This document shows, piece after piece, positions 1 through 64,000 of a stretch of DNA of 64,000 nucleotides (position 1 is the first letter of the stretch; each line of letters opens with the position of its first letter). This DNA comes from Methylococcaceae bacterium. GTDB lineage: Bacteria > Pseudomonadota > Gammaproteobacteria > Methylococcales > Methylomonadaceae. The notes under the pieces are model-generated. The model saw nothing but the letters and a program-made list of their open reading frames with translations. It did no database searches and was not told the DNA's origin. Location: contig JADKAL010000006.1 of NCBI GenBank assembly GCA_016715325.1, forward strand, positions 62,001 through 126,000, given 5' to 3'. Made by a program: the position numbers and the translations under genes.

Positions 1-312
1 TGGCCTGGCAACATCCGAGAACTAGAAAACGTGATAGAGCGGGCCATCATTTTAGCTGACGGGCCTGTGCTGGAAATCGCCGCCGACCTGATGTCCGGGC
101 GAAGCGGTTCACCCTTAAATCCCATAAGACAACTTGAGACAGCGAGTGATGCCAGTTTCGAGACAATCAGCAGGCAACATATTATTTCAGTATTGGAGAA
201 AACCCGCTGGATCATCGAAGGCGCGAATGGTGCGGCGCAAATCCTCAGCTTGCAACCCAGCACCCTGCGCTACCGGATGAAGAAGTTGGGAATAACAAAG
301 CCCAATCGTTAA
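1..312 (+). CDS. Sigma-54-dependent response regulator/activator, C-terminal part (5' end outside window)
   Basis: The frame is open from base 1 and ends in TAA at 310-312. It begins WPGNIRELENVIERA, the signature at the end of the AAA+ domain of bacterial enhancer-binding proteins (NtrC/NorR/FhlA type). The last ~45 residues (ISVLEKTRW, GANGAAQILSLQPSTLRYRMKKLGI) form a Fis-type helix-turn-helix. In this family the protein binds upstream sites and remodels sigma-54 RNA polymerase. The stimulus-sensing N-terminal domain lies outside the window, so the signal is unknown. The family call is firm; the target genes cannot be inferred. Confidence 0.9.
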   Translation, partial: WPGNIRELENVIERAIILADGPVLEIAADLMSGRSGSPLNPIRQLETASDASFETISRQHIISVLEKTRWIIEGANGAAQILSLQPSTLRYRMKKLGITKPNR

Positions 313-484
313 ATGCAGCAGTTGCAATAAGTTAATTTTTAAACTATTTTCGAACCCAAGGCTCTAATAACGCGTTGGAAATCAACAAAACTTAAGTTCG
401 TTGCCTTCTTTACAAATCGGGACCACAGTAAAGTGCAGTAATTGTTTTTAACCGCAAAAACTCAACAATTTAAGGGGTAAAATC

Positions 485-829
485 ATGAAAATAATCTCAC
501 CGACCCAACATGGCTATCTTGATTATATAACAGTCGTTTTGTTTTTGATTGCACCGTCTTTGCTTGGATTGACGGGTACGGCTGGAACAATTGCCTATCT
601 CCTGGCTGGAATTCACCTTGCAATGACACTGGTTACGGATTTTCCACTGGGTGTTGTCAAAAAACTACCGTTTACGATGCACGGATGGGTGGAACGTGTT
701 GTCGGTCCAGCGTTGGTCTTGTTGCCTTTTGTGCTTGGCTTTGATGGCTTGGCTATGGGCTTTTATGCCTTGGTCGGTATCGTCATTATTTTGGTTGGCT
801 TGTTGACAGATTACCAGTGGCCACAATAA
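485..829 (+). CDS. Small integral membrane protein (SPW-repeat-like)
   Basis: This 114-residue protein has an ATG preceded by AAGGGG. It is almost wholly hydrophobic, with four predicted membrane segments (about residues 15-30, 36-52, 70-85 and 88-108) joined by short loops. The motif GYLDY near the start and the repeated two-helix arrangement resemble the SPW-repeat membrane family, whose biochemical function is unknown. It stands alone, with about 170 bp on either side before the next genes. The reading frame is convincing; the function is not assignable. Confidence 0.75.
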   Translation: MKIISPTQHGYLDYITVVLFLIAPSLLGLTGTAGTIAYLLAGIHLAMTLVTDFPLGVVKKLPFTMHGWVERVVGPALVLLPFVLGFDGLAMGFYALVGIVIILVGLLTDYQWPQ

Positions 830-988
830 TTTAAGGGCGTAATAACCACTGAAATTGAGGGCTTTTAGTAAGCCATACACGTAAAGCGGCACACTATAAA
901 AAACTTCATTTTTAGCTTTAGGGTTGCATTTGGAAGAAGGTTGATGCAGGTTACGCTTATGAAAAATAAGTAACCGTAACCGATTTTG

Positions 989-1877
989 TTAATTTAATAG
1001 TTGTGCTGTCCGAAGTCTCGAAACTATAAAATCAACAAACGTCCTGATTTTTGCGGAAGCATAACGGCCTTCGCGATGGACGACATGGATAGGTAATGTT
1101 TTTGTCTCAAATTCGCTTAGCACCGTTTGCAACTGCCCAGAATTAACATGGGAAGCAACCTGATACGACAACAATCGGGTAATCCCCAACCCTTGTAGAA
1201 CGGCGTCGATGGCGGCATCATTACTGTTTACGGTCAACAGTGGCTTTACCCTAACAGTATTGCCCTGGGCAAACTTCCAGTCCATAACGGGCGTAACCCC
1301 GCTGGCGGCCACTATTTTGTGGTTTACTAGTTCAGCCGGACTGTTTGGCATACCATTTTCTGCTAAATACTGATGATGCACACAGCACGCGCCTAACTTG
1401 GCCGACGCCAATCGCCCGCATACTGGAATCCGGCAATTCCCCGATACGGATGCCGACATCAAAACCCTCTTCAAGTAAGTTGACCACGCGGTCAAGGAAA
1501 ACGGCTGATACTTCCATATCGGGATAGCGTTGCAGGTAATCAACAATGCCGGGAATGACGAATAACCTGCCAAACATGACCGGGGCGGTCACCGCCAAAT
1601 GCCCACGCGGTTCGCCATTGATGCCTGCTGCGGCCTCGTCAGCCTCATCGGTATCATGGATAATTCGGCGGGAATCATCAAGATAGCGGTGTCCGGCATC
1701 GGTGACCCGCACATAGCGCGTCGTCCGGTTAAGCAGTTTCACCCCCAGGCGCTCTTCCAATGCCGATATGGCACGGGTCACGGCTGGCGGCGACATGGCA
1801 AGTCGCCTTGCAGCTGCAGCGAAGCTTTCCTCCTCGGCAACTGCCACAAATACTGTCATTAAATGTAATCTGTCCAT
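989..1877 (-). pseudogene. LysR-family transcriptional regulator, frameshifted
   Basis: Two overlapping frames together make one LysR regulator of about 296 residues. The N-terminal frame (1877 to about 1375) has the winged helix-turn-helix (MDRLHLMTVFVAVAEEESF, LAMSPPAVTRAISALEERLG) and the first half of the substrate-binding domain. The second frame resumes at YLAENGMPNSPAELVNHKIV and runs to the stop at 989. The shift lies near 1372-1378, where one base is extra or two are missing. The gene is divergent from the 2017 operon across a 139-bp gap, the usual layout for a LysR and its target. It is either a real null allele or a consensus error. Confidence 0.8.
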
Positions 1878-2016
1878 ACTTTATTCCACTTGACGCAATA
1901 ATATATTGTGCTTGGCGATTATTCTCTTTGCAAGTGGAATATGGGAAAGTATCACCGTCCCCACCGCAATCGTGCGCTATGGACTAAACCCATTACTCTA
2001 AACTTGGAGAACACTC

Positions 2017-2571
2017 ATGAACAGAATCACCCTGCCTACCTCAGAGCAAACCCCTGCAGCCACTTTGCCCTTGCTGGATGCGGTCAAAAAGCAACTGGGT
2101 GTTGTGCCCAATCTAATGAAATTAGTGGGCAATAGCTCCGCCGCCTTGGAAGGCTACTTAAGCCTCAATGGCGCCTTAAGCAAAGGGGTATTGGATGCCA
2201 AAACCCGCGAACGCATTGCCTTGGCGATTGCCGAATTCAATGGCTGTGGTTATTGCCTGTCCGCCCACACGTATCTGGGCAAAAACGTTGCCAAGCTGGA
2301 TGATGTTGAAATCGCGGCGAACCGTAACGGCCACTCATCCGACCTGAAAGCGGCGGCTGCCGTCCATTTTGCCACCCGCGTGGCGCTGGAGCGTGGACAT
2401 GTTTCGGATGCCGACCTTAATGCCGTCAAGGCGGCGGGTTACAGCCAGGCTGAGATTGTTGAAATTGTCCTGCATGTCGCCTTGAATACCTTAACCAACT
2501 ACATCAACGAAGTCGCCCAGACCGAGATTGACTTCCCTGTCGTTAACCCGAACACACGCGCAGCAGCATAA
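2017..2571 (+). CDS. AhpD-like / carboxymuconolactone decarboxylase family protein
   Basis: This 184-residue protein carries the peroxidase-type CMD motif IAEFNGCGYCLSAHTYLG, with the redox pair Cys77 and Cys80 and the proton-relay His84. Family members are all-helical oligomers that reduce peroxides or alkylhydroperoxide reductase partners through the CxxC pair. It is the first gene of a plus-strand group followed at 29 bp by an alpha/beta hydrolase and then a PNPOx-like gene. The group is divergent from a LysR gene. This context suggests an oxidative or xenobiotic stress operon, which is inference. Confidence 0.85.
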   Translation: MNRITLPTSEQTPAATLPLLDAVKKQLGVVPNLMKLVGNSSAALEGYLSLNGALSKGVLDAKTRERIALAIAEFNGCGYCLSAHTYLGKNVAKLDDVEIAANRNGHSSDLKAAAAVHFATRVALERGHVSDADLNAVKAAGYSQAEIVEIVLHVALNTLTNYINEVAQTEIDFPVVNPNTRAAA

Positions 2572-2599
2572 AGCCTTAATGCTGTCTTAGGAGATTGTC

Positions 2600-3571
2600 A
2601 TGAATTACAAATATTTTCTACTTAATATTCTTGCTTTGATATTGTTATCAGCACCGCCCCTAGTAACCGCCAAACGCACGAGTAATGCGAAAGCCGTTGC
2701 TGTTCCAGTACAGCTGAGTTATCACACCGCTAATGTCGATGGCGTGGAGGTGTTTTATCGTGAAGCGGGTGCGAAAAGTGCGCCGACACTGGTACTGTTG
2801 CACGGTTTCCCGACTTCGTCGCACATGTTCCGTAACCTTATCCCACAATTGGCCGACAAGTACCATGTCATCGCGCCCGATTATCCCGGTTTTGGCCAAA
2901 GTGCTAGCCCTGAGCGCGATAAGTTCGCCTATACCTTTGACAATTACGCCAAAGTGGTTGATAAACTAATCCAGCAACTCGACCTAAAACGCTATGCCTT
3001 GTATGTGATGGATTACGGTGCGCCCGTTGGTTTCCGGCTCGCGGCAGCCCATCCGGAAAAAGTGACCGCGCTGATTGTCCAGAATGGCAACGCGTATAAT
3101 GAAGGGCTGGAGCAGTTCTGGGATCCGATCAAGGCTTATTGGAAGACAGGTGGGATGACCGAACGCGAAGCCATCCGTTGGTTGACGTCCATTAAGGCGA
3201 CGAAATGGCAGTACACGAACGGCGTTAACGACACCTCACTGGTCAGCCCTGATACCTGGACGGTAGACCAGGCGCTGCTCGACCGTCCGGGCAATGCCGA
3301 AATCCAGTTAGACCTGTTCTACGACTACCGTACAAACATTCCCTTGTATCCGCAATGGCAAGCTTATTTCCGGCAGCATAAACCGCCAACGTTGGTGGTT
3401 TGGGGCAAGAATGACGCGATCTTTGTCGCCGCAGGTGCCGCGCCCTACAAGCGTGACCTTCCCGGTGCGGAAATACATTTGTTGGATACTGGCCATTTTG
3501 CCCTGGAGACGCATGGTAACGATATTGCTAAATTGATACGTGATTTTCTTGGCAAGCACCTTAAGCCTTAA
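2600..3571 (+). CDS. Exported alpha/beta hydrolase (epoxide hydrolase/haloalkane dehalogenase-like)
   Basis: The protein has 323 residues with an N-terminal signal sequence ([18 protein letters not shown]) and a clear ribosome site (TTAGGAG). The oxyanion motif LLHGFPTSS is at 67-74. The nucleophile elbow VMDYGAP places an aspartate (Asp138) where esterases carry serine, as in epoxide hydrolases and haloalkane dehalogenases. The catalytic histidine is His299 in [11 protein letters not shown]. The cap domain lies between about 160 and 240. It is probably periplasmic and acts on small epoxides, halides or esters; the substrate is unknown. It sits in the AhpD-like operon. Confidence 0.85.
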
Positions 3572-3587
3572 CAATGAAGCAATAATG

Positions 3588-3610
3588 CCCGCCGACAGCG
3601 CGTCGGCGGG
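3588..3610. other. Intercistronic hairpin
   Basis: A perfect 9-bp stem (CCCGCCGAC / GTCGGCGGG) with a 5-base loop lies 17 bp after the hydrolase stop. No T-run follows, so it is more likely an mRNA-stabilising or partial attenuation hairpin than an intrinsic terminator. Confidence 0.5.
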
Positions 3611-3666
3611 ATTCGGTTCATCAATAGGCACAAACATAAATTACTCGAACAATATAGGAGGCTCAG

Positions 3667-3966
3667 ATGGCACGCGCATTTTCAGAAATCGCATTCACGG
3701 ATTCAGTCAGGTCAATGCAAAGCCGCTACGGGTCGCGCACAGCCTATGCAAAGTTTGACTTCGCCGAAGACCGCCGAGACCGTCTTAGCGAGAATGAAAT
3801 CGAATTCTTGGCTGAACGCGACAGCTTCTACATCGCAACGGTTGGCGAAAACGGCTGGCCTTATGTCCAGCATCGGGGCGGGCCGAAGGGCTTCCTGAAA
3901 GTATTGGATGATAAAACCATTGGCTTGGCCGATTTCAGAGGCAACAAGCAATTGATCTTGCCCTGA
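3667..3966 (+). pseudogene. Pyridoxamine 5'-phosphate oxidase-like FMN-binding protein, truncated by IS3
   Basis: The start is well placed behind AGGAGG. The 99 residues match the N-terminal half of the PNPOx-related flavoproteins: helix SMQSRYGSRTAYAK, then ERDSFYIATVGENGWPYVQHRGGPKGFLKVLDD and LADFRGNKQLI, the first strands of the split-barrel FMN fold. Homology stops at the left end of an IS3 element, where TGA closes the frame. No continuation is found on the far side of the element, so the 3' half was deleted rather than simply separated. It is the third gene of the AhpD/hydrolase operon. Confidence 0.8.
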
Positions 3967-3971
3967 TTTCA

Positions 3972-5187
3972 CGGACACTCCACTAAGCGATTTTTTCGGC
4001 TTCAAACGCTTCCGGGCTGAGATAGCCCAGTTTTGAATGAAGCCGTTTGCGATTGTAATATACTTCGATATATTCGAACACCTGGGACTTAGCATCAGAA
4101 CGGGTCTTAAAGCGTTCACCATGAATAGCTTCGACTTTGAAACTGTGGTTCCAGCTTTCCATGGCGGCGTTATCATAACAGTCGCCTTTTTTTACTCATG
4201 CTGCAAATCAGCTGATGTTTTCTGAACAGCGTTTGGTAAACGGCTGAACAATATTGGCTGCCCCGGTCAGAATGAACTATCACACCCTTCGGCATCTTCC
4301 GATTCCATAACGCCATGATAAGGGCATCGCACACTAAAGTTGCCGTCATGCGCTCGGCGATTGCCCAGCCAATGACCCGCCTCGAATAAAGCTCAAGCAC
4401 GACCGCCAGGTACAGCCAGCCTTCGTCCGTCCAGATATAAGTGATGTCCGACACCCACTTTTGGTCGGGCTTGGCTGCACTGAAATCCTGACCTAGCAGA
4501 TTGGGCGCAACCGGCAAGGAATGCTTGCTGTTGGTGGTCGCCTTGTATTTCTTGGCCGCCTTCGCCCTAAGGCCATTGATCCGCATGATCCGGGCGACGC
4601 GGTGGCGGCTCGCCAAAATGCCTTCGGCCTAAGCCTGCGGGCGACCCTGGGCGCACCGGGACGTCCTTTCTCGTCATCGAAAACACGCTTTATTTCAATC
4701 TTAAGCGACTGGGTCGATCGCTCCCTAGCAGAATGTGGCCTGCGTTCCCAGGCGTAATAGCCACTGCGCGACACCGACAGCAGGCGGCACATCATGCCCA
4801 CCGGGAATTGCGTTTCATTAGTCTTGATCATGGCGTACTTCACTTGGGCAGTTTCGCGAAGTACGCCGCCGCCTTTTTTTAGGAAGGCAACCTCGTCTTC
4901 CAGGCGGGCGTTTTCACGCTTAAGCCTAGCCATTTCAGCTTGCTGGAGCTTTTGCTCTTCAAAGGGTTGCCCTGTTTGCCGACGTTTTGCACGCCAGGCA
5001 TACAAGGTCGCCTCTGTAAGCCCTAAATCTTTCGATACCGTCGGAATACCGTCCCGATCAGCACGTTCCAATGCTTGCTCTTTAAACTGTGGCGTGTATT
5101 TGTTTCGTACAATCTGTAGGTTTGGTTCTTTTTTGGTTTTCATTATTCACCTCGGTTTTAGAGATTACTCTCTTAGCCGAGTGTCCG
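3972..5187. mobile_element. IS3-family insertion sequence (about 1.2 kb)
   Basis: Imperfect terminal inverted repeats begin CGGACACT at 3972 and end AGTGTCCG at 5187, with the similarity running inward as CTAAG. The length and the OrfA/OrfB content are typical of IS3. The two flanks belong to unrelated fragments (PNPOx on the left, an unknown reading frame on the right), so an adjacent deletion accompanied or followed insertion. No target duplication is visible. Confidence 0.8.
3983..5143 (-). pseudogene. IS3-family transposase (OrfA/OrfB), multiply frameshifted
   Basis: OrfA starts at 5143 (MKTKKEPNLQIVRNKYTPQFK) with a helix-turn-helix and leucine-zipper segment. The rve-type catalytic domain follows ([20 protein letters not shown], final YLSPEAFEAEKIA). 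At 4882-4892 the usual A6G slippery site carries seven A residues, so OrfA and OrfB are fused without ribosomal frameshifting. One base is missing near 4622 and an extra A occurs near 4188, each breaking the frame. The enzyme is therefore inactive as written. Confidence 0.85.
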
Positions 5188-5469
5188 CTAGAGTGGGGCA
5201 AGATCACCTCATTTCCTGTCCGTGCCGGCGAACTATTGGAAAGGGCGACCATTTTGGGCATGAACGTGACCGTTCGGAAAAAAAGCAATGAACCCAATCA
5301 ACCCAATACCGATGCAACCGTTATAAGAGAGTATGAGAAAAATGGTTTGAACTGCAAGGAAGTAATTACCCACTATTATATTAATCAATCAAACGAAAGC
5401 ATTATTTTAACAATATGCTATCGAGATCGAGACGGCATCAATCCGGGTTGGTTTATGGATACAGATTAA
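5188..5469 (+). pseudogene. Unknown gene, 3' fragment next to IS3
   Basis: An open frame enters from the IS3 right end (EWGKITSFPVRAGELLERA) and continues for about 90 codons to TAA at 5467-5469, ending DRDGINPGWFMDTD. I do not recognise the family. The 5' part is missing, and it does not match the truncated gene on the left of the element. Confidence 0.4.
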
Positions 5470-5703
5470 TTTGCCAATACAAATTTAACTTTCGTTCTAT
5501 CGGAAATATAGCGACCGACCGCTATCGCTAAGGTCAGACTTTATGAAATTTTATTTCATCGACTCTTTTGGGTCGGTTTTTCACTGTCACTTTAAGCTAA
5601 GATTGAAATTTTTGACGGTCGGCTAAAGAGAAGTTTATTAAATTAGATTTTCGTCTATAAACACCTTCTAAAATATTTGCGGATTTCCATGTCATCCTTT
5701 AAA
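5470..5703. other. Intergenic, no gene seen
   Basis: AT-rich DNA with an interrupted palindromic stretch near 5509-5530 (GCGACCGACCGCTATCGC). No reading frame or RNA gene is supported. Confidence 0.4.
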
Positions 5704-5733
5704 CTAGTCATATATCTAGTCATATATCTAGTC
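5704..5733. promoter_or_regulatory. Tandem 12-bp repeats upstream of toxin-antitoxin (probable operator)
   Basis: CTAGTCATATAT occurs twice in tandem (5704-5715, 5716-5727), followed by a half copy CTAGTC (5728-5733). It ends just before the AGGAGG ribosome site of the antitoxin. Spaced repeats in this position are typical operators for antitoxin autorepression. Confidence 0.6.
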
Positions 5734-5746
5734 GTAGGAGGTAAAT

Positions 5747-6001
5747 TTGAAAATTTGGCAAGTACAAGACGCAAAAGCCCGTTTCAGTGAATTGTTAGAT
5801 GCCTGTGTTAGTGAAGGGCCTCAGGTTGTAACCCGGCGTGGGACAGAAACTGCCGTCCTTGTCCCTATCGGCGAGTGGAAACGACTCAATAATGCCGCTC
5901 GTCCTTCTCTCAAGGAACTACTTATGTCAAATGAAGCCCGTTTTGACTTCGATATACCACCGCGCGGAAGAGCGAAGCGTCGATCAGCACCAGCTTTTTA
6001 A
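5747..6001 (+). CDS. Type II antitoxin, Phd/YefM family
   Basis: This 84-residue protein starts with TTG, chosen because AGGAGG (5736-5741) lies 5 bp upstream and no ATG is available in the correct frame. The N-terminal fold MKIWQVQDAKARFSELLDACVSEGPQVVTRRGTE is the classic Phd/YefM DNA-binding domain. The C-terminal tail (FDIPPRGRAKRRSAPAF) is the basic, flexible toxin-neutralising region. It lies 7 bp before a PIN-domain toxin. It should repress its own promoter through the tandem repeats upstream. Confidence 0.9.
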   Translation: MKIWQVQDAKARFSELLDACVSEGPQVVTRRGTETAVLVPIGEWKRLNNAARPSLKELLMSNEARFDFDIPPRGRAKRRSAPAF

Positions 6002-6008
6002 AGAAGCC

Positions 6009-6413
6009 ATGTTTCTTCTTGATACCAATATCATTTCTGAACTAAGAAAAAAACGTCCGCATGGATCAGTTGTCGCTTGGCTGGAGAGTGTTTCGGATAA
6101 TGACCTCTTTATTTCAGCGGTAACACTTGCCGAAATACAGGCGGGCATTGAAATAACACGAGAGCAAGATCCAGCTAAGTCAGCTGAAATTGAGCTTTGG
6201 CTCGACCAAGTAGGATCAACCTATAATGTTTTGCCTATGGATACCTCTACATTTAGGCTTTGGGCAAAGATGATGCATCGTCAGTCAGATACGGTTTATG
6301 AAGATGCGATGATTGCTGCGACTGCAATCGTTCATAAGTTAACTGTGGTTACCCGGAATGTACGTGACTTTGAACGATTCCAAGTGCCTATCCTTAATCC
6401 TTTCGAGAGTTAA
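6009..6413 (+). CDS. Type II toxin, VapC/FitB-like PIN-domain ribonuclease
   Basis: This 134-residue PIN-domain protein starts at the ATG after the antitoxin stop. Acidic metal-binding residues are visible: Asp5 in MFLLDTNIISEL, Glu in LAEIQAG, Asp in YEDAMIAATA and Asp in VTRNVRDF. Family members cleave tRNA or mRNA with Mg2+ and are held inactive by the antitoxin. A longer frame starting at 5838 is an upstream extension through the antitoxin gene and is not preferred. The module is complete and lies between IS remnants. Confidence 0.9.
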   Translation: MFLLDTNIISELRKKRPHGSVVAWLESVSDNDLFISAVTLAEIQAGIEITREQDPAKSAEIELWLDQVGSTYNVLPMDTSTFRLWAKMMHRQSDTVYEDAMIAATAIVHKLTVVTRNVRDFERFQVPILNPFES

Positions 6414-6545
6414 ATCTTATAAATACAATAGCTTATAATTTATTCAAGCTAGCATATTTTGATTTCTCAATACCGGACTGTGGCTAAAATCAACCAGTGC
6501 AGACTAGATCGGCCAGGAAGAGACATTCGCCCGTTCCCTCTTGGT

Positions 6546-7534
6546 CAATGCCGTTAAGTTAAGCCTCACCGATATTGCCGCCTGGGTTTGGGTCTGATCC
6601 AGTTTTTGGGTCTAGGAGCTTTTCGGTTGGGTCGTTTGCGTTCGAGAGTTCTGGCGTAGAGTTCAATCAGTTCCAAAATATGGTCGTGCGGCACACGTTG
6701 GATCAGCCATGCGAACAGCCGGGTTTTCAGAGAGTTGAGAATGTAGGTGAGGTTGCGGATAATAATGCGCCGCTTTATCCTCCGGCAGCCTATCGTAAGC
6801 CTCGCGTGCGAGGGCTTCCGCCAAATTCGCGGTGAATATTTTGGCATGAATGTCCTGGCGTATCGATTCGGGTAGTTCGCCGGTGAATTGTTCCAGGTAA
6901 AGCCGGTGCTTAAGTACTTTGAAGGCTTCTTCGATGTTCCAGCGGGCGTGGTACAACTCGACGAAGGCTTGGGCAGGATAGATGTCCCTGTCGGTCAGCG
7001 TGGTCGCCAGGACTTCGCTATGGCCGGTGGACAGGATCACCTCGATCAAGCGTAGTGTCAGACTTTTGTGCGTCAATGTCTGACCGGCTGCTTGGGCTTG
7101 GCGATGGGCTGAAGCGGATACGGGTAAGGTGATGACGGTTTCGGGCAGGCCTGACCGCAGAAAGGCTTCCACGGCGGGCCATTGGTTGCCGTCCATTCGG
7201 GCGAGGAAAGGTAAGCCGCGTTGTTGTAGCAGGAAAACAACCATACCGCCGGAAAACCACGATCCATGACCAACAGGTCATCGCTGGCCAGATGTGGCAG
7301 AAGTTGCGCCAATAACGCCCGCTCGCCATTATCAAAACGCGCGATGACGGTTTTAATCATCAGCTTTGAGGCGGTCGTAAACAGGCCCAAGACACGCGCC
7401 AACACATAAGGCTGACCGCCGCTGTCGGTTTGAACGCCGAACGCTTCTCTGTTTTCCAGCCAGGGCGGTAAGCGGAAGGTCGTTGAATCGGTGGCAACTA
7501 AACGCAGCCCTTGCCAGCGCGGTTCAGGCAGGCG
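6546..7534 (-). mobile_element. IS4-family element, copy 1, truncated by IS3
   Basis: The left end CAATGCCGTTAAGTTAAG at 6546 is identical to the ends of the full copies at 50895 and 54974. The sequence is nearly identical to the copy at 54974 until 7534, where an IS3 element interrupts it. The 5' third of the element (transposase N-terminus) is absent beyond the IS3. Confidence 0.85.
6566..7534 (-). pseudogene. IS4-family transposase, C-terminal two thirds
   Basis: Conserved IS4 DDE motifs are present: DDLLVMDRGFPAVWLF (second Asp) and YHARWNIEEAFKVLKHRLYLEQF (Y-(2)-R-(3)-E-(6)-K signature). The end is RPKNWIRPKPRRQYR. The frame is broken by a missing G near 7229 and an extra base near 6757 relative to the 54994 copy. 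The N-terminal part is lost at 7534. It is not functional. Confidence 0.85.
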
Positions 7535-8778
7535 TGATGTGGCTACACTAAACCGGACACATTCCTTAAAATACCTGAAAGGGGGAGTGAGTCAAAAATG
7601 AATCAAGAAAAACCGAAAATATATACGGCTGAATTCAGGGAGTCGGCGGTAAAGCTAGCCAACGAATCGGATAAGCCGATAGCCCATATTGCCAGGGATA
7701 TTGGTGTGAATGAAAATACATTACATACCTGGATCAGCAAATACAGTCGGCCTGTTAATAATGGTGGGGCAGTGCGCACTGACATCCATCTTTATGAAGA
7801 GCAAGCGCCTCAAAAAAGAGGTTGCCCAACTGACCGAAGAGCGTAATTTATTAAAAAGGCAGCAGCGTACTTTGCCAAGGAACAACGGTGAGGTACGCGT
7901 GGATCAAACAACAAGGCAACGAATTCCCTGTAACCTCGATGTGTCGGTTTATGGATGTTTCCCGAAATGCTTATTATGATTGGCTACACCGTAGCCCGAC
8001 AGCGTGAACAGGCGGATGCAGAACTGGCTCCAGTCATCCAAGAAATCTTTACCAAGAGCCGTGCCACTTACGGTACACGACGCATTAGGCAATCGTTATT
8101 AAGACAAAATTTGTCGGTTGGTAGAGGTCGTATCGGCCGATTGATGAGTGCGACGGGCTGGCCTGCAAGACCAAACGAAAATTCAAGGCGACCACGGATT
8201 CCAAGCATAACCTGCCGGTCGCTGAAAATATTCTGGATCGGCAGTTTACGGTACAAAAGCCCGACCAAGTTTACGTGGGCGACATCACCTACATCCACAC
8301 CAAAGAAGGTTGGCTGTACTTGGCAGTGGTGATTGATTTGTTTTCCAGGCAAGTCGTCGGATGGTCTATGGCAGAACACATGTGCGCATCGCTGGTTAAT
8401 GATGCCTTACTGATGGCACTCTGGAAACGCAAGCCAGGGAAAGACTTGTTATGGCATAGTGACCGTGGCAGCCAATACGCTGCCACCAGCCATCGGAAGC
8501 TAATAAAGCATTTTGGCATCCGGCAGAGCATGAGCCGCAAAGGTAATTGTTGGGACAATGCCGTGTCAGAAAGCGTTTTCCACACCTTGAAAACAGAGTT
8601 GGTGCACCACCGTCATTATCAAACCAGGACGGAAGCAAAGATGGAAATATTCGAATACATCGAGGTATTCTATAATCGGGAACGGTTACATTCCGCCAAT
8701 AACTATTGCTCGCCAGTGGACTATGAAATGCAGTTTAAATCTGCTTAACCTTGTGTCCGGAAAAGTGTTGACACATCA
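7535..8778. mobile_element. IS3-family insertion sequence (1244 bp)
   Basis: The terminal inverted repeats begin TGATGTGGCTACACT on the left and TGATGTGTCAACACT on the right (reverse complement), both followed by CCGGACACA after three bases. The element interrupts IS4 copy 1 on the left and a lipase gene fragment on the right. Because the two flanks are unrelated, a deletion or recombination between two IS3 copies is likely. Confidence 0.9.
7598..8748 (+). pseudogene. IS3-family transposase OrfA/OrfB, heavily frameshifted
   Basis: OrfA starts MNQEKPKIYTAEFRESAVKLANES (helix-turn-helix). OrfB contains [43 protein letters not shown] and the final [17 protein letters not shown], i.e. the rve DDE domain. 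At least four indels are visible: near 7790, at the slippery A-run (five As at 7853-7857 where six are expected), near 8001 and near 8157. The element is dead unless the indels are sequencing errors. Confidence 0.85.
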
Positions 8779-8917
8779 TAAATGGCTGGCCCCCATACTA
8801 CAGCCCAGGTAGCGTTGGGTGCTGCGATGGGTGGTATTTGAGGCATAGCTTTGTTGATATATCCGAGAATGGTTTGTTCGGGATTCGGCGTTGTGATCAG
8901 CTCCCCGCAATAGGCTA

Positions 8918-10042
8918 GTGTAACGTCCTCAACAAACATTAAGATATGATACAATTGGTGTCCATGAGAACGCCAATGAAAATTACACTGATTGAAGAGG
9001 ATCGAACAGAACTGGAACGCTGGGTGAAGAGCCGGTCTGTTGGGGCTAAACAAAGACTACGGGCTAGAATGGTACTGATGACCGCCGAGGGCTTGTCAAC
9101 AACGGTCATTATGGCAACGTTGGGGGTCAGCAACCCGACCTTGAACAAGTGGCGGAATCGCTATCTCGAAAGTGGTGTTGAAGGGCTCAAGAGAAAGGCA
9201 AGACCCGCCCGTCGCGGATACCGCCGCTGCCGACTGACAAAGTCCAAGAAGTCCTGGCCTTGACATTGACCGGTAAAACCGGCTGCCGCGACGCAGTGGA
9301 GTTGCCGGACGATGGCGGAGCAGGTCGGCATTTCCCGGATGGCGGTGCACGGCATCTGGCGGGAGCACAAACCGAAGCCCCATCAAGTGAAGGGCTTTAA
9401 GGTTTCGAACGACCCGCTGTTCGCCGAAAAGTTGCGCGATGTCGTGGGCCTTTACCTGGACCCACCGGAGAAGGCCATCGTGTTTTCCGTCGACGAGAAA
9501 AGCCAAATCCAGGCGCTAGATCGTAGCCAACCCGGCCTGCCGATGAAGCCGGGAAAATGCGGGACGATGACGCACGATTATAAGCGACATGGCACCACAA
9601 CTTTGTTTGCGGCACTCGACGGCAGACCGGAACGGTGATTGGGCAATGCCAGCCCAGGCACCGCCACGACGAGTTCCTCAAGTTCCTGAAGACAATTGAC
9701 CGGCGAACCGACAAAACCTTGGCATTGCATTTGATCGTCGACAACTATGCGACGCACAAACATGCCGAAGTAAAGGACTGGCTGGCCCAGCATCCCCGGT
9801 TCCACTTACACTTCACGCCAACCTCGGCCTCATGGCTCAACTTAGTCGAGCGTTTCTTCCGGGACATTACCGAGGAACGTATCCGGCGTGGTGTTTTCCA
9901 CAGTGTTGACGACCTCAAAACAGCGATACAGGAGTATCTCGACCACCGCAATAGCAACCCAAAACCTTACCATTGGACAGCCAAACCAGAGACGATCTTG
10001 GCTAAAGTAGACAAAGCTAAAGATATGTTGAGGACGTTACAC
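8918..10042. mobile_element. IS630-family insertion sequence
   Basis: Perfect terminal inverted repeats (GTGTAACGTCCTCAACA inward from both ends) are flanked by TA at 8916-8917 and 10043-10044, the TA target duplication diagnostic of IS630/Tc1/mariner elements. The length is 1125 bp. Excising the element restores a lipase reading frame. Confidence 0.95.
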
Positions 10043-10045
10043 TAG
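8964..10045 (+). pseudogene. IS630-family transposase, frameshifted
   Basis: Segments in three frames add up to one IS630 transposase. An N-terminal helix-turn-helix (RARMVLMTAEGLSTTVIMATLGVSNPTLNKW) is followed by [15 protein letters not shown] (first catalytic Asp), [12 protein letters not shown] (second) and [16 protein letters not shown] (final Glu). Frame breaks lie near 9215, 9272 (extra A) and 9628 (missing base). The stop TAG at 10043 is formed by the duplicated TA target plus one flanking base. It is inactive as written. Confidence 0.85.
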
Positions 10046-10102
10046 GTAAGCGAAGCTGAGCATAATTTGCCGTTGCTGAAAATTCAAAATGTTTGGGGTC
10101 AT

Positions 10103-10353
10103 GGCATTAGGAAAAGGTTAATGTTGGAGTGGGAACGCTTAACTATGTCGAACTTAAGCGGTACTGCCTTTGTTATTTTTATTGTAGAAACGCATTGGGT
10201 TTAACTCACCTTCACACAACCAAGTTAAGTATAGTCAATGCTTGGTTTATTTATTGGGTTCTATGGGCCAAAGACGCCACCTAACAGACTGCTCAAGCAA
10301 AGCGCCTAAATGGTCAAGACTAAAGAAGATAGCTATTTAGTCCCTGTGATTTG
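10103..10353. other. Intergenic, no gene seen
   Basis: This is the upstream region of the lipase remnant. No open frame, RNA gene or clear terminator is supported. Confidence 0.4.
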
Positions 10354-10605
10354 TTATATCTCAAAGCGGTCGATATTTCTGAATAGCATCAAAGGATTTA
10401 CCCTGAATGTTTTCCGAAAACAGCGGTTAAAATGGGCGGAATCGGTAAATCCGGCCTCCATGTTGGCATAGGTGAGATGAACTATTGAATGCCGGTCTTC
10501 ATGGCAGAGATGATGCGCTTCCATTGCCGGTAGCGGCGAAACGGAATTGACGACTGTTCCGTAAATAAATGCCTGAAGCGAGAAGCGGACAGTCCTAACA
10601 TAGTC
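10354..10605 (-). pseudogene. AraC-family regulator, C-terminal remnant
   Basis: Two frames carry pieces of the AraC double helix-turn-helix domain. One reads LGLSASRFRHLFTEQSSIPFRRYR (first HTH); the other reads AGFTDSAHFNRCFRKTF and VNPLMLFRNIDRFEI (second HTH and tail). They are separated by an internal stop and frameshift near 10500, and the ligand-binding N-terminal domain is missing. It is a decayed remnant. Confidence 0.7.
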
Positions 10606-10616
10606 GCCAAGGTTTA

Positions 10617-10722
10617 AAATTTCACACACATTTAATACGTGTTATCCCTTACGGGCTTGCACGAATTACATTAGTCACTTTTTTAAGATTTAATATATTT
10701 AAGGTAAATCCCAAATAAAGAA
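10617..10722 (+). repeat. Conserved leader element, copy A
   Basis: The segment contains TTCACACACATTTAATACG, TGTTATCCCTTACGGGCTTG and a trailing TTTAAGGTAAATCCCAAA block. Near-identical sequence precedes the Crp/Fnr paralogue at 50169, and more diverged copies lie at 46985 and 17405. Here it is about 55-140 bp upstream of the regulator at 10775. Confidence 0.7.
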
Positions 10723-10774
10723 TGTTTGGTGCAGTTTATTCCAGCTTTTCAATTAAATTGATAAAAGGAAAATA

Positions 10775-11656
10775 ATGACACCCGTACTATTAAACGAAGC
10801 GCAAAAGCAAGCATCCCATCATGATCCAAAGCCATTAGCAAGGCATGGTCAAATGGCATTTAAGCCCGATGCATTCCAAAACCATCTCCTCAATTTTTTA
10901 CCCAGGCATGCTTACGAGCGACTTTTTCCAAAACTGGAACTGGTCTTTATACAATGTGGCGAAGTCATTTATGAATCCGGTAGCCTACTGCGTTACGCTT
11001 ATTTCCCCACGAATTGCATAGCGTCGCTGCTTTATATCATGGAGGATGGGGCGTCGTCTGAAATTTCCGTGGTCGGAAACGAGGGAATGATTGGTCTAGC
11101 CTTGTTGATGGGAGGTGATACCATGCCCAATCGTGCAATCATTCAGTCGTCGGGATACGCCTATCGATTAAAGAAACAAGTGTTAAAGCAGGAGATCAAC
11201 GATAACGGACCATTACTCCACATTTTGCTTCTTTATACGCAAGCCCTGATTACTCAAATGGCACAAACCGCTGTCTGTAACCGGCATCATTCTCTTGATC
11301 AGCAGCTTTGCCGATTGTTACTAGAAAGAAGCGACCGGCTCGTTTCTGATGTATTGTCCATGACTCAAGAATTCATATCGAATATATTGGGTGTTCGACG
11401 CGAAGGGGTAACGGAGGCGGCCGGGAAATTACAACAAGCTGGTTTAATTGAATATCGTCGTGGTCATATCACAGTGCTGGATCGGCAAGGTATGGAAGCC
11501 CGGGCCTGTGAGTGTTATCAAGTGGTGAAAACAGAATTCGATCGCCTACTTCCTTTACCCGCTGGACAGAATGAATCGAACCCCTCCTTTTTGAATATCC
11601 CGACCTTGAAAAACCAACATGTATTCAACCACCCTTTTCTAAAGGAAGCTATGTGA
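10775..11656 (+). CDS. Crp/Fnr-type transcriptional regulator
   Basis: The 293-residue protein starts with ATG behind AAAGGAAA. It has a cNMP-binding-like beta roll (about residues 40-150: IQCGEVIYESGSLLRYAYFPTNCIASLL, VGNEGMIGLALLMGG). This is followed by a dimerisation helix and a winged HTH (about 195-250: LSMTQEFISNILGVRREGVTEAAGKLQQAGLIEYRRGHI). The phosphate-cassette residues of true CAP are not obvious and there is no Fnr cysteine cluster, so the ligand is unknown. A close paralogue at 50169 is broken by an IS. Both share the leader element upstream. Confidence 0.85.
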   Translation: MTPVLLNEAQKQASHHDPKPLARHGQMAFKPDAFQNHLLNFLPRHAYERLFPKLELVFIQCGEVIYESGSLLRYAYFPTNCIASLLYIMEDGASSEISVVGNEGMIGLALLMGGDTMPNRAIIQSSGYAYRLKKQVLKQEINDNGPLLHILLLYTQALITQMAQTAVCNRHHSLDQQLCRLLLERSDRLVSDVLSMTQEFISNILGVRREGVTEAAGKLQQAGLIEYRRGHITVLDRQGMEARACECYQVVKTEFDRLLPLPAGQNESNPSFLNIPTLKNQHVFNHPFLKEAM

Positions 11657-12030
11657 GAAATTTTTAGTTTAGTAAAAGGGTGTTGGTTTTGAACAAGGCA
11701 TGATTATGAGTAGAAAAATCGGATAAACAGACTGTTTTGTTTGCAGGAGTGTAGTGAAAATACGGCCGAAAGTACTTGGAATCCCCTGAAATCAAGGCAA
11801 GAGCATTAGAGATTTGTTGATATGTGAACAGCCTTTTCAAGGGACCTGCCATGATGTATTTGGCCATTTTTAATAAGATTATGTGAGCTAATTTTGTAAT
11901 ATTTTTTCACACAATATTGAAAACTATCAAGATCAAAAATAGTTTGTACCTAATCAACCCATTTTTTATCTTTACAGTCTGAACTTGCACTATCTCGGTC
12001 AAAAAAACCAAAAAAACTTCCCTTGTTATA
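11657..12030. other. Intergenic, no gene seen
   Basis: AT-rich DNA between the regulator and the glycogen phosphorylase remnant. A 67-codon minus-strand frame here has no recognisable feature or ribosome site. Confidence 0.4.
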
Positions 12031-12039
12031 GATTTTCAA

Positions 12040-12960
12040 AGTGACAGCTAAATGCGAAACGAAGATTTCAAAAGGAAATCAAAACCTGTAGTCGGTACCC
12101 TTACAAATCTTGGCGTGGCGAAACAACACTTGTATCCGCTCGGCAGAGATGAAACAAGCCGTACTCAAAATTATGCCTATGAGGCGTTTCCCTGGCTATC
12201 AGCGACCGGCTTTCTAAACGGTGGAAAAAACCAATAACATCTACAAAGAGGTGGATTGCAAAAGGTCTTACTATTTGTCTATGAAGTTTTTAATGGGCCG
12301 CAAGCATTAGTAATGCCATGCTCAACTTAGGTTTTAACGATGTCGTCGATAATGCGATTTACGAATTCGGCGACAAACTGAAACTAATTTTTTTGCTGAA
12401 TTATTGTGTTTCCGAGATGGAAAAAATTTGCCCTGCCGCTGACCTTTTAGAACAAATATCAACGACCGGAAAAGAGGCTTCTGTCACCAGCAATATGAAA
12501 TTCATGATGAATGGGGCATTGACTATAGGTACGACGGATGGTGCGAATATCGAAATTTACACAGAAGTCGGTGATGACATTTCTTCCTGTTTGGCTTGAC
12601 TGAAGTCCAGGTTGAAACAATGAAACAACACTATGAACCTGTTGCAATGATCGATCAAGATGAGGATTTAAAAAGGGCGCTTTATCTTATCGAGTGCGGG
12701 CTATTTAGCCAATTCGAGTCCGGAGGGTATGATATTTTGACATCATTAAAAAATCCGCACGACCCATGGATGACTGTTGCGGATTTTCGTAGCTAAATTG
12801 AGGCGTAAAAGCGCGTGGAAGCAGCCTTCCAGGATAAAGAACGATGGACAATAATGAGCATTATCAATTGTGCCAACAGCGGTAAGTTTTCTACTGATCG
12901 GACGATCACTGAATAGAATAATGACTTGTGGATGCTCACACCGGTCACTGTTAATTTATA
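12040..12960 (+). pseudogene. glgP: Glycogen/starch phosphorylase, internally deleted and decayed
   Basis: The N-terminal remnant (frame containing [27 protein letters not shown], then [18 protein letters not shown]) joins directly at about 12375 to a C-terminal part. That part reads [46 protein letters not shown] and DGANIEI, which includes the pyridoxal-phosphate site region. The tail FQDKERWTIMSIINCANSGKFSTDRTI follows. More than half of a normal ~830-residue phosphorylase is missing, and there are a frameshift near 12570 and several stops (12794, 12806, 12914). In the intact enzyme the reaction releases glucose 1-phosphate from glycogen. Confidence 0.85.
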
Positions 12961-13016
12961 GGGTTGGGAATCGGGCAACTTTTGTGGCCTTGGTTAAATC
13001 CCCAAAGGAGGTTAAT

Positions 13017-13208
13017 ATGAAAAATCAATTTGAGCCAGATTTGTATGATTATTGTGAAGACATTGACTTGGACGAATTTAGAGAAATGGTAGCTGTAAGC
13101 GCTTACTTTAGAGCGGAAAAGAGAGATTTTAATCCCGGTCAAGAACTGGACGATTGGCTTGAAGCGGAGCACGAAATCAGAAAGCAGCGCCGCTATTGGC
13201 TAAAATAA
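13017..13208 (+). CDS. DUF2934-like small protein
   Basis: This 63-residue acidic protein starts at ATG 13017 behind a strong AAAGGAGG (13003-13010). The core VAVSAYFRAEKRDFNPGQELDDWLEAEHEI matches the DUF2934 pattern (AYxRAE, G, DWLxAE). Its function is unknown. It is one of few intact genes in this IS-rich stretch. Confidence 0.8.
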   Translation: MKNQFEPDLYDYCEDIDLDEFREMVAVSAYFRAEKRDFNPGQELDDWLEAEHEIRKQRRYWLK

Positions 13209-13289
13209 AGTCTTAAAATATCAAAATGTTATGTGTAATTAATGCCCTAAAAGAATTGCCTTCATAACAAGGATTGCCGTTTGGCCCAA

Positions 13290-13365
13290 AGTAAATCCAT
13301 TCATGCCCTTCGGCTTCGCTCAGGAGAGCGTTCGACGATGCTCGCCACGAACGGATTTACTTTTA
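13290..13365. repeat. REP-like palindrome
   Basis: Outer arms AAAGTAAATCC and GGATTTACTTT flank an inner core with CCTTCGGCTTCGCTCAGGA and a CACGAACGG half. The core belongs to the REP-like family seen at 16615, 22333, 22487, 24639, 24711, 38095 and 39056. Confidence 0.7.
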
Positions 13366-13470
13366 CGAAGTGTCATAAAGCCTTATAGTCTGCGTATTCT
13401 GAATAATTTGAACACTGATTCTGGACGAACTTGAACACCTAAAATCGAACGCATTGGTGAAGTTTTATTT

Positions 13471-14226
13471 TTACTCTAAGTGTTCAACTTGGGTCAAGAC
13501 ATTCATTTTTTTTCGCATAGATTCTCCTTTTAAATTGATCCGGTGCGCGTTGTGCATAAGTCTATCCAAGATGGCGTCGGCCAGAGTATTATCACCTATA
13601 GACTGATACCACTGATCGGTGGGCAATTGACTGACCATCAGTGTTGAGGAATGACTATAGCGATCATCCATCATTTCCATTAAATCATGGCGGGCAGCGG
13701 CGCTTAAAGGTTCTAAGCCCCAGTCATCGAGGATTAACAAATCAAAGCCAGCGATACTTTTTAACAGTTTAAGGTAAGAGCCATCGGCCTTGGCTTGAGT
13801 CAGGGCGAGTGTCAGTCTAGAGACGCGGTAATATTTTGTGCTATAGCCTTTGAGGCAGGCCTGATGGCCGAGCGCACAGGCAATATAGGTTTTCCCGCTG
13901 CCGCAGGGGCCAGTCAGCAACACATTCTGGGCTTTGTTGATCCAATCGCATTGCAGCAGTGAAGCCATCTGCGTTTGTTTGAGGCCACGGGACTGCTGAT
14001 AATCAATGTCCTTGGGGTAAGCGTTGAGTTTGAACTGGGCCAGGCGCAGTAACCGGTCTTGTTTGCGCTGCTGGCGTTCCTGGTCTTCATGGTCAATCAA
14101 TAATTGCAAGCGTTCGGTAAAAGCCAGTCCTTCATAGGTACCGGGCTGTTCCCGTTGGCTTTGTAGTGCGGCTGCCATGCCGCTAAGTTTAAGTTGGCGT
14201 AATTGGTTGAGCAGGGATTCAATCAT
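13471..14226 (-). CDS. istB: IS21 IstB helper ATPase
   Basis: About 251 residues counted from the ATG at 14226 (MIESLLNQLRQLKLSGMAAAL). Walker A GPCGSGKT and Walker B LLILDDWGLEP are followed by the DnaC/IstB-type region (DRYSHSSTLMVSQLP, ILDRLMHNAHRINLKGESMR). IstB is the AAA+ regulator that activates the IstA transposase. It lies directly downstream of istA and is the intact gene of this element. Confidence 0.9.
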   Translation of the reverse strand: MIESLLNQLRQLKLSGMAAALQSQREQPGTYEGLAFTERLQLLIDHEDQERQQRKQDRLLRLAQFKLNAYPKDIDYQQSRGLKQTQMASLLQCDWINKAQNVLLTGPCGSGKTYIACALGHQACLKGYSTKYYRVSRLTLALTQAKADGSYLKLLKSIAGFDLLILDDWGLEPLSAAARHDLMEMMDDRYSHSSTLMVSQLPTDQWYQSIGDNTLADAILDRLMHNAHRINLKGESMRKKMNVLTQVEHLE

Positions 14227-14260
14227 GGCTGTCCTCGGTATTGGTTTTTTTAATGAGTGC

Positions 14261-15805
14261 TCAGTGAAAACTGGCCGCACCCCGGATGTTTTCATGGTCT
14301 TGCGGCAACAAGGCGGCTTGTACCGGGACGGATTCCGGCAATTGATCCAGGTTGCTTTGCAAAATGGCTTTTACATTTTTCAATTTAAATAACGCCCTTT
14401 GGTTGGCGATGGCACAGGCTCGGTTTAAGCGTTCAGCCGGATAAGCACGGCTCAGGTTCAATAAGCCAAGACAAACCCGGTAAGCTTGTTCGGGATGTGG
14501 TTTGCGCTGCAGTTGTGTTTTGACCCAGGCGAGCACATCCGGGCCAATCGACTGCGCCCAGTTCAACAACCGCCCGGGCGTCCATTGCTGGTGTTTGGCG
14601 TGCCGTTCCGGCATATGTGCGGGTTGAGTGGAGGTGCCAGGATGAAACCGACGGACATGGCTGGCAATGTGTTTGCCGTGGAAGTACACGTCCAGCACTT
14701 TATCGCCGACATAAAGTTCAACCTGCTCACCGACACAATAATGCGGTACCGAGTAAAGATGCCGGTCATAGCTGATGTGATAATCGATATTGACCCGCGC
14801 TTTTTTAATAGCGACAAACTGATAAGCCTGGGTCGGCAAGGGCGACAACGCAGGCTGATCGAGGGTTTCAAACCATTGCCGACGATTCCCAGGCCATTGC
14901 TTAAACGGCTTTTAGGTTTAAATCCGTCACGAAAATACGGAGGCATTGGTTCAGCTCCGCCAAAGAGAAGAAGGTTTGGTGCCGCAATTTAGCCAGAATC
15001 CAACGTTCCACAATCTGGACGCCCACTTCAACCTTCGCTTTGTCCTTCGGTTTATAAGGCCGGGCGGGTATCACGGCGACCTGGTAATGGGCCGCCAGTT
15101 GCTGGTAGCTGGGATTCAATTCCGGATCGTAACGGCAGCTTTTATTGACGCCGCTTTTTTAAGGTTATCCGGCACCAGCAGCTTGGGTGTGCCGCCAAAA
15201 AACTCAAAAGCTCGGACATGGCTGCCCAACCAATCCGGCAAGCTTTGGGTCCAGGTCGCTTCGGCGTAGGTATAATTGGAAGCGCCTAAGACCGCCACAA
15301 AGATTTGGGCCTGGCGGATTTCGCCGCTGGCTGCGCAAACGATGGGGATCGTTTGGCCGGCATAATCAAGAAACAGCTTTTCCCCGGCGTTATGGGTTTG
15401 GCGCATGGAACGCTGTTGCTTGCCTCGCCAGTCCTCGTAGCGGGCACAAAACTGCGAATAACTGTAACAGCGATTCGGAAACTGCTGGGTGTATTCCTCC
15501 CACAGCAATTGCTTGGTGACACCCTTTTCTTGAGCTCGATGCAACTCAATCCAATCCGGTTCCTGATGCCGACGGGCGGGTTTGGCATCAGCGCGGGGAT
15601 AAAACTTCAGGGCTAAGGCCTGGTCATCCAGATCGTCCGGCAGCGGCCAAGACAATTGGAATTGTTCGGCCCGCTTTAATATCTGCTGGATACTGCCGAC
15701 ACTGATCTTGGTGCTGGCGCTGATCTTCCGGATGCTTAATCCGGCACTGAGACTGAGTCTAAGGACTTCTCTTAATTGACGCATCGTAATTCTCTTGGCT
15801 GACAT
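14261..15805 (-). pseudogene. istA: IS21 IstA transposase, frameshifted
   Basis: Three frames together give an IstA of about 515 residues. An N-terminal HTH (MRQLREVLRLSLSAGLSIRKIS, SVGSIQQILKRAEQF) is followed by the catalytic core EKLFLDYAGQTI, then [14 protein letters not shown], and the C-terminal beta-barrel region (NIDYHISYDRHLYSVPHYCVG). Frame breaks lie near 15150 and 14900. The element would need another IstA source to move. Confidence 0.85.
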
Positions 15806-16138
15806 TTCCTTTCCGTAAATAGCGGAAAAGGTAGTCCGGTTTAAGAAACAATGCGTTAGATTTCATTTTGGACAACTTGAACACCGATTCTGGCAAGTTG
15901 AACACCTATTCCGGAAATGCCGGAAAAGTGTTCACCTTCAAACCAGAATCACTGTTCAGATTTATTCAGAATCGGTGTTCAAATTAAATCAGAATGGCTG
16001 TTCAGATTGAGCCAGAATATGCAATAGTCCTTGTGTTACTCACTATAATTCATATAGAACCAAAAATTCATCATCACGCAAAGAGCGATTTTTTGCCTCG
16101 GTTAGTGGTCCCTGCCAACAGGTTGATGATATAAGCCT

Positions 16139-16380
16139 TTAACGCGTAGCAAAATTCTGTTTCTTGAAACCAGGAAAGTGAGTGTGTGGCTTCGACAAAT
16201 GAGGCCGATAAATTTTGGATTCGCCGCCCCCTTCAACTTTGGCAGGGAACTTACAATAAAGGACAGCATACCTGTAGGCATGTTGTTTGGCGGATTCTTG
16301 TGGTTTGATTACGATTTGGAAAGGGACGGCAGGAATTAGCTTTTGCTTGTTGACGAGATAAATGGCGGCGGCATCATGCC
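16139..16380 (-). pseudogene. Unknown coding remnant
   Basis: An open stretch of about 78 codons (AAAIYLVNKQKLIPAVPFQIV, RYAVLYCKFPAKVEGGG, HTHFPGFKKQNFATR) ends in TAA at 16141-16139 but has a stop and no start codon just upstream. Its composition is protein-like. I do not recognise it. It directly follows the IS21 right end. Confidence 0.3.
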
Positions 16381-16793
16381 TAGCCTAGTGAAAAACGTTT
16401 CTCCAGCCAATGTCGATGCGGCTATCTTTACGGGTATTCATGGTGATGTGGATATGTATCATTTAGGTCTCTGTTATTATGATAAACACTGACAAACAGC
16501 TGTATCCACGGGCGACACGCCTAAACAAAAGAGTAAGGGCTCAAGTAACAGTAGAAACCAATTTGATGGGCAGTTTTATCGTTTACAGTTTATTTATTGA
16601 TTCGGTCTTTTAAAGTCTGAACCGTTCGTGCTGAGTAAGTCGAAGCACGTACCGCCTTTCGACGGGTTCAAGACGAACGGGACTTAAGACTTCACAGGGC
16701 CGAATCTATAACCTTAGGGAAATGACAAATTATCGTATCCTTGCCACAACGGTCAACGTCATAACCTATGTATTCTGTAGTCCGCTCCATCCC
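16381..16793. other. Intergenic with REP-like palindrome at 16615-16690
   Basis: The only structure is a REP-like palindrome: CCGTTCGTGCTGAG and ACGAACGGGACTTAAGACTT with central CCTTTCGACGGG. Its outer arms pair AGTCTGAACCG against GGGACTTAAGACT imperfectly. No gene is supported. Confidence 0.5.
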
Positions 16794-17033
16794 CTATTTT
16801 GATACATTTGTCTCAGAGCTCATCTCATAATGCAGTGAGCCCAAATCTTCCTGATTCGAGTCGCTGCTAGCTTCGGGCCAATCTTCCCAATCGAAATCCG
16901 GTTCAAATCCACGCGTCTTTTGTGCTTTATACCAAGCCAGCATAGCGTTCTTGGCATGACGACCGAAATCAAGGTTTAACCTTTCATCACCTGGAGTTTG
17001 GTGGACCTTTTTTTGTTTGATTGCCTTCGCCAT
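16794..17033 (-). CDS. Hypothetical protein
   Basis: This 79-residue protein starts at ATG 17033 behind GACGAGG. The N-terminus is basic (MAKAIKQKKVHQTPGDERLN). A central segment follows (FGRHAKNAMLAWYKAQKTRGFEPDFDWEDWPE), and the tail is acidic and serine-rich. No family is recognised. A longer frame to 17093 has no ribosome site, so the internal start is preferred. Confidence 0.5.
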   Translation of the reverse strand: MAKAIKQKKVHQTPGDERLNLDFGRHAKNAMLAWYKAQKTRGFEPDFDWEDWPEASSDSNQEDLGSLHYEMSSETNVSK

Positions 17034-17702
17034 GTTGTACCTCGTCATTGTTGACAGCTTTGTGCTGGTGCATCTTGGGACTGAGCTTTTCAACCCGGAT
17101 AGTTGACCGTAAGTGTATTAAAATAAAAAATGGAAAGGATGAAAATACGTGCAACCTCGTATGGGGTATCCAGGATTATGGCGAATACAATCTATTCTTG
17201 AGAGACCTCTTTTTCAGTGGACATCTAATACTCCCAGCGATTCTTACCCGAAAACACGTATGCGCTGCATGACACCGAAAGCAGGGCAATGACAAGGTGT
17301 CGGTAGTGAGGGGAAGTGAGCTTGCGATTTTTAACGACAATCAACTGACAAACACCCGTTTGTTTCACGGCCATCTCAAAATGACGGCAATTAACTATGA
17401 GCTAACCCATAAGAGCTTGCACGTATGTTCATTCGTTTGAATATCTATTTTAATATTACCGTAAGGCGATTCTCGAATGGGTAAACGAATACATAAAGAC
17501 AAGAGCCTACAATACAGTTATGGCTAAAGTTGGGTTAATTCCAGCTAAGGTTCTGGGGTTTAAAAATGGTTATAAAAACGGTAAAAGCAAACGTTCACGG
17601 ACTGTCACTTAGAAAAGGGAAGGACTGTGCTCAGGAGAGGGACGCAAAAATTACTGAATTGGTTATATTAAAAATGAAATTAGCCTTTATAGTGAGATTT
17701 TT
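17034..17702. other. Intergenic with leader-element copy D (17405-17495)
   Basis: Copy D reads CCCATAAGAGCTTGCACGTATG followed by TTTTAATATTACC and GGCGATTCTCGAATGGG. It is most like the copy at 46985 and sits about 210 bp before the M41-like gene at 17703. A 30-codon frame at 17521-17613 (ending KRSRTVT) has no further support. Otherwise nothing is recognisable. Confidence 0.5.
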
Positions 17703-18374
17703 ATGATGAATAATTGGACAGCTATTAATGACTTTCAAGAAGCCCGGATAAATATTGACAAAGCGACTGCTTACCATTTGGCTGGTCATGCGGTAGCTAT
17801 TTGCCTGGGGAACAAACTAAGGCAATTGCCCGATGTCCATTTCCAAATCGTTATTAACCAGCCAATGCCGGATAAACGGGCTTCAGGACTAAACTCGGAC
17901 AAAGTGAGCGGATACACCGCCCTCGTTGAGGGAGGCCGGTTAATCCACCATTTGCCTTTGACATTGGCAACAGCTCTCGAGGGCTTGCCTAGCCAGCAGC
18001 AAAAGGACGAATATAAACGCGCTTTTGAAGCCGATATCATCAATTTACTAGTTGGCCCTTTGGCTGAAGCCAAATATATTGCATCTCGTGATGTAAAGGC
18101 TTTCAATGCAAATCTGGTCAATATTAGCGGGCTACGATCCAATAATGGCAGGCCAGACTCGTCCCTGATTGTTGAATACATGGATTGCTTTATGTTCGAT
18201 CAGAAAGATTATGACCGAATGAAAGAACTTTATTTGGATGCTTTCAGTTTTGTTAACAACCGTTCAAATTGGTTCACTATTTCGTCACTAGCAGCCTATA
18301 TCCTGGATAAGCCCGCTGGCTGTATCGATTGTGAAGAAGTGGTTTCGTTGATGGAATCTCGATTAGCGGCTTAA
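17703..18374 (+). CDS. M41 peptidase-like protein with degenerate zinc motif
   Basis: A 223-residue soluble protein. Residues 20-35 (KATAYHLAGHAVAICL) align with the FtsH M41 helix normally read as HExGH, but the catalytic Glu is Leu26 here (His25-Leu-Ala-Gly-His29). Later helices (EADIINLLVGPLAEAKYIA, where M41 enzymes read LGGRAAEE) keep the fold pattern. There is no AAA+ or membrane part. Loss of Glu predicts no proteolysis, so a binding or regulatory role is possible. A diverged copy of the shared leader lies upstream. Confidence 0.55.
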   Translation: MMNNWTAINDFQEARINIDKATAYHLAGHAVAICLGNKLRQLPDVHFQIVINQPMPDKRASGLNSDKVSGYTALVEGGRLIHHLPLTLATALEGLPSQQQKDEYKRAFEADIINLLVGPLAEAKYIASRDVKAFNANLVNISGLRSNNGRPDSSLIVEYMDCFMFDQKDYDRMKELYLDAFSFVNNRSNWFTISSLAAYILDKPAGCIDCEEVVSLMESRLAA

Positions 18375-18386
18375 AGTAATTTTAAG

Positions 18387-18522
18387 CCACTTTATTATGA
18401 TACCTTAGCAAAAGAGGGCATACGTCCGACAGCGACTCGGGACTTACAATATTTGGTGATTAAAAGTGCGGTAACAAAGACAGGGGAGTCGAAGCATTCT
18501 CGGTATTATCTTAATCTTTAAA
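18387..18522 (+). pseudogene. Possible winged-helix C-terminal fragment (Fic/regulator-like)
   Basis: About 44 codons without a start (YYDTLAKEGIRPTATRDLQYLV, then KSAVTKTGESKHSRYYLNL and TAA). The pattern of a helix followed by a wing ending in RYYLNL resembles the C-terminal winged helix of Fic-family or AbiEi-like proteins. It is a fragment only; the family assignment is tentative. Confidence 0.3.
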
Positions 18523-18809
18523 GCAAATAGCGAATATAACTTATTGATTATTTGAATGATGTCTTAGCTTTTCCAAAGCCGGCAGTGGCTCATACCAACT
18601 AATTTTGTAAGATCGGCCAATTGAAGCTTGTCAAACTTAACAGATTTTGGCATCCGTTACTCTAAATGCAGCTATTCAATTAAGCACTAAGTGGTTTCTT
18701 TAAAACCATTCATAAATATTATCAATGCCACTATGAATAATGATCATTTAACAGTTCGCGTGGGATAGCGTACTTTGTTGCTAAATTCATTTTTTAAGTG
18801 GAGATACGC
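18523..18809. other. Upstream region of the MRJP gene
   Basis: AT-rich DNA with no reading frame or recognisable element apart from the GGAG ribosome site at 18800-18803. Confidence 0.3.
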
Positions 18810-19901
18810 ATGAAGACGTTACCTAAATTGACAGCCCTTTGTTTTTTACTCTTGTTCGCGATTGGGGCGAATGCTAAATCAAACTTCGACATTATCGCCG
18901 AACTCGATAGTGGCCCTGGCAATGTCACGGTAACAGATGATGGACGTATTATTTTGAGTTTGCATCAGTTTTACCAACCAAAATATACCGTGGTTGAATT
19001 TAAGAACAATGTACTTACACCGTTTCCGAATAAAGAGTTGGCGGATGTGGATTCAAAAGCGGCGATGAAACTTGATTCTGTGCTAGGAATTCGCTCAGCG
19101 AACGGGGTCGTGTGGATGCTCGATAATGGCATGCGTAGCGGGGTTTCGCCTAAGCTGGTGGGATGGGATATTAAGGCCGATAAGTTGCATCAGGTCATCA
19201 TGTTGCCATCTCCGATTGCCCCCAAGGATGCCTTCGTAAATGATTTTGCGATTGATGCCAGCCACAATCATATATTTATCAGCGACCCGGCGGGCGGAGC
19301 AAATGCTGGGTTGATAGTCGTCAATCTCAACACAGGTAAGGCAAGACGCGTGCTGGAAGGGCATTGCAGCGTGATCCCTGAAAATCTCGATTTGATAATC
19401 GATAAGGTTCCGGTTCAAGTCAAGGATAAATCAGGGAAGCTAACCCGTCCGCATATCGGGGTTAATCCGATTACCGAAGACTTGAATAATGAGTGGGTCT
19501 ATTTCGGGCCGATGCACGGACATAGCCTGTATCGGGTAAAAGCAGATGACCTAGTTAACGAAACACTGGATGCTAAGGCTTTAGCAAGCCGCGTTGAACG
19601 CTACAGCGACAAACCAATTTCGGATGGGATTACTATAGACAAGGACAATAATATCTATCTGGGTGAATTGGCGGAAAACGCGATTGGTGTTATTACGCCG
19701 GATAAAAAATATAAAAAATTAGCACAGAGTGCAGAGCTATCATGGGTGGATTCATTCAGTTTTGGTTCGGAAGGCAAGTTATATGCGATTGTCAATCGAT
19801 TACATCAATCGGCAACCCTAAATGGAGGGGTTGAAATATCAAAACCGCCGTATTATCTTTTATCTGTAAAATCATTAGCTTTCGGGTTATCTGGGCGATA
19901 G
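18810..19901 (+). CDS. Exported major royal jelly protein/yellow-family (SMP-30-like beta-propeller)
   Basis: About 363 residues from ATG 18810, preferred over an upstream GTG because GTGGAG lies 7 bp before it. A signal peptide (MKTLPKLTALCFLLLFAIGANA) is followed by a six-bladed propeller with MRJP hallmarks (DDGRIILSLHQFY, NGVVWMLDNGM, NDFAIDASHNHIFISDPA, NEWVYFGPMHGHSLYRV). Bacterial homologues are periplasmic or extracellular binding or lactonase-like proteins of mostly unknown substrate. It lies 31 bp upstream of a small membrane protein, probably in one transcript. Confidence 0.85.
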   Translation: MKTLPKLTALCFLLLFAIGANAKSNFDIIAELDSGPGNVTVTDDGRIILSLHQFYQPKYTVVEFKNNVLTPFPNKELADVDSKAAMKLDSVLGIRSANGVVWMLDNGMRSGVSPKLVGWDIKADKLHQVIMLPSPIAPKDAFVNDFAIDASHNHIFISDPAGGANAGLIVVNLNTGKARRVLEGHCSVIPENLDLIIDKVPVQVKDKSGKLTRPHIGVNPITEDLNNEWVYFGPMHGHSLYRVKADDLVNETLDAKALASRVERYSDKPISDGITIDKDNNIYLGELAENAIGVITPDKKYKKLAQSAELSWVDSFSFGSEGKLYAIVNRLHQSATLNGGVEISKPPYYLLSVKSLAFGLSGR

Positions 19902-19932
19902 TTGACACCAAAATTGGTACAGGAGAAGACGC

Positions 19933-20325
19933 ATGAATGATGAAGAAAAGCTCAAATATTTGAAAATTGCACTTTATGTAATAGGCGTTATTTTTATAGT
20001 CGGTGTACCCGTATTGATGATTTGGCTTTGGCCTAGTGGTTGGGGTTGGACACCGCCGCAACACGAATATGAACACATGATTATGGGGGTCTACGCCACT
20101 TTGGGTGTGTTTTTAATTCTTGCTGCAAAAGACCCGTTAGCTAATGCAAGCCTAATTTGGTTTACAGTTTGCTCCAGCATTATCCATGGAGGAATTATGT
20201 TGGTTCAAGCGATTAATGATGATACTGACCGAGACAATCTAATAGGTGATGTGCCTGCCTTATTTGTTGTAGCCTTTGTCCTGTGGTATCTAATGCCCAA
20301 AAGGTCTCGGAAACAGCTTTATTAA
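19933..20325 (+). CDS. DUF6632-like membrane protein
   Basis: A 130-residue protein with four membrane segments (about 9-32, 47-64, 72-89 and 104-122). Conserved-looking motifs are PSGWGW, YEHMIMGVYATLGVFLILAAKDPLAN and LIWFTVCSSIIHGGIM. These match my recollection of the DUF6632 family. Function unknown. A ribosome site (AGGAGA) precedes ATG 19933. It follows the MRJP-family gene and is convergent with a LysR gene. Confidence 0.75.
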   Translation: MNDEEKLKYLKIALYVIGVIFIVGVPVLMIWLWPSGWGWTPPQHEYEHMIMGVYATLGVFLILAAKDPLANASLIWFTVCSSIIHGGIMLVQAINDDTDRDNLIGDVPALFVVAFVLWYLMPKRSRKQLY

Positions 20326-20360
20326 CGCTTAAAAATTGAATGATTTGGGGAAATATAACC

Positions 20361-21284
20361 TTATAAACCATCAATACCCTGGCCTGCCACTGTGATTTTA
20401 TTCCTTAACCACTGATGCGCTGGGTCTTTATCGCGCAACGGATGCCAGATCATGACCAAATCATAGCCTGGCAGTTCGATAGGCACGGGAAATATAGCCA
20501 GCGGAGCGATTTTGGTAAATTGCTCGGCAATCCGGTACGGGAGTGACAGGATCATATCGGTTTTGGCAACAATCAACGGCGCAGAAAGGAAATGCGGAAC
20601 GATGAGTTTAATACGCCGTTCCAAGCCCAGTTCGGTTAATTCTTGGTCGATAATGCCGACATTGCTGCCCGTCCGTGAAATCAACATGTGCGGAACAGCC
20701 ACAAATTCTTCTAAGGAAGGCGGTTTGCTTATCAATGGATGATCCTTCCTAACCACGCAAGCCATTTTGTCGCTAAACAGATATTGGCGGTGCAAATGGG
20801 CTGGCGGGTTCAACACCGATTCAAAACCCAGCACCACATCCAGACTGCCGATTTCCAGTTGTGCGGCCGGAAATGTCATCTCAGTTCGTTTAACATGAAT
20901 ATCAATGCCGGGAGCCGTTTTCTCGATCAGCCCCGACAACTCAGGCATTAGCAGGAATTCAATGTAATCGGTAGCGGCAAGCACAAAACGCCGCTGGCTG
21001 ATTGCCGCATCAAATGCTAGGGGCGGTTGAATAAGCCGTTCGGTTTCTGCCAATAACGCCCTGACCGGATCAATCAAAGCTAACGCCCGCTCCGTCGGTT
21101 TCATGCCGGATGGCGTTTTCACCAGCAACGGATCGTCCAGTTGCTGCCGCAACTTGTGCAAGGTGTGGCTCATCGCCGATTGGGTGATGAACATCTGCTC
21201 CGCTGCGCGGGTGACGTTCAACTCCCGCATCAACACGTCGAAAGCCACTAAAAGATTGAGGTCAAATGTTCTTAAATTGGACAT
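20361..21284 (-). CDS. LysR-family transcriptional regulator (NodD/NahR-like), divergent from pxmABC
   Basis: Intact at 307 residues. The HTH is at 18-45 (LNVTRAAEQMFITQSAMSHTLHKLRQQLDDPLLV). The effector domain resembles the NodD/NahR group (RRFVLAATDYIEFLLMPELSGLIEKTAPGIDIHV, FSDKMACVVRKDHPL). It is divergently arranged with pxmA across a 246-bp gap. LysR proteins often control the adjacent divergent operon, so it is the best local candidate regulator of pxmABC. That link is inference from layout. Confidence 0.9.
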   Translation of the reverse strand: MSNLRTFDLNLLVAFDVLMRELNVTRAAEQMFITQSAMSHTLHKLRQQLDDPLLVKTPSGMKPTERALALIDPVRALLAETERLIQPPLAFDAAISQRRFVLAATDYIEFLLMPELSGLIEKTAPGIDIHVKRTEMTFPAAQLEIGSLDVVLGFESVLNPPAHLHRQYLFSDKMACVVRKDHPLISKPPSLEEFVAVPHMLISRTGSNVGIIDQELTELGLERRIKLIVPHFLSAPLIVAKTDMILSLPYRIAEQFTKIAPLAIFPVPIELPGYDLVMIWHPLRDKDPAHQWLRNKITVAGQGIDGL

Positions 21285-21530
21285 ACCACGGCTTATGAGA
21301 ATGTTTCGGTAAGACTTACGGTTCTATGGTAGCCGAAAACTCGATTGTTACCGGTATGAATTGCTTGAATGACCTCATGAATTTATAACATTTCACAAAT
21401 ATGCTGCGAATCTCTAAGTTATTGGCAAGCGTGCCGAAGGAGTTAAGGTTTATCTCTGCCTCTTGAGGCATTTATTTCCAAGGCACGCGCTTTTTAAACT
21501 CACGCTCATTATTCGTTTAGGAGACTCGCG
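21285..21530. promoter_or_regulatory. LysR-pxm divergent control region
   Basis: It contains a perfect inverted repeat TGCCTCTTGAGGCA (21457-21470). A wider pair, AGCGTGCC and GGCACGCG, lies about 55 bp apart around it. The pxmA ribosome site AGGAGA is at 21520-21525. The repeats may be regulator sites or a leader hairpin. Confidence 0.45.
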
Positions 21531-22283
21531 ATGTCAGCCAATTCATCAACCCGAACATTTCGGCCCTATACCGGGGAAAAGGCGCGGATCGCCCGCGCTT
21601 ACGATTACCTTGTCCTGGTATTGGCGCTATTCCTGTTTATCGGTTCATTCCACCTGCATTTTGCGCTCACGGTTGGCGACTGGGATTTTTGGGTGGACTG
21701 GAAAGACAGGCAATGGTGGCCAGCGGTCACGCCTATTATCGGCATTACCTTCCCGGCAGCAGTGCAAGCCGTGCTGTGGACTAATTTCCGTCTGCCCTTA
21801 GGTGCAACCTTGTGTGTTGCCTGTTTGTCGATAGGCACCTGGATTGCCCGCATCTTTGCTTACCATTACTGGAATTATTTCCCCATCAACATGGTGCTGC
21901 CATCGACCATGCTGCCCAGCGCACTCGTATTGGACGCTGTCTTGATGTTGAGCAATAGTCTGACAGTTACCGCGATTTTCGGCGGCTCAGCGTTTGCATT
22001 GTTGTTCTATCCCAGCAACTGGCCGATCTTCGGCATGTTTCATGTCCCCGTTGAAGCGGGCAATAGCCAGTTGACCGTGGCCGATATGTTCGGCTTCCAG
22101 TACATTCGTACCGGGATGCCGGAATATCTTCGAATTATTGAGCGTGGGACATTACGGACATATGGGCAAGTTGCGGCACCGCTCTCTGCTTTCTTTTCAG
22201 CCTTAATTTGTACCTTGATGTATACCTTATGGTGGTATATCGGCAAGTGGTTTGCGACCACCCGTTACCTTAAAAGAATCTAA
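21531..22283 (+). CDS. pxmA: Copper membrane monooxygenase subunit A (PxmA)
   Basis: The 250-residue length is near that of PmoA. Hallmark motifs are GDWDFWVDWKDRQWWP (around residues 49-64), then VTPIIGITFPAA and NWPIFGMFHVPVE. Seven or so hydrophobic segments span the protein. PmoA/AmoA is the membrane subunit next to the PmoC copper site in the trimeric enzyme that oxidises methane or ammonia. Assignment to the Pxm branch rests mainly on gene order A-B-C, the layout known for pxm in gammaproteobacterial methanotrophs; pmo is C-A-B. The 8-bp gap to pxmB indicates one transcript. The substrate of pXMO is unsettled. Confidence 0.9.
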   Translation: MSANSSTRTFRPYTGEKARIARAYDYLVLVLALFLFIGSFHLHFALTVGDWDFWVDWKDRQWWPAVTPIIGITFPAAVQAVLWTNFRLPLGATLCVACLSIGTWIARIFAYHYWNYFPINMVLPSTMLPSALVLDAVLMLSNSLTVTAIFGGSAFALLFYPSNWPIFGMFHVPVEAGNSQLTVADMFGFQYIRTGMPEYLRIIERGTLRTYGQVAAPLSAFFSALICTLMYTLWWYIGKWFATTRYLKRI

Positions 22284-22297
22284 GGGAGGAGATGACG

Positions 22298-23743
22298 ATG
22301 AAAAAGCTATTTAATAACACATCAATGTATCAGTTGAATCCGTCCATGGTTCGACAAGCTCTCGGCAACTGCTCCATGCGTTGCCCTACCTCCTGCATCC
22401 ATGCAGTTGACCATGAACGGATTCAACAAGTCACTTCTGGACATAGCCAAAAAGAATATTACAGTATGAATAAGATTACTTCCGTTCGTCCTGAGCCTGT
22501 CGAAGGACAACTTGAGAAACTACTAAAGTGTCTATTGTTCCTGGGGCTGATTCTTTCAGTCTATATGCTCACCTTACAACCCGTCATGGCGCATGGGGAA
22601 AAAAACTTGGAGCCTTACGTCCGCATGCGCACTATCCAATGGTATGACGTGCAATGGTCCCAGCAAAAGTTTAACGTAAACGATGAAGTCTCAGTAACGG
22701 GCAAATTTCATGTAGCGGAGGACTGGCCGATTAGCGTACCCAAACCGGATGCGGCCTTCTTAAATATCTCAACCCCTGGCCCAGTCCTGATCCGTACCGA
22801 GCGCTACCTAAACGGCAAGCCCTATATGAACTCGGTCGCCTTGCAACCGGGCGGTGACTACGATTTCAAGGTGCTCCTGAAGGGACGTTTACCCGGACAT
22901 TACCATATCCACCCCTTCTTTAATTTGCGCGATGCAGGGCAAGTGATGGGGCGGGGCGCATGGCTTGATATTGCTGGCAATGAAGCAGACTTTACCAATA
23001 ACATCCAAACCATTAACGGCGAGATGGTCAATATGGAAACTTATGGGCTGGGTAACGGCATTTTCTTTCATAGTTTCTGGGCATTGCTGGGAACGGCTTG
23101 GCTGCTCTGGTGGGTACGCCGCCCCTTATTCATTGCCCGTTACCGGATGCTGCAAGCAGGTTTGGAAAATGAATTGGTTACCCCATTGGACAGGAATATC
23201 GGCAAAGTCATATTAGTCGGTGTGCCGGTGTTGGTGTTTGCATTTTACACCATGACGGTCAACAAATACCCCAAAGCGATACCCTTACAAACCTCGTTGG
23301 ACCAAATCCTGCCTCTGTCCGCTAAAGTCAATGCCGGGGTAGTCGATGTTGAAACCTTGCGCGCTGAATACCGGATACCGGAGAGGGCGATGAAATTAAG
23401 CTTAAAGATCAAGAATGGCAGCGATAAGCCGATACAACTTGGCGAGTTTGCAACCGGTAGTGTTCGTTTCCTTAACAAAGCTGTCCCTGTACCGGAACAA
23501 AGCAATGCCGAAAGCGTAGTTGCACCGGAAGGCTTGAACTTGGACAACCCAGCACCGATTCAACCCGGCGAACAACGCACGGTGTTAATGACCGCTGCCG
23601 ATGCCTTGTGGGAATCAGAACGCTTGGATGGCCTGATTAACGATGCCGACAGCCGGATCGGTGGTCTGGTCTTTTTCTTTGACCCCGAGGGTGAACGTTA
23701 CGTCTCCAGCATCACGGCTGCCGTCATCCCTAAATTCAATTAA
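22298..23743 (+). CDS. pxmB: Copper membrane monooxygenase subunit B (PxmB) with extended leader
   Basis: The start at 22298 is preferred because GGGAGG lies 8 bp upstream; an ATG at 22292 is too close. Numbering from 22292, the CuB ligands are His101, His205 and His207 (AHGEKN; GHYHIHPFF), with spacing 104 and 2 exactly as in Methylococcus PmoB (33, 137, 139). The mature protein has two soluble cupredoxin domains joined by two membrane helices (about 233-255 and 286-305). The leader before His101 is about 68 residues longer than usual because a REP-like block is inserted in frame. The hydrophobic signal (LLKCLLFLGLILSVYMLTLQ) therefore begins about 75 residues in. Confidence 0.9.
   Translation: MKKLFNNTSMYQLNPSMVRQALGNCSMRCPTSCIHAVDHERIQQVTSGHSQKEYYSMNKITSVRPEPVEGQLEKLLKCLLFLGLILSVYMLTLQPVMAHGEKNLEPYVRMRTIQWYDVQWSQQKFNVNDEVSVTGKFHVAEDWPISVPKPDAAFLNISTPGPVLIRTERYLNGKPYMNSVALQPGGDYDFKVLLKGRLPGHYHIHPFFNLRDAGQVMGRGAWLDIAGNEADFTNNIQTINGEMVNMETYGLGNGIFFHSFWALLGTAWLLWWVRRPLFIARYRMLQAGLENELVTPLDRNIGKVILVGVPVLVFAFYTMTVNKYPKAIPLQTSLDQILPLSAKVNAGVVDVETLRAEYRIPERAMKLSLKIKNGSDKPIQLGEFATGSVRFLNKAVPVPEQSNAESVVAPEGLNLDNPAPIQPGEQRTVLMTAADALWESERLDGLINDADSRIGGLVFFFDPEGERYVSSITAAVIPKFN
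22333..22512. repeat. REP-like elements inside the pxmB leader
   Basis: An inverted pair GTTGAATCCGTCCATGGT (near 22333) and GACCATGAACGGATTCAAC (near 22412) encloses about 60 bp. A second REP core, GTTCGTCCTGAGCCTGTCGA, follows at 22490 and is translated as the telltale VRPEPVEG. The cores match the intergenic REP family elsewhere in this window. The insert keeps the pxmB frame. Confidence 0.75.
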
Positions 23744-23768
23744 CTTAGCAACTTAAGGAGTAACACTC

Positions 23769-24542
23769 ATGGCTACCACAACCGAACAAGTCAAGGTAAT
23801 GACGAATCAAAATAAGTTTCCACCCTGGTACTTGAAAGATTTATACCGGTACCTGTCTGCATTTGCCGTACTGACTGTCATCTATATGGGATTTCGCATT
23901 TATCAAGGTGCTTTTGCTGTCTCAACCGGGCTGGATTCCACTGAACCCGCTTTTGATGTCTACTGGATGCGGCTGCTTAACTTTGAACTCGTGTTCATTA
24001 CATTATTCACCAGCATAGCATGGGGATGGCTATGGTTTACCCGGGACAAGAACCTGGATAAACTTGAACCGAAGGAAGAAATCCGCCGCTACTTAACCCT
24101 GACCATGTGGATCAGCGTTTACACCTTTGCCGTGTACTGGGCGGGCAGCTATTTCGCCGAGCAGGATAACTCCTGGCATCAAGTCGCCATCCGCGATACC
24201 CCGTTCACGGCCAACCATATCATTGAGTTTTACTTTAACTTTCCGATGTATATCATCCTGGGCGGTTGTGCCTGGTTGTATGCCAGAACCCGCTTGCCGC
24301 TCTATGCCAATGGTATTTCGTTGCCTTTAACCTTGGCGGTGGTTGGTCCTTTTATGATCTTAGTCAGTGTAGGCTTCAACGAATGGGGGCATACTTTCTG
24401 GTTTCGGGAGGAGTTTTTCGCTGCACCCATCCACTGGGGTTTTGTGATCGGGGTATGGTTTGCCCACGGTGTAGGAGGAATTTTGCTACAAGGGGTCACC
24501 CGTCTGATTGAATTGCTCGATGGGCTCGAAGAAGCGGCTTGA
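23769..24542 (+). CDS. pxmC: Copper membrane monooxygenase subunit C (PxmC)
   Basis: 257 residues behind a strong AAGGAG. The conserved copper/active-site ligands of PmoC are all present: Asp133, His137 and His150 in EQDNSWHQVAIRDTPFTANH, with spacing 4 and 13 identical to Methylococcus Asp156/His160/His173. About six membrane segments are seen (for example 30-47, 70-90, 112-130, 150-172, 180-203 and 222-243). It is the last gene of the operon, 25 bp after pxmB, and a strong terminator follows. Intact ligands predict a catalytically competent complex. Confidence 0.92.
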   Translation: MATTTEQVKVMTNQNKFPPWYLKDLYRYLSAFAVLTVIYMGFRIYQGAFAVSTGLDSTEPAFDVYWMRLLNFELVFITLFTSIAWGWLWFTRDKNLDKLEPKEEIRRYLTLTMWISVYTFAVYWAGSYFAEQDNSWHQVAIRDTPFTANHIIEFYFNFPMYIILGGCAWLYARTRLPLYANGISLPLTLAVVGPFMILVSVGFNEWGHTFWFREEFFAAPIHWGFVIGVWFAHGVGGILLQGVTRLIELLDGLEEAA

Positions 24543-24571
24543 GACAATAAATTGAGCCGTTTATATAACCG

Positions 24572-24596
24572 GGGCAGGCTTTTATGCCTGCCCTTT
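24572..24596 (+). terminator. Rho-independent terminator of pxmABC
   Basis: A perfect 8-bp GC-rich stem GGGCAGGC / GCCTGCCC with loop TTTTAT is followed by TTT, 29 bp after the pxmC stop. It separates pxmABC from the MFS gene. Confidence 0.8.
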
Positions 24597-24638
24597 CGTG
24601 AATTCAAGGATGCTTTGAAAATAAACACAGTAGTTAAG

Positions 24639-24694
24639 CCACGTGAATCCCGTTCGCCCTGAGCTTGTCGAAGGGTTGAATGGGATTCACGTGG
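24639..24694. repeat. REP-like hairpin 1 downstream of pxm
   Basis: Perfect 13-bp arms CCACGTGAATCCC (24639-24651) and GGGATTCACGTGG (24682-24694) enclose the REP core GTTCGCCCTGAGCTTGTCGA. The outer arm bases are specific to this site. Confidence 0.75.
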
Positions 24695-24710
24695 CTCACA
24701 AACTGCGCGA

Positions 24711-24786
24711 GTGTGAAGAAACCCGTTCATGCTTCGACTGGACTCAGCATTTATACCACAGAGGGTGCGAACGGGATTCTTCACAC
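24711..24786. repeat. REP-like hairpin 2 downstream of pxm
   Basis: Arms GTGTGAAGAAACCCGTTC (24711-24728) and GAACGGGATTCTTCACAC (24769-24786) pair with one mismatch. They enclose a degenerate REP core (TGCTTCGACTGGACTCAGCA). Confidence 0.7.
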
Positions 24787-24811
24787 CCAACTGATTTTTT
24801 AGGATAAAAGC

Positions 24812-26029
24812 ATGACGAGAATCAAGCGCACGGACATCCACTATGCATGGACTGTCCTCGCTATAACTTTCGCTTGCCTCTTCGTCGCTTCCGCACTTCG
24901 TTCAATCCCCGGCATCATCATGTTGTCTCTTGAGCAGGAGTTTCACTGGGACAGGGAAACCATCAGCGGCGCGGTGGCGGTCAACCTGTTCTTGTTCGGG
25001 CTTGCAGGGCCGTTCCTTGGCCGGTTGATGGATATGTACGGTGTCAAAGCCATCACTATCTTGATGATTGTTCTGGTGACTATAGGAGCAGGCGGCAGTG
25101 TCCTGATGCAACAACCTTGGCAATTGTACCTGCTTTGGGGCGTCGTCATCGGTGCAGGTTCGGGCGGGACTTCCATGATCATGGGATCTGCGGTCGTTAA
25201 CCGCTGGTTCCACGAACGCCGCGGGTTGGCTTTGGGAATTTTGGGCGCGGCGTTTTCGTCCGGGCAATTGATATTTACGCCAGTCCTGATGAAGCTGAAC
25301 ATCCTCGAAGGATGGCGCATTTCAACCTTGTTTATCGTCGTACTACTGGCTTTGGTGGTGCTCCCTTTAGTGATCTGGCTTATGGCTGATAGTCCTAGTT
25401 TAAAGGGTATGCGCCCTTACGGAGCAAACGGGCATACGGAAACAACCCTTAGCCCTGATCCAAATCCGATGTGTAAAGCAATGGCTAACCCGCAATTCTG
25501 GTTACTAGCCCTAAGTTTTGGAATCTGCGGCCTGACAACGTCGGGGCTGTTCCAGACCCATTTAATCACTCACGGCATCGAACATGGCTTCCCTGAAATG
25601 ACAATGGCGGTTTCATTGGGGTTGATGGGGGCAACGGATATATTTGGCACGATATTGTCCGGCTGGCTCTGCGACCGCTTTGGAAAACGCTGGCCGCTGG
25701 CAGTTTATTACCTGCTTCGGGGAACAACCTTGCTGCTGTTGCCTTATGTCGAATCGACCGGACAATTGATGGCGTTTTCTGTCGTATATGGGCTGAATTG
25801 GTTATCGACCATTCCGGCCACATCGGCACTCACTGCCGATTTGTTCGGCAAACAAAATGTCGGGGTCGTATTCGGTTGGATTTGCTTCGCCCATCAGGTC
25901 GGCGCGGCGATAGCGTCTTATGGCGCAGGCTACCTTCATCAAATAGCGGGAAATTACACCCTGGCCTTTATGGCTTCCGGCCTGTTTGCCTTTGTGGCTA
26001 CTGGGCTTGTAGTTTTAATTAATGAATAA
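24812..26029 (+). CDS. MFS transporter
   Basis: 405 residues with about 12 membrane helices. The loop GRLMDMYGVKAIT between helices 2 and 3 and GWLCDRFGKRWP in the second half are the MFS GxLaDrxGrk signatures. The overall pattern resembles the monocarboxylate/oxalate-formate group. It lies 270 bp after the pxm terminator with two REP hairpins between, so it is probably a separate transcript. The substrate is unknown; an export or uptake role linked to pxm is only a positional guess. Confidence 0.85.
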   Translation: MTRIKRTDIHYAWTVLAITFACLFVASALRSIPGIIMLSLEQEFHWDRETISGAVAVNLFLFGLAGPFLGRLMDMYGVKAITILMIVLVTIGAGGSVLMQQPWQLYLLWGVVIGAGSGGTSMIMGSAVVNRWFHERRGLALGILGAAFSSGQLIFTPVLMKLNILEGWRISTLFIVVLLALVVLPLVIWLMADSPSLKGMRPYGANGHTETTLSPDPNPMCKAMANPQFWLLALSFGICGLTTSGLFQTHLITHGIEHGFPEMTMAVSLGLMGATDIFGTILSGWLCDRFGKRWPLAVYYLLRGTTLLLLPYVESTGQLMAFSVVYGLNWLSTIPATSALTADLFGKQNVGVVFGWICFAHQVGAAIASYGAGYLHQIAGNYTLAFMASGLFAFVATGLVVLINE

Positions 26030-26133
26030 TAAGGCAAGCCATGAAATATTCTTATGCTGGATTTGTTGCAATTGAATATTTGAATGGCAGCTATCGAGAT
26101 ATTTGAAGTTTTGGTTGATAGACCGTTTTTGGT

Positions 26134-26379
26134 GTGCGCCGTGCTAAGGCGGTGCTTTACCAGTGGGTGAGAGACCAACCCGGCTAAATCGCTCCTGCCG
26201 GAAGCATTCGGGGCAGTCATGGAGGTAACGAAATGGCTGAAGTCCCCGAGTTAAAGGGTCGCTTTAGGCGATCCAGCGAGTGTACAGGCTTTAATGTGAG
26301 TGAACCCTGAGCAAGCCTCGAAAAGGTCGATGCGCAGGCCGACCTGACCACCCTTTCGGGGAAGGCTGATATGTCTGGG
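26134..26379 (+). mobile_element. Group II intron 5' fragment (probable)
   Basis: The segment starts GTGCGCC, matching the 5' consensus of bacterial group II introns. It continues with a folded, RNA-like non-coding sequence (CATTCGGGGCAGTCATGGAGG, CCCTTTCGGGGAAGGCTGAT) typical of domain I. There is no intron-encoded reverse transcriptase or domain V/VI. It stops where an IS21-like end begins, so it is a 5' remnant. Confidence 0.5.
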
Positions 26380-26575
26380 TGTCAATCATCACCTAAAATT
26401 GAGCCACTAAACGTCATCCAAAACTGAGCCACCGCGGCCCCAGATCAACTGTTATCGATGATTTTTTTACGCTGTTTAAAGCGATACGAATCATTACCGG
26501 TTTCCAGGATGTCGCAATGATGGGTGATGCGATCTAACAAGGCAGTCGTCATTTTTTCATCCCCAAAGACTTGAA
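26380..26575 (-). pseudogene. Second IS21 remnant with IstB C-terminus
   Basis: The end TGTCAATCATCACC with two TTGAGCCAC/ACTGAGCCAC subterminal repeats is IS21-like. On the minus strand the frame [21 protein letters not shown], ending in [10 protein letters not shown] with its stop at 26445, is the C-terminus of IstB. It is cut at 26576 by the IS4-like element. It differs from the IS21 at 13391. Confidence 0.75.
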
Positions 26576-27869
26576 CCCACTGCTGTCCCACAGTTTATTG
26601 ATAAAGTCGGCCTAAGAACCGCGTGTTGAATTACAATATATTAACCACAACTTATAGAAACACATAGGAACTTAGGTCATGTCCCATTGTAATACAGTCT
26701 TGTCGCAATTACTAAAAATGGTAGGCAGACATGAATTTGACAAAGTCGCTTCAGCCCACCATGAAGGTCGGCGACTGCGTAAAACCAACCGCTGGTCACA
26801 GTTCGTCGCCCTGGTTTTTGGGCAATTAAGTGGGCGGCAAAGCCTACGCGGCATTGAATCAAACCTTAACGCCCAGCGGCAATACAGCTACCACCTGGGC
26901 GGCGCACCGATCACCCGTTCGAGTCTGGCACGGCTCAACAACCGACAGCCCGCAAGCTGTTACGAAACCCTGTTTTACAAGCTCTATAACCGCTGCACCA
27001 AGCATGCACCCAAACACGGCTTCCGGTTCAAGAACCCGCTTTATGCATTGGATGCTTCGCTCATCGACTTGTCGCTCAAGCTGTTCCCTTGGTCGCACTA
27101 TGCCTTGCACCCACAGGGCATAAAGGAAAAGGCGCGATGAAGCTGACCGTCGGGCTGGACTTGCGGGGCAATATCCCCGCATTCGCCACGCTGACCGAAA
27201 GCAAAAAGGCTGACAGTGAATGCGCCAAGCTACTCACATTGCCCAAAGGCAGCATCGTAGTCTGCGACCGGGGCTACAATGATTATGGTTAGTATAAGTC
27301 GCTGACTGCAAATGGCATTTTCTACATCACCCGGCAACGCAGCAATGCCACTTATGACGTTGTTGAACGCCGTTCCGCCCTAGGCAACCCCGCCGTTGTC
27401 AGCGATTCGGTGATCCGCTAGAACTCCCTGCGTTTCCAAAAAAAGCAAATGCCTGACGTCCGGCAAGTGGTCTATTATGATGCCGAGACCAAAAAGGAAT
27501 ACACTTTCATTACTAACCACTTCAAGCTGTCGGCGCAGACCATCGCAGATATCTACAAGCAACGTTGGCAGGTCGAGTTGTTCTTTAAGTGGATCAAGCA
27601 GAACCTCAAGATCAAGTCCTTCCTCGGCACTAGCCAGAACGCGGTGATGACCCAAATTTGGGTTGCTATGTGCGTCTACTTGCTGCTGGCCTACCTCAAG
27701 TTCTGCAACAAAATCGACACCTCATTGCAGCAAATCATCCGCTTATTGGCACTTAACCTGTTCGTCAAACGCGACCTCATCCAACTCATTAAAGCCGAAC
27801 CACCGCCTGATGATTGCTCATTTATGCAAGTGGATTTATGGTGCGCCTAAACTGTGGGACAGCAGTGGG
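26576..27869. mobile_element. IS4-family element with DUF4372-type transposase
   Basis: A perfect 22-bp inverted repeat (CCCACTGCTGTCCCACAGTT inward on the left, its complement at 27848-27869) bounds about 1.29 kb. The left flank is an IstB remnant and the right flank a flavodoxin fragment. Confidence 0.85.
26679..27850 (+). pseudogene. IS4-family transposase, two nonsense codons and a frameshift
   Basis: The N-terminal domain (MSHCNTVLSQLLKMVGRHEF, RWSQFVALVFGQLSGRQSLRGI) is the DUF4372 region. The DDE core follows: LYALDASLIDLSL, IVVCDRGYNDYG and IYKQRWQVELFFKWIKQNLKIKSFLG. The frame is lost near 27120 and resumes MKLTVGLDLRG. TAG codons interrupt at 27290 (probably a former Trp codon) and 27419. 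It is inactive. Confidence 0.85.
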
Positions 27870-28251
27870 CAGCACCCGTTTGGTCGCGAAAAAAATTTAC
27901 AGTCTGTTAGGTGAGGAACTGGCTGACAAACCCAAAAACATAAACCGCACCCGGCCGGAAGACCTGCTGGCTTACGGTGTCTTTATTTTAGCCACTCCCA
28001 GATATGGTGTTGGCGATCTGCCGGGGATGGCGGTTGGTTGCAATGAAGTCGGCTGGGCGGAGTTTGTGCCTTATCTCGATGGTGTCGACCTCACCGGCAA
28101 ACGGATCGCGCTGTTCGGCAGGGTGTCAATCAACTTGGAAAAACTACCGGCTTGGCCCAATAGCCGCATTGATGAACTACTGCCGTTAACCCCAGAATGG
28201 ATCGAAACGCTAAAACAGAATAGGTTAGAAAAAACAATGTGGAGCGGCTAG
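27870..28251 (+). pseudogene. Flavodoxin (NifF/FldA-like), 5'-truncated and shortened
   Basis: The frame entering from the IS4 end reads STRLVAKKIYSLLGEEL, RTRPEDLLAYGVFILATPRYG, GWAEFVPYLDGVDLTGKRIALFG. This aligns with long-chain flavodoxins of the NifF type (FMN-phosphate loop partly lost, SWxEFxPxLExVDLxGKxVALFG present). The first ~10 residues are replaced by IS sequence. The segment after IALFG lacks the usual GLGDQxGY region. A low-potential electron carrier has therefore been lost here. Confidence 0.7.
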
Positions 28252-28263
28252 GCCGTTACATAC

Positions 28264-28405
28264 ATGAAGGTTAAGAAACTTAACGAGGCAGTGCATATCA
28301 AGTTTTGACTTATCCGATAATGAACCGGAATTGGCAAATATTTCAGGCTCACAATACTCAGAGCTGGAGCAATACCTGACAAACTATGCCTCTGGTGAGG
28401 ATTAG
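28264..28405 (+). pseudogene. Unknown small gene remnant
   Basis: An ATG at 28264 (MKVKKLNEAVHIKF) is followed, after an apparent frameshift at about 28305, by FDLSDNEPELANISGSQYSEL and YLTNYASGED with TAG. The two halves read as one small acidic protein of about 47 residues. I do not recognise it. It directly follows the flavodoxin remnant. Confidence 0.3.
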
Positions 28406-28436
28406 ATTAAGACAATCCGGAAGCAAAGCACTAAAT

Positions 28437-29381
28437 TTAGCGAACATCCATATTTGTTCCCTTTGCTTTGTTAAACTCTTGAACGAGTTCTGGTGGCAGC
28501 AATGGCGTAGCACCATTATGTGATGCAACGAAGGCCCCAAGTTGGCAGGCATGTTCGAGAACGGTACGTTTGTCAATTCCTCGGGTAAGGCCAACAATAA
28601 GGCCTGCCATGAAGGCATCTCATGCCCCTACTGTGTCTTTCACAACTACATGTGGGGCAGGCGCGGTTACAAGTGCTTTACCACTCTCCCACAAGGCGGC
28701 ACCTTTTTCGGCCCTAGTTACACAGATGAGTGATGCATCGGTCGCTTCAGCGAGAATTGAGCAGGCTTTTGTGATTGCCTTTTCATCCTGAGGAGTGTCA
28801 GTGGTCGCTTCACCCGTCATTAGCCAGGAGGCAAGCTGGCCGACCTCGCCATCGTTCAATTTCAGAACGTCAGCACGCTTTGCCAGTTGCATGATGAGGG
28901 GCGGCCCCGCAAAGGGGGGGCGCAGATTCACATCAAAGAACTTCAAAGGGCCCTTAACCGCAAGAAGACGATCCAATTGTTCCAGATTATAGGGTGAACG
29001 GCCGGCGAGCGATCCGAACGTAAAGCCACGGGCTTTTGCGACGGCATCTATAGCTTCGTCCGAAACGCTGATTTCATCCCATGCCGCTGGTTCAACAAGT
29101 TCGTAGGTCGCGTTCCCGTTTTCGTCCACAGTGACCAATACGATACCGGTTTGAAGACCTAACCGAACACGGCTGACGAATTCCACGTTGACACCTTTGT
29201 CCTTCGCTACCTCCAGAATCTCGTCACCGAGAGTATCTTGTCCGATGGCCGAGATAAGCGAAACGGATTCTCCCAATTGCGTCATATGCGCACTCACGTT
29301 AAACGGAGCGCCACCGGCGTGTCTTCCTGATGTCAAACAGTCCCAGAGCATTTCACCAAAGGAATAGAAGTCAGTGTTCAT
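28437..29381 (-). pseudogene. PfkB-family sugar kinase with nonsense codon in the catalytic motif
   Basis: The full-length frame would be 314 residues (ribokinase/fructokinase fold). The N-terminal motif SGRHAGGAPFNVSAHMTQLGE is the PfkB signature 1. Near the end, DTVGA-stop-DAFMAG shows TGA (28620-28622) where the catalytic anion-hole motif DTVGAGDAF needs GGA. Reading continues in the same frame to HNGATPLLPPELVQEFNKAKGT. The intact enzyme would phosphorylate a sugar such as fructose. It overlaps the cupin gene by 4 bp as last gene of the sugar operon. Confidence 0.85.
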
Positions 29382-29953
29382 AAGTTTACGTCAGGTTCGT
29401 AAATGAAGATAAGGTCTTGATCCATTCCCTTTGGATCGATGGCGCGTTCGAATACCAGCAGGTTTTCCGTGCCAATCAGGCAATGTTCCATTCCAGGCTC
29501 AAAATGAAACTCCGCTCCTGGTTTTAGTGACTCGACTGTCATTGCTTGCTCCAAAGCACGCCGCCAAAGAATTAGCCCCGCGCCTTCCAGTACCTCTAGA
29601 TTTTCAACTTTTTCCTCGTGCATTTCAAGTGCAAGGTATCCACCTTGCCGGATTACCAGAAATTTTTCCACATTCGGGCCTTCACGCCGAGTGATGATAA
29701 CGCCACCCCATTTTGTCTTGATAACGTCTTGGTTGCAGCGTTCTATTTGTTCCATTAATTCAGTAAACTGCGAAGTGGTTTCACCGACCGGAACACTAAA
29801 ATTAATGTGCCATAATCGGCATGCCTCGCGACAATAACGGTTAAATGTCTCGGTTGAACCAATCGATGTAAACGCAGCAAGATCAGTGGCGAACATTGCA
29901 AATCGCGGATCGGCGGCTAACTTCTCGTGGTTCAGTCCTAAAACTTTGTTCAT
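29378..29953 (-). CDS. Cupin-fold protein of sugar cluster
   Basis: 191 residues. An N-terminal helical part (MNKVLGLNHEKLAADPRF) is followed by a cupin barrel (about 85-190: KWGGVIITRREGPNVEKFLVIR, LALEMHEEKVENLEVLEG, GMEHCLIGTENLLVFER). The glutamate and two histidines (MHEEK; MEHCL) could bind a metal as in cupin sugar isomerases such as D-lyxose isomerase. It is tightly packed between a FucP-type permease and a sugar kinase, which supports a sugar isomerase or sensor role. That role is inference. Confidence 0.6.
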   Translation of the reverse strand: MNKVLGLNHEKLAADPRFAMFATDLAAFTSIGSTETFNRYCREACRLWHINFSVPVGETTSQFTELMEQIERCNQDVIKTKWGGVIITRREGPNVEKFLVIRQGGYLALEMHEEKVENLEVLEGAGLILWRRALEQAMTVESLKPGAEFHFEPGMEHCLIGTENLLVFERAIDPKGMDQDLIFIYEPDVNL

Positions 29954-29957
29954 TAGG

Positions 29958-31355
29958 TCAGTGCCCCCTTGAAGTGGACACGCCGTGCATTCCCGCCGAA
30001 CCGCTCAGTTTCGGCCACATAAACCCGTAGACTGCAACAACGGTAAAACAGAACATAGGGACAATAAAGCCTCGCGAAAGATCGTAGGTATCGGCTACGT
30101 GCCCCATCAGCTTTGGCAAAATAGCACCACCCATGATCGCCATCACGATGAATGAAGAAGCTTTTTTGGCGCGTTGTCCCAGACCAAAAATGCCAAGAGC
30201 AAAGATAGTCGGGAACATAATAGACATGAAAAAGTAGGTGAGGAAGACAGAAATCACGGAGATCCAGCCCAGCTTCGCGAAAACCAGCAGGCAAAGTACA
30301 ACGCTTGCAGCGGAGTAGAACCCGAGCACCTTGTGCGCAGCAAGTTTCTTTAAGATTGCGCTGCCTGTGAAACGACCAATGAGAAAACAAAGAAAACCTA
30401 ACGAGGCCAGATTCGATGCGCCTTTATTACTGAAGCCCAAGTTGCCGTCCGAATGTATTTCAAACCACCCGCCTAACCAACCCGAGTCGCCCAAAACATT
30501 CCACGAGCTGGGAACTGGTGGAACCTGTGATGTCATGTAATTGATGAAAAAACTAAAAATGCCAGCCTGTGCTGCAACATATAGAAATTGCGCAATGACG
30601 GCCATCCAGAAATGTGGATGCGACCAAATGGAATGGGAAACATGTGGCATTGAATTATCGAGGTGATAATCGTCCTCCATCTCAATGTCAGGCATAGTTG
30701 AGAAGTAAAAGATGATCGCGAGGATGAGGGTAAGCACGCCAATCGCCGCATAGGGAATCCAGAGGTTTTCACTACCTGTGCTTTCGCCTGCAGCGTTTTT
30801 GGAATAAAAGAACATACCTCCGACAATGGGCCCAAGCAGCAAGCCTATGCCGTTGGTGGATTGCGCGAGATTGATGCGGGTGGCTGCAAACTGCACTGGC
30901 CCCAAGACCGTTGTGTACGGGTTTGCGATCGTCTCCAGAAAAGTGAGTCCAGCAGCAATGATGCAAACGCCAAGCAGAAACGCCCAAAAAGAGCCTATAT
31001 GCGTAGCAGGGATGAACCAAAAACCGCCGATTGCCGTAATTAACAGCCCAGTAATTATGCCGCCCTTGTAGCCGAGCTTTGTTGCCAACCAACCCGCTGG
31101 TAACGCCATTAAAAAGTAACCAAGATAATGTGCAAATTGTACCCAGGCAGATTGGGCAAGGGTCAGATGCAGTTCTTCCTGAAAATGCTTGTCCATTACG
31201 TCGATCATTCCGTTGCAGAACCCCCACAGGGCGAATAGCAGGATGAGTAGGACAAAGGTGAATAAGGTGTTTCTGCCATCTTCCAAAACAAACATACCTC
31301 TGTTAGGTGCAAGTCGTGGATCCAGCAATGTCGGTTGATGTTCGGGTGCGATCAT
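29958..31355 (-). CDS. FucP-family sugar:proton symporter (MFS)
   Basis: 465 residues with 12 membrane helices. Family-typical motifs are LLFALWGFCNGMIDVMDKHFQ, QFAHYLGYFLMALPAGWLATKLGYKGG, LETIANPYTTVLGP and RINLAQSTNGIGLLLGP (FucP/glucose-galactose group). It sits in the inner membrane and imports a hexose with protons. It is the second gene of the minus-strand cluster oprB-permease-cupin-kinase, with 26 bp to oprB and 4 bp to the cupin. The reading frame is intact although the flanking porin and kinase are broken. Confidence 0.9.
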   Translation of the reverse strand: MIAPEHQPTLLDPRLAPNRGMFVLEDGRNTLFTFVLLILLFALWGFCNGMIDVMDKHFQEELHLTLAQSAWVQFAHYLGYFLMALPAGWLATKLGYKGGIITGLLITAIGGFWFIPATHIGSFWAFLLGVCIIAAGLTFLETIANPYTTVLGPVQFAATRINLAQSTNGIGLLLGPIVGGMFFYSKNAAGESTGSENLWIPYAAIGVLTLILAIIFYFSTMPDIEMEDDYHLDNSMPHVSHSIWSHPHFWMAVIAQFLYVAAQAGIFSFFINYMTSQVPPVPSSWNVLGDSGWLGGWFEIHSDGNLGFSNKGASNLASLGFLCFLIGRFTGSAILKKLAAHKVLGFYSAASVVLCLLVFAKLGWISVISVFLTYFFMSIMFPTIFALGIFGLGQRAKKASSFIVMAIMGGAILPKLMGHVADTYDLSRGFIVPMFCFTVVAVYGFMWPKLSGSAGMHGVSTSRGH

Positions 31356-31381
31356 AATCGTGATCTCCGCAAGGAATATTT

Positions 31382-32738
31382 TTAGAAAGCCACGCCCATC
31401 TGCGTACCAATGACAACCGCATTAGGGATGTCTCCGGTACCGCCGGGATCGATAACGTATTGAATATCGGGTTGAAAATAAGCCCAAGGCGTAAGCTGAA
31501 AACGGTGCGCGAATTCCAAAACCTTCTCGGACTGCGCTCTGTTCTGCCCAGGAATATGCACGCTACGCGCGTAAGCGCTGCTAATATCGCCGTAGATGAA
31601 ATGCAAAATGGTGCGGTCGTTATTCCGCGTAGGAAATAAGCCTTTGTAATTTAAACCTATATTTATTTGAAACGGTACAATGGATATTGCCGTTTGCGGA
31701 TAGTAACCGGCGGCCAGAAACGCGAATAAACCCTGGCCATCGCTCGGAGATTCTTGATAAATCATCTGATCGGCATGCGCATAAAAACCGTAGGAATGAT
31801 CTTCGAAACCGCCTTCAAAGCGCTCATACAATTCCCAACCCGAATAGGTAAACCCAACCCAATAGTGCCCCAGCAACCCATCCTTTAACAGCGCTGACAT
31901 CGATTTGTTGTCGCCAGTGTCGTTATCATTGTTCGTAAAAAGCAGTGGCGACCAGCCGATCTGTGCAATCGCGGTATAGCCATCACTGCCGGAGATACCC
32001 CAATTCAGTCCGTTGTCGTTAGGATTAAATTGATCCTTTGACGTTTGGAAGATCCCAAGTTTCACATTGAAATCGGGCGACGGATCGTAAAACAGCGCCC
32101 CGGCCCAAACCGCGAAGGGATAAGCCGAAAACGCGTATTAAAGAGAACATTGCGGATGTCGCCGTTGATACCATTGTTCAGCGAGTAACCATAAAAGGGA
32201 GAGGCATTAAAGTCGTCCGATGCGCCAAAGCGTCCGAGTTTCAATCTGAGTTTATTCTCGAACAGTTTTTGTTGTAGATAAACCTGATAAAGAAATGGCT
32301 GCTGACCGCCGACCATTTGTTGAACCGAATAAATGCTCCCGACATAATTCGTGGTAAGACTTTTGCCGCTTCGATTGATTCCGCTGATAACGAACAACCC
32401 GTTCCGCCAGTCGAAAAGTTTTTCCAGATCGAATTTCAAGCCAAAAAACGCGTCATCCACATAACTAGAGTGCTGCGGATGACTGCCACCGCTGACGTTG
32501 CCATTGAAAATACTGTTGTAGAACGCGAATATTTCCACGCCGGAGTCGTACAAGCGATCACGAACTCCCCACCAATTTCCTGTCATGTGATCAGCTTTTT
32601 CGAAGGCGCTAGCCTGCAACATTGCTTCTTCACGTGCCTGAAGGATTGATTGATACGAAGTGGAAAGTGACACAGTATCGTGTGCAACTGCATCGCAAAC
32701 AAAAGAAAAAACACAGATAAGGCATAGATAAACTTCAT
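31382..32738 (-). pseudogene. OprB-family carbohydrate porin, frameshifted
   Basis: The first frame has the mature N-terminus (KADHMTGNWWGVRDRLYDSGVEIFAFYNSIFNGNVSGG), typical of OprB porins. A second frame begins at KLGIFQTSKDQFNPNDNGLNWG and runs to the C-terminal aromatic VIGTQMGVAF. The shift is near 32130. A likely signal peptide MKFIYALSVFFLLFA starts at 32738 in another frame, implying a second indel near 32690. OprB porins let mono- and disaccharides cross the outer membrane. It would be the first gene of the sugar operon. Confidence 0.85.
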
Positions 32739-32811
32739 ATAAAGTTCTGTGGATATCCGATATATTAGAAATTCGAGGGACAATAAAAGCAGACTCAACA
32801 TAACCGTTCAT

Positions 32812-33428
32812 TTTCTTTTGATAAGTGAGTTTTCCTTAATATAATTGGGGCAGGGCACAGCCAACATTGAAACTGAACCCACACGTAAAGTTCCTCAGTA
32901 TTCTCCAATAGAACGCTCTCGAGCCGTTTATGACCAAGCAATTATTCGACAAAATAAGGACGGGCTTGGTTCAATTTCAAACAGCATTATCCGTAGGCAA
33001 CCACATGATATATTTGAAAAAAAATGGTATTTTGAGCGGGGTGTGTTGACGATATAAGAGTCGAAAGCTTTATTCCAATCTTAATTTTGAAAGTCTGTAT
33101 ATGGAGACTTCCCGTATTGCAAACAAAAATCACCTTTAGCTTTTAAGTACGACTGTACACGTATATTCGGCTTCTTAATTGAACATATCTCGGACAATAA
33201 TAGCTATTCGCGCGTTTGTTCCTCATCACTTTCAAGTGTTGTATATCAGAACCTAAGCTTTGAATTGACTTCCCCAGAAGCTACTAAAAACCCGGAATTA
33301 ACACGATCATGGGGTGTCACTAAACTAGATGTTAGTATCGGCTTGCTATATATTGAATAATAATGGAGGCTGGAATACTTATATGCTATTGTCTTGCTTA
33401 ATGAATACTTTCCAATTGACAACTCATT
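32812..33428. other. Intergenic, no supported gene
   Basis: A 70-codon plus-strand frame (32845-33057, TTG start) has no recognisable feature. The rest is AT-rich and without clear signals. Confidence 0.35.
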
Positions 33429-33536
33429 ATGGATACTGCGAACGTCAACGCGATTGGGCATTACCTCCTGAAACGCCTTTATGATGCAGGAGTCAAGCAT
33501 ACCTTTGGTATACCGGGATTATGTGATTCATTGTGA
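33429..33536 (+). pseudogene. Pyruvate/indolepyruvate decarboxylase N-terminal remnant
   Basis: ATG 33429 opens 35 codons (MDTANVNAIGHYLLKRLYDA, then GVKHTFGIPG) that match the N-terminus of thiamine-diphosphate-dependent 2-keto acid decarboxylases. The catalytic Glu follows some 20 residues later in that family. The frame ends in TGA and no further homology follows. It is a short remnant. Confidence 0.65.
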
Positions 33537-33784
33537 TGAGTCGTCCCCCGACCTTACGTAGGTCTAACCGGACGGGACGGGCGGGATAGGAAAGCTAAAT
33601 AACCAAAACCGCATTAAAAGCGCGTTTCGGTTGGGCGGAATGATAGTCCGTACTGGAATACACGACATTATGTACGTGCCAATTTTTTTCCAGGCGTCGA
33701 AGTTGACCAGGGGTCTCCAAATCATGTGCGTTTGGTGTCAACATTTACGCCCTAGTTATGCCTATCCCTAATGTTTATATTTTC
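33537..33784. other. Intergenic, no gene seen
   Basis: No coding or RNA feature is recognised. Confidence 0.3.
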
Positions 33785-34243
33785 TCATCCATTGTCTGGA
33801 ATATCTAGCTCAACGAGTCGAGCAAGTTGTTCCAGTGACTCTTGCCATCCCAAGTAGCACATTTCAACTGGAATTACCGAGGGAATTCCTTCCTGTAAAA
33901 TACTGATATCGGTTCCACAAAACAGGGTCTTGAGATCAATCGAAACAACCATTTCACCGGGAAGGTTTTCGTCCTCAAAACGATCGGTGTGCAGAATTCG
34001 TTCATTAGGCACTAGTTCGACATATTCGACTTTAAACGAATGGGTACTTCCAGTACCAAAATTTGTGAAAGACATCCGATAGCCGCCACCAACACAAACA
34101 TCAATTTCGTGGATCGTGCCTGTAAATCCGTATGGAGGTAGCCAGCGTTCTAAAGCACTTTTACCCGTAAAAGCCTTATAGACTCGTTCGACTGGTGCTC
34201 GCAGTACGCGGTGTAGCCGTACTGCACCTGTTTCAATTGACAT
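33785..34243 (-). CDS. SRPBCC/AHSA1-type protein
   Basis: 152 residues behind AAGGAG. The pattern RVLRAPVERVYKAFTGKSALERWLPPYGFTG, then GGGYRMSFTNF and YLGWQESLEQLARLVE is the START-like Aha1 C-terminal domain fold. This hydrophobic-cavity domain is common in bacterial stress-related proteins. The ligand is unknown. It is monocistronic. Confidence 0.85.
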   Translation of the reverse strand: MSIETGAVRLHRVLRAPVERVYKAFTGKSALERWLPPYGFTGTIHEIDVCVGGGYRMSFTNFGTGSTHSFKVEYVELVPNERILHTDRFEDENLPGEMVVSIDLKTLFCGTDISILQEGIPSVIPVEMCYLGWQESLEQLARLVELDIPDNG

Positions 34244-35010
34244 ACCAATCTCCTTTAATACCTTTTTATCAAGATTAATTTAATGAATGAGTGGCAGTAG
34301 TAAAGCAGATTTCGTGCATGTCACTTTGAAAAATTTCTGCTCCTACAATTATGCATATCACAGAACAAGACCTTTATCTTTTAAGAATAAGTAACAAGAA
34401 TGCCAGCCAAACATTGAAACTCAATATTTCAACAGTTTTTGCTACATGCCTTCTTGCTCTGATCTGCAATCAAAATGCCCACAATGGCATGGCCCATCTT
34501 TTTGCTGATTTTTGCAAATCTCGCTGCAATATGGTTGGTTTGGCTCTATCTTGCACCCACAGCCGGGAGAAGCGCAGTTAATCATTTCATCGCTATCATG
34601 CTCATTGTTTCCTGTTTCCATTTAAGCCTCCAAAAATTGATTACACGCCAATAACTTTATACTACTAAAGATGCTAAAAGACCCCACCTAATCGATTGAG
34701 ATTACAACAGCTCGCACCTTTGAGCCCTGTACCATAATAATCGACATAGTTGTTAAAATATGTACGCTACCTAACACAAGTATTTTCAAAAATTATGAGC
34801 TAAGTCGATCGAAAAAAACCATGCTTGTACTTTAAAAAATACTCTTTCGCTTGGCATCATTCAATCTCATTGACCTTTAAAGAGGGATGAGCAGGCTGGC
34901 ATAACTTTTGTTAGTTAATCGTGACGGAAATTCTTCTTGTTTGGTTTTCATTGTTGACTATGGGTATTTATTAGCCTAGTAACTGAATACTCGGATGAGC
35001 GGGACAAGAA
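34244..35010. other. Intergenic, no supported gene
   Basis: A 76-codon frame at 34351-34581 has no ribosome site or family features. Nothing else is recognisable. Confidence 0.35.
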
Positions 35011-35331
35011 TCAATTCATTTTCTCACTGATATTCCCGGTTTCACCATCACAGAATACCAACACATCCACGTCATTTTTCTGCGTTATCCTAATTTGGAA
35101 CAAAAAAACTCCATTTTGATGGAGAGTTCGTAGGCCCTTAATCGTGCCCGGATGCAAAAGCAGGGCCTTTTTTTGACAGACAGGAATGTTTACCATGCTG
35201 GATGGAAGTGCAAATCGATCTTTTTCATCCGTCTCTGCGTTAGCGACCGTCATGAAATTTAGCAGGATAAATAATCCAAAACTAAATGTAAAAAAAAGAC
35301 CAAATTTCAGCTTTTTAAATGCCATACCCAT
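35011..35331 (-). CDS. Exported PepSY-like small protein
   Basis: 106 residues with a signal peptide (KKLKFGLFFTFSFGLFILLNFMTVANA). The mature part (VCQKKALLLHPGTIKGLRTLH, FLFQIRITQKNDVDVLVFCDGETGNI) follows the PepSY pattern: helix, two strands, then D-x-x-T-G-x. PepSY domains are periplasmic inhibitory or binding modules. No partner gene is adjacent. Confidence 0.65.
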   Translation of the reverse strand: MGMAFKKLKFGLFFTFSFGLFILLNFMTVANAETDEKDRFALPSSMVNIPVCQKKALLLHPGTIKGLRTLHQNGVFLFQIRITQKNDVDVLVFCDGETGNISEKMN

Positions 35332-35560
35332 TAACTCTGCTAATTAAAATTTATCAGCAATACTGACAGAAGGTGTAAATTTTATAACTTTCAGCTCTCC
35401 CATTCCGGCTATTTGAAAACAGCTAATGAAATATCAATAGATTGCTCAGTAACCAATATTTTTTTCAATTGAAGTTCTGATTCGTAAAACCTACCTATGT
35501 GTCTATTCTTTCTAAGCACATCATATTGATGTTTACCATCCATTGATTTTTATAGGGCGG

Positions 35561-36022
35561 CTACATGGATTCAAACAAAGAAGCCCGTAACTGCTTTTGA
35601 TTGTCATTAACTTCCATTTCCGCCAAATTATCAAAAATCAGTCGGACTTTTGGTAATTCTGATTCGTTTGCAGCTTCATGGTAAAAACTTATAAGCACTT
35701 CATTTATTTCAGCAACTAATTGAACGAGTTGCTCCAAAGACATGAAAGTCCCGACTATGTGGCTATCAATTAATTCATAAATGTTGATACTGGGACTGTA
35801 TTGCATCCAGCTATTTAAAATGGATAACTGACATTCCGCCTTAAACCTAGTCAAGACTTCTTCTGTTCGGCCATGTTCTCTAATGAGGAAATTTAGCATC
35901 ATTGTCACCCTCTCTGGCTGACGATTTTCGTTGAGCGCTGCAAAAAACATCCGCAACCTGCCATGGATCATCTTGTTATAATCAATTACTTCTATAACTT
36001 GTTTGAATGTGTGCATTTTCAA
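35561..36022 (-). CDS. Hypothetical all-helical protein (ferritin-like fold possible)
   Basis: 153 residues, predicted helical throughout. Acidic and histidine residues are spaced like a carboxylate-bridged four-helix bundle: LIREHGRTEEVLTRF in helix 2, EINEVLISFYHEAA in helix 4, and LAEMEVNDNQKQ at the end. A rubrerythrin or bacterioferritin-like relation is possible but not certain. It is a single gene with an AGGGAG ribosome site. Confidence 0.5.
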   Translation of the reverse strand: MKMHTFKQVIEVIDYNKMIHGRLRMFFAALNENRQPERVTMMLNFLIREHGRTEEVLTRFKAECQLSILNSWMQYSPSINIYELIDSHIVGTFMSLEQLVQLVAEINEVLISFYHEAANESELPKVRLIFDNLAEMEVNDNQKQLRASLFESM

Positions 36023-36486
36023 TCTCCCTGCTGACTTAATGGATCAAAATACTCGCTAACTGCCCACCTATACTTAGGTTTTAATATCATCTGACTTAGA
36101 CTTTTTCGGCAAACCTACCGACCTATAGATAAGACAGTAGGTATAATCAATAATTTCATCTCTTAAATTTTTTGAATACTTAAACGAAAAATGGGCCCAA
36201 GCAAAGTTCAGTTTGCGATATTAAATGGCCTGGAAAAATTATAAGATGGAGTATGTCAATCATTTCTAGCAGAAAGCCGAGTATTAAAGGTTACATAAAC
36301 AAGGATTCCCCCGTTTTCAGGGAAAATCAACGCACAAAATGGTTCTCACCCTGTTCAGGCTTCGGGGTACAAATTTCAAGGTACTCTGTAATTTTTTTAT
36401 GGATAGAAAAATGGTAATTTATGCAGCGACTATTTCACTTGCTGAATTCGGCTTGCTTTTACTTTCAACTATATCCGTTCGGATCT
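36023..36486. other. Intergenic, no gene seen
   Basis: A 76-codon plus-strand frame (36339-36569) runs into the antisense of the antiporter gene and has no support. Otherwise nothing is recognisable. Confidence 0.35.
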
Positions 36487-37710
36487 TTATTTTTTATCCG
36501 CCAAGCCCAACCAGCGTGCAAAAAACGGTAGGGAAAAGCCTTGAATCAGCACCGACGACACTACAATGAAACTGACGAGAACAAAAATTTCCCCTGCTTC
36601 TTCGAGACCCGCTGCCAATGGAAACGTGGCCAACACAATCGGGACCGATCCACGCAAACCGACCCAGGAAACCAACAACTTTTGTCTAAGCCCGATCTTT
36701 GCCCAAAACAGACTGATAAAAACACTGAATGGACGCGCCACAAACATCAGAAATAGACTGATGGCAATAGCAACCCCGGCCAACGAAGGCAGTTCGGCCT
36801 TGTAAGGAACCGACAGCATACCCAGCGTTAAAAACATAACAATTTGCATCAGCCAAGCGAAACTATCATGAAAGGCACCAATGTAGTGCTGATGGGCCAC
36901 TTCACGGTTGCCTGCCACGAGACCAGCGACATAGACCGCTAAAAAACCATTACCTTTTAGCAGAGAAGCACAACTGTAGGTCAACAGTACCAACGCAATT
37001 GAAGCGATGGCATATAATCCAGCCGAACTTAACTTCAAACGATTTAACAGCCAAACCATGAATCTTCCTGCGCCATAGCCAATACTCAGTCCGATCACCA
37101 GTTGTGAAACCAAGAACAGCAGACCTTGCAACAGCGAAGTTTCACCACTGCCTTTGACGAAACCTAGCAAGGTAATAGTCAATAGAACAGCCATTGGATC
37201 GTTGCTGCTGGATTCCAATTCCAATAAGGGTTGCAATTGGCCTTTTAACGTGATGCTGCTAGAACGTAATACTGAAAAGACCGCCGCCGCATCGGTGGAG
37301 GAGACTATAGCTGCCAAAAGTAAACCTTCGGCAAAGGTAATGCCATGGATGCCGACGGAAAATGAACTAAATGAACCGAGCACAAACCAAGTAAAACTGC
37401 CCAATAACAACATGGTGATTAAAACACCGAAGGTTGAAAGGCATAATCCTTGCCACAATATTGGGCGGATATTTGCCCATTGCGAATCGAGTCCCCCGGT
37501 AAACAAAATGAAAATAAGTGCAAAATCACCAATAAATTTGGCAATGTCTGGACTCTTGACTTCGAATATTCCAAATTCAGCTATCAACCAGCCGGTTAAT
37601 AAAAAAAATAGCAATGAAGGTATTCCAACCTTATTAGCCAATTTACTGGAAAAAATACTGATCAGTAACAAAACTGCGGCAGCTAGGCTAACGGATTCTA
37701 TGGTTGGCAT
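36487..37710 (-). CDS. CPA1-type K+/H+ or Na+/H+ antiporter (NhaP2-like), membrane domain only
   Basis: 407 residues with about 12 helices. Key CPA1 motifs are LFTGGLDSQW, SSTDAAAVFSVLRSS and the ion-binding LELESSSNDPMAVLLTITLLGF (Asn-Asp pair). The LVSWVGLRGSVPIVLATFPL helix is also present. The C-terminal TrkA_C/regulatory domain usual in NhaP2 is absent: the protein stops just after the last helix (FFARWLGLADKK). It could exchange K+ or Na+ for H+ across the inner membrane. Confidence 0.85.
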   Translation of the reverse strand: MPTIESVSLAAAVLLLISIFSSKLANKVGIPSLLFFLLTGWLIAEFGIFEVKSPDIAKFIGDFALIFILFTGGLDSQWANIRPILWQGLCLSTFGVLITMLLLGSFTWFVLGSFSSFSVGIHGITFAEGLLLAAIVSSTDAAAVFSVLRSSSITLKGQLQPLLELESSSNDPMAVLLTITLLGFVKGSGETSLLQGLLFLVSQLVIGLSIGYGAGRFMVWLLNRLKLSSAGLYAIASIALVLLTYSCASLLKGNGFLAVYVAGLVAGNREVAHQHYIGAFHDSFAWLMQIVMFLTLGMLSVPYKAELPSLAGVAIAISLFLMFVARPFSVFISLFWAKIGLRQKLLVSWVGLRGSVPIVLATFPLAAGLEEAGEIFVLVSFIVVSSVLIQGFSLPFFARWLGLADKK

Positions 37711-37832
37711 GGAGTATTTATTGAAATAATAGAAATCATGCTTTTTGCGGCATAAATGATCAAGATATTATTGGCACAAGGCGAATTCATACTCAATTTT
37801 TGAATTACCATCCTTTTTATTACGGCTATGCT

Positions 37833-37985
37833 TTAATTCCTTTCACTTTGCATTCTTTCTTTACCTTTCAAGTCCACGGTTTCCACAGTAATATTTGCAT
37901 CCGCAGCGGTTTGCTGAAAGTCTTCGATGGTTTCCAGGATGTCGTGGTCGATGAACTTTGTTTTCGAGCCGTATATAATAAGTGA
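37833..37985 (-). pseudogene. SulP-family anion transporter, C-terminal fragment
   Basis: About 50 codons ending in TAA at 37833. The sequence KFIDHDILETIEDFQQTAADA and NITVETVDLKG matches the end of the SulP permease cytoplasmic domain. The upstream part is absent and replaced by unrelated DNA next to an IS3 relic. Confidence 0.6.
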
Positions 37986-38077
37986 GCCCCTTCAAAAGGA
38001 ACTGGCACTCACTTTCATCACACGGCATAATACGGTCACTTGATTAGTCTTCTTTTACTTCAAGATAAACACGTATT

Positions 38078-38429
38078 TTATCCGATTTCCTTGGCAAAGC
38101 CTGTCCTGAGCGAAGCCGAAGGCAAGACTGCCTTTTTTATGATTTCACGCTCAATATGTAACTGTTCGATTTCTTTGCGTAGCCGTATCATTTCAGCTTG
38201 GTCCGCTAAGTTTAAGGTGCCGTCTTGGTGCTAGATGGACTCGTAGGTCCGCGTTCTGCCCTCGACCTGTTCCGCTAAATGAAATCCCTAAGCTATCGGC
38301 CGCTTGTTGATGGGGATAGCCTTGTTCAGTTATCAACTTTACGGTAGCTTGTTTAAATTCTAATGTGAATTTAGGATTGGGGCGTTTTATTTGAATCCGC
38401 GGATTATTAAACTTTACTTCTTATGACAT
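38078..38429 (-). pseudogene. IS3-family OrfA relic carrying a REP-like insert
   Basis: Decayed OrfA: KFTLEFKQATVKLITEQGYP and HQQAADSLG, then after frame changes LADQAEMIRLRKEIEQLHIEREIIKKA. The normal ending KKAxxFFAKE is interrupted by ten codons (VLPSASLRTG) encoded by a REP-type sequence, after which FAKEIG and a stop follow. OrfB is missing. Confidence 0.7.
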
Positions 38430-39236
38430 TATAAACCTGTCTCTAGAAGGGTCCGGTTTAATTAAATCATTACACCATCTGATGCTGTTCTGAAATTGTT
38501 ACGTAGCCATAAATTCAAAGTATATTGAAAAAGATAGGACATGAACATTTTACAATTGATAGAACTTGAAAAAAAGAAATAGCCAGTTTTAGCCAATGTG
38601 CCCTTATAAGAAAATTCTTCTAAAACTACTTGAAAATATGATTAATTTATCGTAAGAAGAAGATAATAATTTCAATAATGAATTTTCAACCTGAAATTTA
38701 ATGTTCCAATATGGCATCAATTCTAGTTTATTCTAATTCCTTGTGCGCTAAACTCCTTTGTATTTGCAGGTATCTGCTGCTGCCCCCCGCATACTGACTT
38801 ATATCAGTTGGCCAGCCCTGGTTTTTTTACCAATGGCTCTTTTTAGGGGAAGCACACTATATTATCAGGGCAATATCAGGCCTAACCAGAATGCGCCAAG
38901 GTTGCATTCATTTCTTTAGGCAAAACCCAGTGTCCTTGTCAGAGAGAGGGATTGAAGATTAGCCATAATGAGTATTTTGCGTATGTAAACCTAGACCGTG
39001 CTAAATGACTCCGAAATCGATCATATTAAGGAATCTCTGAACAAGTTAATTTCATTCATGGTTCGACAAGCTCACCACGAGCGGAATCAACCACTTATAA
39101 TTCGTCCTGAGTTAGTCGAAGGACTTAAACAGAGCTTCCTTAAGTACATAATAAGCAATCGGCACTAGCCTAATACGCTTAATGCTTCATTTAACCAAGG
39201 ATCGCAACCCTTATTAAAACCAAAAATTGACTAGCC
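38430..39236. other. Intergenic with REP at 39056-39125
   Basis: About 800 bp of AT-rich DNA upstream of kaiC with no supported gene. At 39056 lies a REP pair (ATGGTTCGACAAGCTCACCA and CGTCCTGAGTTAGTCGAAGG). The promoter of the Kai operon should lie here but no clear element is visible. Confidence 0.5.
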
Positions 39237-40976
39237 ATGGCAAAAAAGAACAATAAACAGCCAACTCCATTTACCACCCTGCCTAAATCGCCCACGGGTA
39301 TCCAGGGTCTTGATGAAATCACCGGCGGTGGCCTGCCGACAGGCCGCCCTACGCTCGTTTGCGGCGGCGCCGGGTGCGGCAAGACGATGCTGTCGATAGA
39401 ATTTCTGGTGCGCGGGGCGACTCAGTTTGGTGAACCGGGCGTGTTCATGATGTTCGAAGAAAACGCGGAGGAACTCAGCGCCAATGTCCGTTCGCTCGGC
39501 TTCGACCTGGATCGGCTTGAGGCCGAACAACAGATCGTGCTCGACCATGTCCACATAGAACGCAGTGAAATCGAGGAAACCGGCGAATATGATCTTGAAG
39601 GTTTGTTTATCCGCCTTGGCTACGCGATTGACACCATTGGCGCCAAGCGTCTGGTTCTCGACTCCATTGAAGCGTTGTTTGGCGGTCTGCCCAATGAGGG
39701 GATTTTACGCGCTGAACTGCGCCGGTTGTTCCGGTGGTTGAAGAACCGCGGCATGACCGCAATCATTACCGGCGAAAAAGGCGAAAACACGCTGACGCGC
39801 TATGGGTTGGAAGAATACGTGGCTGATTGCGTGATTGTGCTCGATCATCGTGTGACCGAACAGATTTCCACCCGCCGGTTGCGGGTACTGAAGTATCGCG
39901 GCACGGCACACGGCATGAACGAGTATCCCTTTCTCATTGGTGAGCGCGGCTTCTCGGTGTTACCGATCACCTCCTTACGGCTCGACCATGAAGCCTCTAC
40001 AAAGCGCATCTCCACGGGCATTGACAGCTTGAATGCCATGCTGGGGGGAAAAGGCGTATACCGCGGCAGTAGTGTACTGGTTTCCGGATCGCCGGGTACC
40101 GGCAAGAGCAGCTTAGGTGCAAAGTTTTGCGAAACCGCTTGCCTCAACGGCGAGCGTACCCTATTGTTCGCTTATGAGGAATCGCCCGCGCAAATCCTGC
40201 GTAACATGCGCTCTGTTGGAATTGATCTCGATCCCTGGATGAAAAAAGGGCTGCTCCAGATTCATTCGTCGCGCCCAACGCTGCACGGGTTGGAGCAACA
40301 TTTGGTGATGATGCACGACACGGTACGCGCCTTCAATCCTGCAGTGGTTGTCGTCGACCCAATTAGCAACCTTACCATGGAGCGCAACGAAGGCGAGGTG
40401 AAACCGACCCTGATGCGGCTCATCGATTTCCTCAAGCAGCAGCAGGTCACCACTCTGTTCACTAGCCTTACATCGGGCAGCTGTGCAACGCCGGAGGATT
40501 CGCAAGTGGGTATTTCTTCGCTGATGGACACCTGGCTGCTGCTGCGCAATGTGGAGTTCAACGGCGAACGCAACCGTACGATTTATGTGTTGAAATCGCG
40601 AGGTATGCCGCACTCAAACCAAGTGCGCGAATTCGTGCTGAGCGATAAGGGAATCGACTTGGTGGATGTTTACCTGGGCACTGACCGTATGCTCACCGGA
40701 ACAGCAAGGGTCGCACAGGAAGTCCAGGAACGCGCCGCCGCCGAATTGCACTGCCAGGATCATGAACGCAAATTGCGGCAGCTTGCCAGCAAACAAAAAG
40801 CCATCGAAGCTCAAATCGCCGCGTTACAAGCCGAGGCTGAGGCGGAAGCCGCGGAGGTGAACTTTGCCATCGCCCAAGAAACCTTGCAGGAACTAGCCAG
40901 CCAGCAAAACAGCAAGGCAATGGCACAATTACGCGGCGGCCTTACCAATAACAAGCGAGAGGGCAAAAGAAAATGA
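39237..40976 (+). CDS. kaiC: KaiC-like tandem RecA-type ATPase
   Basis: 579 residues with two KaiC domains. CI has Walker A GGAGCGKT (43-50) and catalytic Glu74/Glu75. CII has Walker A GSPGTGKS (284-291) and Glu314/Glu315. The segment VGISSLMDT aligns with the cyanobacterial phosphorylation site, giving Ser427/Ser428 where KaiC has Ser/Thr. The ~85-residue tail is Ala/Gln/Glu-rich and probably coiled coil ([20 protein letters not shown]), unlike the KaiA-binding tail. It overlaps the first kaiB by 4 bp. There is no kaiA, so this is a clock-like switch or timer, not a proven clock. Confidence 0.95.
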
Positions 40977-41293
40977 TGGAGGATACCCAATCAGAACAAA
41001 ATTGCCCAGAAGTAGTCCAATACGAGCTGCGTCTTTATGTGGCTGGCCAGACCGCAAAATCGCTCGCTGCCTTTGCCAACCTAAAACGCATCTGCGAGAG
41101 CCACTTACATGGTGAGTACCGTATTGAAGTTATCGACTTGATCAAAACCCCGCAGCTCGCCGCCGGTGACCAGATCCTTGCTGTGCCGACGTTGGTGCGC
41201 CGGCTACCGGAACCGATCAAGAAAATTATCGGCGACCTGTCCAATGAAGAACGGGTGCTCGTCGGCCTTGACATTCAGCCAGTGGAGGTTTGA
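40973..41293 (+). CDS. kaiB: KaiB-like protein 1
   Basis: 106 residues of thioredoxin-like KaiB fold ([75 protein letters not shown]). The ATG overlaps the kaiC stop (ATGATGG), implying translational coupling. KaiB binds the KaiC CI ring in cyanobacteria after fold switching. Confidence 0.95.
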
Positions 41294-41299
41294 GATAAG

Positions 41300-41644
41300 A
41301 TGCCAAAAATCGATTCTAACCCGACTGAATTTAACGCGATGGAAACGGCCCTCGTCGATCAGTCCAATGCCCGCTACCTCCTGAAGCTTTACATTACCGG
41401 CACCACGCCGAGTTCCACGAAAGCGCTTGTCAATATCCGCAAGATTTGTGAGGAACACCTGCATGGGCGTTACGACTTGGAGGTCATCGACATCTCCCAA
41501 CACCCGACATTGGCGGAAGGCGAACAAATCATCGCCGCGCCAACTTTGATCAAAAAGTTGCCGTTGCCCTTGCGCCGCTTCATTGGTGACATGTCGCAGA
41601 CAGAGCGCATCCTGATCGGACTCGACCTGCGCAATGTGGGCTGA
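41300..41644 (+). CDS. kaiB: KaiB-like protein 2
   Basis: 114 residues, paralogous to the upstream KaiB (LLKLYITGTTPSSTKALVNIRKICEEHL, LEVIDISQHPTLAEGEQIIAAPTLIKKLPLP, GDMSQTERILIGLDL), with a ~20-residue N-terminal extension. It starts 6 bp after the first kaiB. Two divergent KaiBs for one KaiC suggest separate partners, perhaps one for the adjacent kinase; this is inference. Confidence 0.95.
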   Translation: MPKIDSNPTEFNAMETALVDQSNARYLLKLYITGTTPSSTKALVNIRKICEEHLHGRYDLEVIDISQHPTLAEGEQIIAAPTLIKKLPLPLRRFIGDMSQTERILIGLDLRNVG

Positions 41645-41678
41645 CCAGGTTCCTTCTGCGTAAACCTGCTGCTCCTTA

Positions 41679-44600
41679 ATGCCGACTCAACCGCCCAACG
41701 AAAAAGCCCTTCTCGCAGAAAACGCCGAGTTGCGCTCCCGGCTGGAGGAAGCCGAAGAAACCCTGCGTGCCATCCGCAGTGGCGAGGTGGACGCGCTGGT
41801 GGTGGAAGGCCCCATCGGCCCAAAAGTTTACACGCTACAGAGCGCGGATGCCGTATCGAACCGCTTCCGCGGCGACATCCTTACCCAGATCAATGATGTG
41901 GTGATCGCAACGGACCTCGAACAGCGCATCACTTATTTTAACGCTGCCGCCGAGCGCCAATATGGCGTCCGCGCTGTTAACGTGCTTGGGCGTCATATCG
42001 ACGAGGTTTATACCAAGCACTGGCCAAGTCCAGAAGCGGAAGCTGCCGTGTGGGCTGCACTACGCGAGCGCGGCGAATGGCAGGGGGAAGCGATTCACCG
42101 CACCTTCGATGGCCGCGAGTTCTATGTCGATGCCAGCGTCAGCAAGCTACATGATAATGATGGCGCTAATAGTGGCATGCTCGCCGTCATCCGTGACATT
42201 ACAGAACGCAAACAAAACCAAAAGCTACTGGATGAAAGTCAACAGCGTTATGCCGGGATTGTCCAGTCGGCGATGGATGCAGTGATTACTGTTGATCACA
42301 CTTATAATATTTTGGTGTTCAACCCCGCAGCGGAGCTTATGTTCGGCTGCCCGGCGGATGAAGCTATGGGGGGATCGCTCGAACGGTTTATCCCCGAGAA
42401 GTTTCGCCACGCCCATGACTTACATATTCGTGCGTTCGGACGCACCGCCAACGCTATCCGTACAATGGGCAGTGTGGGCAGGGTGACTGGCCTCCGCGCC
42501 AATGGCAAGGAATTCCCAATCGAAGTGTCCATATCCCAGTCCGGAACCGAGGGTGCGAAACTATTTACCGCCATCCTGCGCGACATTTCGGATCGGGTAC
42601 ACGCAGAAACTATTTTGAAAGAACAGCTTAGGTTGCAAGATCAAGTCACCAAGATTGCGGCATCGGTGCCTGGTCTGATTTGTGCCTTTAGGATGCGTCC
42701 GGACGGCTCATCTCATGCCCTATGCCAGCCCTGCGGTCGAATCCGTACTTGGACTTAGCGCCGAAACTGTGGCAGAAAATTTCAGCCCCGTCTTTACCCG
42801 CATCCATCCTGACGATATCGGCAAAGTTAATGAAACTACCGCCGAATCCGCCCGTAACTTAAAGCCCTGGCATGACGAATTCAGGTATTCGCATCCAACG
42901 AAAGGCGAACTATGGCTCGAAAGCCATTCCATTCCCCAACAGGAGGCAGACGGCAGTATTCTTTGGCAGGGTTATATCCAAGATGTTACTGGACGTAAAC
43001 TGGCGGAAACAGCATTAGAAATTAAGGAACGCGAACTACGGCTGATTATGGACGCGACCCCGGCACTGCTTTCTTACTTAGATACTGATTTCAGGTATTT
43101 GCGGGTCAATAAGACTTACGAAAACTGGTTTTGCCTGCATCAGAAACAAATCCTCGGACATGCGGCGCGGGAAATTCTCGGCGAAAAAGCCTGGGGTATT
43201 GTTAGCCCCTATCTCGAACGGGCGCGGTCCGGAGAACGGGTAAGCTTTGATTATCAGATACCTTATGGGACAGGCAGACCGCGGTGGGTGCACGGAAACT
43301 ATATTCCCGACAAGGATGCAAACGGCAATGTCAAAGGTGTCGTCGTGCATGTCACCGATATTGATGATAGAAAAAAGCGGAACTGGAACGGCAAAAATTC
43401 GTTTCCCTCGCTAATAACAGCCAGGAGTTTATCGGCATATGCGACATGAATTTCATGCCGTTCTACGCTAACCCCGCCGGGATTAAGCTGGTCGGACTGG
43501 ACAGCCTTGAGCAAGCTATAAAAACGCCTGTGCAAGAATTTTTCTTTCCCGAAGACCAGGCTTTCATTCTCGAGGTGTTTTTCCCTCAGGTAATGCGTGA
43601 AAAACGCGGACAAGTGGAAATCCGCTTCCGCCATTTCAAGACCGGATCCGCCCTCTGGATGATCTATAACGTTTTCTATATTACCAACGACCAAGGTGAA
43701 CCGGTTGGCCTTGCTACCGTAAGCCAAGATATCACTGCCCGCAAACAGGCAGAGTTGGCCTTGGTGGAAAGTGAGCGACAAAAAAGGTTTCTCGCCGACA
43801 TTCTGGAGCATGCGGACCAGCCTTTTGCAGTCGGTAATCCAGACGGACGGCTGGAGTATATTAACCATGCCCTTGAACGGCTTACGGGATTTAGCCGCGT
43901 TGAACTATTGGCGATGGATTGGGCGACGGAACTGACACCGCCCGAATGGAAAACGATTGAGCTGGCCAAACTTGCGGAACTTCAGCATAACCATAGGGCT
44001 ATCCGTTATGAAAAAGAATATTATCGTAAGATTGGCACACGAGTACCGATTGAGCTTCTGGTGGAAATGGTGTCTGACGAGGCAGGACGGCCACTCCATT
44101 ATTATGCCTTTATAACCGACCTTACTGAACGCAAGCAGGCGGAAGCCGCTTTGCGCGAAAGCGAAGAACGGATGCGGCTGGCGACTGAAACGACGGGGGT
44201 AGGTATTTGGGAATGGAATGTCATAACCAACCAGGTGCGCTGGGATGACCAGATGTTTCGGATCTATGGCATCGCCCCCACACGAGACGGGTTTGTTGAC
44301 TTCACTACGTGGAGCGCTACTGTTTTACCAGAAGATTTGCCCTATCAAGAAGAAGTGTTGCAAAACACGGCCCGCCAAGGCGGGCGTAGCGCCCGCGAAT
44401 TTCGTATTCGGCGGTCTGGCGATAAGGAAATCCGCTACATCAACGCCGTAGAAACAGCCCGAATAAATGACTTAGGAGCTATCGAGTGGGTGGTGGGGAC
44501 AAATCTCGACAATACCGACCTAAAGCTTGCAACAGAAGCGCTACAAGCAAGCGAGGAAAGGCTGGGGCTCGGCGTGCAGGTGGCAGAATTGGCGCTGGCA

Positions 44601-46451
44601 GAGGTAGACTATAATTCAGGACAGAACTATCTAAGTGCCAAGGCAGCACAATTGTTTGGGTTGGGCGACGCGGAGATAGTGGTGCCGCGTGAGGCAGTCC
44701 ATGCAACGTTCCATCCCGATGAACGTACTGAATTGCTTCGCCTTATTGATGAGTGTCTCAGCCCTTCTGGCAGCGGATGGTTCGATATGAGCCATCGGGT
44801 GATTTTACCCAACGGCACAGTGCGTTGGTTACATGTGCGTAAGCAGGTAACTTTCACAGGTGAAGGCAAAGCCCGTAGACCCATAAAAGCCACTCTCGCG
44901 TTACACGATATAACGGCGGAAAAACAAGCTATCGAGGTTGTCCGTACAAGTGAAATGTTTGTCCGTGGCGTGCTGAACTCCTTGCCCGAACACGTCGTTG
45001 TGTTGGATGCCAACGGGGAAATTACTGCCGTAAATGAACCGTGGGAGCGCTTCGCAAGCGAGAATGCTGGTACACCCCACGCCGTCTCCAAGGGGGCAAA
45101 TTATCTTGAAATCTGCCGTAGTTCATCTGCAGCGGGTGATCGCTACGCGCACCAGGCACTTACCGGTTTGGAAGACTTATTCGCCAACCGTCGGCAGGAA
45201 TTCGTCATGGAATATCCTTGCCCAACGGCTAGTCTAAATCGATGGTTCCTTATGCAGGCAAAACGCACCAACCAAGGCATCGATGGAATCATCCTTAGCC
45301 ATGTCGACATCACCGAACGCAAACGCACCGAGGATGAATTGCGTAATGCCCAAGCCCGTCTCGCCCTCGTCATCGAAGAGGTAAAAGCGAGTTATTGGGA
45401 TTGGGATTTAAAAACTAACAAGCTTTATATTTCTCCCGAATGGAACCGGCAGCTTGGCTTGGATGAAGAAGAGTCACTTCTCCAATGGGATAGAAAGAAT
45501 GACCGTCTGCACCCGGACGACCGTCCTATGGTAACTGTCGCAACAGAAAACTATATCGCTGGCCGGCTACCGAACTTAGAATTACAGTTCCGTCTACGCC
45601 ACAAAGACGGCTCTTACCGCTGGATTCACTCACGTGGCGCGTTGTTACGAGACGAAGATAAACAACCCATAAGGTTAATGGGCCTTAACCTGGATATAAC
45701 GGACTACATCAAGGATAAGGAGTTGAGCAAGGGACGTGATGAGATGGAAAAATCATTCCGCTTATATGTCGCCATCCAGACGGCTGCGGCTATCGCTCAT
45801 GAATTGAACCAACCGCTTACTGCCATCTCTTATTATGCTTATGTGATGAAAGACATGTTGACATCGAGCACCCCGAATCCGCAAAAGCTTGTCAAAGTTA
45901 TGGAAAAGTGTGACGTACAGGCACAGCGTGCAGGCGATGTTATTAAACAATTAACGTCTCTGTTGCATAAAGGCGAGACAAATATCGAGCCTCTCAATAT
46001 CAATAAATCTGTCAATTTCGCGTGCGATCTTGTCAAATCAAACGGTTATCACGATAAAATTAAACTTAAACTTAATCTTACCGATGATTTACCATTAGTG
46101 ACATCAAACGCCCTGCAAATACAAAAAGTGCTGGTCAATTTAATCAATAATGCCCTCGAATCCATGAATGAAAGTGGAATACAGGAAGGAACGGTTACGG
46201 TGACAACATGCCGTCACCCTGAGACTCAAACGATGGCCAGGGTAACCGTATGCGACAGTGGTAAAGGTGCGACAGATAGTGATGTCCTGAGCAAAATGTT
46301 CCAACCCTTTTATACCACTAAGCCCAAAGGATTAGGCATGGGACTCGCAATCAGCCGTGCCCTGGTCGTAGCCCATGGCGGAAAAATGTGGGCTGAGCCA
46401 AACGCCGATAGGGGCATCAGCGTCCACTTTACCTTACCTTTTGTGTCATGA
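41679..46451 (+). pseudogene. Giant multi-PAS sensor histidine kinase, two frameshifts
   Basis: Three consecutive frames (to 42758, 42682-43449, 43446-46451) read as one protein of about 1590 residues. It starts with a coiled coil (NAELRSRLEEAEETLRAI), followed by roughly nine PAS/PAC domains, each ending in a DITERK-type PAC signature. The C-terminus carries HisKA (AAIAHELNQPLTAISYYAY, phospho-His in HELNQP) and HATPase (NALESMNE, DSGKGA, GLGMGLAISRALV). Two bases are missing near 42709 and one A near 43378. The Kai operon context suggests it senses redox, oxygen or light. Conserved sequence on both sides of each break leaves sequencing error possible. Confidence 0.85.
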
Positions 46452-46860
46452 ACGCCCAACCCCGCGTCTTTATCGTCGATGATGACGAGGCTGTCCGTGA
46501 CGGCCTTGAGATGGTCATGTAAACTGTCGGCTTGGCTTGCCTGACTTTATCAGCCAGCTGATCGAACATGTCCAGGCGGAGTTACTACACGTAGTTCAAT
46601 TGCAGGAACAAAATAAGGTTGATGTGGATTTCCGTAAACGTCTAAATTCCCTGACGCCCCGCGAAATGGATATCTTGCCACTGACAATTGCGGGAATTCC
46701 CAATAAGGAAATAGCCCAGCAATTGGGCGTCAGTTTTCGTACCGTTGAACTTCATCGAACCAATATCTTAAGGAAAACAGGGGCAAGCAATTTTTTGGAA
46801 TTAGCTCACCAGTGCGAAGTCTGTAGAGTTTCGTTTGAATCTCAACAAGAAAACTCATAA
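46448..46860 (+). pseudogene. FixJ-type response regulator, receiver mostly deleted
   Basis: ATG 46448 overlaps the kinase stop (ATGA). The start of a receiver (MNAQPRVFIVDDDEAVRDGL) reaches TAA at 46520 where the paralogue has Glu, then GLACL. Sequence then jumps, in another frame, to the linker and an intact LuxR-type HTH (LTPREMDILPLTIAGIPNKEIAQQLGVSFRTVELHRTNIL). The phospho-acceptor Asp is lost. It was the kinase's cognate DNA-binding partner. Confidence 0.85.
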
Positions 46861-47219
46861 TCCGAGCCTGCTGATCTATATTGTAAATGCAGGTTCTATG
46901 CACATTTAGCAAGAGCACTAAATCTTCAACTTTCAACTACTCGCGGTTTTTTTTACGGAAGGTTGATAATGCCATCCATAATCTATGTGTTATCCCCTAC
47001 GGGCTTGCGCGTATGTTAATTTGTTCAGATATCCCTTTTAATACACCCCAAGGGCGATTCTCGAATAGCTAAACAATTTCATATAGGCAACCCTATTAAA
47101 TTTTGATGTTTAGTGTTTATACCTTCACGTAGTGGATTGCCTGTCCTTTTTTGATGACGCGGTTTTTTGTATAGACAGCGTCCCGTTATAACTTATTCGG
47201 TTCCAATAGGAGTTATTCG
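46861..47219. other. Intergenic with leader-element copy C (46985-47075)
   Basis: Copy C reads TGTTATCCCCTACGGGCTTG, then TTTTAATACACCCCAAGGGC and GATTCTCGAATAG. It lies about 150 bp before the hypothetical gene at 47220. No other feature is seen. Confidence 0.55.
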
Positions 47220-47546
47220 ATGGATTCAGATTACGATCTCTTTGAAATTGTCAAAGTCATTCGCGATTTTTGGCTCTTCGATGCCGAGTCTTATCAGCGG
47301 CAATATAGCACTACCCGAAGCCAGCCTCTGGCAGCCGGTTATTATGTCGTCACTTGGCCGGAAACTATTCGGATCAGACGATTTAACAAACAGGCTTCGT
47401 TCCATGGCCCTTATAAAAATCGTCAAGACGCACAAGCATTCATTTATACCATGCGAGAGCACAAGTATAAATTGATCAAGCCACACAAAAGGTGGGCTTT
47501 AAGCCTTCCGAATACTGGCCCAATCGAAGAGCAAAAAGTTGCCTGA
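47220..47546 (+). CDS. Hypothetical protein downstream of shared leader
   Basis: 108 residues behind TAGGAG. An aromatic and acidic N-terminus (MDSDYDLFEIVKVIRDFWLF) is followed by a beta-rich central part (AAGYYVVTWPETIRIRRFNK) and a helix (NRQDAQAFIYTMREHKYKL). There is no membrane segment or signal peptide and no family is recognised. It lies between the two damaged kinase/regulator remnants. Confidence 0.55.
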   Translation: MDSDYDLFEIVKVIRDFWLFDAESYQRQYSTTRSQPLAAGYYVVTWPETIRIRRFNKQASFHGPYKNRQDAQAFIYTMREHKYKLIKPHKRWALSLPNTGPIEEQKVA

Positions 47547-47699
47547 CGAAGTTTTCGTACTGACAAGGGAAAGGCTGCAAAATTTCGACCTATTTTTGGT
47601 TGGAAGCCTGGGGTAACGGAATTTATATTTACCCAATACCAGGAAAATGACAACATGGCAATCGGATGGTAAGTTGGAGTCAAGTGCCACCAAAACTTC

Positions 47700-47822
47700 A
47701 GTATTATGCATGCGCTTTGCCATCAGCCGTACATTGGTGGGAGCACATGGTGGAAAAATGTGAGATGATCAAAATGCTGGTCTTGGCATCAGTATCAAGA
47801 CCAATTTAGCGTTCATGTCATG
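47700..47822 (+). pseudogene. Histidine kinase C-terminal remnant (duplicate)
   Basis: The reading FAISRTLVGAHGGKM-stop followed by NAGLGISIKTNLAFMS corresponds to the last ~35 residues of the large kinase (LAISRALVVAHGGKMWAEPN, RGISVHFTLPFVS). It is followed immediately by a response regulator, repeating the kinase-regulator junction at 46448. It is a duplicated or recombined remnant. Confidence 0.75.
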
Positions 47823-48182
47823 ATCTCCCAACCCTGCGTTTTTATTGTCGATGATGACGATGCCGTCCGTGACGGACTTAGCATGGTCCTCGAAACGATC
47901 GGACTAGCATGCCAGGTTTTTGAAAATGCAGAACGTTTTTTGGAAGGTTATGTTCCGGGAACGCCGGGTTGTCTGGTATTGGATATCATTATGCCGGGTA
48001 TGCGCGGTGACGAGCTACAAGTCGAACTTATCCGCCGTAATATCCTATTGCCGATTATCTTCGTCACTTCACATAACGACACAATCACGGCTGACCGTAC
48101 CTTAAAAGCGGGGGCAGTCGACTATATGATAAAACCGCTCCAAAAACAGCTGTTGATCGAACGTATTCAGGCATTGCTTTAA
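47820..48182 (+). CDS. Single-domain response regulator (FixJ-type receiver)
   Basis: 120 residues, complete receiver domain. The acidic pair is in FIVDDDDAVRDG, the phospho-acceptor Asp in CLVLDIIMPGMRGDE, the conserved Thr in IIFVTSHND and Lys in DYMIKPL. It ends just where FixJ proteins continue into the HTH, so it lacks a DNA-binding domain. The N-terminal half matches the damaged regulator at 46448. It may act as a stand-alone phospho-sink or be a remnant. Confidence 0.85.
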   Translation: MISQPCVFIVDDDDAVRDGLSMVLETIGLACQVFENAERFLEGYVPGTPGCLVLDIIMPGMRGDELQVELIRRNILLPIIFVTSHNDTITADRTLKAGAVDYMIKPLQKQLLIERIQALL

Positions 48183-48386
48183 CACGAACTATGGAAATAG
48201 TCCAACTCTATAGGGTAGGATTCGTTCTGTAGGAACCCTTACTAAAAGGTTCTGAATAAAAACATACACATGGGAATTATTTGGAATTGGACTGCAAGGA
48301 GTGTGAAGCTAAATTCTGATCCAACCGCGAAAATCCTTAATCCTATATCGCTTTCACCAAGAAATAAAATTTCACACACATTTAAT
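48183..48386. other. Intergenic ahead of the IS1380-like element
   Basis: No gene. The last bases (ATTTCACACACATTTAAT) are the left half of leader copy B, separated from its right half at 50024 by the insertion sequence. Confidence 0.6.
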
Positions 48387-50023
48387 CCTAAAAAGAGCAG
48401 TTTGCCCCGTATGTAGGCGTGGGAAGGCAATCGGGTGGATACAATTGCCGGCCTCGAAGATACTTTACTAGCGCCAAACTTAATATCCGGCACCAACGCT
48501 GTTGGGCATTGAACTGCTCCGCAGTTGCCCAAAGCTCTTTGAAGAATGCGGCAATCCGGCGGTAGCACTGTTCAACTTTTACCGCCTCGGCGTGGGTACT
48601 GCTGACGGTTAGTCGGGTTTGTCCCGCGTGACGCGTCTGCCTGCCGATGCCATAGAGCATCAAGGGGCGACTGGTGATGGCTTCGGTATGTCGGTCGGGA
48701 TCGGCGAGCCGGACGAACAAGCTCCACCAGTTATAAACCAACGCGGTGATCCTGGCCATAAACCGGCAACGTTTCAGGTCCTGCGTGGTGAAGCCACCCC
48801 AGCCCCAATGATTTTTGAGTTCGTCAAAACTGTTTTCAGCATCGGCGCGGTCTCGGTAAAGTTGGGCAACGCTGAGCATTTCGATGTCCAAGGAGGTCAC
48901 CAGGACGCTATATTCGTACACAGCGACATCATCGTCGGTTAGTTCCGCAAAACTCAACTGTCGCGGGCCTTGTTGGTTTTGGCCGACCACCGCCAGGTTT
49001 TTCTTTAGCTGCCGACGCAGGACGACTACACGCCGGGCACAACTCCAGCCAGTTAGGCGCAGTTCTGACTCTGCGGCTTGCCAGCCCTGTCCGGCCTTTA
49101 CCCACTGATTACCCAGCATCAGCCGTTCAACCAAGCGCCGCGTGTTCGAGGTCAGCCGCAGTTTGAACAAGTACGGGAGACCTGCTTGCTCAGCCGCCTG
49201 CAGGTTGGCTTCGGTGCCCCAGTCCCGATCTCCCCTGAGCAACGCTGGCCAATGCTCACGGGGCAACCGGTTCAGCAGCGCCCATAACCCCAGGGAGCTG
49301 TGCTTGGATGCCACTTGTTTGCCGCTTTGCACTTCGACATCCAGAATCAGCCGGAGATTGGCAATCATATAAGTGTGGTAGGTATGCGATGGACGACCCG
49401 GCTTGTGCGGGTTATAGCCGACTTCCGCGCCTTCTTGGTGGCCATGCAACGTTTTGATGCTCGTATCCGCATCTAAAATCCACGGCTCACTCAACAACGG
49501 CGCATACACATCGTAATTGCTGTCCTGCAGCCAATGCACGCCTTCTACTTCGTCCATCTGCTGCAACGAACGCCGGACTGAGTCCTCGCTGACGACCTTG
49601 TTCATCCCCAGCAAGCCCGGATTGACACCGTCTCCCCGTAAGCCATTGATATGGGCATAGCGTTTGTGACCTGATAACACAGAAAGCAATACCGTCCCCA
49701 GCACATTGCGTTTGCTTGGGGCGTTGGGGCTAATCCAGTGCAAAGGACACCGTGACACCCAATCACCAAATAATCCGCTAATGTGCAAAAATTCTATGAA
49801 AAACGGCAATTGTCCCATCGCTGTCACCGATGCTTGTGGATCCCATTCCACATGGATTCGACCGCCAAATGTTTCTACCCTGACAGGTTCAGCATACGGA
49901 ATTAATGCCTTTGGTTCGGGATCACCCAAAGGGTGAATGATCTGTTCTGCCATAAACGCCTCCTGGTCGCCTAATTTCAAACAGTTAACAGTTTTTTTGC
50001 AAGCTTTAGATGCTCTTTTAAGG
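48387..50023. mobile_element. IS1380-like insertion sequence (1637 bp)
   Basis: The terminal inverted repeats are CCTAAAAAGAGCA and TGCTCTTTTAAGG. A direct repeat TTAAT (48382-48386 and 50024-50028) flanks it. The empty site is visible in the paralogous region at 10617-10640, where ACATTTAATACGTG is uninterrupted. Family is judged from transposase type, length and the TTAA-type target. Confidence 0.8.
48388..49953 (-). CDS. DDE transposase (IS1380-like), intact
   Basis: About 521 residues from ATG 49953, chosen because AGGAGG lies 7 bp upstream. DDE motifs are WILDADTSIKTLHGHQEGAE, LLRGDRDWGTEANL and YRDRADAENSFDELKNHWGWGGF. The frame is open from end to end, so it is the only fully intact large transposase frame in the window. 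It may still be active. Confidence 0.8.
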   Translation of the reverse strand: MAEQIIHPLGDPEPKALIPYAEPVRVETFGGRIHVEWDPQASVTAMGQLPFFIEFLHISGLFGDWVSRCPLHWISPNAPSKRNVLGTVLLSVLSGHKRYAHINGLRGDGVNPGLLGMNKVVSEDSVRRSLQQMDEVEGVHWLQDSNYDVYAPLLSEPWILDADTSIKTLHGHQEGAEVGYNPHKPGRPSHTYHTYMIANLRLILDVEVQSGKQVASKHSSLGLWALLNRLPREHWPALLRGDRDWGTEANLQAAEQAGLPYLFKLRLTSNTRRLVERLMLGNQWVKAGQGWQAAESELRLTGWSCARRVVVLRRQLKKNLAVVGQNQQGPRQLSFAELTDDDVAVYEYSVLVTSLDIEMLSVAQLYRDRADAENSFDELKNHWGWGGFTTQDLKRCRFMARITALVYNWWSLFVRLADPDRHTEAITSRPLMLYGIGRQTRHAGQTRLTVSSTHAEAVKVEQCYRRIAAFFKELWATAEQFNAQQRWCRILSLALVKYLRGRQLYPPDCLPTPTYGANCSF

Positions 50024-50115
50024 TTAATACGTGTTATCCCTTACGGGCTTGCACGAATTACATTAGTCGCTTTTATACGATTTAATACATCCTAAGGGTA
50101 AATCCCAAATTCCGT
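50024..50115 (+). repeat. Conserved leader element, copy B
   Basis: It contains TGTTATCCCTTACGGGCTTG, CGATTTAATACATCCTAAGG and GTAAATCCCAAATTCCG, nearly identical to copy A at 10617-10722. It precedes the Crp/Fnr paralogue by about 60 bp. Confidence 0.7.
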
Positions 50116-50894
50116 ATGTTTGACGCGGTTTATTCCGGTTTTTCAATTAAATTGATAAAAGGAAAATAATGACACACGTACTATTAAAGGAAGCGCAAAA
50201 GCAAGCATTCCATCAACATCCTAAGCCCTTAACAAGGCTTAGCCCAGAGGCATCAAAGCACCCGGCTTTCCAAAACCATCTCCTCAACACATTACCCATG
50301 GAACTATACGAGCGTCTTTATCCGCAACTGGAATTGGTGCCGATGCAGTGTGGCGATGTCATTTATGAATCCGGTGGTATGTTACATTACGCCTATTTCC
50401 CCACAAATTGCGTAGCTTCACTGCAATATATCATGGAGAATGGCGCGACGTCTGAAGTTGCCTTTGTCGGTAACGAGGGAATCATTGGGGTAGCCTTATT
50501 GATGGGGGGCGATACCATGCCCCAACGTGCAGTCATACAAACAGCGGGATACGCTTATCGGTTGATGAAACATTTTTTAGAACAAGAGATCAACCGTAAC
50601 ATGTCATTTCTCCACACTTTGCTACTTTATACACAAGCCCTGATTACTCAAATGGCGCAAACCGCTGTCTGTAACCGGCATCATTCCCTTGACCAGCAGC
50701 TCTGCCGATTGTTACTACAAAGAATCGACCGGCTCGAATCCGATCAATTGGCCATGACCCAAGAGTCTATATCCAATATATTGGGCGTCCGACGGGAAAC
50801 CGTAACGGAGGCGGCCGGGAAATTACAACAAGCAGGTTTAATTGAATATCGTCGCGGCCATATTAAAGTGTTGGATCGGCAGGGGCTGGAAGCC

Positions 50895-52284
50895 CAATGC
50901 CGTTAAGTTAAGCGCAGCAAGCTATTTTCTGGTACAACAAAATTGTTAAGTTATTAATCTAAAAGGTTAAAATATGAAACCGACTTAGCAATGCCCATGC
51001 CAATATTCTCGCCCGTCTCACCGACTTATTGCACAATCCCAAATTTATCGCCAGCCATCGGGTGGATGCCAAGGCATTTTCCCGCCAGCGCGTCCTCACT
51101 TTCCCGGTCTTGGTGGCGTTCTTGCTGTGCGCCTTCAAGGGTAGCCTCCAGGCCTTGCTTGACGAGTTGTTCGAGGCTCTTACGGGCGAGAATGGACGCG
51201 CCGTCACGAAGAGTGGGTTGAGCCAAGCGCGCCTGAAGCTGAAACACTCGGCCTTTATAGCACTCAACGATCACTTGTTGCCGTTGCTCGAAAGTCATTG
51301 GCCTGAACCGCGCTGGCGTAGTTTCAGGTTGGTGGCGGCGGATGCTACGGTCTTGCGCCTGCCCAATAACCCACGTACCCAGGCTGAATTCGGTGTCCAG
51401 TCCGACCGCCACGGCCAATCGTCCGTAATGGCTCGGGCCTTGGGCTTGTACAGCACGGCCTCAGGCCGGATGCTCAAGGCCAATCTGTCCGGCTACCGCG
51501 GCGGCGAACGCGAACTGTTGCTGCCGTTGTTGCCCGTCTTGCAGCCCGATGACCTGCTCCTTCTGGACCGGGGCTTCCCCTCGGTCTGGCTGTTCGCCCT
51601 GCTGCAGCAACAGCGCCGGCCTTTCTTGGCACGTATCGATGGCGGGCAATGGGCGGAAGTCACCGCCTTTGCCGGCAGCGGCCTGAGCGATCAGGTCATT
51701 ACGCGGGCCGTTGGCCGCGACACCCGCCGTGCCGCACGCGCCGTCGGGGTTGACAACCTGCCCGATACCGTCACTTTCCGCCTCATTCGGGTACGGCTTG
51801 AGAACGGCAGCGAACAAATCCTGGTCACCTCTTTGCTGGACACGGAAAATTATCCCGCTGACGACTTCGCAGGCCTTTACCATGCCCGCTGGTCAATCGA
51901 GGAGGCTTTCAAATGCCTCAAACAACGCTTGACGGTAGAGCAGTTCAGCGGCGAATCGCCCGAAGCCATCCGCCAGGACTTCTACGCCAAGCTGCTTACC
52001 GCCAACTTGGCCGAAGCCTTCGCCCATTCCGTGCAACAAACGCTGCCCGAACACAAGGCCGGACGCTACCAGCCCAACCTGACGTACACCCTTGCCCGTC
52101 TGAGGCTGCGCCTGTTTGCCTGGCTGCTAAACCCATTGGGCCCGGATGAACTGTCTACCCTGCTGGACCTCATCGCCAAAACCCTGGAACGAAAACGACC
52201 TGGGCGATCTGCGCCTCGACCCAAGTCAAGACCCAACCTCAAACCCAGGAGGCAATATAAATGAGCCTTAACTTAACGGCATTG
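50895..52284. mobile_element. IS4-family element, copy 2 (1390 bp)
   Basis: Ends CAATGCCGTTAAGTTAAG and CTTAACTTAACGGCATTG form an 18-bp inverted repeat. The 10-bp target duplication GCTGGAAGCC lies at 50885-50894 and 52285-52294. It interrupts the Crp/Fnr-type gene near its 3' end. Confidence 0.92.
50974..52264 (+). CDS. IS4-family transposase, apparent +1 frameshift at codon 5
   Basis: ATG 50974 has AAAGG at 50962-50966 as ribosome site. It reads ATG AAA CCG ACT then TAG at 50986. Skipping one base gives an uninterrupted frame from 50987 to TGA 52262-52264 (SNAHANILARLTDLL onward). DDE motifs are VAADATVLRLP, DDLLLLDRGFPSVWLF and YHARWSIEEAFKCLKQRLTVEQF. The same ATGAAACCGACTTAGCA start occurs in the diverged copy at 56283, so the +1 shift may be programmed. 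A TTG at 51029 is an alternative start that would omit conserved residues. Confidence 0.75.
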
Positions 52285-52445
52285 GCTGGAAGCCCGGGTC
52301 TGCGAGTGTTATCAAGTGGTGAAAACAGAATTCGGTCGCCTACTTCCTTTACCCTTCAGGCAGGAAGAATCGAAAACCTCCTTTTTAAAATTGCCGACCA
52401 TGAAAAGTCGACATGCTTTCAACAACCCTTTCCTAAAGGATAATA

Positions 52446-52677
52446 TGTCAACGCTTTTCCGGACACAAGGTTAAGCGGAATTTTGCTGCATCTCGAAGTC
52501 AACGGGTGATATATATATCCATTAGCGGAATGTAATCGCTCCCGGTTATAGAACACTTCGAACTATTCAAACACAGCCTGTTTAGCTTCTTCCCGAGAGT
52601 GAAACGTTTGATGATGGATCAACTCGGTTTTTAAGGTATGGAAGAAGCTTTCCGACACGGCATTGACTGTATCCCAA
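52446..52677 (-). pseudogene. IS3-family OrfB C-terminal relic
   Basis: The right-end repeat TGTCAACGCTTTTCCGGACA starts at 52446 and resembles the end of the IS3 at 7535-8778. The minus-strand reading [21 protein letters not shown], then [17 protein letters not shown], is the end of OrfB with an internal stop. The rest of the element is missing. Confidence 0.75.
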
Positions 52678-52957
52678 TGACGTCAGTGAAAGCGGTAAGG
52701 AGCTGCGCCAGTACCTACCCAAAGATGAATACTTAAGCGTGTTGCTTATGAGCGAGAAACGGGTTCGTGTTAAACCTTCACTTAATTTTAGCCGGAAGGG
52801 ATATTTTTGTCGGTTCGCTGTCGCAAATAAGCGCACATATTCCATAAGACGGTGTGTGTGGTACCGCACAGACTAGGAGTAGCATGAGGAGTATATGTAT
52901 TGTGAAAGACTATAAGTAATTGTTATCTATGGAATCCAATCTTAGAGGAGTTCTAAT
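52678..52957 (+). other. Unknown coding-like fragment and intergenic DNA
   Basis: A frame from about 52679 to 52875 (DVSESGKELRQYLPKDEYLS, LLMSEKRVRVKPSLNFSRKG) has no start and ends in TAG. No family is recognised. Confidence 0.3.
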
Positions 52958-53356
52958 ATGCATAAATTAGTAACTGTATTGATTCTGGCCATGGCCTTGC
53001 CAATTGTTTTTAAGACCGTAGTCGCAGCAGAAAACACGCCAGAAGTTCTTGTTGCAGAACCTAACGGTGTTACTGAGCCAAAGGCTGTTCCGAGTCCGTC
53101 TCCTGAAGCCTTGCCACCGGGCACAAATAGCGAAGCCTTCGATATCTGCTTGCGTGCCACCCAGCGTTTCGAACAACAAGAAAAGGCCAAATTGAACGGG
53201 AGTGGCAAAATTCCGGTAACGTCCCTGTCTGCGTCATGCAAGACGGAATTAAAACCGGCATCCTATTGGCTTTGTATGGACAAAGAAGCCAAGGGGGAAG
53301 TAGACTTTAACACTGCCCATTGGCGTTGTGCGAAGCAAACAAAATTATTGAATTAA
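52958..53356 (+). CDS. Small exported protein
   Basis: 132 residues behind AGAGGAG. A signal peptide (MHKLVTVLILAMALPIVFKTVVAAE) is followed by a proline-rich linker (EPKAVPSPSPEALPPGT) and a C-terminal domain with four cysteines (DICLRATQ, SASCKTE, YWLCMDK, HWRCAKQ) that probably form two disulfides. No family is recognised. Periplasmic location is likely. Confidence 0.65.
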   Translation: MHKLVTVLILAMALPIVFKTVVAAENTPEVLVAEPNGVTEPKAVPSPSPEALPPGTNSEAFDICLRATQRFEQQEKAKLNGSGKIPVTSLSASCKTELKPASYWLCMDKEAKGEVDFNTAHWRCAKQTKLLN

Positions 53357-53891
53357 CATGCTGGGTTCTAGCTATTATAGCAATTGTGATGCTATAGGAT
53401 TGCAACCAGATAACAGGCAGGCTGGTGGAGTGGTTACTCAGAATAATCAAACCGTCGTCCCTCCAGTTGCGACGGGATAGATCACTAATAACACTCAGTA
53501 AACTGCGCCTCGGTAAACCTGGTGCACCAATGTTCATATTGAGTTTCAACGACGACTACTGGTCACGCAAATCCAAGCATTGGGCGCATCGTATATTGTG
53601 AATAAACGGGTCGGCTTGGGTGCGTCTCATACCAGCTGTGGGTAATTCCCATTAGCCTTTTCATCATTGGTCGGATAGAAAAAGCCAAAACTTTACGTCG
53701 TTAACCCTCCAGTCCTGAAAAAGTGAATTGCGCTATAAATTGAACTTACGTAATTTTAGGGATTCGATTTCACCATTTATCTGTCACAGGACGGGGTGCC
53801 CATAGCAAGAGCCTACCCCTCCTGCCAAACCATTCCCGCCTCGGCTGCGAAGGATTAGGCCTTGCAGACAGATTGCAGGTTTACCTAAACT
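53357..53891. other. Decayed coding DNA, no intact gene
   Basis: An ATG at 53358 opens MLGSSYYSNCDAIGLQPDNR and VVTQNNQTVVPPVATG before TAG at 53478. A later stretch in another frame (VTQIQALGASYIVNKRVGLG) also looks protein-like. These may be pieces of one lost small exported protein. No identification. Confidence 0.3.
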
Positions 53892-54730
53892 ATGTCGTTC
53901 TCCACCTCATTTCAATCGCACATTTTGAAATCAAGAGTCAAAATCATTGCCGTCTTGGTCTTGTCAGGTTTGCTAGACGCGTGTTCAGGATACAAGCCAG
54001 CCACCGCCACGGCCAGAATCAAAGTCGTCAATCCCAAAGCGAAGATCCAAGCTAAGACCGAACCTGCAATGCAAAATATGCCACCACCATGCTGCCTGGT
54101 CAAAGGACTGTGGAGGAAATTCTGCAAACTTACAGGGCATACGTTAAGGGCAAGTTAAACTACTATTTCGACAAGGCCAAGGTGACCTACCCACCCCGGG
54201 AGGTTGTCTTGATCGCTTTTAAGCAAGAAAGGAAGTTGGGACTATGGGCAAGGGATAGAAATGAATTCCGCTTCATTCGCGACTATTACATCCTGACCGC
54301 AAGCGGCGTGGCAGGCCCTAAATTGCGCCAAGGTGACAGGCAAGTGCCGGAAGGCATTTACCGCATCTTGGAGCTGAATCCCAACAGCCATTACCACTTG
54401 TCAATTAAAATAAATTACCCCAACGAATTCGACCTCCTCCATGCAGGGCAGGAAAGGCGTACCAATCTAGGCTCGGATATTTTCATCCATGGCAAATCCG
54501 CCTCCATTGGGTGCCTGGCCATGGGCGATAAAACCATAGAAGAACTTTTTGTACTCACTGCGTTAGTTGGTGCCGAAAATGTCAAAGTCGTGATTGCCCC
54601 GCATGACCCAAGGATATACCCTCTGAAGGCCGATCCCGAAGAACTTCCAGAATGGACTTCGGAACTGTATTCGATCATTTCCCGTGAAATTGAAGCCCTG
54701 TCACCTGAGGTGAAGTCAGGAAAAAAATAG
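53892..54730 (+). pseudogene. L,D-transpeptidase (YkuD) lipoprotein, frameshifted
   Basis: The first frame gives a lipoprotein leader (KIIAVLVLSGLLDACSG) and linker to about 54085. The second frame (from ATG 54089) has the catalytic domain: VVLIAFKQERKLGLWARD, QVPEGIYRILELNPNSHYHLS and FIHGKSASIGCLAMGD, which holds the active-site His and Cys. One base separates the frames. YkuD enzymes form 3-3 peptidoglycan cross-links or anchor proteins in the periplasm. The catalytic part is complete but would lack its export signal as written. Confidence 0.8.
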
Positions 54731-54732
54731 TT

Positions 54733-54895
54733 ATGACCATGAAGATTTGGCGTAATACGAAATCAATCCTGGAAGCAGGGCAATTCAACCCACGAACCTA
54801 TCGAGAGTTTGTGGAGTACTTTCCTAACAATGAATCCTGTATTGCCTATCTGGAGAAGTTACGATGGCCTAATGATATTATTTGCCCAGGTTAAG
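54733..54895 (+). pseudogene. IS1595-like transposase N-terminal fragment
   Basis: ATG 54733 opens about 53 codons (REFVEYFPNNESCIAYLEKL, RWPNDIICPG) before TAA. The pattern F-P-x-(3)-C-x-x-Y-L-E-x-L-R-W-P-x-x-x-x-C-P is the zinc-ribbon start of IS1595-type transposases. The remaining element is absent. Confidence 0.7.
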
Positions 54896-54993
54896 ATTCT
54901 GTTTCAAGTCCTTGTATCAAACTCGGGGGAGACTGCTGTGCACATTTCTTTGTCGGGAATGTACCGGATTGCACAATGCCGTTAAGTTAAGCC

Positions 54994-56283
54994 TCACCGA
55001 TATTGCCGCCTGGGTTTGGGTCTGATCCAGTTTTTGGGTCTAGGAGCTTTTCGGTTGGGTCGTTTGCGTTCGAGAGTTCTGGCGTAGAGTTCAATCAGTT
55101 CCAAAATATGGTCGTGCGGCACACGTTGGATCAGCCATGCGAACAGCCGGGTTTTCAGAGAGTTGAGAATGTAGGTGAGGTTGGGATAATAATGCGCCGC
55201 TTTATCCTCCGGCAGCCTATCGTAAGCCTCGCGTGCGAGGGCTTCCGCTAAATTCGCGGTGAATATTTTGGCATGAATGTCCTGGCGTATCGATTCGGGT
55301 AGTTCGCCGGTGAATTGTTCCAGGTAAAGCCGGTGCTTAAGTACTTTGAAGGCTTCTTCGATGTTCCAGCGGGCGTGGTACAACTCGACGAAGGCTTGGG
55401 CAGGATAGATGTCCCTGTCGGTCAGCGTGGTCGCCAGGACTTCGCTATGGCCGGTGGACAGGATCACCTTGATCAAGCGTAGTGTCAGACTTTTGTGCGT
55501 CAATGTCTGACCGGCTGCTTGGGCTTGGCGATGGGCTGAAGCGGATACGGGTAAGGTGATGACGGTTTCGGCAGGCCTGACCGCAGAAAGGCTTCCACGG
55601 CGGGCCATTGGTTGCCGTCCATTCGGGCGAGGAAAGGTAAGCCGCGTTGTTGTAGCAGGGAAAACAACCATACCGCCGGAAAACCACGATCCATGACCAA
55701 CAGGTCATCGCTGGCCAGATGTGGCAGAAGTTGCGCCAATAACGCCCGCTCGCCATTATCAAAACGCGCGATGACGGTTTTAATCATCAGCTTTGAGGCG
55801 GTCGTAAACAGGCCCAAGACACGCGCCAACACATAAGGCTGACCGCCGCTGTCGGTTTGAACGCCGAACGCTTCTCTGTTTTCCAGCCAGGGCGGTAAGC
55901 GGAAGGTCGTTGAATCGGTGGCAACTAAACGCAGCCCTTGCCAGCGCGGTTCAGGCAGGCGTTCGTTGAGCAAACCGATCAAGCTGTCGTTGAGTACTTC
56001 AAAGGCAGTGGCCTTGAGTTTTTGCCGGGCTTGCGAAACGGCGCTTTTGCTTACGGTTCGTAAAGAACTACCCTCCAGCGTGGCAAACAAGTCGTCCAGC
56101 AGTGACTGTAAACTGCCTTTGAAGGCGCAGAGCAGGAATGAAACCAACACCGGAAAAGTAAGGACGCGCTGCCGGGTAAAGGCTTTGTCGTCAGTCCGGT
56201 GTGCGGTGATGAAGTCGGGCGAATGGATAAGTTTTGAAAGATGGGCGAGAATGCTGGCATGGATACTGCTAAGTCGGTTTCAT
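54994..56283 (-). pseudogene. IS4-family transposase (copy 3)
   Basis: It starts ATG AAA CCG ACT TAG C at 56283, like copy 2. The conserved protein (SSIHASILAHLSKLIHSPDF) follows only after a +1 shift, and that frame has no alternative start codon. A separate one-base deletion near 55570 (GG where copy 1 has GGG) breaks the catalytic region. DDE motifs match copy 1. The 5' region holds an IS200-type element. Confidence 0.85.
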
Positions 56284-56340
56284 TTATTTATCCTTTGTTT
56301 TCAGCTGGTTATATTATGCATTATAGCACAAGTAGCTTAA

Positions 56341-56980
56341 CTCGCTGACAGGTAAGCCACTAGTTTGACTAGTGGACTCATAAGGCTTGGCCTTTAGATT
56401 CAGTGTAAATGGTGGATGGTAAAGCGATGATGTTGTAATTTCCCCTTGGGCTTGACGGTCACAAGGAGAAAATATAATGATAACATCATCTTACGAAAGC
56501 AAGCCATTCGAAATGGGATTGCAAATACCACATTGTGTTCATACCGAAAGGCAGGAAAAAGAGTTGTACGGAAAGATTCGAGGGTATTTGGGGCCTTTGT
56601 TCCATGAGCTTGCGGCGCAAAGGAACTGCCAGATAATGGAAGGGCACATGGTTCAGGATCACGTCCACATGCTGATAAGGATACCGCCGAAATACTCAGT
56701 TGCGGAAGTGGTAGGGTACCTGAAAGGGAAGAGCGCCATTTCCGTTGCGCGGCAGTTCAGCGGGAGGCAGCGAAATTTCAACGGCGAGAATTTCTGGGCG
56801 CGAGGCTATGCGGTGTCGACGGTTGGGTTTGAGGAAACGCAGATTCGCGCCTACATCAAAAACCAAGAGCAGTTGGACGGCAAGGGTAGTAGTGAGCAGG
56901 GCAGGTTTTAGGCGGTGACTTCGGCAGCCCTTGGGGCTGCTAACAACCGTCAAGCCCCCCGCTTCGCGGGGGCGTTATGA
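56341..56980 (+). mobile_element. IS200/IS605-family element inside IS4 copy 3
   Basis: The left hairpin CCACTAGTTTGACTAGTGG lies near 56357. Right-end hairpins GCAGCCCTTGGGGCTGC and CCCCCGCTTCGCGGGGG lie near 56924 and 56956. There are no inverted repeats or target duplication, as expected for this single-strand transposing family. One tnpA gene, no tnpB. Confidence 0.8.
56477..56911 (+). CDS. tnpA: IS200-type TnpA (Y1 HUH transposase)
   Basis: 144 residues, intact, with AGGAG upstream. The HUH motif is His62-Val-His64 (MVQDHVHMLIRIPP) and the catalytic tyrosine is Tyr126 (TQIRAYIKNQ). The family cuts and rejoins single-stranded hairpin-marked ends. The C-terminal tail is short. The frame appears functional. 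Confidence 0.9.
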   Translation: MITSSYESKPFEMGLQIPHCVHTERQEKELYGKIRGYLGPLFHELAAQRNCQIMEGHMVQDHVHMLIRIPPKYSVAEVVGYLKGKSAISVARQFSGRQRNFNGENFWARGYAVSTVGFEETQIRAYIKNQEQLDGKGSSEQGRF

Positions 56981-57003
56981 CTTAACGGCATTGCCGGATT
57001 GCA

Positions 57004-57413
57004 AGCCTGCCCAAACTGTGAATTCTCGGTACATATCAAAGACCTTATTCATCATAGCGACCGGGGTAGCCAGTACTTGTCGATCCGTTATAGCGACCGG
57101 CTTGAGGAAGCCAAAATCCTGCCATCGGTCGGCAGCGTGGGGGACTCTTATGATAACGCTATGGCAGAAACGATCAATGGTCTTTACAAAACCGAAGTAA
57201 TCCGACATCGAGGGCCATGGAAACAAATTGAAGACGTCGAGTATGCCACGCTGGAATGGGTGGATTGGTTTAATCATCGACGCTTTTTGGAACCGATCGG
57301 GTATGTCTCGCCAGTTGAATATGAAATACGCTATTATGAATCAATTCAAGAGTCGGCTAAGGCAGCTTGACTCATACAACCCAGTCTCCGATGTTTTCGG
57401 GGCGATTCAGTAA
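57004..57413 (+). pseudogene. IS3-family transposase C-terminal fragment
   Basis: The frame reads [45 protein letters not shown] and WFNHRRFLEPIGYVSPVEYE, the end of an IS3 OrfB with the catalytic Glu region (AETING). The stop is at 57368. A terminal sequence with CTCCGATGTTTTCGGGGCGA follows. The 5' part is replaced by another fragment at the IS4 insertion site. Confidence 0.8.
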
Positions 57414-57420
57414 ATGTTGT

Positions 57421-57780
57421 AAGGGAAGATACAGAAATTATTGGGGCCGGTGTTCTATGAGTTGGCGGGGCAGAGGCGGAGCAAGATACTGGAGGGTCAT
57501 ATGGTTCAAGACCATGTCCACATGTTGATCCAAATCCCGCCGAAGTACGCCGTGTCGGAGGTCATTGGTTACCTGAAGGGGAAATGCGCGAGGCTATGCG
57601 GTATCCACGGTAGGGTTTGAAGAGGCGCAAATCAGGAACTACATCCAGAACTAGGAACAATTAGAAGGAACTGGTTCTTGAAGACAACGGGGCGTTTTAA
57701 CAAACCACCCAAACTCAACAAAGGCAGTCCTTGGGACTGCTAACAAGCCGTCAAGCCCCCGCGTTGCGGGGTCGATATGA
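57421..57780 (+). pseudogene. IS200-type TnpA relic
   Basis: The reading KIQKLLGPVFYELAGQRRSKIL, GHMVQDHVHMLIQIPPKYAVSE, then ARGYAVSTVGFEEAQIRNYIQN matches the TnpA at 56477 with an internal deletion of about 20 residues and in-frame stops. It is followed by the same right-end hairpins (GGCAGTCCTTGGGACTGC; CCCCCGCGTTGCGGGG). Confidence 0.8.
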
Positions 57781-57899
57781 CTGTTTAGTCCCAAGTATAA
57801 GTAATTAAGAATTGTTGAATAAGTGTCCGGTTTTAGTTGACCATTATGCCTTATGACAGTTACACAAAATCATTTACCCTCGCGACCGATTTTAAGCAG

Positions 57900-59299
57900 T
57901 CAAACTCTTCCGTAATTATCTCCAAAACGCACGATGTCGTCTTCGCCTAGATAGCTGCCGGACTGAATTTCCACGATTTCCAACGGAATAACGCCGGGGT
58001 TTTCCAAGCGGTGTACGGTCCCTAGGGGGATGTACGTCGACTCGTTTTCGGTGAGCAATATTTGTTCGTCGCCTCGCGTGACTAAGGCGGTGCCTTTCAC
58101 CACAACCCAGTGTTCTGCACGGTGGTGATGTTTTTGCAATGATAGTTTAGCGCCCGGTTTCACTAAAATACGTTTGGTTTGATGGCGATCGCCGCTATCG
58201 ACCGAATCGTAATGTCCCCAGGGGCGATATGCTTTTCGATGGACTTGCGCTTCGCTTCTGCCGTCATTTTTAAGCCGGTCTACAATCGCTTTGACTTCCT
58301 GAACCCTGTCTTTGGCGGCAATCATCACGGCGTCTTTGGTTTCGACAACGATAAGATTTTCAACGCCGATGACGGTCACAAGTTTATTTTCCGAAAAAAT
58401 ATAGGAATTTTTGGTATCGACTGTGAGTACATCGCCGCTGATTGCATTACCTGATTCATCTTTTCGGTCACTTCCCACAAGGCAGACCAGGAGCCGACAT
58501 CGTTCCAGCCTGCATTTAAGGGGATTACCGCGCCTTTACCGGTTTTTTCCATGACGGCGTAGTCGATGGAGTCGGCAGGGCAGGTCGAGAAAATCTCTTT
58601 ATCGAGCCGTATGAAATCCAAGTCGGTTTTTGCAGCACTAAGGGCTTGTTTGCAAATGGATAACATGCGCGGATTGAATTTTTCCAATTCCGTCAGAAAA
58701 CTTTTTGCCGTAAGCGCAAGCATGCCGCTATTCCATAAATAATCGCCGCTCTTTAAATAGTTTTTTGCCGTCGGCAAATCCGGTTTTTCGACAAATGCGG
58801 CGATTTTATGGGCATCGCCGATTCGTTCAGAATCTTTCATGATATAGCCGTAACCGGTTTCAGGGTGCGTCGGTACAACGCCGAATGTAACAAGATAACC
58901 TTGTTTGGCGAGAACTTCCGCTTGAGCGACCGCGGTCTGGAAGGATGCAATGTCCGAGATGACATGGTCCGCCGGTAATATCAATAAGACATCATCCTCG
59001 GATTGAGCGGACAATGCCGCGATAGCGACGGCAGGCGCCGTGTTTTTACCGACCGGTTCCAGAATAATAGCAGCAGGTTTTTTGCCAATTTCCCAAAGTT
59101 GTTCCGCCATCATGAAGCGGTGGTCTTCGTTGCAAACCGCAATAGCAGCGGAAACACCCGGCAATCCCGAGAGCCTCAGTATAGTTTCCTGAACCATCGT
59201 ATTGGCAGAGGTTAACGGAAGGAATTGTTTCGGGTACTGTCCGCGCGATAAAGGCCAAAGCCGCGTTCCGGAGCCGCCGGATAAAATAACCGGAATCAT
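57900..59299 (-). pseudogene. manC: Mannose-1-phosphate guanylyltransferase / mannose-6-phosphate isomerase, one frameshift
   Basis: The N-terminal frame from 59299 carries the nucleotidyltransferase signature (VILSGGSGTRLWPLSRGQYPKQ) and the EKPD and WNDVGSW motifs. The second frame, from about 58455 to 57900, carries the type II phosphomannose isomerase cupin ([20 protein letters not shown]). Together they make a normal ~466-residue bifunctional enzyme that supplies GDP-mannose for exopolysaccharide. A single A appears to be missing near 58460, so a consensus error is plausible. It heads into the exosortase locus. Confidence 0.9.
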
Positions 59300-59442
59300 T
59301 GTAAAGTCCTCTTCAAAATAAAATTAGAACAGTAATAACGCGTTGCTTTTATTATTCAAAAGCAACGCCTTAAATATTTTGAGGTGCCGGTTTGAGATAG
59401 GCTCAATGATTTGCTCTAATCGAGTCTATTAGCCGGAAAGCA

Positions 59443-61821
59443 TTATCCTTTAATGGTTTTCAGTAATTCTTCAACGGCTTTTTCTTCGATAAAGCCGTCA
59501 GAACTTTTACCTAATTTCAATGCTTCTTCCAGTTCGGTAATCGCTAAAGCCTTGTTATTGGTTTTATGGTAAGCCAAGCCTAGGTGGTATCTGAACACAG
59601 GAACTTGCGGCATATTTTTTACTACATCGCGAAGCACTTTTAAGGCTTCGTCGTTTTTACCGCTGTTCAACAACGCCCAGCCGTAACTATCTACGAAATA
59701 AGGTTGATCGGATCGTTCGAAACGTTGAGCCAAACTGACCGCTCTTTCGATATTTTCTTTTGTATTAAAGTGATCGAGCAGAAGGGAAACTAAATTATTC
59801 ACAATAATGTCGACATTCGGGTTTTTTGTAATTAATGTCTCGTAGGTTTTCAGTGCATTATCGTAATCGCCGGTTTGCTCGTAGGCGGAAGCTAAAAACA
59901 TCGTGAGCCGAATTTGATCGGGCATCGCCTCCAAACCTTGATTGATTGCGGCTATTGCTTTTTCGGAATCCTTTTTTTCTAAGTGTATGCTTGCAACCGC
60001 CTCATATAACTCAGGTGTTTTAGGCCATTTTCCAATGGCTTCCGATAAAATTTTCAGCGCATCGTCGATTCGTTTTTCCTTAGCCAATAATTGTCCTTTT
60101 AATAACCAAGGATAGGTATCGTTCGGATGAGCGGCGATAAACTCATCGAGATAGCCGTACATTTCTTTGATTTGTTCTAACTTTTCATAACAGCTAGCAA
60201 TGCCGCGTAAGGCGTCTGTTAAATCGGGCGTCAGAATTAAAGCTTCTTTGTATTGACCGATAGCCTCTTTATAGAGCCCTTGCTCTTCGGATATTTTTCC
60301 GCCGATAAATTTCGAATACCCGGCGCCTTTTGGTTTTGAGGCAATTATATCGGCCACTTTTTGAGTACCTTGCCAGTCCTTTTGCATGATCTTGACTTCG
60401 GCGAGTGCTTGTAAAGCGCCGGGATGATCGGGCTTTATAGCTAAAGCCTTCTGTAGAAGTTCTTCGGCGCGATTAACATCTTTATTTTTGATCATGTTCG
60501 ATGCAACCGGGATCAGGGCATCGAAATTTGCCGGGTTTATGGCTAATGCTTTCCGAAAGTGTTCCTCCGCTAATTCCGGAGAATTTTTTCTCGTATAAGC
60601 TTGCGCTATCAATACCAAGGCTTCATCGGAGTTCGAATAGTCGCGGAGTACGACACGTAAGTTAGTGATGGCTTCATCATAAGTCCCTTTTTGCATATCC
60701 AATCGAGCTTTCATCAACAAACCTTCAAGGTTATGTGCGTCGTCCGATAAGACTTGTTTTACTAAATTTTGTGCCAGCTCGCTATCGTTATCCTGAAGCG
60801 CCATCTTCGCCAAGGTAATTTTGGCGTTGTGGCCTTCTTTTGTCTTCGGTTTTAGCTCGATAATTCTATTTAATGCTTTTTTCGCTTCGTTTACTTTATT
60901 TAATTTGATATAAAGCGACGCGGAACGGAAATGAAATTCAGGCTCTTCGGGATATTGAGCCAGATAACCGGCTAATGTTTTTTCAACAAGTTCCGGTTTT
61001 TTTTGCATCAGAAAATCGACCAAAATAAACTTGGGTTTCATTTGATCGGGATGTAGGTCGACCAAGGCTTGTAAGGTGCTTAAGGCTTTATCCGACTCGC
61101 CGATTTCGGCATAGTGTTTCACCAGTGCATAAGTGTATTCAAGTTTATCCGGGTACTGTTTAATCAGATTGAGGTAGTCTTGTTCGACAGCCGTATTATT
61201 CTTGCTTTGAGCGTGTACTTGTAATTGAAGTAATTGCAACGCAAGGTCGTTCGGTTTTAGTTCAAGGGCTTTTTGCACGGTATTCAGGGCAGCCGACTGA
61301 TCTTTTTTGGTTAAATAAACAACCGTTTTTAAACTGACGGCGTCGCTATGGTCCGGGTGTTGTTTCAATATTTGTTCGGCCAACTCCATTGCTTTATCGT
61401 AATTACCTTGCTTAACTAATAAGGCGCCTTTTAACGAGAGCGCGTCAGGATTATCAGGCGAGAGTTTTAATAAAGCATCGATGTTCTTGAGAGCTTCATT
61501 TTGCCGGTCCGACAACAGGTTTAAGCGACTCAGCTTTAACAGCGCTTGGGTATTTTTGGGATCGTTGCGGATCACTTGCATAAGATTGCCAAACATACTT
61601 TGCCAGTTTTGTTTGGTTTCATCGATCAAAGCCAAGTGGTAGTAGGCATCAACATTTTTGTTGTCTAACTGGACGACATTTTTAAACTCAATTTTAGCTT
61701 TATCTAAGTTGCCTTGTTCGTAAAGCGATTTGCCGCTAGCTAAATAATTCTTAACTTTGTCTTCGGTTTTACCGCAACCGTTTAGGAGTAGTAAAAACAA
61801 AAGGAATAATAATTTTTTCAT
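59443..61821 (-). CDS. prsT: PEP-CTERM system TPR-repeat lipoprotein PrsT
   Basis: 792 residues. The lipoprotein signal is MKKLLFLLFLLLLNGC (lipidated Cys16). It is followed by about 20 TPR repeats (for example YYHLALIDETKQNWQSMFGNL; DALLKLSPDNPDALSLKGALL). Length, lipobox and repeat density match PrsT, a conserved companion of exosortase gene clusters. It should be anchored in the periplasm or outer membrane as a scaffold for exopolysaccharide or PEP-CTERM protein handling. It lies 11 bp downstream of the exosortase gene, clearly co-transcribed. Confidence 0.9.
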   Translation of the reverse strand: MKKLLFLLFLLLLNGCGKTEDKVKNYLASGKSLYEQGNLDKAKIEFKNVVQLDNKNVDAYYHLALIDETKQNWQSMFGNLMQVIRNDPKNTQALLKLSRLNLLSDRQNEALKNIDALLKLSPDNPDALSLKGALLVKQGNYDKAMELAEQILKQHPDHSDAVSLKTVVYLTKKDQSAALNTVQKALELKPNDLALQLLQLQVHAQSKNNTAVEQDYLNLIKQYPDKLEYTYALVKHYAEIGESDKALSTLQALVDLHPDQMKPKFILVDFLMQKKPELVEKTLAGYLAQYPEEPEFHFRSASLYIKLNKVNEAKKALNRIIELKPKTKEGHNAKITLAKMALQDNDSELAQNLVKQVLSDDAHNLEGLLMKARLDMQKGTYDEAITNLRVVLRDYSNSDEALVLIAQAYTRKNSPELAEEHFRKALAINPANFDALIPVASNMIKNKDVNRAEELLQKALAIKPDHPGALQALAEVKIMQKDWQGTQKVADIIASKPKGAGYSKFIGGKISEEQGLYKEAIGQYKEALILTPDLTDALRGIASCYEKLEQIKEMYGYLDEFIAAHPNDTYPWLLKGQLLAKEKRIDDALKILSEAIGKWPKTPELYEAVASIHLEKKDSEKAIAAINQGLEAMPDQIRLTMFLASAYEQTGDYDNALKTYETLITKNPNVDIIVNNLVSLLLDHFNTKENIERAVSLAQRFERSDQPYFVDSYGWALLNSGKNDEALKVLRDVVKNMPQVPVFRYHLGLAYHKTNNKALAITELEEALKLGKSSDGFIEEKAVEELLKTIKG

Positions 61822-61832
61822 AACGCTTATTT

Positions 61833-63383
61833 TCAGTTTGGGATAAATTTAGGTAAAACCGGTTCAAGTTCTAAAGCAAACGCTTTAAGTCTGTTATCTG
61901 CATCGGCAATGCTTTCATGTTGTCCGACGGGTGTTGTGATGCGCACAAGGGCGCCGTCAGTCCGGTTGAGGAGAAGGGCGTCTTTAAACAAATACCATTT
62001 CATCAAGTATTCGTTTGCTAAGCGTCTGCCGCGTTGCTGGAACCAATAATAGACTAATTGCGTATTGTCTTCTTTCTTTATTACGATTCGATTAATCGGT
62101 AAATCGCCGATTTGCCTTCGGTCGATTTCGCTGATTTGCCAGCCGCCTCCGGGAATACAAACTCGCGGCGAATGGGGCGATACGCCTTTACGCTGGGATT
62201 CGTAATAGGCCGAATAAAAGTTAACTAACTCCGATTTTTCATTTTTGTAGTCGGCGAGAATGTAGTCGGTTAACCCCAGATATTTTGTAACCGATTCATC
62301 CATGTTAGTTTGCTCGCCCTTCCAGTTGCCAAGTTCTGTCGGAAAATTAGGAAATAACGTTCTAGGCGGTATTATTTCTTCACGCTTTCCGATACTGGAA
62401 ACCAATAAGGCGGAAATAGCCAATGCACCGACTGAAGCTATTAAGGGTAAAGACTGTCGTCTTTCTTTTACTTCGAATTGACTGACATCGAGATCTATTT
62501 CCTGGCTTAAACCGAAGATTTCGAAGAGAGATTTTTTATTTTTACCGATGCGGCTTAAAACTGTCATTTCAATAAACAAAACGCCGAAACAAGCCATAAA
62601 CACAATCCAGCCTTCGAAATCGTGAAGGAAGCCTTCGGCCATTGCGATACCCCAATTATCGACTAATACCCCGATCATTCCAATTCGGAAGCTGTTCATC
62701 AATATCGTGATTGGAATAGTCGATAACACAAGAACTACTTTTTTCCAAAAGTCCGCGTCGAATAAATAGGCGCAAATAAAACCCAGACTGAGTAGCGGAA
62801 ACAGATAGCGTAAACCGCTGCAAGCTTCGACAACTTGAAGTTTAAAGTCGCCGAGGTCGATGACGTTGCCTTCCAAGTAGACAGGTATTTGACACCAGCG
62901 GATGAAATAAACCCCCAGTTTCGACGACAGCAATTGCAGATTGGCGGATAAGCTCGCTTCTAGAAAATAAGGTAAAGGTATAGCGAATACCAGCAGTAGA
63001 ATAGGAATCAGGACCGGTTTGCATGCCGGCCAACCCATGACAGCGAGCGTAAGGCCGAGCAATACTATTATCAGCGCGTATTGCGTCAGAATAAAGAGAG
63101 CACTGACTTCGCCGATAATGAAGATAATTAAGGCAAAAACAATAAGACCTAAACCCCACCATGACGGATTAAATTCACTTTGAACGATGATATTTTTTTT
63201 TTGCCAGATAAAATACAGCGTAAGGAACGGCAGTAAATAGCCGTGGCTATATTCTTCTTGTTTGCCCCAACGCAGGATAAGTTCGCTGATGCCTTCCCAA
63301 AATGCGGAAGTCATTAAGCCCAGAGCAACCGCCAGCCAGAGCCACGCTTGCCAATTCATGCGCCAGATAGTGTTTTTATCCAT
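61833..63383 (-). CDS. xrtD: Exosortase with fused EpsI domain (XrtD-like)
   Basis: 516 residues. The N-terminal ~300 form the eight-helix exosortase with the catalytic triad Cys188 (VVEACSGLRYLFP), Arg233 (NSFRIG) and His254 (GFLHDFEGW). The remaining part (about 320-516: FPTELGNWKGEQTNMDESVTKYLGLTDYI, SPRVCIPGGGWQI) is an EpsI-type domain. Exosortases cleave C-terminal PEP/VPLPA-CTERM tags and pass proteins to the cell surface. The fusion suggests the VPLPA-CTERM-specific XrtD type; the exact subtype is my inference. It is followed by prsT and preceded by a glycosyltransferase. Confidence 0.88.
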   Translation of the reverse strand: MDKNTIWRMNWQAWLWLAVALGLMTSAFWEGISELILRWGKQEEYSHGYLLPFLTLYFIWQKKNIIVQSEFNPSWWGLGLIVFALIIFIIGEVSALFILTQYALIIVLLGLTLAVMGWPACKPVLIPILLLVFAIPLPYFLEASLSANLQLLSSKLGVYFIRWCQIPVYLEGNVIDLGDFKLQVVEACSGLRYLFPLLSLGFICAYLFDADFWKKVVLVLSTIPITILMNSFRIGMIGVLVDNWGIAMAEGFLHDFEGWIVFMACFGVLFIEMTVLSRIGKNKKSLFEIFGLSQEIDLDVSQFEVKERRQSLPLIASVGALAISALLVSSIGKREEIIPPRTLFPNFPTELGNWKGEQTNMDESVTKYLGLTDYILADYKNEKSELVNFYSAYYESQRKGVSPHSPRVCIPGGGWQISEIDRRQIGDLPINRIVIKKEDNTQLVYYWFQQRGRRLANEYLMKWYLFKDALLLNRTDGALVRITTPVGQHESIADADNRLKAFALELEPVLPKFIPN

Positions 63384-63427
63384 GCTTATCTATTGAAGTA
63401 AAATTATCTAAGTCTCACAGACTCATG

Positions 63428-64000
63428 CTAAATGAACAAATCGTTAACCTTTTGCCACTTTAGAATACGACTTACGGTTTTATTGAAGTTGGCAAACTTT
63501 AACGAATGGCCCGATGTTTTTAAGTGCTTATACAATATCAGAGATAATCCCAGAAAGGCACTGTCAATTAAGTTGACATGACTTAAATCGATAATGACAT
63601 CGCGCTCACTCTCGGCAGCTTTTTTAAATTCCGTTCGAAGCGGCATCATCGTAAGATGCGAGCAATCCCCGCTTAACTTCATTTCATAACGGTTTTCGGA
63701 ATTAATAGACGTTTGAATACTAACGGGTTGATCAGTCGAGTTTTCCGAATTAAATTTCAACCACAACCAGTAAGGTAAAACGTTACAGACCAACAACTTT
63801 AAAAATTGCAGCCCATCGTCGTAATAACGTTTCCAGAGCGAAGGTTCCTGATAAATCCGCCAAAGCCATTCCAAGCCGATGCGTTGAACGGTTTCTGGGG
63901 CACGTTTGACCGTGCCGGCAAAGAAATTGATAACTGCCCCTAAATGACTGACAACCGGAGCTTTCAGTTTGTGGCGATTAAGTTCGATCCAGGCTTGGCC
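63428..64000 (-). CDS. WecG/TagA/CpsF-family glycosyltransferase C-terminus fused to STAS domain (5' end outside window)
   Basis: The frame is open to the window edge. Residues AWIELNRHKLKAPVVSHLGAVINFFAGTVKRAPETVQRIG and EWLWRIYQEPSLWKRY are the C-terminal end of WecG/TagA glycosyltransferases, which add N-acetylmannosamine-type sugars to lipid carriers. After a hydrophobic stretch (LLVCNVLPYWLWLKF), the last ~95 residues form a STAS domain (RDVIIDLSHVNLIDSAFLGLSLILYKHLKTSG), with Ser in the anti-sigma antagonist position. This links polysaccharide assembly to a STAS-type switch. Confidence 0.8.
   Translation of the reverse strand, partial: GQAWIELNRHKLKAPVVSHLGAVINFFAGTVKRAPETVQRIGLEWLWRIYQEPSLWKRYYDDGLQFLKLLVCNVLPYWLWLKFNSENSTDQPVSIQTSINSENRYEMKLSGDCSHLTMMPLRTEFKKAAESERDVIIDLSHVNLIDSAFLGLSLILYKHLKTSGHSLKFANFNKTVSRILKWQKVNDLFI

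Follow-up and report, generated by a model that had tools for sequence, protein, structure and literature searches.

The particulate monooxygenase pXMO has been described in Methylomonas, Methylobacter, Methylomicrobium, Methylocystis, and Crenothrix (PMC4678205, PMC5563964), and 45% of Methylobacter genomes were reported to carry both pMMO and pXMO (PMC12810054). Its role was still described as unknown in reports published between 2015 and 2021 (PMC4678205, PMC4594100, and PMC8630023), as far as the accessible parts of these reports go. The pmoCAB operon shares the protein family and the copper ligands with pXMO, but differs in its C-A-B order, its separate clade, and the A subunit (47-53% identity). 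Another copper membrane monooxygenase, the verrucomicrobial PMO3, lies within a C3 gene cluster and was assigned as an acetone monooxygenase in the part of the report available (PMC8630023).

The present study deals with a pxmABC operon in a window of 64,000 nucleotides (the whole stretch of DNA analyzed). In its gene order, clade, ligands, and host range, the operon matches the described pXMO systems, and is itself of an already known kind. We consider it likely, from comparative sequence data, that a conserved module under LysR control is built around pxmABC and has a shared regulon. No mention of the LysR/propeller/MFS module or of the shared operator was found in the portions of the pXMO literature that were accessible. 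One report gives PxmABC as genes 3483 to 3486 (PMC6977074), a set of four that may include a partner gene. The regulator, the two-promoter operator, the leader hairpin, and the named partners turn the role of pXMO into a short list of tests, in which a partner gene sharing a control site with pXMO is a concrete handle. The reading of pxmA sequences in methane surveys could also change.

The pxmABC operon and its clade

The operon consists of three genes:

21531..22283, + strand: pxmA, intact ORF (Pfam AMO, 4.7e-121)
22292..23743, + strand: pxmB, intact ORF (Pfam Monooxygenase_B, 2.1e-158)
23769..24542, + strand: pxmC, intact ORF (Pfam AmoC, 3e-92)

The A-B-C order proposed in the original prediction is borne out by these three intact plus-strand frames over 21531-24542. 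Related loci were drawn from 220 similar stretches, of which the top 80 were taken. In a tally of 51 loci, from which the flank-based counts given below also come, B and C lie downstream of A in all 45 with enough flank. Membership of the pXMO group was also upheld: the trees placed A, B, and C with Pxm sequences, outside the Pmo clade and outside the betaproteobacterial Amo rows, which form a clade of their own (support 100); the gene order is likewise A-B-C and not C-A-B. The Pxm clade had support of 97 for A and 98 for B in quick IQ-TREE runs with SH-aLRT values only. In the C tree, Pxm together with two divergent sister lineages (Pxm69 and Pxm57) reached 98 and Pxm alone reached 33 (SH-aLRT). 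These placements are relative to Pmo and betaproteobacterial Amo; the Nitrosococcus, archaeal, and comammox types were left out, as were the hydrocarbon monooxygenases, a clade in which placement would have contradicted the original prediction. An identity gap in the protein search had hinted at a new Pxm subclade for the A subunit of the window; this idea was dropped, as the subunit shows 98-99% identity to Methyloglobulus, next to which the trees place the operon, and falls within the main Pxm clade. A pmoA-like gene besides pxmA is carried by each of three close relatives, the Methyloglobulus-type genomes G001, G003, and G004.

The predicted copper ligands are present. His101, His205, and His207 of PxmB align to His33, His137, and His139 of Methylococcus capsulatus PmoB (3rgb) at the CuB site, and PxmC has Asp133, His137, and His150 at the CuC site. 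PxmC also has the CuD set Asn204, His208, and His222, to which the original prediction did not refer. In all of the Pxm, Pmo, and Amo rows compared, the ligand columns of B and C hold identical residues, except for gaps that correspond to the ends of tblastn fragments. For A, B, and C as well as for LysR, MFS, and the propeller, all computable Ka/Ks values lay between 0.01 and 0.10; two values are missing because the propeller comparisons with L008 and L005 were saturated. pxmABC is under strong purifying selection. The low Ka/Ks and intact ligands support the earlier description of a functional pXMO, and the operon in the window is probably working.

We saw no difference from known pXMO in the mature enzyme; however, the window pxmB frame (483 aa) carries a REP-like in-frame surplus of approximately 147 nt before the signal-peptide core in comparison with L002. 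Because of this N-terminal surplus, the true start and the secretion efficiency of B are uncertain. A literature search for structural work on the active site found nothing. Residue differences at PxmA positions 45 and 103 were given no weight.

Partner genes and the shared operator

The following genes and putative control elements surround the operon:

18712..18753, + strand: putative LysR-type operator of the propeller gene; two AT-N11-AT boxes, a 6-bp gap, then TTTAACA
18798..19901, + strand: secreted six-bladed beta-propeller of the MRJP/Yellow (royal-jelly/dopachrome) family (PF03022; nearest PDB entry 2qe8)
19933..20325, + strand: DUF6632 membrane protein, a local insertion (PF20337, 2.8e-33)
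20361..21284, - strand: LysR-type regulator, NahR/DntR-like (PF00126 and PF03466), divergent from pxmABC
21356..21397, + strand: putative LysR-type operator of pxmABC; AT-N11-AT boxes at 21356-21370 and 21377-21391, 21 bp apart
21392-21397, + strand: sigma70-like -35 element TTCACA abutting the pxm boxes, with a -10 element TAAGTT at 21415-21420; recognized by eye, absent from the consensus scan
24812..26029, + strand: MFS transporter of the monocarboxylate/oxalate-formate type (PF07690, 2e-40)

Both genes that had been named as local partners, LysR at 20361-21284 and MFS at 24812-26029, exist, and conserved neighborhood supports the choice; the propeller, the shared operator, and the leader hairpin had been missed. 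The terminator claimed between pxmC and the MFS gene did not appear among the consensus-scan matches, and in 15 of 34 loci the MFS gene begins no more than 56 nt after pxmC.

The regulator has both the HTH and the substrate domains, and 2esn, DntR, and PcpR are among its best PDB matches, so that regulators of the NahR/DntR/PcpR type are among its nearest solved structures; none of the NCBIfam regulator models reached its cut-off. It is present in 45 of 46 loci with enough flank. The propeller belongs to its family by both the Pfam domain PF03022 and the six-bladed fold. Its listed start is GTG, and the likely start is the ATG at 18810, which provides a signal peptide. The annotation of the structure 2qe8 (Ava_4197) goes no further than "putative hydrolase"; unlike 2qe8, MRJP, and the dopachrome-conversion propellers, the pxm copies are usually single in a genome and lie beside pxm. 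The propeller fold serves several functions. It was found in 38 of 40 loci with enough flank, a count that treats L050 and L022 as misses; in L050 the propeller lies slightly beyond the counted span, and L123, the partner contig of L022, carries one. The MFS protein matched the L-lactate transporter 6g9x (E 7.3e-19) and then an oxalate:formate antiporter. Among loci with enough flank, 24 of 27 from gammaproteobacteria and none of 4 from alphaproteobacteria have the MFS gene next to pxmC. A tblastn search of 125 loci gave no match to the DUF6632 protein.

Clustering of the ORFs in 56 regions (the window, L001-L050, and five more, with L022 and L122 representing the same contig, of which L123 is the split partner) yielded the families A (52), B (52), LysR (50), C (49), propeller (47), and MFS (36). 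Two rarer families, a malonate-semialdehyde-decarboxylase-like tautomerase (9; 13 loci by tblastn) and a mandelate-racemase-like (MR/MLE) enzyme (6), are absent from the window and from most loci. The genes stand in the same order in gammaproteobacteria, in alphaproteobacteria, and on a plasmid. The rearranged locus L050 keeps the gene set, with its A and C frames broken in the assembly. As judged from this conserved neighborhood, the usual partners of pxm are the divergent LysR, the secreted propeller, and, in gammaproteobacteria, the carboxylate-type MFS transporter.

LysR-type operators follow a T-N11-A box rule, and conserved boxes of this form occur in the divergent pxm promoter. The pattern ATGAA-N7-CATTTMACA is matched at the propeller promoter (18733-18753) with 0 mismatches, and the window holds just two matches even when 1 mismatch is allowed (0.06 expected). 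Exact matches occurred in 30 of 30 genomes. Of the 58 matches, 31 lay at pxmA promoters and 17 at propeller promoters (one of the latter by sequence only), 48 altogether, with places assigned by hand; the reversed control gave 0 matches. Since the pattern was derived from these promoters, its presence at pxmA is partly by construction; the result is informative in that the pattern is rare elsewhere and also occurs at the propeller. The strict two-box pattern is missing from 9 of 56 pxmA and 22 of 50 propeller upstream regions. The plasmid-borne module has the two-box form at both promoters, although outside the strict pattern. We conclude that the pxmABC and propeller promoters share the same kind of putative two-box operator set against the -35 element. 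A third recurrent match (7 genomes) was rejected as a regulon member because it sits at the start of a coding gene, which we take to encode a helicase from a DEAD-box motif. Two further matches inside other ORFs and an orphan match without a propeller gene (G005:C169) were also set aside.

A hairpin in the pxm leader

A further element was identified downstream of the promoter:

21429..21488, + strand: hairpin in the leader, where the pxm mRNA is expected to begin; in the outer stem, 21429-21435 pairs with 21482-21488

The alignment held 46 of the 56 upstream sequences; six alphaproteobacterial loci, L046, L007, L001, and L022 were omitted since they showed no hairpin or had undergone rearrangement there, and the pair counts thus describe chosen loci. 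In these 46 leaders, 90.2% of the cells of an 8-pair stem are paired, and 6 of the 8 pairs show compensatory change. None of 500 shuffles reached the covariation score; the pair count was attained in 9 of them and the pair types in 13. Sliding by -2 columns gave equal two-sided change (6 pairs, 26 cells), but with 58.7% paired and a lower covariation score. The RNAalifold consensus was weak (-3.89 kcal/mol), and comparison with Rfam gave no match up to E 1. In the genome-wide scan, each genome gave 348-863 first-look candidates, of which 150 were scored; the absence of more hairpins is therefore not strict.

The alignment points to a covarying hairpin at the start of the pxm leader in most gammaproteobacterial loci. 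We regard it as rather unlikely that the inverted repeat acts in DNA binding or in transcription termination instead of as an RNA element. Compensatory changes also arise in DNA palindromes, and the stem in the window is followed by a T run; however, this run is missing from most alignment rows as judged by eye, the two arms of the stem are separated by tens of nucleotides (46 in the window), and many single-sequence folds show more pairing inside.

Substrate and cohesion of the module

A quite possible reading, although short of probable, is that pXMO serves as an auxiliary methane monooxygenase when oxygen is low and nitrite or nitrate is present, that MFS exports organic acids formed by methane metabolism under oxygen limitation, and that the propeller aids maturation or copper handling. 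The idea of organic-acid export comes from the fermentation physiology of methanotrophs, and the likeness of MFS to lactate and oxalate/formate transporters agrees with it, as does the identity of the Pxm and Pmo copper ligands with a methane enzyme. In Methylomicrobium album BG8, pxmA rose 19.8-fold at 72 h with nitrite under hypoxia, and this induction in methane-fed cells fits an auxiliary methane enzyme; however, the same source, as far as it was accessible, places pxmA three orders of magnitude below pmoA, with no rise under hypoxia alone (PMC4594100). A dedicated LysR regulon, accompanied in some lineages by the tautomerase and MR/MLE enzymes, also argues against this reading. We know of no counterpart of such a regulon at pmoCAB loci. 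Moreover, PxmC carries the most odd residues at group-invariant columns: of 83 such columns, Pxm deviates from the other two groups at 12, Pmo at 5, and Amo at 3, although in the C tree the stem branch of Amo is longer than any other. The Pxm-specific residues of C near the copper ligands gave a marginal proximity test (p 0.047).

We tentatively speculate that pXMO acts on a small organic substrate, either in place of methane or in addition to it. LysR may bind both operators, sense a small organic effector, and switch on pXMO and the propeller jointly. pXMO would then oxidize a small hydrophobic substrate within the membrane, the propeller, whose fold relatives include lactonases and the dopachrome-conversion enzyme, would bind or act on the product in the periplasm, and MFS would move a carboxylate product; the tautomerase and the MR-like enzyme may act further down, where present. 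In its wider form, this proposal holds that pXMO is not primarily a methane enzyme and belongs to a LysR-induced organic-compound module with a lactonase- or tautomerase-like propeller, MFS, and, in some lineages, the tautomerase and MR-like enzymes, gained and lost as a unit, also on a plasmid; we put this forward with similar reserve. No single pathway is required because MFS is missing beside alphaproteobacterial pxm and the two rarer enzymes are missing in most loci. PMO3 is likewise a copper membrane monooxygenase within a catabolic gene set and has a non-methane substrate according to the part of the report available (PMC8630023), but belongs to another enzyme group and has other partner genes. 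A search for mandelate-racemase-like homologues gave a match in 15 of 289 genomes, including G030; the 8 regions checked from other alphaproteobacteria contained no module partners, and these homologues were rejected as a clue to the substrate for this reason.

It is very unlikely that pXMO is an ammonia monooxygenase, as NCBI model names imply. The three proteins pass the NCBIfam AmoA, AmoB, and AmoC_BACT cut-offs (381.5 vs 290, 613.8 vs 336, and 403 vs 319 bits, respectively), and the plasmid record is annotated as ammonia monooxygenase; however, the Pxm clade stands apart from betaproteobacterial Amo in A and B, and in C, Pxm differs from Amo near the copper ligands at columns at which Pmo and Amo agree. 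The NCBIfam Amo models look too broad.

It is likewise very unlikely that the neighbors stay together by shared descent alone, with no functional meaning in their order: one Pxm ancestor accounts for all loci, so that the counts are not independent, but the order is kept across two classes and a plasmid, the set survives rearrangement in L050, the partners tested are under purifying selection and decayed in four loci without pxmA, and two promoters have an operator in common. 

The module itself is also supported by co-occurrence. In a sample of 151 genomes counted by hand, Pxm (called at at least 79% identity in A) was found in 36, the propeller in 41, and both in 34 (Fisher p 1.7e-24, ignoring shared ancestry). 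The two Pxm-positive genomes without a propeller (G042 and G070) have pxm on short contigs (5.4 and 5.6 kb) that stop short of the propeller site. Of the seven genomes with a propeller but no Pxm, four retain decayed remnants of the module without pxmA (L112, L113, L114, and L115). The others have an intact propeller alone, with no A homologue in the assembly at 1e-20 (L111), a truncated propeller alone (L117), and a protein that is a 31% relative (L116).

The pxmABC genes and their placement

The three open reading frames of pxmABC were found where the original prediction had placed them, within a module with the following features in the window.

18712–18753: predicted two-box LysR-type operator before the propeller gene
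18798–19901, + strand: propeller gene (secreted, MRJP/Yellow family PF03022)
20361–21284, − strand: LysR gene
21356–21397: predicted two-box LysR-type operator before pxmA
21429–21488: leader hairpin
21531–24542, + strand: pxmABC
24812–26029, + strand: MFS gene

Pfam matched A to AMO (4.7e-121), B to Monooxygenase_B (2.1e-158), and C to AmoC (3e-92). The predicted copper ligands were also confirmed: His101/His205/His207 of PxmB align with His33/His137/His139 of Methylococcus capsulatus PmoB, and PxmC carries Asp133/His137/His150 and, additionally, Asn204/His208/His222. Across all compared Pxm, Pmo, and Amo rows, the ligand columns of PxmC and PxmB were invariant except for gaps at fragment ends. 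Comparisons with Methyloglobulus, Crenothrix, and Methylococcaceae relatives (loci L001, L002, L004, L005, L008, and L011) gave Ka/Ks values of 0.01–0.10 for A, mature B, C, LysR, propeller, and MFS; two propeller comparisons were saturated and yielded none. PxmA is 98–99% identical to Methyloglobulus-type sequences, and stretches of pxm-region DNA share approximately 84–94% identity with loci L001–L004, so the host belongs to Methyloglobulus or is closely related to it.

The distance from the pxmA stop to the first mature PxmB residue is 308 nt in the window versus 161 nt in L002. The surplus is a REP-like in-frame insertion in the N-terminal coding part of pxmB (22292–22580), present in one further locus (L007) among those printed. 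The insertion leaves the frame open, and purifying selection acts on the mature part; PxmB may be translated as a long form or started at an inner ATG. A second REP-like copy lies at 24658, between pxmC and the MFS gene.

Quick maximum-likelihood trees (A, 46 rows; B, 45; C, 38; support by SH-aLRT alone), covering Pxm, Pmo, and betaproteobacterial Amo, placed all three subunits inside the Pxm clade, as predicted for a pXMO member. Supports in the A tree were 97 for Pxm, 99 for Pmo, and 100 for betaproteobacterial Amo, and those in the B tree were 98, 99, and 100 for Pxm, Pmo, and Amo. In the C tree, Pmo received 99, Pxm with two divergent lineages 98, and Pxm by itself 33. PxmA residues 45 and 103 are Ala and Thr in the main Pxm rows versus Met and Glu in Pmo and Amo; only residue 45 passed in a wider row set.

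The divergent lineages are a 68–69% type (L051 and L052) and a 57–58% type in Methyloglobulus (L054:1536–5476 and L055:5430–9387). The latter operon is directly preceded by a propeller gene of its own, with a divergent TetR-like gene, and in L054 it adjoins the classical LysR-pxmA. The 69% operon (L052:9974–12781, Methylomonas methanica R-45363) has no propeller; its neighbors are broken C-like fragments (L137:5010–5472) and a TetR-like gene. We take the genes near these operons to be TetR-like from family features in their sequences. PMC4678205 had already noted that M. morosus has a second gene resembling pxmA.

The NCBIfam models AmoA/AmoB/AmoC_BACT name 21531–24542 "bacterial ammonia monooxygenase", well above cut-off, and the record of plasmid NZ_AP019784.1 annotates pXMO under the same enzyme name. 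This label on pXMO is likely a systematic misannotation.

A conserved module and its joint loss

Open reading frames of at least 90 aa were clustered in 56 regions (the window, L001–L050, and five others; L022 and L122 represent a single contig, with L123 as its split partner). Families common to at least six regions were A (52), B (52), LysR (50), C (49), propeller (47), MFS (36), tautomerase (9), and an MR/MLE enzyme (6). Among 51 loci (L001–L050 and L053) drawn from the best 80 of 220 related stretches, those with enough flank contained LysR in 45/46, the propeller in 38/40, and B and C in 45/45 cases. MFS stood beside pxm in 24/27 gammaproteobacterial versus 0/4 alphaproteobacterial loci, and the pxmC-MFS gap was 8–383 nt in 34 loci (56 nt or less in 15). 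Usually the propeller is followed by LysR on the opposite strand, then by pxmABC and MFS; L050 has the same gene set in a different order, with the A and C frames broken in the assembly. Plasmid pRS11DPr1 of Methylomagnum ishizawai, typed as non-mobilizable, bears propeller, LysR, pxmABC, and MFS, with pxmC overlapping MFS. Among the eight matches listed of 36 plasmid records, it alone had a match with coverage beyond a few percent.

A PF03022 gene was present in 37 of the 38 genomes reached through loci; the exception, G038, had a 68% type as its sole A homologue found. The family of M. tundripaludum SV96 was sampled with 151 genomes: Pxm (A at ≥79% identity) was present in 36, PF03022 in 41, and both in 34 (Fisher 1.7e-24, not corrected for ancestry). 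In both Pxm-only genomes, pxm lay on short contigs ending before the propeller. Four of the seven propeller-only genomes (L112 to L115) retained module remnants with pxmA gone; the other three had a truncated propeller alone (L117), a 31% relative, and an intact propeller in an assembly in which no A homologue was found. Class-wide, the propeller was rare, with 9/369 sampled genomes matching at ≤1e-30, genome G014 itself among them. In L113 (2307–6878), where LysR is truncated and MFS intact, the space between the two holds, in place of pxmABC, a block of unrelated genes that looks like a mobile insert.

An approximately 155-aa family recurs beside pxm modules, after propeller, pxmC, or MFS, and two members scanned had no Pfam match. 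Its members are as follows.

L008:5896–6369
L055:9499–9981
L021:7838–8299
L122:13949–14410

A DUF6632 gene (19933–20325) between the propeller and LysR had no match in 125 related loci; similar DNA occurs on Nostoc plasmids. Immediately past MFS lies a Group II intron domain (26161–26299; RF02003, 95.7 bits), followed by transposase-like frames. Further reading frames, at 59443–63874, resemble, by the look of their sequence, a membrane protein of the exosortase type and a TPR protein.

The shared operator and the leader hairpin

LysR regulators use T-N11-A boxes. Of the 48 LysR-pxmA intergenic regions collected, those shorter than 420 nt were aligned, and the conserved blocks were AT-N11-AT, a gap of 6 or 8, AT-N11-AT, and TTTnACA.

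Matches in upstream regions (shuffled means in brackets; two-box forms, 0.007–0.02)
Single box with TTTnA end: pxmA 56/56 (1.4); propeller 39/50 (2.2)
Two-box, gap 6: pxmA 32/56; propeller 15/50
Two-box, gap 8: pxmA 15/56; propeller 13/50

ATGAA-N7-CATTTMACA with at most one mismatch occurred exactly twice in the window (18733 and 21377), both perfect, where 0.06 were expected. The exact pattern had 58 matches in 30 whole genomes, assigned by hand to 31 pxmA promoters (30/30 genomes, two in G008), 17 propeller promoters (that of G013:C222, near a contig end, by sequence only), and 10 places elsewhere. Of these ten, seven mark the beginning of a single helicase-like coding gene, two fall within other frames, and one is an orphan. 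The reversed pattern had no match in these genomes. Plasmid pRS11DPr1 had two-box matches at exactly both expected places and none to the strict pattern. The 57% lineage had no operator site of its own; the sole match in L054 was the classical pxmA promoter, and L055 had none. In the 68–69% lineage, L052 had two loose two-box matches, neither at oxygenase genes, and L051 had none.

An inverted repeat with covarying arms directly follows the inferred −10. In 46 gammaproteobacterial leaders, its 8-pair stem was paired in 90.2% of cells, with two-sided changes in 6/8 pairs (26 cells). None of 500 shuffles attained its covariation score, cell count, or percentage paired; 9 attained its pair count and 13 its type count. 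A −2-column slide equaled the pair and cell counts, yet only 58.7% was paired. RNAalifold by itself gave six pairs (−3.89 kcal/mol), and Rfam had no match. A covariance model ranked the pxm leader best in 13/15 genomes, most of these leaders being in its training set, with no other match better than E 0.026 among the candidates scored, which were part of the total. It missed G142, and Methylocystis genome G030 had weak matches elsewhere alone.

A proposed role and the substrate

At the level of sequence, these comparisons establish the class of the enzyme, the intactness of its ligands, its usual partners, the operator at two promoters, and the covarying leader. We infer that LysR probably activates both the pxmA and propeller promoters, that pXMO may oxidize a small molecule at the membrane, and that the propeller and MFS would handle its product. 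Published work already describes the operon, its ABC order, and its distribution and calls its role unknown (PMC6215863, PMC4678205, PMC7285482, PMC5563964, and PMC12810054); the genes are known also from PMC11218250 and PMC6373157. Our literature search, with most subscription papers, including the 2011 pXMO description, outside it, yielded no paper joining pxmABC with LysR, or pxmA with LysR in methanotrophs. Royal jelly with methane monooxygenase returned one paper, unrelated by its title and abstract.

The substrate may be either methane or an organic compound. An organic compound is suggested because pxm keeps the company of LysR, tautomerase, MR/MLE, and a carboxylate carrier, because PxmC is the odd one out at 12/83 group-invariant columns (Pmo, 5; Amo, 3), 11 of the 12 being no more than 8 residues away from a copper ligand (p 0.047), and because of the PMO3 precedent (PMC8630023). 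In favor of methane are the identical copper ligands of Pxm and the nitrite- and hypoxia-linked pxm expression in methane-fed cells (PMC4594100). In cells without tundrenone, pxmABC is reported to be downregulated (PMC6977074).
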